A model generated the notes under the pieces. The model had not been told where the DNA came from and searched no databases. It saw only the letters and a program-made list of their open reading frames with translations. This document shows, in pieces, positions 1 through 12,631 of a stretch of DNA of 12,631 nt (positions within the stretch are counted from its first letter, which is position 1; every line of letters begins with the position of its first letter). Origin of the DNA: Spirochaetaceae bacterium (lineage in GTDB: Bacteria; Spirochaetota; Spirochaetia; Treponematales; Breznakiellaceae); the NCBI GenBank assembly GCA_031255115.1, contig JAIRTD010000096.1, positions 1-12,631 on the forward strand, read 5' to 3'. A program made the translations under genes and the position numbers.

Positions 1-123
1 TTTCGGACGTTGGCTCAAGGGGATCAGAAACGGTCAGCATGAGGCACCCGGTTCGCGCATTTTCCAAAAAGTCCGTATCTCCATTTTGTATGGTCCCCGT
101 TCAATCGTCGCCACATAAACCGT
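1..123. other. Window-edge stretch without a recognised gene
   Basis: No complete gene is visible here. On the minus strand one frame stays open from the end of the downstream repeat copy to a TGA near base 39 and reads roughly RYRGTVYVATIERG followed by a short basic tail. It could be the tail of a small gene whose start was lost when the 76-bp repeat was joined here, but no family is recognised. Confidence 0.3.
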
Positions 124-199
124 TCCCCGGTATCGTTCATTTTGAAGATTGGCTCAAAAGTGATGATCAATCCCGGCTTGTTTCATGATCTGGTTTGCC
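124..199. repeat. 76-bp direct repeat, copy A
   Basis: This stretch is identical base for base to 910-985 (offset 786 bp, same orientation). Copy B is the 3' end of hicA plus its downstream region. Copy A sits at the 3' end of the small antitoxin-like gene and supplies its last codons and stop. It looks like the product of a recombination or duplication that grafted a hicA tail onto another gene. The match ends sharply on both sides. Confidence 0.93.
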
Positions 200-424
200 C
201 TGGCCCGGGAAACTGACGTAATGCGGGGTTATGCCGCATTCGGTAAGGAATGCGTCTGAGCGTTTTTGTATATCCGCGCGCCGTTCCTCCGCCGTCATGT
301 TCGCCCGCCTGTCCTGAAGCATAAGCCGGATAGCGTGGACTTCCCGAACAGGATCCGGCGTTTCGCTTAGCCCCGGATCATTCAAAAGCCGGGGGTCATT
401 TAGATATTCCTGGACGGTTTTCAT
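167..424 (-). CDS. Small acidic antitoxin-like partner of the PIN protein (chimeric C-terminus)
   Basis: This 85-residue soluble protein is rich in charged residues (EVHAIRLMLQDRRANMTAEERR) and has no membrane segment. Its ATG overlaps the stop of the PIN-domain gene (ATGA), so the two are translationally coupled and probably form a toxin-antitoxin pair in the order toxin then antitoxin. I do not recognise a named family; the antitoxin role is inferred from size and coupling. The last ten codons (GKPDHETSRD) and stop lie inside repeat copy A. There the DNA is the hicA 3' end read in another frame, so the natural C-terminus has probably been replaced and the protein may be altered or non-functional. 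Confidence 0.68.
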   Translation of the reverse strand: MKTVQEYLNDPRLLNDPGLSETPDPVREVHAIRLMLQDRRANMTAEERRADIQKRSDAFLTECGITPHYVSFPGQGKPDHETSRD

Positions 425-903
425 AACTCCAACACCTCCGCAGGTTTGTATATGCCTATACCCTTGTACCCTTCCCGAATATTTACCCGGCGAACCCGTT
501 CAACGGTCCAGGGACGGGCTATGTGCCCAAAATTCAGGCTCACTATAAAGTCTAAGCCGTTAGCCGCTGTAATGGCAATATGCGCCGCGTCTGTGGGATA
601 AGCGGCCGGCACGGCTTCTTCCTGAATGTAAAGGGCCGCAAGCCGTTCCGCCTCATCGCTCTGGCCAAGAAACCTGATACCGTAATTGGCGATGAGCCCC
701 TTCATCTGTTCCCGTCTTTCGATATTTGTTTCCGCCTCCAATTCATCGGTAGTATATGCCGAAGTATACGGTTCAAACTGCCCGGCTTTTATCAGGTCAA
801 ATATCTGGTGAACCTGGCTTTTCAATACCCGATAACCCGGTGCGTCCGGGGCATAGTAGAAATTGAACATCGTAGTTTCAAGATAGATTTTCGGGATAAT
901 CAT
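421..903 (-). CDS. PIN-domain protein, VapC-like toxin candidate
   Basis: This 160-residue protein has the layout of a PIN-domain ribonuclease. It has an N-terminal beta strand with an acidic residue (IYLETT, E9), a middle acidic residue (DELE, E54), then TDAAHIAIT with D105 and LDFIVSLNFGHI near 118-128. These would be the metal-binding acids of an RNA-cutting VapC-type toxin. The first acid is E where PIN domains normally have D. The start is supported by GGAGG four bases upstream, supplied by repeat copy B and its flank. It overlaps the downstream antitoxin-like gene by four bases and follows the broken hicA. Family assignment is fairly secure; toxicity is inferred. Confidence 0.72.
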   Translation of the reverse strand: MIIPKIYLETTMFNFYYAPDAPGYRVLKSQVHQIFDLIKAGQFEPYTSAYTTDELEAETNIERREQMKGLIANYGIRFLGQSDEAERLAALYIQEEAVPAAYPTDAAHIAITAANGLDFIVSLNFGHIARPWTVERVRRVNIREGYKGIGIYKPAEVLEL

Positions 904-909
904 ATCTCC

Positions 910-985
910 TCCCCGGTATCGTTCATTTTGAAGATTGGCTCAAAAGTGATGATCAATCCCGGCTTGTTTCATGATCTGGTTTGCC
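910..985. repeat. 76-bp direct repeat, copy B (hicA 3' end)
   Basis: Perfect copy of 124-199. Its minus strand encodes the last HicA codons and the TGA stop, then runs to a few bases before the PIN gene's ribosome binding site. Because the hicA reading frame runs naturally into it, this is likely the donor copy and 124-199 the derived one. Confidence 0.93.
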
Positions 986-1134
986 ATGTGCCGTGACTTT
1001 ATTTTCCCATCAACCTTTACCTTGATGTTCGCGGATGCTTTGAACCATACGTCATGATCGCCCCTGCCGTGGTGGTGAAAAACAAATCCGTGCTGTTTCA
1101 GGACTTCCCGGACTTTCTTCTCCTACTCCGCCAT
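940..1134 (-). pseudogene. hicA: hicA-type toxin gene with an in-frame TAG at codon 4
   Basis: Read on the minus strand from the ATG at 1134 the codons give M-A-E-stop. The same frame then stays open to the TGA at 942-940, with EKKVREVLKQHGF, a HHHGRGDHDVWFKA stretch and the tail MANQIMKQAGIDHHF. This is the HicA mRNA-interferase plan: basic helix, glycine and histidine in the first strand, and the closing IMKQAGI helix. Intact it would be about 64 residues. No good alternative start lies between the TAG (1125-1123) and the conserved core, so the toxin is probably not made. The gene begins four bases after the hicB stop. Confidence 0.8.
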
Positions 1135-1137
1135 TAT

Positions 1138-1350
1138 TTAGACGTGTACCTCGGCAAGCCGTTCCGCCTTGAAGTTGATTTTAATATCCGCGTCCTTAAA
1201 GCCCAAAAGGTCGGGAACCGCGTATTTAACGCGCTCCATGAGGGCGTCGAGGGAACCGGATTCCAGGGCAAGGCCCGGCACGTCTTCACTTGACGCAAGC
1301 CAGACATAGGCCTCATCATCCCAGGTCAACAAAACGGTGTATTCGTTCAT
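1138..1350 (-). CDS. hicB: HicB/DUF1902-type antitoxin
   Basis: This 70-residue protein matches the DUF1902/HicB-like partial RNase-H-fold antitoxins: MNEYTVLLTWDDEAYVWLASSEDVPGLALES, then a helix and a basic C-terminus. HicB proteins bind HicA and usually repress their own operon. AGGAG lies six bases before the ATG. The gene sits directly upstream of the broken hicA, giving the antitoxin-first order common for DUF1902 pairs. No separate DNA-binding domain is visible. With the toxin disrupted it may be an orphan antitoxin or may neutralise related toxins elsewhere in the genome. Confidence 0.8.
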   Translation of the reverse strand: MNEYTVLLTWDDEAYVWLASSEDVPGLALESGSLDALMERVKYAVPDLLGFKDADIKINFKAERLAEVHV

Positions 1351-1368
1351 GGCAAGCTCCTATACCCT

Positions 1369-1396
1369 ATTATAGCATATCCGGGGGCTATGTCTC
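1369..1396 (-). promoter_or_regulatory. Promoter of the hicB-hicA-PIN cluster (extended -10)
   Basis: On the minus strand, GAGACA (1396-1391) is followed after 16 bases by TATAAT (1374-1369), preceded by TGC as in an extended -10 element. Transcription would begin near 1362, just ahead of AGGAG, giving a very short leader. The -35 lies inside a short copy of the island's repeat sequence. Confidence 0.62.
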
Positions 1397-1414
1397 CTCC
1401 CCGGCGTCGTTCAT
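1393..1414. repeat. 22-nt partial third copy of the island repeat edge
   Basis: This matches 905-926 with two mismatches (CG for TA at 1405-1406). It includes the CTCCTCCCCGG block that supplies the ribosome binding site of the PIN gene. It lies just upstream of the hicB promoter, suggesting the gene modules in the island share a common junction sequence. Confidence 0.75.
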
Positions 1415-1442
1415 AGCGCGCCGATATAATCCGCTTGCCAGG

Positions 1443-1733
1443 TTAGGTCGCCCGTTTTTGCTGTACGCTCAGTTTGAAGCCAAGCTTATCAAGGACTTTT
1501 ACTACGGTTATAAATGACGGATTTCCCCCGAAGGAAAATGCCTTATATAACCCTTTCCGATCAAGGTTTAATTCCCTGGCAAGTTGTACCATGCCTTTTG
1601 ATCTGGCTATATCGCCTATAACGGAAAGAAGAAATTCGGGATCGTTTTCCGCAAGAGCGGCTTCAAGGGTTGCTATTACATCTTCTTTGGTTTCGATATA
1701 GCCGGTAGGGTCAAAATCAGCTACAAGGGGCAT
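1443..1733 (-). CDS. Possible internally initiated free antitoxin (residues 94-189 of the fusion)
   Basis: Met94 lies exactly where the separate antidote protein normally begins, and AGGGAG (1748-1743) sits nine bases ahead of its ATG. A second, shorter product of 96 residues containing only the HTH antitoxin is therefore plausible. It would help keep antitoxin in excess over the fused chain. This is inferred from the sequence alone. Confidence 0.45.
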   Translation of the reverse strand: MPLVADFDPTGYIETKEDVIATLEAALAENDPEFLLSVIGDIARSKGMVQLARELNLDRKGLYKAFSFGGNPSFITVVKVLDKLGFKLSVQQKRAT

Positions 1734-2012
1734 TTTTGCAAGCTCCCTGGCCCTGACAATATCCGCTTCCGGGGTAGTTTTATCGCTGCCGCAAAGCAGA
1801 ATAATGATTTCTTCTCCGGTATCCTTGAAGTAAATCCGATAGCCGGGGCCGTAATCAATACGTATTTTGGAGGCTTCCCCCAGGAAACGATTGTCTCCGG
1901 GGTTTCTCTCGGCAAGCCATTTGACCCTGGTAAGAATACGGGCTATAGCTTGAGAATCCCGTAACTTCTTTAACCTTTTGCCAAATTCGCGTGTCCTGCG
2001 TATTATCCGCAT
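1443..2012 (-). CDS. Fused RelE/HigB-type toxin and HTH antitoxin in one polypeptide
   Basis: This 189-residue protein joins two genes that are normally separate. Residues 1-93 match the compact RelE-superfamily 'addiction module killer' toxin: basic N-terminal helices (REFGKRLKKLRD), YGPGYRIYF at 54-62 and ILLCGSDK at 71-78. Residues 94-189 match its usual antidote protein: an acidic lead, DIARSKGMVQLARELNLDRKGLYKAFS with a helix-turn-helix around 134-160, then GNPSFITVVKVLDKLGFKL. There is no stop between them. Met94 (ATG at 1733-1731) has AGGGAG nine bases upstream, so free antitoxin could also be made from the same mRNA. The first ATG has no Shine-Dalgarno sequence and may be read from a leaderless transcript. 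Domain identities are confident; whether the fusion is active is unknown. Confidence 0.85.
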   Translation of the reverse strand: MRIIRRTREFGKRLKKLRDSQAIARILTRVKWLAERNPGDNRFLGEASKIRIDYGPGYRIYFKDTGEEIIILLCGSDKTTPEADIVRARELAKMPLVADFDPTGYIETKEDVIATLEAALAENDPEFLLSVIGDIARSKGMVQLARELNLDRKGLYKAFSFGGNPSFITVVKVLDKLGFKLSVQQKRAT

Positions 2013-2018
2013 ATTTTA

Positions 2019-2047
2019 AGTGTAGACTATAGTCCCCAAAACATCAA
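2019..2047 (-). promoter_or_regulatory. Promoter of the fused TA gene, -10 close to ATG
   Basis: On the minus strand TTGATG (2047-2042), a 17-base spacer and TACACT (2024-2019) precede the ATG by only six bases, predicting transcription from the A of the start codon. An alternative -10, TATAGT, lies within the spacer but lacks a well-placed -35. Confidence 0.5.
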
Positions 2048-2144
2048 GCAGGGTTTGAAAGTTTTTTATCTGAATCCAGGGCTTGTGCGCTCTTCCTCCC
2101 GTTGGTCGGCGGGCTAAACCCTTCGAGTCCCGAATTTAGTGGCT

Positions 2145-2161
2145 CATAAAAAATTTTTATG
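2145..2161. other. AT-rich palindrome in the tRNA-Arg/TA-island gap
   Basis: CATAAAAA, one A, then TTTTTATG forms a perfect 8-bp inverted repeat. An alternative longer fold pairs CTCATA (2143-2148) with TATGAG (2164-2169). It could act as a weak terminator for the tRNA transcript, but there is no clean GC stem and T-run. The rest of 2048-2197 holds no gene I can recognise. Confidence 0.4.
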
Positions 2162-2197
2162 GATATGAGACTCTTGTACGGCAGTGTTCAATCTTTT

Positions 2198-2271
<74 letters not shown>

Positions 2272-2282
2272 TGTGTGCAGTA

Positions 2283-2311
2283 AAAATAGCGTATATGGCC
2301 TGGGCTGTCAA
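2283..2311 (-). promoter_or_regulatory. Promoter of tRNA-Arg
   Basis: Minus strand: TTGACA (2311-2306), 17-base spacer, TATTTT (2288-2283). Transcription would start a few bases before the tRNA 5' end. It lies in the short gap behind the DUF362 gene stop. Confidence 0.72.
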
Positions 2312-2326
2312 TGTGTATGCGGGGGC

Positions 2327-3592
2327 CTATGGGGTTTGGCCTATTTTTAGTACGGTAATGCGGGCCTCGTCGATGATGGCGGGGAAGCCGCCTTTTCTGA
2401 GTTCTTCGGCGGAGAGGCGGAGCCAGTAGCCGAAGCTTCCCGGTTCGGCGGCGTCGGGGCTGAGGCTTGCGTAGCGGGCGTTTCCCGCCGCCTTTGCCGC
2501 GTCCATGAGTACATATTTGGCGGCCCAGTAGTCCAGGGCAGCGGGGTCGGTGCTGAGGGCCGTCATGTTTTTCGCCGCGGCCTGGGAATAACGCGAGGAG
2601 GGGCCGTGATCCGGGGATATCCATATCATGTCAAGAATATTGAGGACGGGGATTCTTGTATGAACCATGAGCGCTCCCATGCCGCCTCTGCCGACGCTTT
2701 GGTGGGGGCTCATGGAAGTAAGGGAGTTTGAAGGCACGCCCATATAGCTTTTTATGGCGCCGGTTACCTGGTAAATACTGTGGTGTTTAAGGACGGGCAT
2801 ATTGATAATCTTGAGGGCCCGGGAGCGGTACTGCCGCGCGTCTTCATCCCATATTCCCATTTTGAAGCTCACCCTGGTTCCATAGCGGGTGGTAAATTTG
2901 GGATAACTTATCCTGATATTGGCGGGCTGCACCGTGTCGCCGAGGACAAAGCCGTCTTGCCCGTCCCCGTCGCTGTATTCCCTGACTTCGTTCCGGGTGA
3001 TGGTGTCCCACAAAAAACCCGACACCCGGTGTCCCTGGGCGGCAAAATAATCGGCCACGTCTCCGGCCGACTGTTTCTGGTCCTTTGCGTTGGTATTATC
3101 CCAGTCAAGGCTTCCGCCGCGCCGCTCGGAGCCGAACATGCCCTGGCCGTTATCGGCGATGATGATTTCGCCGGAAAAACCGCCCGGGTCGCCGACCATA
3201 TACTGAATCAGGGCTTTAAGGAGGTCCGTATTGGTCCCGCCCCGTTCGGCCCACTGGGAATTGATTTTGATGATTACCGTGTCATTCCGGTCAATAAAGC
3301 CGTCATTGCCGTTGTCCCGGAAAAAGGGCTTTCCGGTACGGCCCAGCGCATCAAGAAGCAGCGCGAGGCCGTTATCCGTACCGTTGGTTCCTTCGCGGAC
3401 AAGAACCAGGGCGTTGCCGGGCGGCGCCTGGAAGGCGGGGCTTTCTCCGGTTTCCCCGGAAAAAGCGTTTTCGTACAGGGAAGAAGAAGCGAGATTCACC
3501 GAAGCGCCTCCAGCCGGGGCCGGAGGCCTTTGACCGCCGCCTGTACAGCCCAGCGCTCCGCAAAGGATGAACAGCAGAAAGGCGGCTTTCAT
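2327..3592 (-). CDS. DUF362-domain lipoprotein
   Basis: This 421-residue protein has a signal peptide ending in a spirochaete-like lipobox (A-L-G-C, Cys16), so it is probably lipid-anchored in the envelope. A disordered Gly/Pro/Ala/Ser stretch follows, then a DUF362-like domain from about residue 60. Typical parts are NDTVIIKINSQWAERGGTNTD, the loop around EIIIADNGQG, and ALKIINMPVLKHHSIYQVTGAIKSYMG, where the lysine and histidines resemble the family's conserved core. The biochemical role of DUF362 proteins is not settled; some carry Fe-S ferredoxin cysteines, which are absent here. It starts one base after the HEAT-repeat gene's stop, so it is the last gene of a three-gene operon. Confidence 0.82.
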   Translation of the reverse strand: MKAAFLLFILCGALGCTGGGQRPPAPAGGASVNLASSSLYENAFSGETGESPAFQAPPGNALVLVREGTNGTDNGLALLLDALGRTGKPFFRDNGNDGFIDRNDTVIIKINSQWAERGGTNTDLLKALIQYMVGDPGGFSGEIIIADNGQGMFGSERRGGSLDWDNTNAKDQKQSAGDVADYFAAQGHRVSGFLWDTITRNEVREYSDGDGQDGFVLGDTVQPANIRISYPKFTTRYGTRVSFKMGIWDEDARQYRSRALKIINMPVLKHHSIYQVTGAIKSYMGVPSNSLTSMSPHQSVGRGGMGALMVHTRIPVLNILDMIWISPDHGPSSRYSQAAAKNMTALSTDPAALDYWAAKYVLMDAAKAAGNARYASLSPDAAEPGSFGYWLRLSAEELRKGGFPAIIDEARITVLKIGQTP

Positions 3593-3593
3593 G

Positions 3594-4352
3594 CTATCTG
3601 GTTCCGGTAGAATTATCTCTTTCCTGCTGCTGCTGGCCCTGGGCGGTATACCTGCGGAGATCGCTCAGGGTCTGCCGCGCCCGGTTCTGAACCGGCCGTA
3701 TATACCGGCCTTCGGCTATGCGCATGAGTAAATCAATGGCGTCCCGGCTTATGCCGTTATTTCTTTCCGCCAGCGACTCAAGGGCGTCAATTGCCGAGAG
3801 GGCAAGAAGATCATCAGGGGCGCGTACATCGAATTTTTTGACCACAAAGGCGATGGTAGCGACGGTTTCGTTATTGTCGTTGAGACCTACCTTGCCCAGG
3901 GATTTGACCACTTCCTGAAGTACCATAGGTTCATTATCAACTACGAGCATACGCAGAAGCGAATCCTTGGCCTCAGGGGTCCCCATTTCGCCAAGGTATT
4001 TGGCCGCTTCCCGGCGCACGTCAGGAAAGTTATTGACCAGCCGGTTGTTTTCCCGGGCCTGGTTAAGCACGCCCTCAAGGCCCATGTATTCCAGGGCGTC
4101 GCGGATTTCCCTGCTGGTGTTTCCCCGGTCAATGGCTTCGCCTATGTACTCGAGAGCCAGAAGTTTCATTTCTCTGGTGTCCGCACGGCTCTGTTCCCTG
4201 ATGACCATGAGTTCCACTGACTGCTGCAGGTACGATTCTTCTACCGACATTTCCTGCTGCTGGCTTGAACTCTGCTGCTGCGCCGATACAACGGAAATAC
4301 CCGCGCAGAGTACCGCAAATACGGCAGCGAAACGTTTCATGGTGAATGTCAT
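3594..4352 (-). CDS. Secreted HEAT-repeat protein
   Basis: This 252-residue protein has an N-terminal signal peptide (basic MKRF, hydrophobic core, predicted cut after V-S-A near residue 24), then Gln/Ser-rich sequence. About residues 40-230 form helical HEAT/armadillo-like repeats, for example REAAKYLGEMGTPEAKDSLLRML and VLQEVVKSLGKVG. The C-terminal tail is again Gln-rich. It is likely a periplasmic scaffold binding other proteins rather than an enzyme. GAGGGAGG just before the first ATG supports that start over the second ATG at codon 5. It lies between two lipoprotein genes in one operon, 18 bases after the upstream stop. Confidence 0.83.
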   Translation of the reverse strand: MTFTMKRFAAVFAVLCAGISVVSAQQQSSSQQQEMSVEESYLQQSVELMVIREQSRADTREMKLLALEYIGEAIDRGNTSREIRDALEYMGLEGVLNQARENNRLVNNFPDVRREAAKYLGEMGTPEAKDSLLRMLVVDNEPMVLQEVVKSLGKVGLNDNNETVATIAFVVKKFDVRAPDDLLALSAIDALESLAERNNGISRDAIDLLMRIAEGRYIRPVQNRARQTLSDLRRYTAQGQQQQERDNSTGTR

Positions 4353-4370
4353 ATTGCCTCCCTCAAGTTC

Positions 4371-4913
4371 TCAATTCATAATTTTCCAGCTATCGCCGGT
4401 TTTTTCAAGCTCATACAATCTGAGCCTCTGTCCACGCGGGGTAAGGGTATAGGCCTTTACCCTGTTCTGACCGGTAAATTCAATATCGTCCACCCGGTCA
4501 TTGGCCCGGGAGGGAACTACTACATGGGTAAAATAATCCTCCGGAGAAGCAAGCACAATACGCTGCTGTTTAAGCCGGGTGCTGTCCGAGGTCCGGGCCA
4601 AAAATTCAGGGGAACAAATAGTCTCAAAATAGGCCTCGCTGAGCTGCGCAACCCAGGCGTTGTAGTCCCTGGCCCGTATAATACGGTTGAGGTCTTCTAT
4701 CAGCTTCTGGACATCGATTTTGGTTGACTCAAATACTTCCTGGCTGATGGTCGCCGGGTCAAAGTCCTCTGGGGACGGAGTTTCAGGGAGAACCGGTTCC
4801 TGAACCGGCGCGGGAGGCGCCGGGGGAGGCGTTGTCTGGCCGGAAGGCTGACCAGTACAGGCCATGAGGCAGGCTAAAATCAACAACGCCGCTAAAGACA
4901 TAGTGCTTCTCAT
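4371..4913 (-). CDS. Small lipoprotein with Pro-rich linker
   Basis: This 180-residue protein has a lipobox L-M-A-C (Cys19), so it should be lipidated and surface- or periplasm-facing. Residues 22-50 are a Pro/Thr/Gln linker (TTPPPAPPAPVQEP). Residues 60-180 are a compact alpha/beta domain ending in QRLRLYELEKTGDSWKIMN, which recalls the last strands of NTF2-like folds; that resemblance is tentative. It is the first gene of the lipoprotein/HEAT/DUF362 operon. Its promoter -10 is eight bases before the ATG and no ribosome binding site is visible. Starting at Met5 would lose the only basic residue of the signal peptide, so Met1 is preferred. Confidence 0.78.
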   Translation of the reverse strand: MRSTMSLAALLILACLMACTGQPSGQTTPPPAPPAPVQEPVLPETPSPEDFDPATISQEVFESTKIDVQKLIEDLNRIIRARDYNAWVAQLSEAYFETICSPEFLARTSDSTRLKQQRIVLASPEDYFTHVVVPSRANDRVDDIEFTGQNRVKAYTLTPRGQRLRLYELEKTGDSWKIMN

Positions 4914-4921
4914 AATATCAT

Positions 4922-4950
4922 ATCATACCCAAGCTTTGGGATTCAGTCAA
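4922..4950 (-). promoter_or_regulatory. Promoter of the lipoprotein operon
   Basis: Minus strand: TTGACT (4950-4945), 17-base spacer, TATGAT (4927-4922), then eight bases to the ATG. The spacer contains an imperfect palindrome, CCCAA-AGC-TTGGG, that could bind a regulator. The rest of the 263-bp gap to coaD has no supported gene. Confidence 0.7.
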
Positions 4951-5141
4951 ATACCTCTTGCGAGTATATGCTATTTATCGGAAAAAAACCCTGCTTTATG
5001 GCTTTTTTATACTGAAAAAGCGCAAGACTTGTTTGACAAGCAAGCGGGGTGTTAAATAGCCCGCTGAAAAAGCTGCCTTTTACAGGCTCCTGCCACCGCC
5101 CCAAAAACACAGTCCCGGGAAAACCGCTTCAAAGTAAAACC

Positions 5142-5170
5142 TTGACCAGATCCCTTCTCCAGACTATGCT
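5142..5170 (+). promoter_or_regulatory. Promoter of coaD, -10 abutting the start codon
   Basis: TTGACC (5142-5147), 17-base spacer and TATGCT (5165-5170) end six bases before the coaD ATG. Transcription is therefore predicted to start at the ATG itself. No Shine-Dalgarno sequence precedes the gene. Confidence 0.65.
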
Positions 5171-5176
5171 TGCACT

Positions 5177-5656
5177 ATGTACCGGGCCGCTTTTACCGGA
5201 TCTTTTGATCCTCTGACCTTTGGCCACCTTGATATAATCAAGCGGGCCAGCGCTCTTTTTGAGGAATTATTTGTGGTTGTGGCGGTAAACCAGGAAAAAA
5301 AGTACCTTTTTAGCGCCGAAGAACGGGTATCCATGGTACAGGAACTGGTAAAACCCTGGAAAAACGTCAAAACGGTGTTCTGTGATACGCTGGTTGTGGA
5401 TTTTGTCAAAAAGCTGCATATCCCCGTACTGATACGGGGGGTGAGGGGCGTTGTCGACTTTGCCTACGAATACGAACTTGCCCTGATGAACCGGGGCCTT
5501 GACCCCCAGATAGAAACGGTTTTTATTGTCGCGGACCCGGCCTATTTTGTACTCCGTTCCTCGTCCATCAAGGAACTGGCCTCTTTTGGAGGGGATATTT
5601 CTTCAATGGTTCCCCCCCTGGTTGCCGAAGCTTTAAAAATAAAGTATCATGGTTAA
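5177..5656 (+). CDS. coaD: Phosphopantetheine adenylyltransferase
   Basis: This enzyme transfers AMP from ATP to 4'-phosphopantetheine, giving dephospho-CoA, the fourth step of CoA synthesis in the cytosol. The 159-residue length is typical. Nucleotidyltransferase motifs are clear: GSFDPLTFGHLDII (residues 8-21, TxGH at 14-17), RGVRG with DFAYEYELALMNR (88-106), and RSSSIKELA (127-135), equivalent to the ISSSxVKE motif. The F in TFGH replaces the usual N, an ordinary variation. It is followed 86 bases later by rpmF-acpP-rnc. CoA supplies the phosphopantetheine that activates the acyl carrier protein encoded there, so the grouping makes sense. Confidence 0.96.
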   Translation: MYRAAFTGSFDPLTFGHLDIIKRASALFEELFVVVAVNQEKKYLFSAEERVSMVQELVKPWKNVKTVFCDTLVVDFVKKLHIPVLIRGVRGVVDFAYEYELALMNRGLDPQIETVFIVADPAYFVLRSSSIKELASFGGDISSMVPPLVAEALKIKYHG

Positions 5657-5676
5657 GATGATACCCCTTTTTTATA

Positions 5677-5705
5677 TTGACACTTTTTGGTGATTTTGTT
5701 ATTTT
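5677..5705 (+). promoter_or_regulatory. Promoter of rpmF-acpP-rnc with palindrome
   Basis: TTGACA (5677-5682), 17-base spacer, TATTTT (5700-5705). A perfect 12-bp palindrome TTCAATATTGAA (5704-5715) overlaps the end of the -10 and the expected start site, as an operator might. No terminator is visible between coaD and this promoter, so read-through is possible. Confidence 0.6.
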
Positions 5706-5742
5706 CAATATTGAATAGGGAAACTAAAGCGAGGATACGAGT

Positions 5743-5931
5743 ATGGCTGTACCAAGATCGAAAACGTCTAAGGCAAGAACCCGCCGGAGACAAACCCTCA
5801 ATATGAAATTAAGTTCCCCGACCCTGGTGGAATGCTCAAGCTGCGGTAACAAGGTGCTGCTGCACCGGGTATGCCCAAAATGCGGTTTTTACCGGGGTAA
5901 ACAGGTCATTGTTCCAGAATCAAAGGCCTAA
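5743..5931 (+). CDS. rpmF: Ribosomal protein bL32
   Basis: This 62-residue basic protein belongs to the large ribosomal subunit. The start MAVPRSKTSKARTRRR is diagnostic of L32. Two CxxC pairs (C31/C34 and C44/C47) form the zinc ribbon of the zinc-binding type. AGCGAGGA lies seven bases before the ATG. It is followed at once by acpP, the same rpmF-to-lipid-synthesis association seen in many bacteria, which couples ribosome and membrane production. Confidence 0.96.
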   Translation: MAVPRSKTSKARTRRRQTLNMKLSSPTLVECSSCGNKVLLHRVCPKCGFYRGKQVIVPESKA

Positions 5932-5955
5932 GCTATTCTAAAGGAGAAGAGGAAC

Positions 5956-6192
5956 ATGGAAGAGTTGTTTGATAAAATCAAAAAACTGATCGCCGAAAAG
6001 CTGGAAATTGATGAAGGAAAAATCACCCTTGACGCTTCCTTCCGTCAGGATCTGGGCGCCGACAGCCTCGATACCTATGAACTGGTCTACGCCATTGAGG
6101 AAGAAATGGGAATTTCCATCCCCGATGAAAAGGCCAATGAATTCGAGACTGTCAGGGATGCCTACGAATACATAAAATCCCAGCAGAAATAA
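5956..6192 (+). CDS. acpP: Acyl carrier protein
   Basis: This 78-residue acidic protein carries growing fatty acyl chains on a phosphopantetheine arm attached to Ser37 in the DSLD motif (GADSLDTYELVYAIEEE). The four-helix layout and size are normal for AcpP. A strong AAGGAGAAG ribosome binding site precedes the ATG, as expected for an abundant protein. It sits between rpmF and rnc, three bases from the latter. Confidence 0.97.
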   Translation: MEELFDKIKKLIAEKLEIDEGKITLDASFRQDLGADSLDTYELVYAIEEEMGISIPDEKANEFETVRDAYEYIKSQQK

Positions 6193-6195
6193 ATC

Positions 6196-6981
6196 ATGGC
6201 GGATCGCTTTTCCCGGACAGTTCCGGCGCTGCCCGAACTGAATTCCGGGAGAAAGAAAGAACTGGCGGCTTTTCAGAAGACCGCGGGTATAAGGTTCAAG
6301 AGCCAGAAGCTTTTGAACCTTTCTTTCATGCACCGTTCCGTTTCAAACGAATCAAATAACAAAATCAACAATGAACGGCTCGAATTCCTCGGCGACGCCA
6401 TACTGGGGGCGGTAACGGTTACGCTGCTCTACGATCTCTTTCCCGATCGCAGCGAAGGAGATCTGGCAAAGATAAAATCAGTGGTAGTCTCCGAAGAAAT
6501 ACTTTCGGGCATTTCCCTTGAACTGGGCCTGGACCGCCTGCTCATACTGGGCAAGGGCGAGGACCATTCTGGCGGCAGAACCAAAAAGGCCATACTGGCC
6601 GACGCCCTGGAAGCCCTTATCGGCGCCTATTACCTTGACTCAGGCTACAAGGCGGCCTTTGCCTTTGTCCGCCGATTTATCCAGAGCGAAATAGATCTGG
6701 CCTCGGACCGGGGCCATTCCCGGGACTTTAAGACCCTGCTCCAGGAATACAGCCAGAGACTCTACCGCTCCTATCCCGCGTACCGGCTTATACGAAAAAC
6801 CGGTCCCGAACATGAAAAGATGTTTTGGGTCGAAGTAATGGTCAACGGCAAAAGCTACGGCCCCGGTTCAGGAAAAAACAAAAAAAGCGCCGAACAGGAA
6901 GCCGCCAGGTTTGCCTACGAAGAACTCGCGCTGAAAAAAGAACCGCGTCCGGCGGAGCAGGGCGGGCCTCCGCAAAACTAA
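6196..6981 (+). CDS. rnc: Ribonuclease III
   Basis: This endonuclease cuts double-stranded RNA, maturing rRNA and processing mRNAs and antisense pairs. The 261-residue protein has an N-terminal extension of about 25 residues, then the RIIID domain with signature NERLEFLGDAILG (E60, E63, D67) and ADALEALIGA (D136, E139) supplying the metal-binding acids. A double-stranded RNA-binding domain follows from about 178 to 245 (DFKTLLQEYSQ ... GKNKKSAEQEAARFAYEEL). It begins three bases after the acpP stop and lacks its own strong ribosome binding site, so it is probably translationally coupled. It converges with cca 13 bases later. Confidence 0.96.
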   Translation: MADRFSRTVPALPELNSGRKKELAAFQKTAGIRFKSQKLLNLSFMHRSVSNESNNKINNERLEFLGDAILGAVTVTLLYDLFPDRSEGDLAKIKSVVVSEEILSGISLELGLDRLLILGKGEDHSGGRTKKAILADALEALIGAYYLDSGYKAAFAFVRRFIQSEIDLASDRGHSRDFKTLLQEYSQRLYRSYPAYRLIRKTGPEHEKMFWVEVMVNGKSYGPGSGKNKKSAEQEAARFAYEELALKKEPRPAEQGGPPQN

Positions 6982-6994
6982 GCGCGGCCTGAGC

Positions 6995-8374
6995 TTAACG
7001 TATTCCGGTTTTCTCGATTATCTTTCCGGCGATTTCGCGGAGCTTTTCTTTGGTGTTGAGTTCGGGGTCGGCGAGGACGGCTTCGAGGAGTTCGTTTAGG
7101 ATGCGCCCCATGGCCTTGCCCGGTTTAAGGCCCAGAGCCATAAGATCGTCTCCTTTTAGCGCCAGGTCTTTGAGGGACAGGGCCTCTTTCCGTTCCAGAA
7201 CGCCGTTGACCCTCTCCATGAGGGGAAGGAGCAGGCCGGGCGGGGGAGCCTTGCCCGTGGTTCCGTAGGCGTCGGCGCGGCGGAGGGCGTACAGGGCGGG
7301 GAGCTTTTCTTTGCCGGTCCTGATAATAAAACGCCGCAGCGCGGCTTCGCTCCAGGCTTCTTCATAATGAAACATGTGCTGCCTGATAAGATGACTTGTC
7401 TTTTCAATGATGTCGTTGGAATACTTAAAACGCCTGAGTATGTCCAGCGCCAGGGCGGCCGATTGTTCTTCATGCCGGTAAAAGGTATATACGCCCGAAC
7501 GGTCAAGGCCGCGCACATCCGGTTTTCCTATATCATGAAGAAGCGCGGCAAGGCAGAGTACAAGCCGCGAGTCTGTTTCGGGAAGGCTTTTGTCCTGCGC
7601 GGCAAAGTCGCAGCTTAAAAATGAATGGTCGAGCACGTCAAAACAATGAAAGCCCTTTTGTTCGACACCCCTGCAGCGCTGTAATTCGGGAAGAAAGATC
7701 TCAAGGAGGCCGGTTTGCTCCATGAGCCTGAGTCCCCGGGAGGGAAGGGCGGAGACCAGCATTTTGTCAAGTTCTTCCCTGACCCGCTCAATGGCCACCT
7801 GGGCCGTAGCGGGAAGGGCGGGCGGAATGGCGGCAAGGGTTGTTTCTTCAAGGGCAAAGTCAAGCTGGGACGCAAAACGCAGGGCCCGCAGCGGCCTGAG
7901 TCCGTCCTCGTTAAAACGCTCTTCGGCTCTGCCCACACAGCGTATGAGTTTTTTCCGTATGTCTTCCCGGCCGCCAAAGGGATCGCTTATGCTTCCGTCA
8001 GGAAGCCGTATTGCGACGGCGTTCATGGTAAAGTCCCGGCGGGAAAGATCTTCTTCAATAGTCGCCGCGTAGTGTACCGAATCAGGCCGCCTTCCGTCAC
8101 TGTAGACCGATTCGGTTCTGAAGGTAGTGGTCTCTATGGAAAAACCCCGGTATCGTATGGTAACGGTTCCGTGCTTTATTCCCGTTGGAATGACCCTGCG
8201 GAACATGGCAATGACTTCTTCAGGCGTCGCGTCGCTTGCCAGATCCCAGTCATGGGGATTCTTGCCCAAAAGCAGATCCCTGACCGCCCCGCCTACGAGA
8301 TATACCTGTTTTCCCCTGGAAACAAACACTTCCGCCGCTTCTTTCAATATGGGGTGAATAAACAATTTACGCAT
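6995..8374 (-). CDS. cca: CCA tRNA nucleotidyltransferase with HD domain
   Basis: This class II nucleotidyltransferase adds or repairs the CCA end of tRNAs. The 459-residue protein has the nucleotidyl core at the N-terminus: YLVGGAVRDLLLG (25-37), HDWDLASDA with catalytic D42 and D44, SRRDFTMNA (111-119) and NEDGLRPLRALRFA (155-168). An HD-superfamily domain follows with H250, LLHDIGKP (H280-D281) and later histidines, and may add phosphatase or phosphodiesterase activity. No tRNA in this window encodes CCA, so a full CCA-adding role is likely. A poly(A) polymerase or A-only adding enzyme cannot be excluded by motif reading. No ribosome binding site is visible; the -10 lies eight bases upstream. 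Confidence 0.92.
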   Translation of the reverse strand: MRKLFIHPILKEAAEVFVSRGKQVYLVGGAVRDLLLGKNPHDWDLASDATPEEVIAMFRRVIPTGIKHGTVTIRYRGFSIETTTFRTESVYSDGRRPDSVHYAATIEEDLSRRDFTMNAVAIRLPDGSISDPFGGREDIRKKLIRCVGRAEERFNEDGLRPLRALRFASQLDFALEETTLAAIPPALPATAQVAIERVREELDKMLVSALPSRGLRLMEQTGLLEIFLPELQRCRGVEQKGFHCFDVLDHSFLSCDFAAQDKSLPETDSRLVLCLAALLHDIGKPDVRGLDRSGVYTFYRHEEQSAALALDILRRFKYSNDIIEKTSHLIRQHMFHYEEAWSEAALRRFIIRTGKEKLPALYALRRADAYGTTGKAPPPGLLLPLMERVNGVLERKEALSLKDLALKGDDLMALGLKPGKAMGRILNELLEAVLADPELNTKEKLREIAGKIIEKTGIR

Positions 8375-8382
8375 CCACTGGC

Positions 8383-8411
8383 ACTATACATGTTCCCAGC
8401 AATTTTGAAAA
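8383..8411 (-). promoter_or_regulatory. Candidate promoter of cca
   Basis: Minus strand: TTTTCA (8411-8406), 17-base spacer, TATAGT (8388-8383), then eight bases to the ATG and no Shine-Dalgarno sequence. It overlaps the divergent thiN promoter region. Confidence 0.5.
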
Positions 8412-8422
8412 TGGAGTATACT
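8393..8422 (+). promoter_or_regulatory. Candidate promoter of the thiamine pyrophosphokinase gene
   Basis: TTCCCA (8393-8398), 18-base spacer, TATACT (8417-8422). The -10 lies in a perfect 10-bp palindrome GAGTATACTC (8414-8423), so it could be used on either strand. The -35 is weak. Confidence 0.4.
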
Positions 8423-8487
8423 CTAAATCCGAGGCTTGCTTTCCAGAGGCCGAAGTTTTTGGAAGGCACTACTGTTCTGGAGGAACT

Positions 8488-9117
8488 ATGCGGGGAATCG
8501 CGTTTATAGGAGGCGAAGGGCCTTCCCCCGAAATCTGCCGCGCCCTGGTCAAAGACGCCGGGCTCATTGCCGCGGCTGATTCGGGGCTTATTGCCGCCGA
8601 GGAAGCGGGGCTTTGTCCCGCCTGGATAACCGGCGACATGGATTCCCTTGACAATCCTGCCCGGCTCGAAAAATACCCCGCCGCCAGGGTCATACGCCAT
8701 CCCCATGACAAGGACTACACGGACACCGAACTGGTCCTTAAACTGCTTTGGGACCAGGGCTGCGACGAAGTCTGGCTCATAGGCGGGGGAGGGGGCCGCC
8801 TGGACCACCTCCTTGCCATACGCGGTCTTTTTGAACGGGAAAATCCCCCGGCGCGCTGGATCAGCGCCAGGGAAGACTGCTTTTGCCTGGACTATTCAGG
8901 CGCGGCGGTACGGGAATTTACCCGCGAACCCAAAGCCAGGGTTTCGGTGTTTCCCCTTGGAAACGGCCCCTGGGAAATTTCCAGCCGGGGCCTTAAATGG
9001 CCCCTTGACCCGGTAAGCTGGAACCGGGGCTTTGCCGGCATAAGCAACGAGGCTGTATCGGGCGGCTTTAGCGTTTCCGTCCGTTCAGGCCGCTTTTTGC
9101 TGATTCTTGAAATTTGA
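8488..9117 (+). CDS. thiN: Thiamine pyrophosphokinase
   Basis: This enzyme transfers pyrophosphate from ATP to thiamine, giving the cofactor thiamine diphosphate. The 209-residue protein shows the family's substrate-binding motifs in order: AADSG (29-33), TGDMDSL (48-54), KDYTDTELVL (75-84) and GGGGGRLDHLLA (99-110). The C-terminal beta domain has SVFPLG, GLKWPLD and GISNEA. GGAGG is four bases before the ATG. It is divergent from cca. No TPP riboswitch was recognised upstream. It probably serves salvage of external thiamine, since no biosynthetic thi genes are nearby. Confidence 0.93.
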   Translation: MRGIAFIGGEGPSPEICRALVKDAGLIAAADSGLIAAEEAGLCPAWITGDMDSLDNPARLEKYPAARVIRHPHDKDYTDTELVLKLLWDQGCDEVWLIGGGGGRLDHLLAIRGLFERENPPARWISAREDCFCLDYSGAAVREFTREPKARVSVFPLGNGPWEISSRGLKWPLDPVSWNRGFAGISNEAVSGGFSVSVRSGRFLLILEI

Positions 9118-9125
9118 ATAACCGT

Positions 9126-9148
9126 AAAGCCGCGAAAGCCGTGGTTTT
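9126..9148 (+). terminator. Weak hairpin between thiN and the SPFH gene
   Basis: An imperfect stem (AAAGCCGCG, loop AAAGC, CGTGGTTTT with one bulge and one G-T pair) lies between two convergent genes. The following T-run is short, so termination in either direction is possible but not strong. Confidence 0.35.
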
Positions 9149-9188
9149 AGTATGATTTTTTATACATCATGAGAATTTACTTTATGTG

Positions 9189-10028
9189 TTACTGGTTTTC
9201 CTGGCCTGAATTTTCGGTGAGTATGGTGTTGAGGAGTGTGTCGGAGCCCCGTTCTATGGCAAGGTATTTGAGCAGCACGGGGTATTTGGTCAGGAGTTCG
9301 CCGTAATGGGTTAGTTCTTCAAAATGAAGCTGGTTTTTGATGCGGTTTTCGGCAAGGGCATCGGCGCGCAGCGTACCTTTTTGAAGGGCGAGATATTCAT
9401 CATACAGGGAACGCATGGAGCGGTACAGGGCATAGTCGGGGAAGCGGACCGAACTGATGAGCAGGGAGAAGTTGTCGATATAGGGAAAAGCCCTTTCAAT
9501 ATCGGCCTTGACCAGGGAGACATCGCCCTGGGCTATGGCGGCCATGGAGGCTTCTTCACCGGCGTAGAAGCGCAGACGCTGTATCGCAAAGGCTTCGATC
9601 TCGCCCGCGGTCCGTGCTTCAAAATTATCAAGAGCGGCCTGATCTCCTATAGATTGCCCGGTCATAAGCGCGATAAGCGAATCAGGTTTTATGTTGAACG
9701 AAAAAGAGCCCTTCACTTCATAAGAAAAATCAAGAGATATTCCTTCAAGAGAAGCCAGGACCTCTCCAGAAGGCAGGGAACCCTGTACCGAAACTTCCTT
9801 TGTGAGCGTGTCCAGGGAAAAAACACTGACCTTTGCATTGGTGGGAATGAGGGCGTACCAGACCCAGCGGAATTCCCCTTCCTGAATGAGACGGCTGTCA
9901 ATGCCGTGGGTTTTGGAACGGAGTACGCCATAGGACCCCGGAGGAACGCTGCGCTGAACCCAGCCGAACACCAGGCAGACGCCTGCGAGAATAATAAGCA
10001 GCATGAACGCCACGATTAGCTTTTTCAT
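9189..10028 (-). CDS. SPFH/prohibitin-like membrane protein
   Basis: This 279-residue protein has one N-terminal membrane helix (about residues 4-24, IVAFMLLIILAGVCLVFGWV). The region starting VPPGSYGVLRSKTHGIDSRLIQEGEFRWVWYALIPTNAKVSVFSLDT looks like the first strands of SPFH (stomatin/prohibitin) domains. Helical sequence follows from about 130 to 270, suited to oligomer formation. Such proteins scaffold membrane microdomains or control membrane proteases. It is divergent, at a 59-base gap with overlapping promoters, from a small membrane protein gene. GGGAAGGG precedes the ATG. Family assignment is by motif resemblance only. Confidence 0.7.
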   Translation of the reverse strand: MKKLIVAFMLLIILAGVCLVFGWVQRSVPPGSYGVLRSKTHGIDSRLIQEGEFRWVWYALIPTNAKVSVFSLDTLTKEVSVQGSLPSGEVLASLEGISLDFSYEVKGSFSFNIKPDSLIALMTGQSIGDQAALDNFEARTAGEIEAFAIQRLRFYAGEEASMAAIAQGDVSLVKADIERAFPYIDNFSLLISSVRFPDYALYRSMRSLYDEYLALQKGTLRADALAENRIKNQLHFEELTHYGELLTKYPVLLKYLAIERGSDTLLNTILTENSGQENQ

Positions 10029-10040
10029 AGGCCCTTCCCA

Positions 10041-10069
10041 TTGTTAAGCTGTCTGAATACCGATATTAT
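10041..10069 (+). promoter_or_regulatory. Promoter of the three-helix membrane protein gene
   Basis: TTGTTA (10041-10046), 17-base spacer, TATTAT (10064-10069). The predicted start is near 10076, so the leader is about 12 bases and contains the AAGGA ribosome binding site. Confidence 0.6.
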
Positions 10070-10070
10070 A

Positions 10071-10100
10071 ATAATAAGGAATACCGCGTGAAATTTTCAA
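10071..10100 (-). promoter_or_regulatory. Promoter of the SPFH-like gene
   Basis: Minus strand: TTGAAA (10100-10095), 18-base spacer, TATTAT (10076-10071). It overlaps head-on with the divergent promoter, so the two genes may compete for polymerase or share control. Confidence 0.5.
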
Positions 10101-10441
10101 GGCCCGTACGGAAGCCCCTCATCCTGCTTTTGGTCAAACGGGGGGTGTTTTTCCTGGGGACCCTCTGTTTTTTGACTGCCTTTTTGTACGCCCTTGGTAC
10201 GCGGCAGGGTTTTATGGACCGTACCCAGATACTGCTTTTGCGGCTTCTGGCTGTTTTGGGCATGCTGCTTATCACCGGAACCGTCTTTGGCGTACTCACC
10301 CAGGTAGTGTTCAGCATACTGTATAAAAAACCGGCTTTCCCGAGGGACCTGGCCTGGTTCGTTTTTTTCGCGCTCATAGGCCTCATAGCCGCGTTTGGAG
10401 CGGCGTTTATCCTCGTTCTCGCCAGAGGCAACAGCGTATAG
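10088..10441 (+). CDS. Small membrane protein with three predicted helices
   Basis: This 117-residue protein starts at GTG with AAGGA seven bases upstream. It has three hydrophobic segments: about residues 18-36, 47-72 and 86-112, with basic residues at the N-terminus and between helices 2 and 3 (LYKKPAFPRD). I do not recognise a family. Its divergence from the SPFH-like gene hints at a shared membrane role, but nothing else in the sequence shows its function. Confidence 0.7.
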   Translation: MKFSRPVRKPLILLLVKRGVFFLGTLCFLTAFLYALGTRQGFMDRTQILLLRLLAVLGMLLITGTVFGVLTQVVFSILYKKPAFPRDLAWFVFFALIGLIAAFGAAFILVLARGNSV

Positions 10442-10500
10442 CCGCGGAAAACGACACCCCTGACAAGACATCCCAAGACGCAAGGCAAACCCCGAAATAT

Positions 10501-10602
10501 CTCATTTAGAAAATATTACCGAAAGGGACCCGAAATGCCTCATTTTGAAATGTTACCGAAAACTCCGGCTGCCTCATTTAGAAAATGTTACCGAAAGGGA
10601 CC
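10501..10602. repeat. Three copies of a ~30-nt repeat, possible IS21-like end remnant
   Basis: Copies lie at 10501-10530, 10539-10560 and 10573-10602, all in the same direction. They share CTCATTT(A/T)GAAA, then TTACCGAAA; copies 1 and 3 also share GGGACC. Read on the minus strand the block begins TGTCAAGGTCCC. Several direct repeats at an end starting with TGT are typical of IS21-family transposase binding sites, so this may be a solo IS end. No transposase gene and no opposite end are in the window. The rest of 10442-10500 shows nothing. Confidence 0.7.
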
Positions 10603-10632
10603 TTGACATTCTAAAACTATTTTAGGTATAGT
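10603..10632 (+). promoter_or_regulatory. Promoter of the tRNA-Thr/tRNA-Tyr operon
   Basis: Consensus TTGACA (10603-10608), 18-base spacer, TATAGT (10627-10632). The spacer holds a perfect inverted repeat, CTAAAA-CTA-TTTTAG (10611-10625). The -35 directly abuts the third repeat copy and may be the tip of the IS-like end. Confidence 0.78.
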
Positions 10633-10646
10633 CTAAACGTTCCTGT

Positions 10647-10720
10647 GCCATCTTAGCTCAGTCGGCTAGAGCACTTGACTTGTAATCATGAGGTCCCCGG
10701 TTCGACTCCGGGAGATGGCT
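10647..10720 (+). tRNA. tRNA-Thr (anticodon TGT)
   Basis: A 74-nt cloverleaf: acceptor GCCATCT/AGATGGC, D stem GCTC/GAGC, anticodon loop CTTGTAA (TGT), T arm CCCGG-TTCGACT-CCGGG, discriminator T. CCA is not encoded. The anticodon stem CTTGA/TCATG carries a T-T mismatch at 28-42. It is the first gene of a two-tRNA transcript. Confidence 0.95.
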
Positions 10721-10753
10721 CTACTATACATGAGGGGCTGGAACAGGATATGC

Positions 10754-10835
10754 GGGGAGTTTCCCGAGTGGTCAAAGGGGGCAGACTGTAAATCTGTTGG
10801 CTCAGCCTTCGAAGGTTCGAATCCTCCACTCCCCA
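10754..10835 (+). tRNA. tRNA-Tyr (anticodon GTA)
   Basis: An 82-nt class II tRNA with a variable arm around GGC-TCA-GCC: acceptor GGGGAGT/ACTCCCC, anticodon loop CTGTAAA (GTA), T loop TTCGAAT, discriminator A, no encoded CCA. The T stem GAAGG/CCTCC has an A-C mismatch at 50-64. It follows tRNA-Thr by 33 bases and is closed by a terminator. Confidence 0.95.
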
Positions 10836-10841
10836 GAACAG

Positions 10842-10868
10842 CGGCTTTCCGAAAGGAAAGCCGTTTTT
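10842..10868 (+). terminator. Rho-independent terminator of the tRNA operon
   Basis: A perfect 9-bp stem CGGCTTTCC/GGAAAGCCG with a GAAA tetraloop is followed by TTTTT. It ends the tRNA transcript and lies just past the stop of the convergent YbaN-like gene. Confidence 0.92.
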
Positions 10869-10876
10869 GTTACACC

Positions 10877-11287
10877 TCAGGATTCAACGGTTCCGCTTTT
10901 AGCGGTCTCGCCGCGATCCTGAGTTTCAGGCGCTGTTTTTATCCGCATAAAGACAAGGGCTTTGATAGCCAGAAGGACAATCAGAAAGATCCGCAAATAA
11001 AAGGAAGAAGTCAGGACAATAACGGGAATAATGAGAAGGCAGACAAAAAAATAAATGGAAAGCTTTTCTTTCTTTGTCAGACCCGTGGCGGTGATTCGGG
11101 TAATCCGGGGACCCAAAAAACGGTTGCCCATAATCCAGCGGTAAAGTCTTGAGGAACTTTTCATAAAACAAAAGGACGCCGCCAGCAGAAAAGGCGTTGT
11201 GGGAAGCACCGGGAGGACAATGCCGATAAGGCCCAGGGCAAGAAGGATAAAACCTGTAACAACGAGTAGGATTTTAGAAAGAGTCAT
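10877..11287 (-). CDS. YbaN/DUF454-family inner membrane protein
   Basis: The start is taken at the internal ATG (11287), because GGAGG lies four bases before it and inside the longer reading frame that begins at 11302. The resulting 136-residue protein has the DUF454 layout: a first hydrophobic segment with the hallmark GLIGIVLPVLPTTPFLLAASFCF, a short basic stretch (SSSRLYRWIMGNRFLGPRI), and two further helices around 78-116. The tail is charged. DUF454 proteins are small integral membrane proteins without an assigned function. The gene is divergent from a candidate small RNA and convergent with the tRNA operon. Confidence 0.86.
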   Translation of the reverse strand: MTLSKILLVVTGFILLALGLIGIVLPVLPTTPFLLAASFCFMKSSSRLYRWIMGNRFLGPRITRITATGLTKKEKLSIYFFVCLLIIPVIVLTSSFYLRIFLIVLLAIKALVFMRIKTAPETQDRGETAKSGTVES

Positions 11288-11341
11288 GCCGCCTCCAGTC
11301 ATTAGACGCGGACAGATGAGATTAAAACCGCGCCGTGTTAT

Positions 11342-11356
11342 GTAATGCTAACATAT
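11342..11356. promoter_or_regulatory. Left arm of a 15-nt inverted repeat, possible operator
   Basis: This arm, read on the minus strand, matches 11456-11470 at 13 of 15 positions (ATATGTTAG then ATTA). On that strand TATGTT could be a -10 for the YbaN-like gene, though no good -35 is found. The two arms would let one regulator see both divergent units. Confidence 0.4.
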
Positions 11357-11433
11357 TCTCTTGCCTAAAGTCTACCGTACATGGTATTCAAGCCGGCCGC
11401 GTGCCAAAAAGTTGCAGAATTTTAAAAAACCGC

Positions 11434-11462
11434 TTGACAATACTTGTTTTACCGTATATGTT
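11434..11462 (+). promoter_or_regulatory. Promoter of the candidate small RNA
   Basis: Consensus TTGACA (11434-11439), 17-base spacer and TATGTT (11457-11462). Transcription is expected near 11469. No ORF with a usable start follows before the terminator. Confidence 0.72.
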
Positions 11463-11468
11463 AGTATT

Positions 11469-11569
11469 AGCTAACTAAATTAGCTCCTTCTAACATAAGG
11501 TGGTTATTTAAGTAAAAAAAGTACGTCGTTCCTCCTTGTCCCGCCTTACGCCAGGGCGGGACATTTTTT
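11469..11569 (+). ncRNA. Candidate small RNA of about 100 nt
   Basis: A consensus promoter and a strong terminator bracket about 100 bases with no plausible coding sequence; the only start-like codon after AAGGTGG gives a two- to three-codon frame. The 5' part is AT-rich with TTAGCTAA and can pair with CTAACATA (11490-11497). The unpaired stretch before the terminator reads GTTCCTCCTTG, containing CCTCCTT, the complement of a Shine-Dalgarno sequence, as in trans-acting small RNAs that block ribosome binding sites. It is convergent with the Rpn-family gene and would be antisense to that gene's 3' untranslated region. Function is inferred. Confidence 0.5.
11537..11569 (+). terminator. Rho-independent terminator of the small RNA unit
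   Basis: A perfect 9-bp stem TGTCCCGCC/GGCGGGACA with a 9-base loop is followed by TTTTTT. The T-run is on the plus strand only, so it serves the plus-strand transcript rather than the convergent nuclease gene. Confidence 0.88.
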
Positions 11570-11589
11570 ACTGAGAAGAACAGAACGCC

Positions 11590-12546
11590 TTATTTTCCAA
11601 GCTGTTTTTTTAGTTCGGCAAGCTCCTGGAACACAAGATCCAATTGCTTCTTCATCGAATCCCGTTCCTGCAAGATCATATGCAGTTCCCGGGTTATCGC
11701 GTCCCGCTCCTGTGCGACCGTGTTCAGTTCCTGAGCAACCGTGTCCCGTTCCTGAGCAATCGCGTCCCGCTCCTGCATAACCGCGTCCCGCTCCTGCGTT
11801 AAGCATCTGAGATCATACGCGGCCTGGGCCTGGTCCATAAGGTACTTGTCCCGGCTTATGCGCCGCATTTCTTCTACCTGGGATTGCGGTAATTCCAGAA
11901 TCGCCTCTCCTGCCATGGCTATACCCTCCTCCATTTCCAGCAAGCGGTTTACCAGATTCAAACGCTCCGGTTCCGCCGCGTAACGCAAAAACAGCCCCCA
12001 CCGTTCCTGCCCGCTGACCGCTTCAAGCGGCTTTTCCACCAGCTCTTCGAGCTTCTCCAATTCTAGCGTAATGACCGATGTTAGTCCACCAAGAGCTATC
12101 CCCTGGTCCTGGTCGTAGTACTCAAACGAATGAACCGCGTGGCGGTCCCGGTACAGTTTGTCCCCCAGAATGCTTATCTGGTAGCTTCGTTTTAATTCGG
12201 AAAACTCCCTGCCCCGAATATCCTGGGACGCGAAAAGCCTGCTGAGAAAATACTCGATTCTAAACGGCTCGCCTCCCTTTGGCCAGAGCGTCATTTCGAT
12301 ATTGGCCAATTCGCCTGAGTTAAAAGTACAGGCAATGTCGTAGCGAATCTGCCGGTCCGTCGCGGACTGGGCAGCCGGTTCGTTGGCGATAACCGTAACG
12401 ATGTCCAGACTGCGCTGCAGCGTAGCCTCCAGCAGGGACCTGAGGGCCTTCCGCGAAGCCTCGGTTTCCTGGGTAAAAACAGCCTTAAAGATCTTGTCGT
12501 ATCTAAGATCGACAAGCCGGTCTTCGGTAAGTTGTACTCTTTTCAT
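11590..12546 (-). CDS. Rpn/YhgA-family PD-(D/E)XK nuclease with coiled-coil tail
   Basis: This 318-residue protein matches the Rpn (recombination-promoting nuclease, 'putative transposase' PF12784-like) family: LRYDKIFKAVFTQE (14-27), RYDIACTFNSGELANIEMT (68-86), and FLSRLFASQDIRGREFSELKRSYQISIL. D70 and E84 occupy nuclease core positions, but position 86, usually Q or K, is T, so DNA cleavage may be reduced. A helical middle part leads to residues 250-298, seven heptads based on AQERDAV, forming a coiled coil. GGAGG is six bases before the ATG. In other bacteria Rpn proteins promote recombination or act in phage defence through short C-terminal products; nothing here shows which. Confidence 0.85.
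   Translation of the reverse strand: MKRVQLTEDRLVDLRYDKIFKAVFTQETEASRKALRSLLEATLQRSLDIVTVIANEPAAQSATDRQIRYDIACTFNSGELANIEMTLWPKGGEPFRIEYFLSRLFASQDIRGREFSELKRSYQISILGDKLYRDRHAVHSFEYYDQDQGIALGGLTSVITLELEKLEELVEKPLEAVSGQERWGLFLRYAAEPERLNLVNRLLEMEEGIAMAGEAILELPQSQVEEMRRISRDKYLMDQAQAAYDLRCLTQERDAVMQERDAIAQERDTVAQELNTVAQERDAITRELHMILQERDSMKKQLDLVFQELAELKKQLGK
11653..11799. repeat. Seven degenerate 21-bp tandem repeats in the Rpn gene
   Basis: Each 21-bp unit encodes one heptad of the TQERDAV/MQERDAI/AQERDTV type. The units differ by a few bases. This region can gain or lose units by slippage without a frame change, altering coiled-coil length. Confidence 0.8.
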
Positions 12547-12631
12547 AAGAATCCTCCGTATGTATATGGGTCGAGCATGAGCGTTGCTTGAGTTTTGGAG
12601 GATTTTTTTTACGATTTTTTAAAAAAAGGCC
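12547..12631. other. AT-rich edge upstream of the Rpn gene
   Basis: It holds GGAGG for the Rpn gene and a weak -10-like TATACA, but no convincing -35. At the edge, the minus strand reads GGCC followed by seven T, which could be the tail of a terminator lying outside the window. Confidence 0.35.

Follow-up and report, generated by a model that had tools for sequence, protein, structure and literature searches.

The closest described relatives of the locus reported here are toxin-antitoxin (TA) pairs of the HI1419/HI1420 type, which are type II systems whose two members match TIGR02683 and TIGR02684. We take this pair to correspond to COG3657/COG3636. Another kind of arrangement is represented by CapRel, a single-chain TA in which toxin and antitoxin are covalently linked, and both CapRel and EzeT belong to toxin families other than that of the spirochaete protein described below. 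For EzeT, a covalent link between toxin and antitoxin has been described (PMC4826407), and the COG3657/COG3636 pair is listed in the available text of PMC2701414. Most pertinent is an mBio survey of 2025, whose available text reports 195 fusions of BECR toxins with antitoxins, including 69 of the gp49-HTH type (PMC11980606). Because gp49-HTH fusions are already catalogued there, the spirochaete fusion is a further case of a known kind. Fused TA genes have been catalogued, yet their origin and their live or dead state have seldom been traced. What is new here is a likely origin for one such gene, together with an asymmetric loss of conserved residues.

The window (the whole 12,631-nucleotide stretch of DNA that was analyzed) comes from a spirochaete draft genome. 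A first-pass annotation had claimed that a toxin and its antitoxin are encoded as one 189-residue chain. Indeed, a single frame without an internal stop runs through both domains, on the minus strand, which that annotation had left unstated, and each half scores above the curated cut-off of its profile. Residues 4 to 93 match TIGR02683 (E 3.2e-24; 85.1 bits, cut-off 62.85), and residues 98 to 183 match TIGR02684 (E 8.1e-25; 86.9 bits, cut-off 53.7). The antitoxin half also matches PF21716 (E 1e-21; score 77, cut-off 27). Because both halves are approximately full length against their profiles, chance is excluded. The same matches bear out the assignment to a RelE/HigB-class toxin and an HTH antitoxin, and the YGPGYR motif attributed to the toxin half is present at residues 54 to 59. 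The toxin residues R51, R59, and K78 are also retained, and the two halves adjoin without a spacer. The protein is single-copy in its own draft assembly (323 contigs, 74% complete). Coordinates are collected in Table 1.

Table 1. Features of the window and of comparable loci in other records
Feature	Position	Strand	Description
Toxin-antitoxin fusion ORF	1443..2012	-	189 codons plus stop, one open frame
Toxin half, residues 1-96	1725..2012	-	TIGR02683, HI1419-type, RelE/HigB fold; MPL included as probable toxin tail
Antitoxin half, residues 97-189	1446..1724	-	TIGR02684/PF21716 HTH, HI1420-type
Seam, codons 94-99	1716..1733	-	Best-fitting site of a 38-nt deletion relative to L014
Promoter/operator-like stretch	2013..2050	-	TTGATG, then TATAGTCTACACTT ending 5 nt before ATG
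tRNA-Arg	2198..2271	-	Directly upstream of the fusion
hicA-like frame, directly downstream of a DUF1902 frame; both beside the fusion	940-1122 and 1138-1350	-	
PIN-like protein	421-903	-	PF13470, 19 bits, below cut-off 27
85-residue frame	167-424	-	No Pfam match; overlaps the PIN-like frame
PDDEXK_2/Rpn-type protein	11590-12546	-	C-terminal run of QERD-rich repeats
Second natural toxin-antitoxin fusion, genome G806	L158:1658-2281	-	208 codons from inferred GTG start
Toxin remnant and intact antitoxin in one open frame	L069 2914-3303		Cyanobacterial record
Toxin remnant and intact antitoxin in one open frame	L041 3178-3579		Cyanobacterial record

The fusion shares its two domains, its toxin-first order, and the promoter arrangement found in spirochaetes with HI1419/HI1420-type pairs. 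However, those pairs occupy two frames, whereas the fusion has one frame in place of the separate toxin and antitoxin frames of a two-gene operon, and its toxin half is altered at near-invariant sites. The domain order is likewise that of the gp49-HTH fusions described in the available text of PMC11980606, in which the HTH antitoxin comes after a Gp49-class toxin within a single chain, but the toxin half of the spirochaete fusion itself misses the gathering score of PF05973 (Gp49), with no match at E values up to 1. This profile is passed by the toxins of four of five relatives, and because the fusion misses it, assignment of the fusion toxin to the Gp49 class rests on these relatives. EzeT and CapRel resemble the fusion in linking toxin and antitoxin, although the fusion is sporadic and its activity is putative.

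Matches to the fusion occur in 13 of 39 genomes, in 99 of 195 genomes of the family, and in 29 of 392 sampled genomes of the phylum (the source genome counted in each case). Among the 39, the fused open frame is present only in the source genome; among the matches listed for the family and the phylum, this ORF is likewise the only one to be fused, spanning both halves stop-free in the family comparison. Deduplication of 79 named-genome loci, together with those from the source genome, the 39 genomes, and the 195 family genomes, yielded 66 pairs. The 65 pairs other than the fusion are without exception not one frame. Such toxins and antitoxins are normally encoded by two adjacent genes. The nearest named relatives are from Treponema sp., Spirochaetaceae, and Spirochaetia, and the states seen in relatives are two genes, a broken toxin, or an antitoxin alone. 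The first-pass annotation had suggested looking for a conserved fusion in related genomes, and none was seen among the matches listed in the 195 family and 392 phylum genomes; within that scope, a fusion conserved in the lineage is rejected.

Mobile elements were also covered. Matches were found in 750 plasmid records, and none of the best 60 is annotated as a single fused product, with eight of these rows (H10, H11, H13, H16, H33, H35, H54, and H60) carrying at most one telling feature name. Six plasmid rows that align in one piece (H8, H12, H17, H31, H32, and H52) are annotated as two genes. Thirteen phage records match, with features as annotated, and 32 pattern matches in viral contigs include no relative. 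PADLOC gave no match to the fusion, nor did the PDB when searched with the fusion sequence, and no report of this locus was recognized among the papers listed in the literature searches, supplementary tables aside.

A sister two-gene locus, L014 (the same match as L002 and L026), points to one deletion as the likely origin. Its junction reads AREIAKNPVEEE and a stop, then 11 nt containing GGAG, and then the antitoxin start MKKITVADFDP. The junction of the fusion reads ARELAKMPLVADFDP and is 38 nt shorter, with only short repeats at the ends of the difference. A single 38-nt deletion relative to L014 gives 37 of 48 matches with its edge between the end of codon 96 and codon 98, and a poorer fit (33 of 48) when placed at the M94 boundary. 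The later place is preferred by one or two matches in L095 and L101, and L030 is split between the two; this comparison used L014, L095, L101, and L030, leaving out L099 and L100 for misplaced anchors and L110 for ambiguity. In L014, L099, L030, L095, L101, and L051, the toxin tail has a P and then L, V, or F at the place of MPL. The MPL of the fusion is probably toxin tail rather than antitoxin start, although the margin of fit is modest, and the halves probably meet near residues 96/97 rather than exactly at 93/94, where the seam had been placed as the antitoxin start. Judging from these alignments, the fusion most likely arose by deletion across the gene junction, which either placement of the break requires. 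The earlier suggestion that one stop codon was lost is ruled out by the 38-nt difference and by the L014 antitoxin lying in another frame.

Conserved residues have been lost unevenly. The toxin half departs at 6 of the 25 columns that are at least 90% conserved over 60 other toxins (W13R, R32W, G36R, E49K, G76S, and Q81P), and the antitoxin half departs at none of the 18 such columns over 65 other antitoxins (Fisher P 0.032). Within a close set of 27 rows, the fusion toxin is changed at 6 of 27 columns, the next highest value is 3, and 16 rows have no change; the longer-branched rows L097 and L085 have one toxin departure each, and the fusion antitoxin is changed at 1 of 22 columns. In the whole toxin set, five further toxins have five or six departures and come from a distant subgroup with approximately 36 to 42% identity. 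Distant two-gene toxins departing at six columns are L117, the second copy in L103, L008, and L005. Seven departures are found in L036, which is cut by a contig end and belongs to the same subgroup. By leave-one-out profile score, the fusion toxin is second lowest of 61 (L036 being the lowest), and the fusion antitoxin is 29th from the bottom of 66.

The pairwise dN/dS between the fusion and L014 is 0.11 at a dS of 1.79, which is near saturation and makes branch-wise dN/dS unusable. This low value implies that most of the divergence took place under purifying selection and therefore that relaxation, if real, was late. In relative-rate tests, the fusion toxin differs significantly from L014 with outgroups L099 (18:7) and L100 (19:6) and not with L095, L015, L108, or L116. 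The fusion antitoxin is also faster than that of L014 with L099 (10:2) and L100 (17:2), the latter not being a clean outgroup because it groups with L014 in the antitoxin tree. The low dN/dS and the mixed rate tests speak against an old decay. The first-pass annotation had held that its proposal would be refuted if close relatives all had two genes and this one showed relaxed selection, and this pattern is largely, though not wholly, what we find. The fusion does stand alone among the family matches listed. For relaxed selection the evidence is divided, with near-invariant toxin residues lost but overall dN/dS low and rate tests mixed.

The toxin fold of the fusion is predicted with confidence by AlphaFold2 (alignment A3, consisting of the fusion, 29 of 52 usable toxins, and 4 of 63 usable antitoxins), and the relative placement of the domains is not trusted at a pTM of 0.61. 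Structural comparison supports a HigB/RelE fold. Because the aligned rows mainly cover residues 1 to 96, the antitoxin fold is barely tested by structure. Identity to HigB1 (HigB-TAC) of M. tuberculosis and to HigB of S. pneumoniae (PDB 7awk, 6af4) is 19 to 20% over the aligned part. Both are encoded by separate genes, unlike the fusion. When the PDB was searched with the toxin profile, HigB1 was the one match, and a weak one (E 0.022). In this weak alignment, position 49 of the fusion falls opposite the glutamate of ELR in HigB1, which corresponds to E66, and the alignment of the K loop that follows is uncertain. According to the available text of PMC9098466, E66 of HigB-TAC plays a part in activity, which alanine at this position partly inhibits, and the effect of Q98A is mild. 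HigB1 likewise carries a proline (KTP) at the position aligned with residue 81, where the fusion has Q81P.

Loss of the toxin beside a retained antitoxin also occurs elsewhere in the family. The toxin upstream is intact at 76 of 127 distinct antitoxin places (including the fusion, whose toxin was classed as intact by span), broken at 27, and absent at 21, and 3 places leave no room for one, such that the toxin is broken or absent at 48 of 127. Intact toxins are accompanied by an antitoxin in 76 of 76 cases. Neither set of proportions is unbiased, because the loci were fetched by likeness to the fusion. Within the same genus, the antitoxin in G002:C157 and in G003:C259 stands next to a toxin that lacks a large internal part, and a divergent two-gene pair (38 to 39% identity) is present in G001 and G002. 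Two cyanobacterial records hold an open frame in which only what remains of a toxin is fused with an intact antitoxin (Table 1), and L058 is a weaker third case. The role of chromosomal antitoxins as anti-addiction modules, and the decay of TA systems, are discussed in the available text of PMC2654758.

The explanation we favor, and consider somewhat likelier to be right than wrong, is that the fusion is an antitoxin and autorepressor whose translation runs through a crippled toxin's frame, with the toxin disarmed and the antitoxin retained. A decayed pair was one of the two options first offered, and it matches this reading given the near-invariant toxin residues lost, which suggest disarmament. 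The ancestor would have been a two-gene HI1419/HI1420-type operon beside tRNA-Arg. Loss of approximately 38 nt across the junction would have taken the toxin tail and stop, along with the ribosome site, start codon, and first residues of the antitoxin. Because such a deletion removes its start signals, the antitoxin would now be produced only by translation of the toxin frame, whose second half it forms (or from M94). The toxin domain, having lost several near-invariant residues, is probably weak or inactive. Points that count against decay are the open toxin frame, the retained R51, R59, and K78, the confidently predicted toxin fold, the proline shared with HigB1, and the six departures of some distant two-gene toxins. 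The HTH half, on the favored reading, would remain able to fold, to bind the toxin domain, and to act as a repressor at the upstream operator-like site, and it may also neutralize related toxins entering the cell. The same promoter-like pattern lies upstream of two-gene relatives, where TTGAC is found in 21 of 26 other spirochaete rows, TTGAT in three (L108, L114, and L047), and neither in two (L116 and L101).

A working single-chain TA, the other option first offered, in which an active toxin domain is restrained in cis by its HTH partner and freed by proteolysis or another trigger, as in EzeT and CapRel, is unlikely in our view. The open frame, the low overall dN/dS, and the predicted toxin fold are compatible with it, as are the 69 gp49-HTH fusions reported in the available text of PMC11980606. 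Set against these are the lost near-invariant residues, including the E of ELR, the lack of conservation of the fusion among the relatives' matches listed, and the missing spacer between the halves. Further encouragement for a working single chain comes from genome G806, the only stop-free fusion among the matches listed for the phylum around the cyanobacterial locus L016 (149 of 386 genomes match). In its own family, 129 of 192 genomes match (G806 included), and G806 is the only full-length stop-free row among the matches listed, the others being unfused; in the near relative G728, toxin and antitoxin (84% and 87% identity) occupy different frames. The G806 protein retains all six toxin residues lost in the spirochaete fusion and departs at two other conserved columns, and it thus provides a natural comparison. 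Against TIGR02683 its toxin half reaches 114.6 bits, but its antitoxin half reaches only 18.6 bits against TIGR02684, below the cut-off, which may be common to its two-gene relatives. With two such proteins, fusions therefore recur, though sporadically. It is conceivable, if unlikely, that small deletions at the junction give rise again and again to HI1419/HI1420 proteins of one chain, in phyla as unrelated as those of this spirochaete and of G806, and that live TA switches which inhibit themselves are among them. If true, a path by which evolution turns an operon into a one-protein sensor would have been caught at its first step.

Less probable still is that one frame yields two products, the full chain and a free antitoxin from the ATG of codon 94, such that the module works approximately like a two-gene pair. 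M94 (1731-1733) has AGGGAG 9 nt upstream and could, on sequence grounds, serve as a fortuitous internal start. By eye, no Shine-Dalgarno sequence is obvious before the toxin start of the fusion, and the same is true of toxin starts in HI1419-type relatives. However, M94 fits the toxin tail somewhat better than an antitoxin start, as the junction fits indicate, and AGGGAG is probably mere coding sequence because it is present in L014 too, whose antitoxin starts elsewhere.

More doubtful again is the view that the locus is neutral debris, with neither half functional and the frame open through recency alone. The sporadic occurrence of the fusion and the neighboring hicA-like frame that lacks a start codon would suit it, as would the corresponding region of G001 from the same genus, where the matching tRNA-Arg region is present and the adjoining TA side is unmatched (approximately 1,500 nt beyond being covered, per the length of locus L125). 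Yet the antitoxin half has no departures at its 18 conserved columns, and the same antitoxin family is retained beside broken toxins elsewhere. A sequence or assembly artefact at the seam is very improbable: the assembly is a draft, as detailed above, and the seam borders two homopolymer runs (A5 and C4), at which an error of 1 nt would exchange the frames, but the difference from L014 is 38 nt rather than 1 nt with only short end repeats, the toxin has lost conserved residues well away from the seam, and other remnant-antitoxin open frames exist.

Other candidate TA genes lie near the fusion. The frame beside the fusion that follows a stop and lacks a start codon is presumably hicA-like, and the DUF1902 frame is one we assume to be HicB-like. 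Together they may form a second pair, in which the toxin is damaged and the antitoxin has been kept. The PIN-like and 85-residue frames, which belong to the same cluster, could be a third TA-like pair. In the interval between the fusion and tRNA-Arg, positions 2084 to 2126 match G000:C49:6557-6600 of the same genome at 86%, and positions 2123 to 2132 are an inverted copy of 2207 to 2216 inside tRNA-Arg. These repeats, spanning 2084 to 2132, may mark an integration end.
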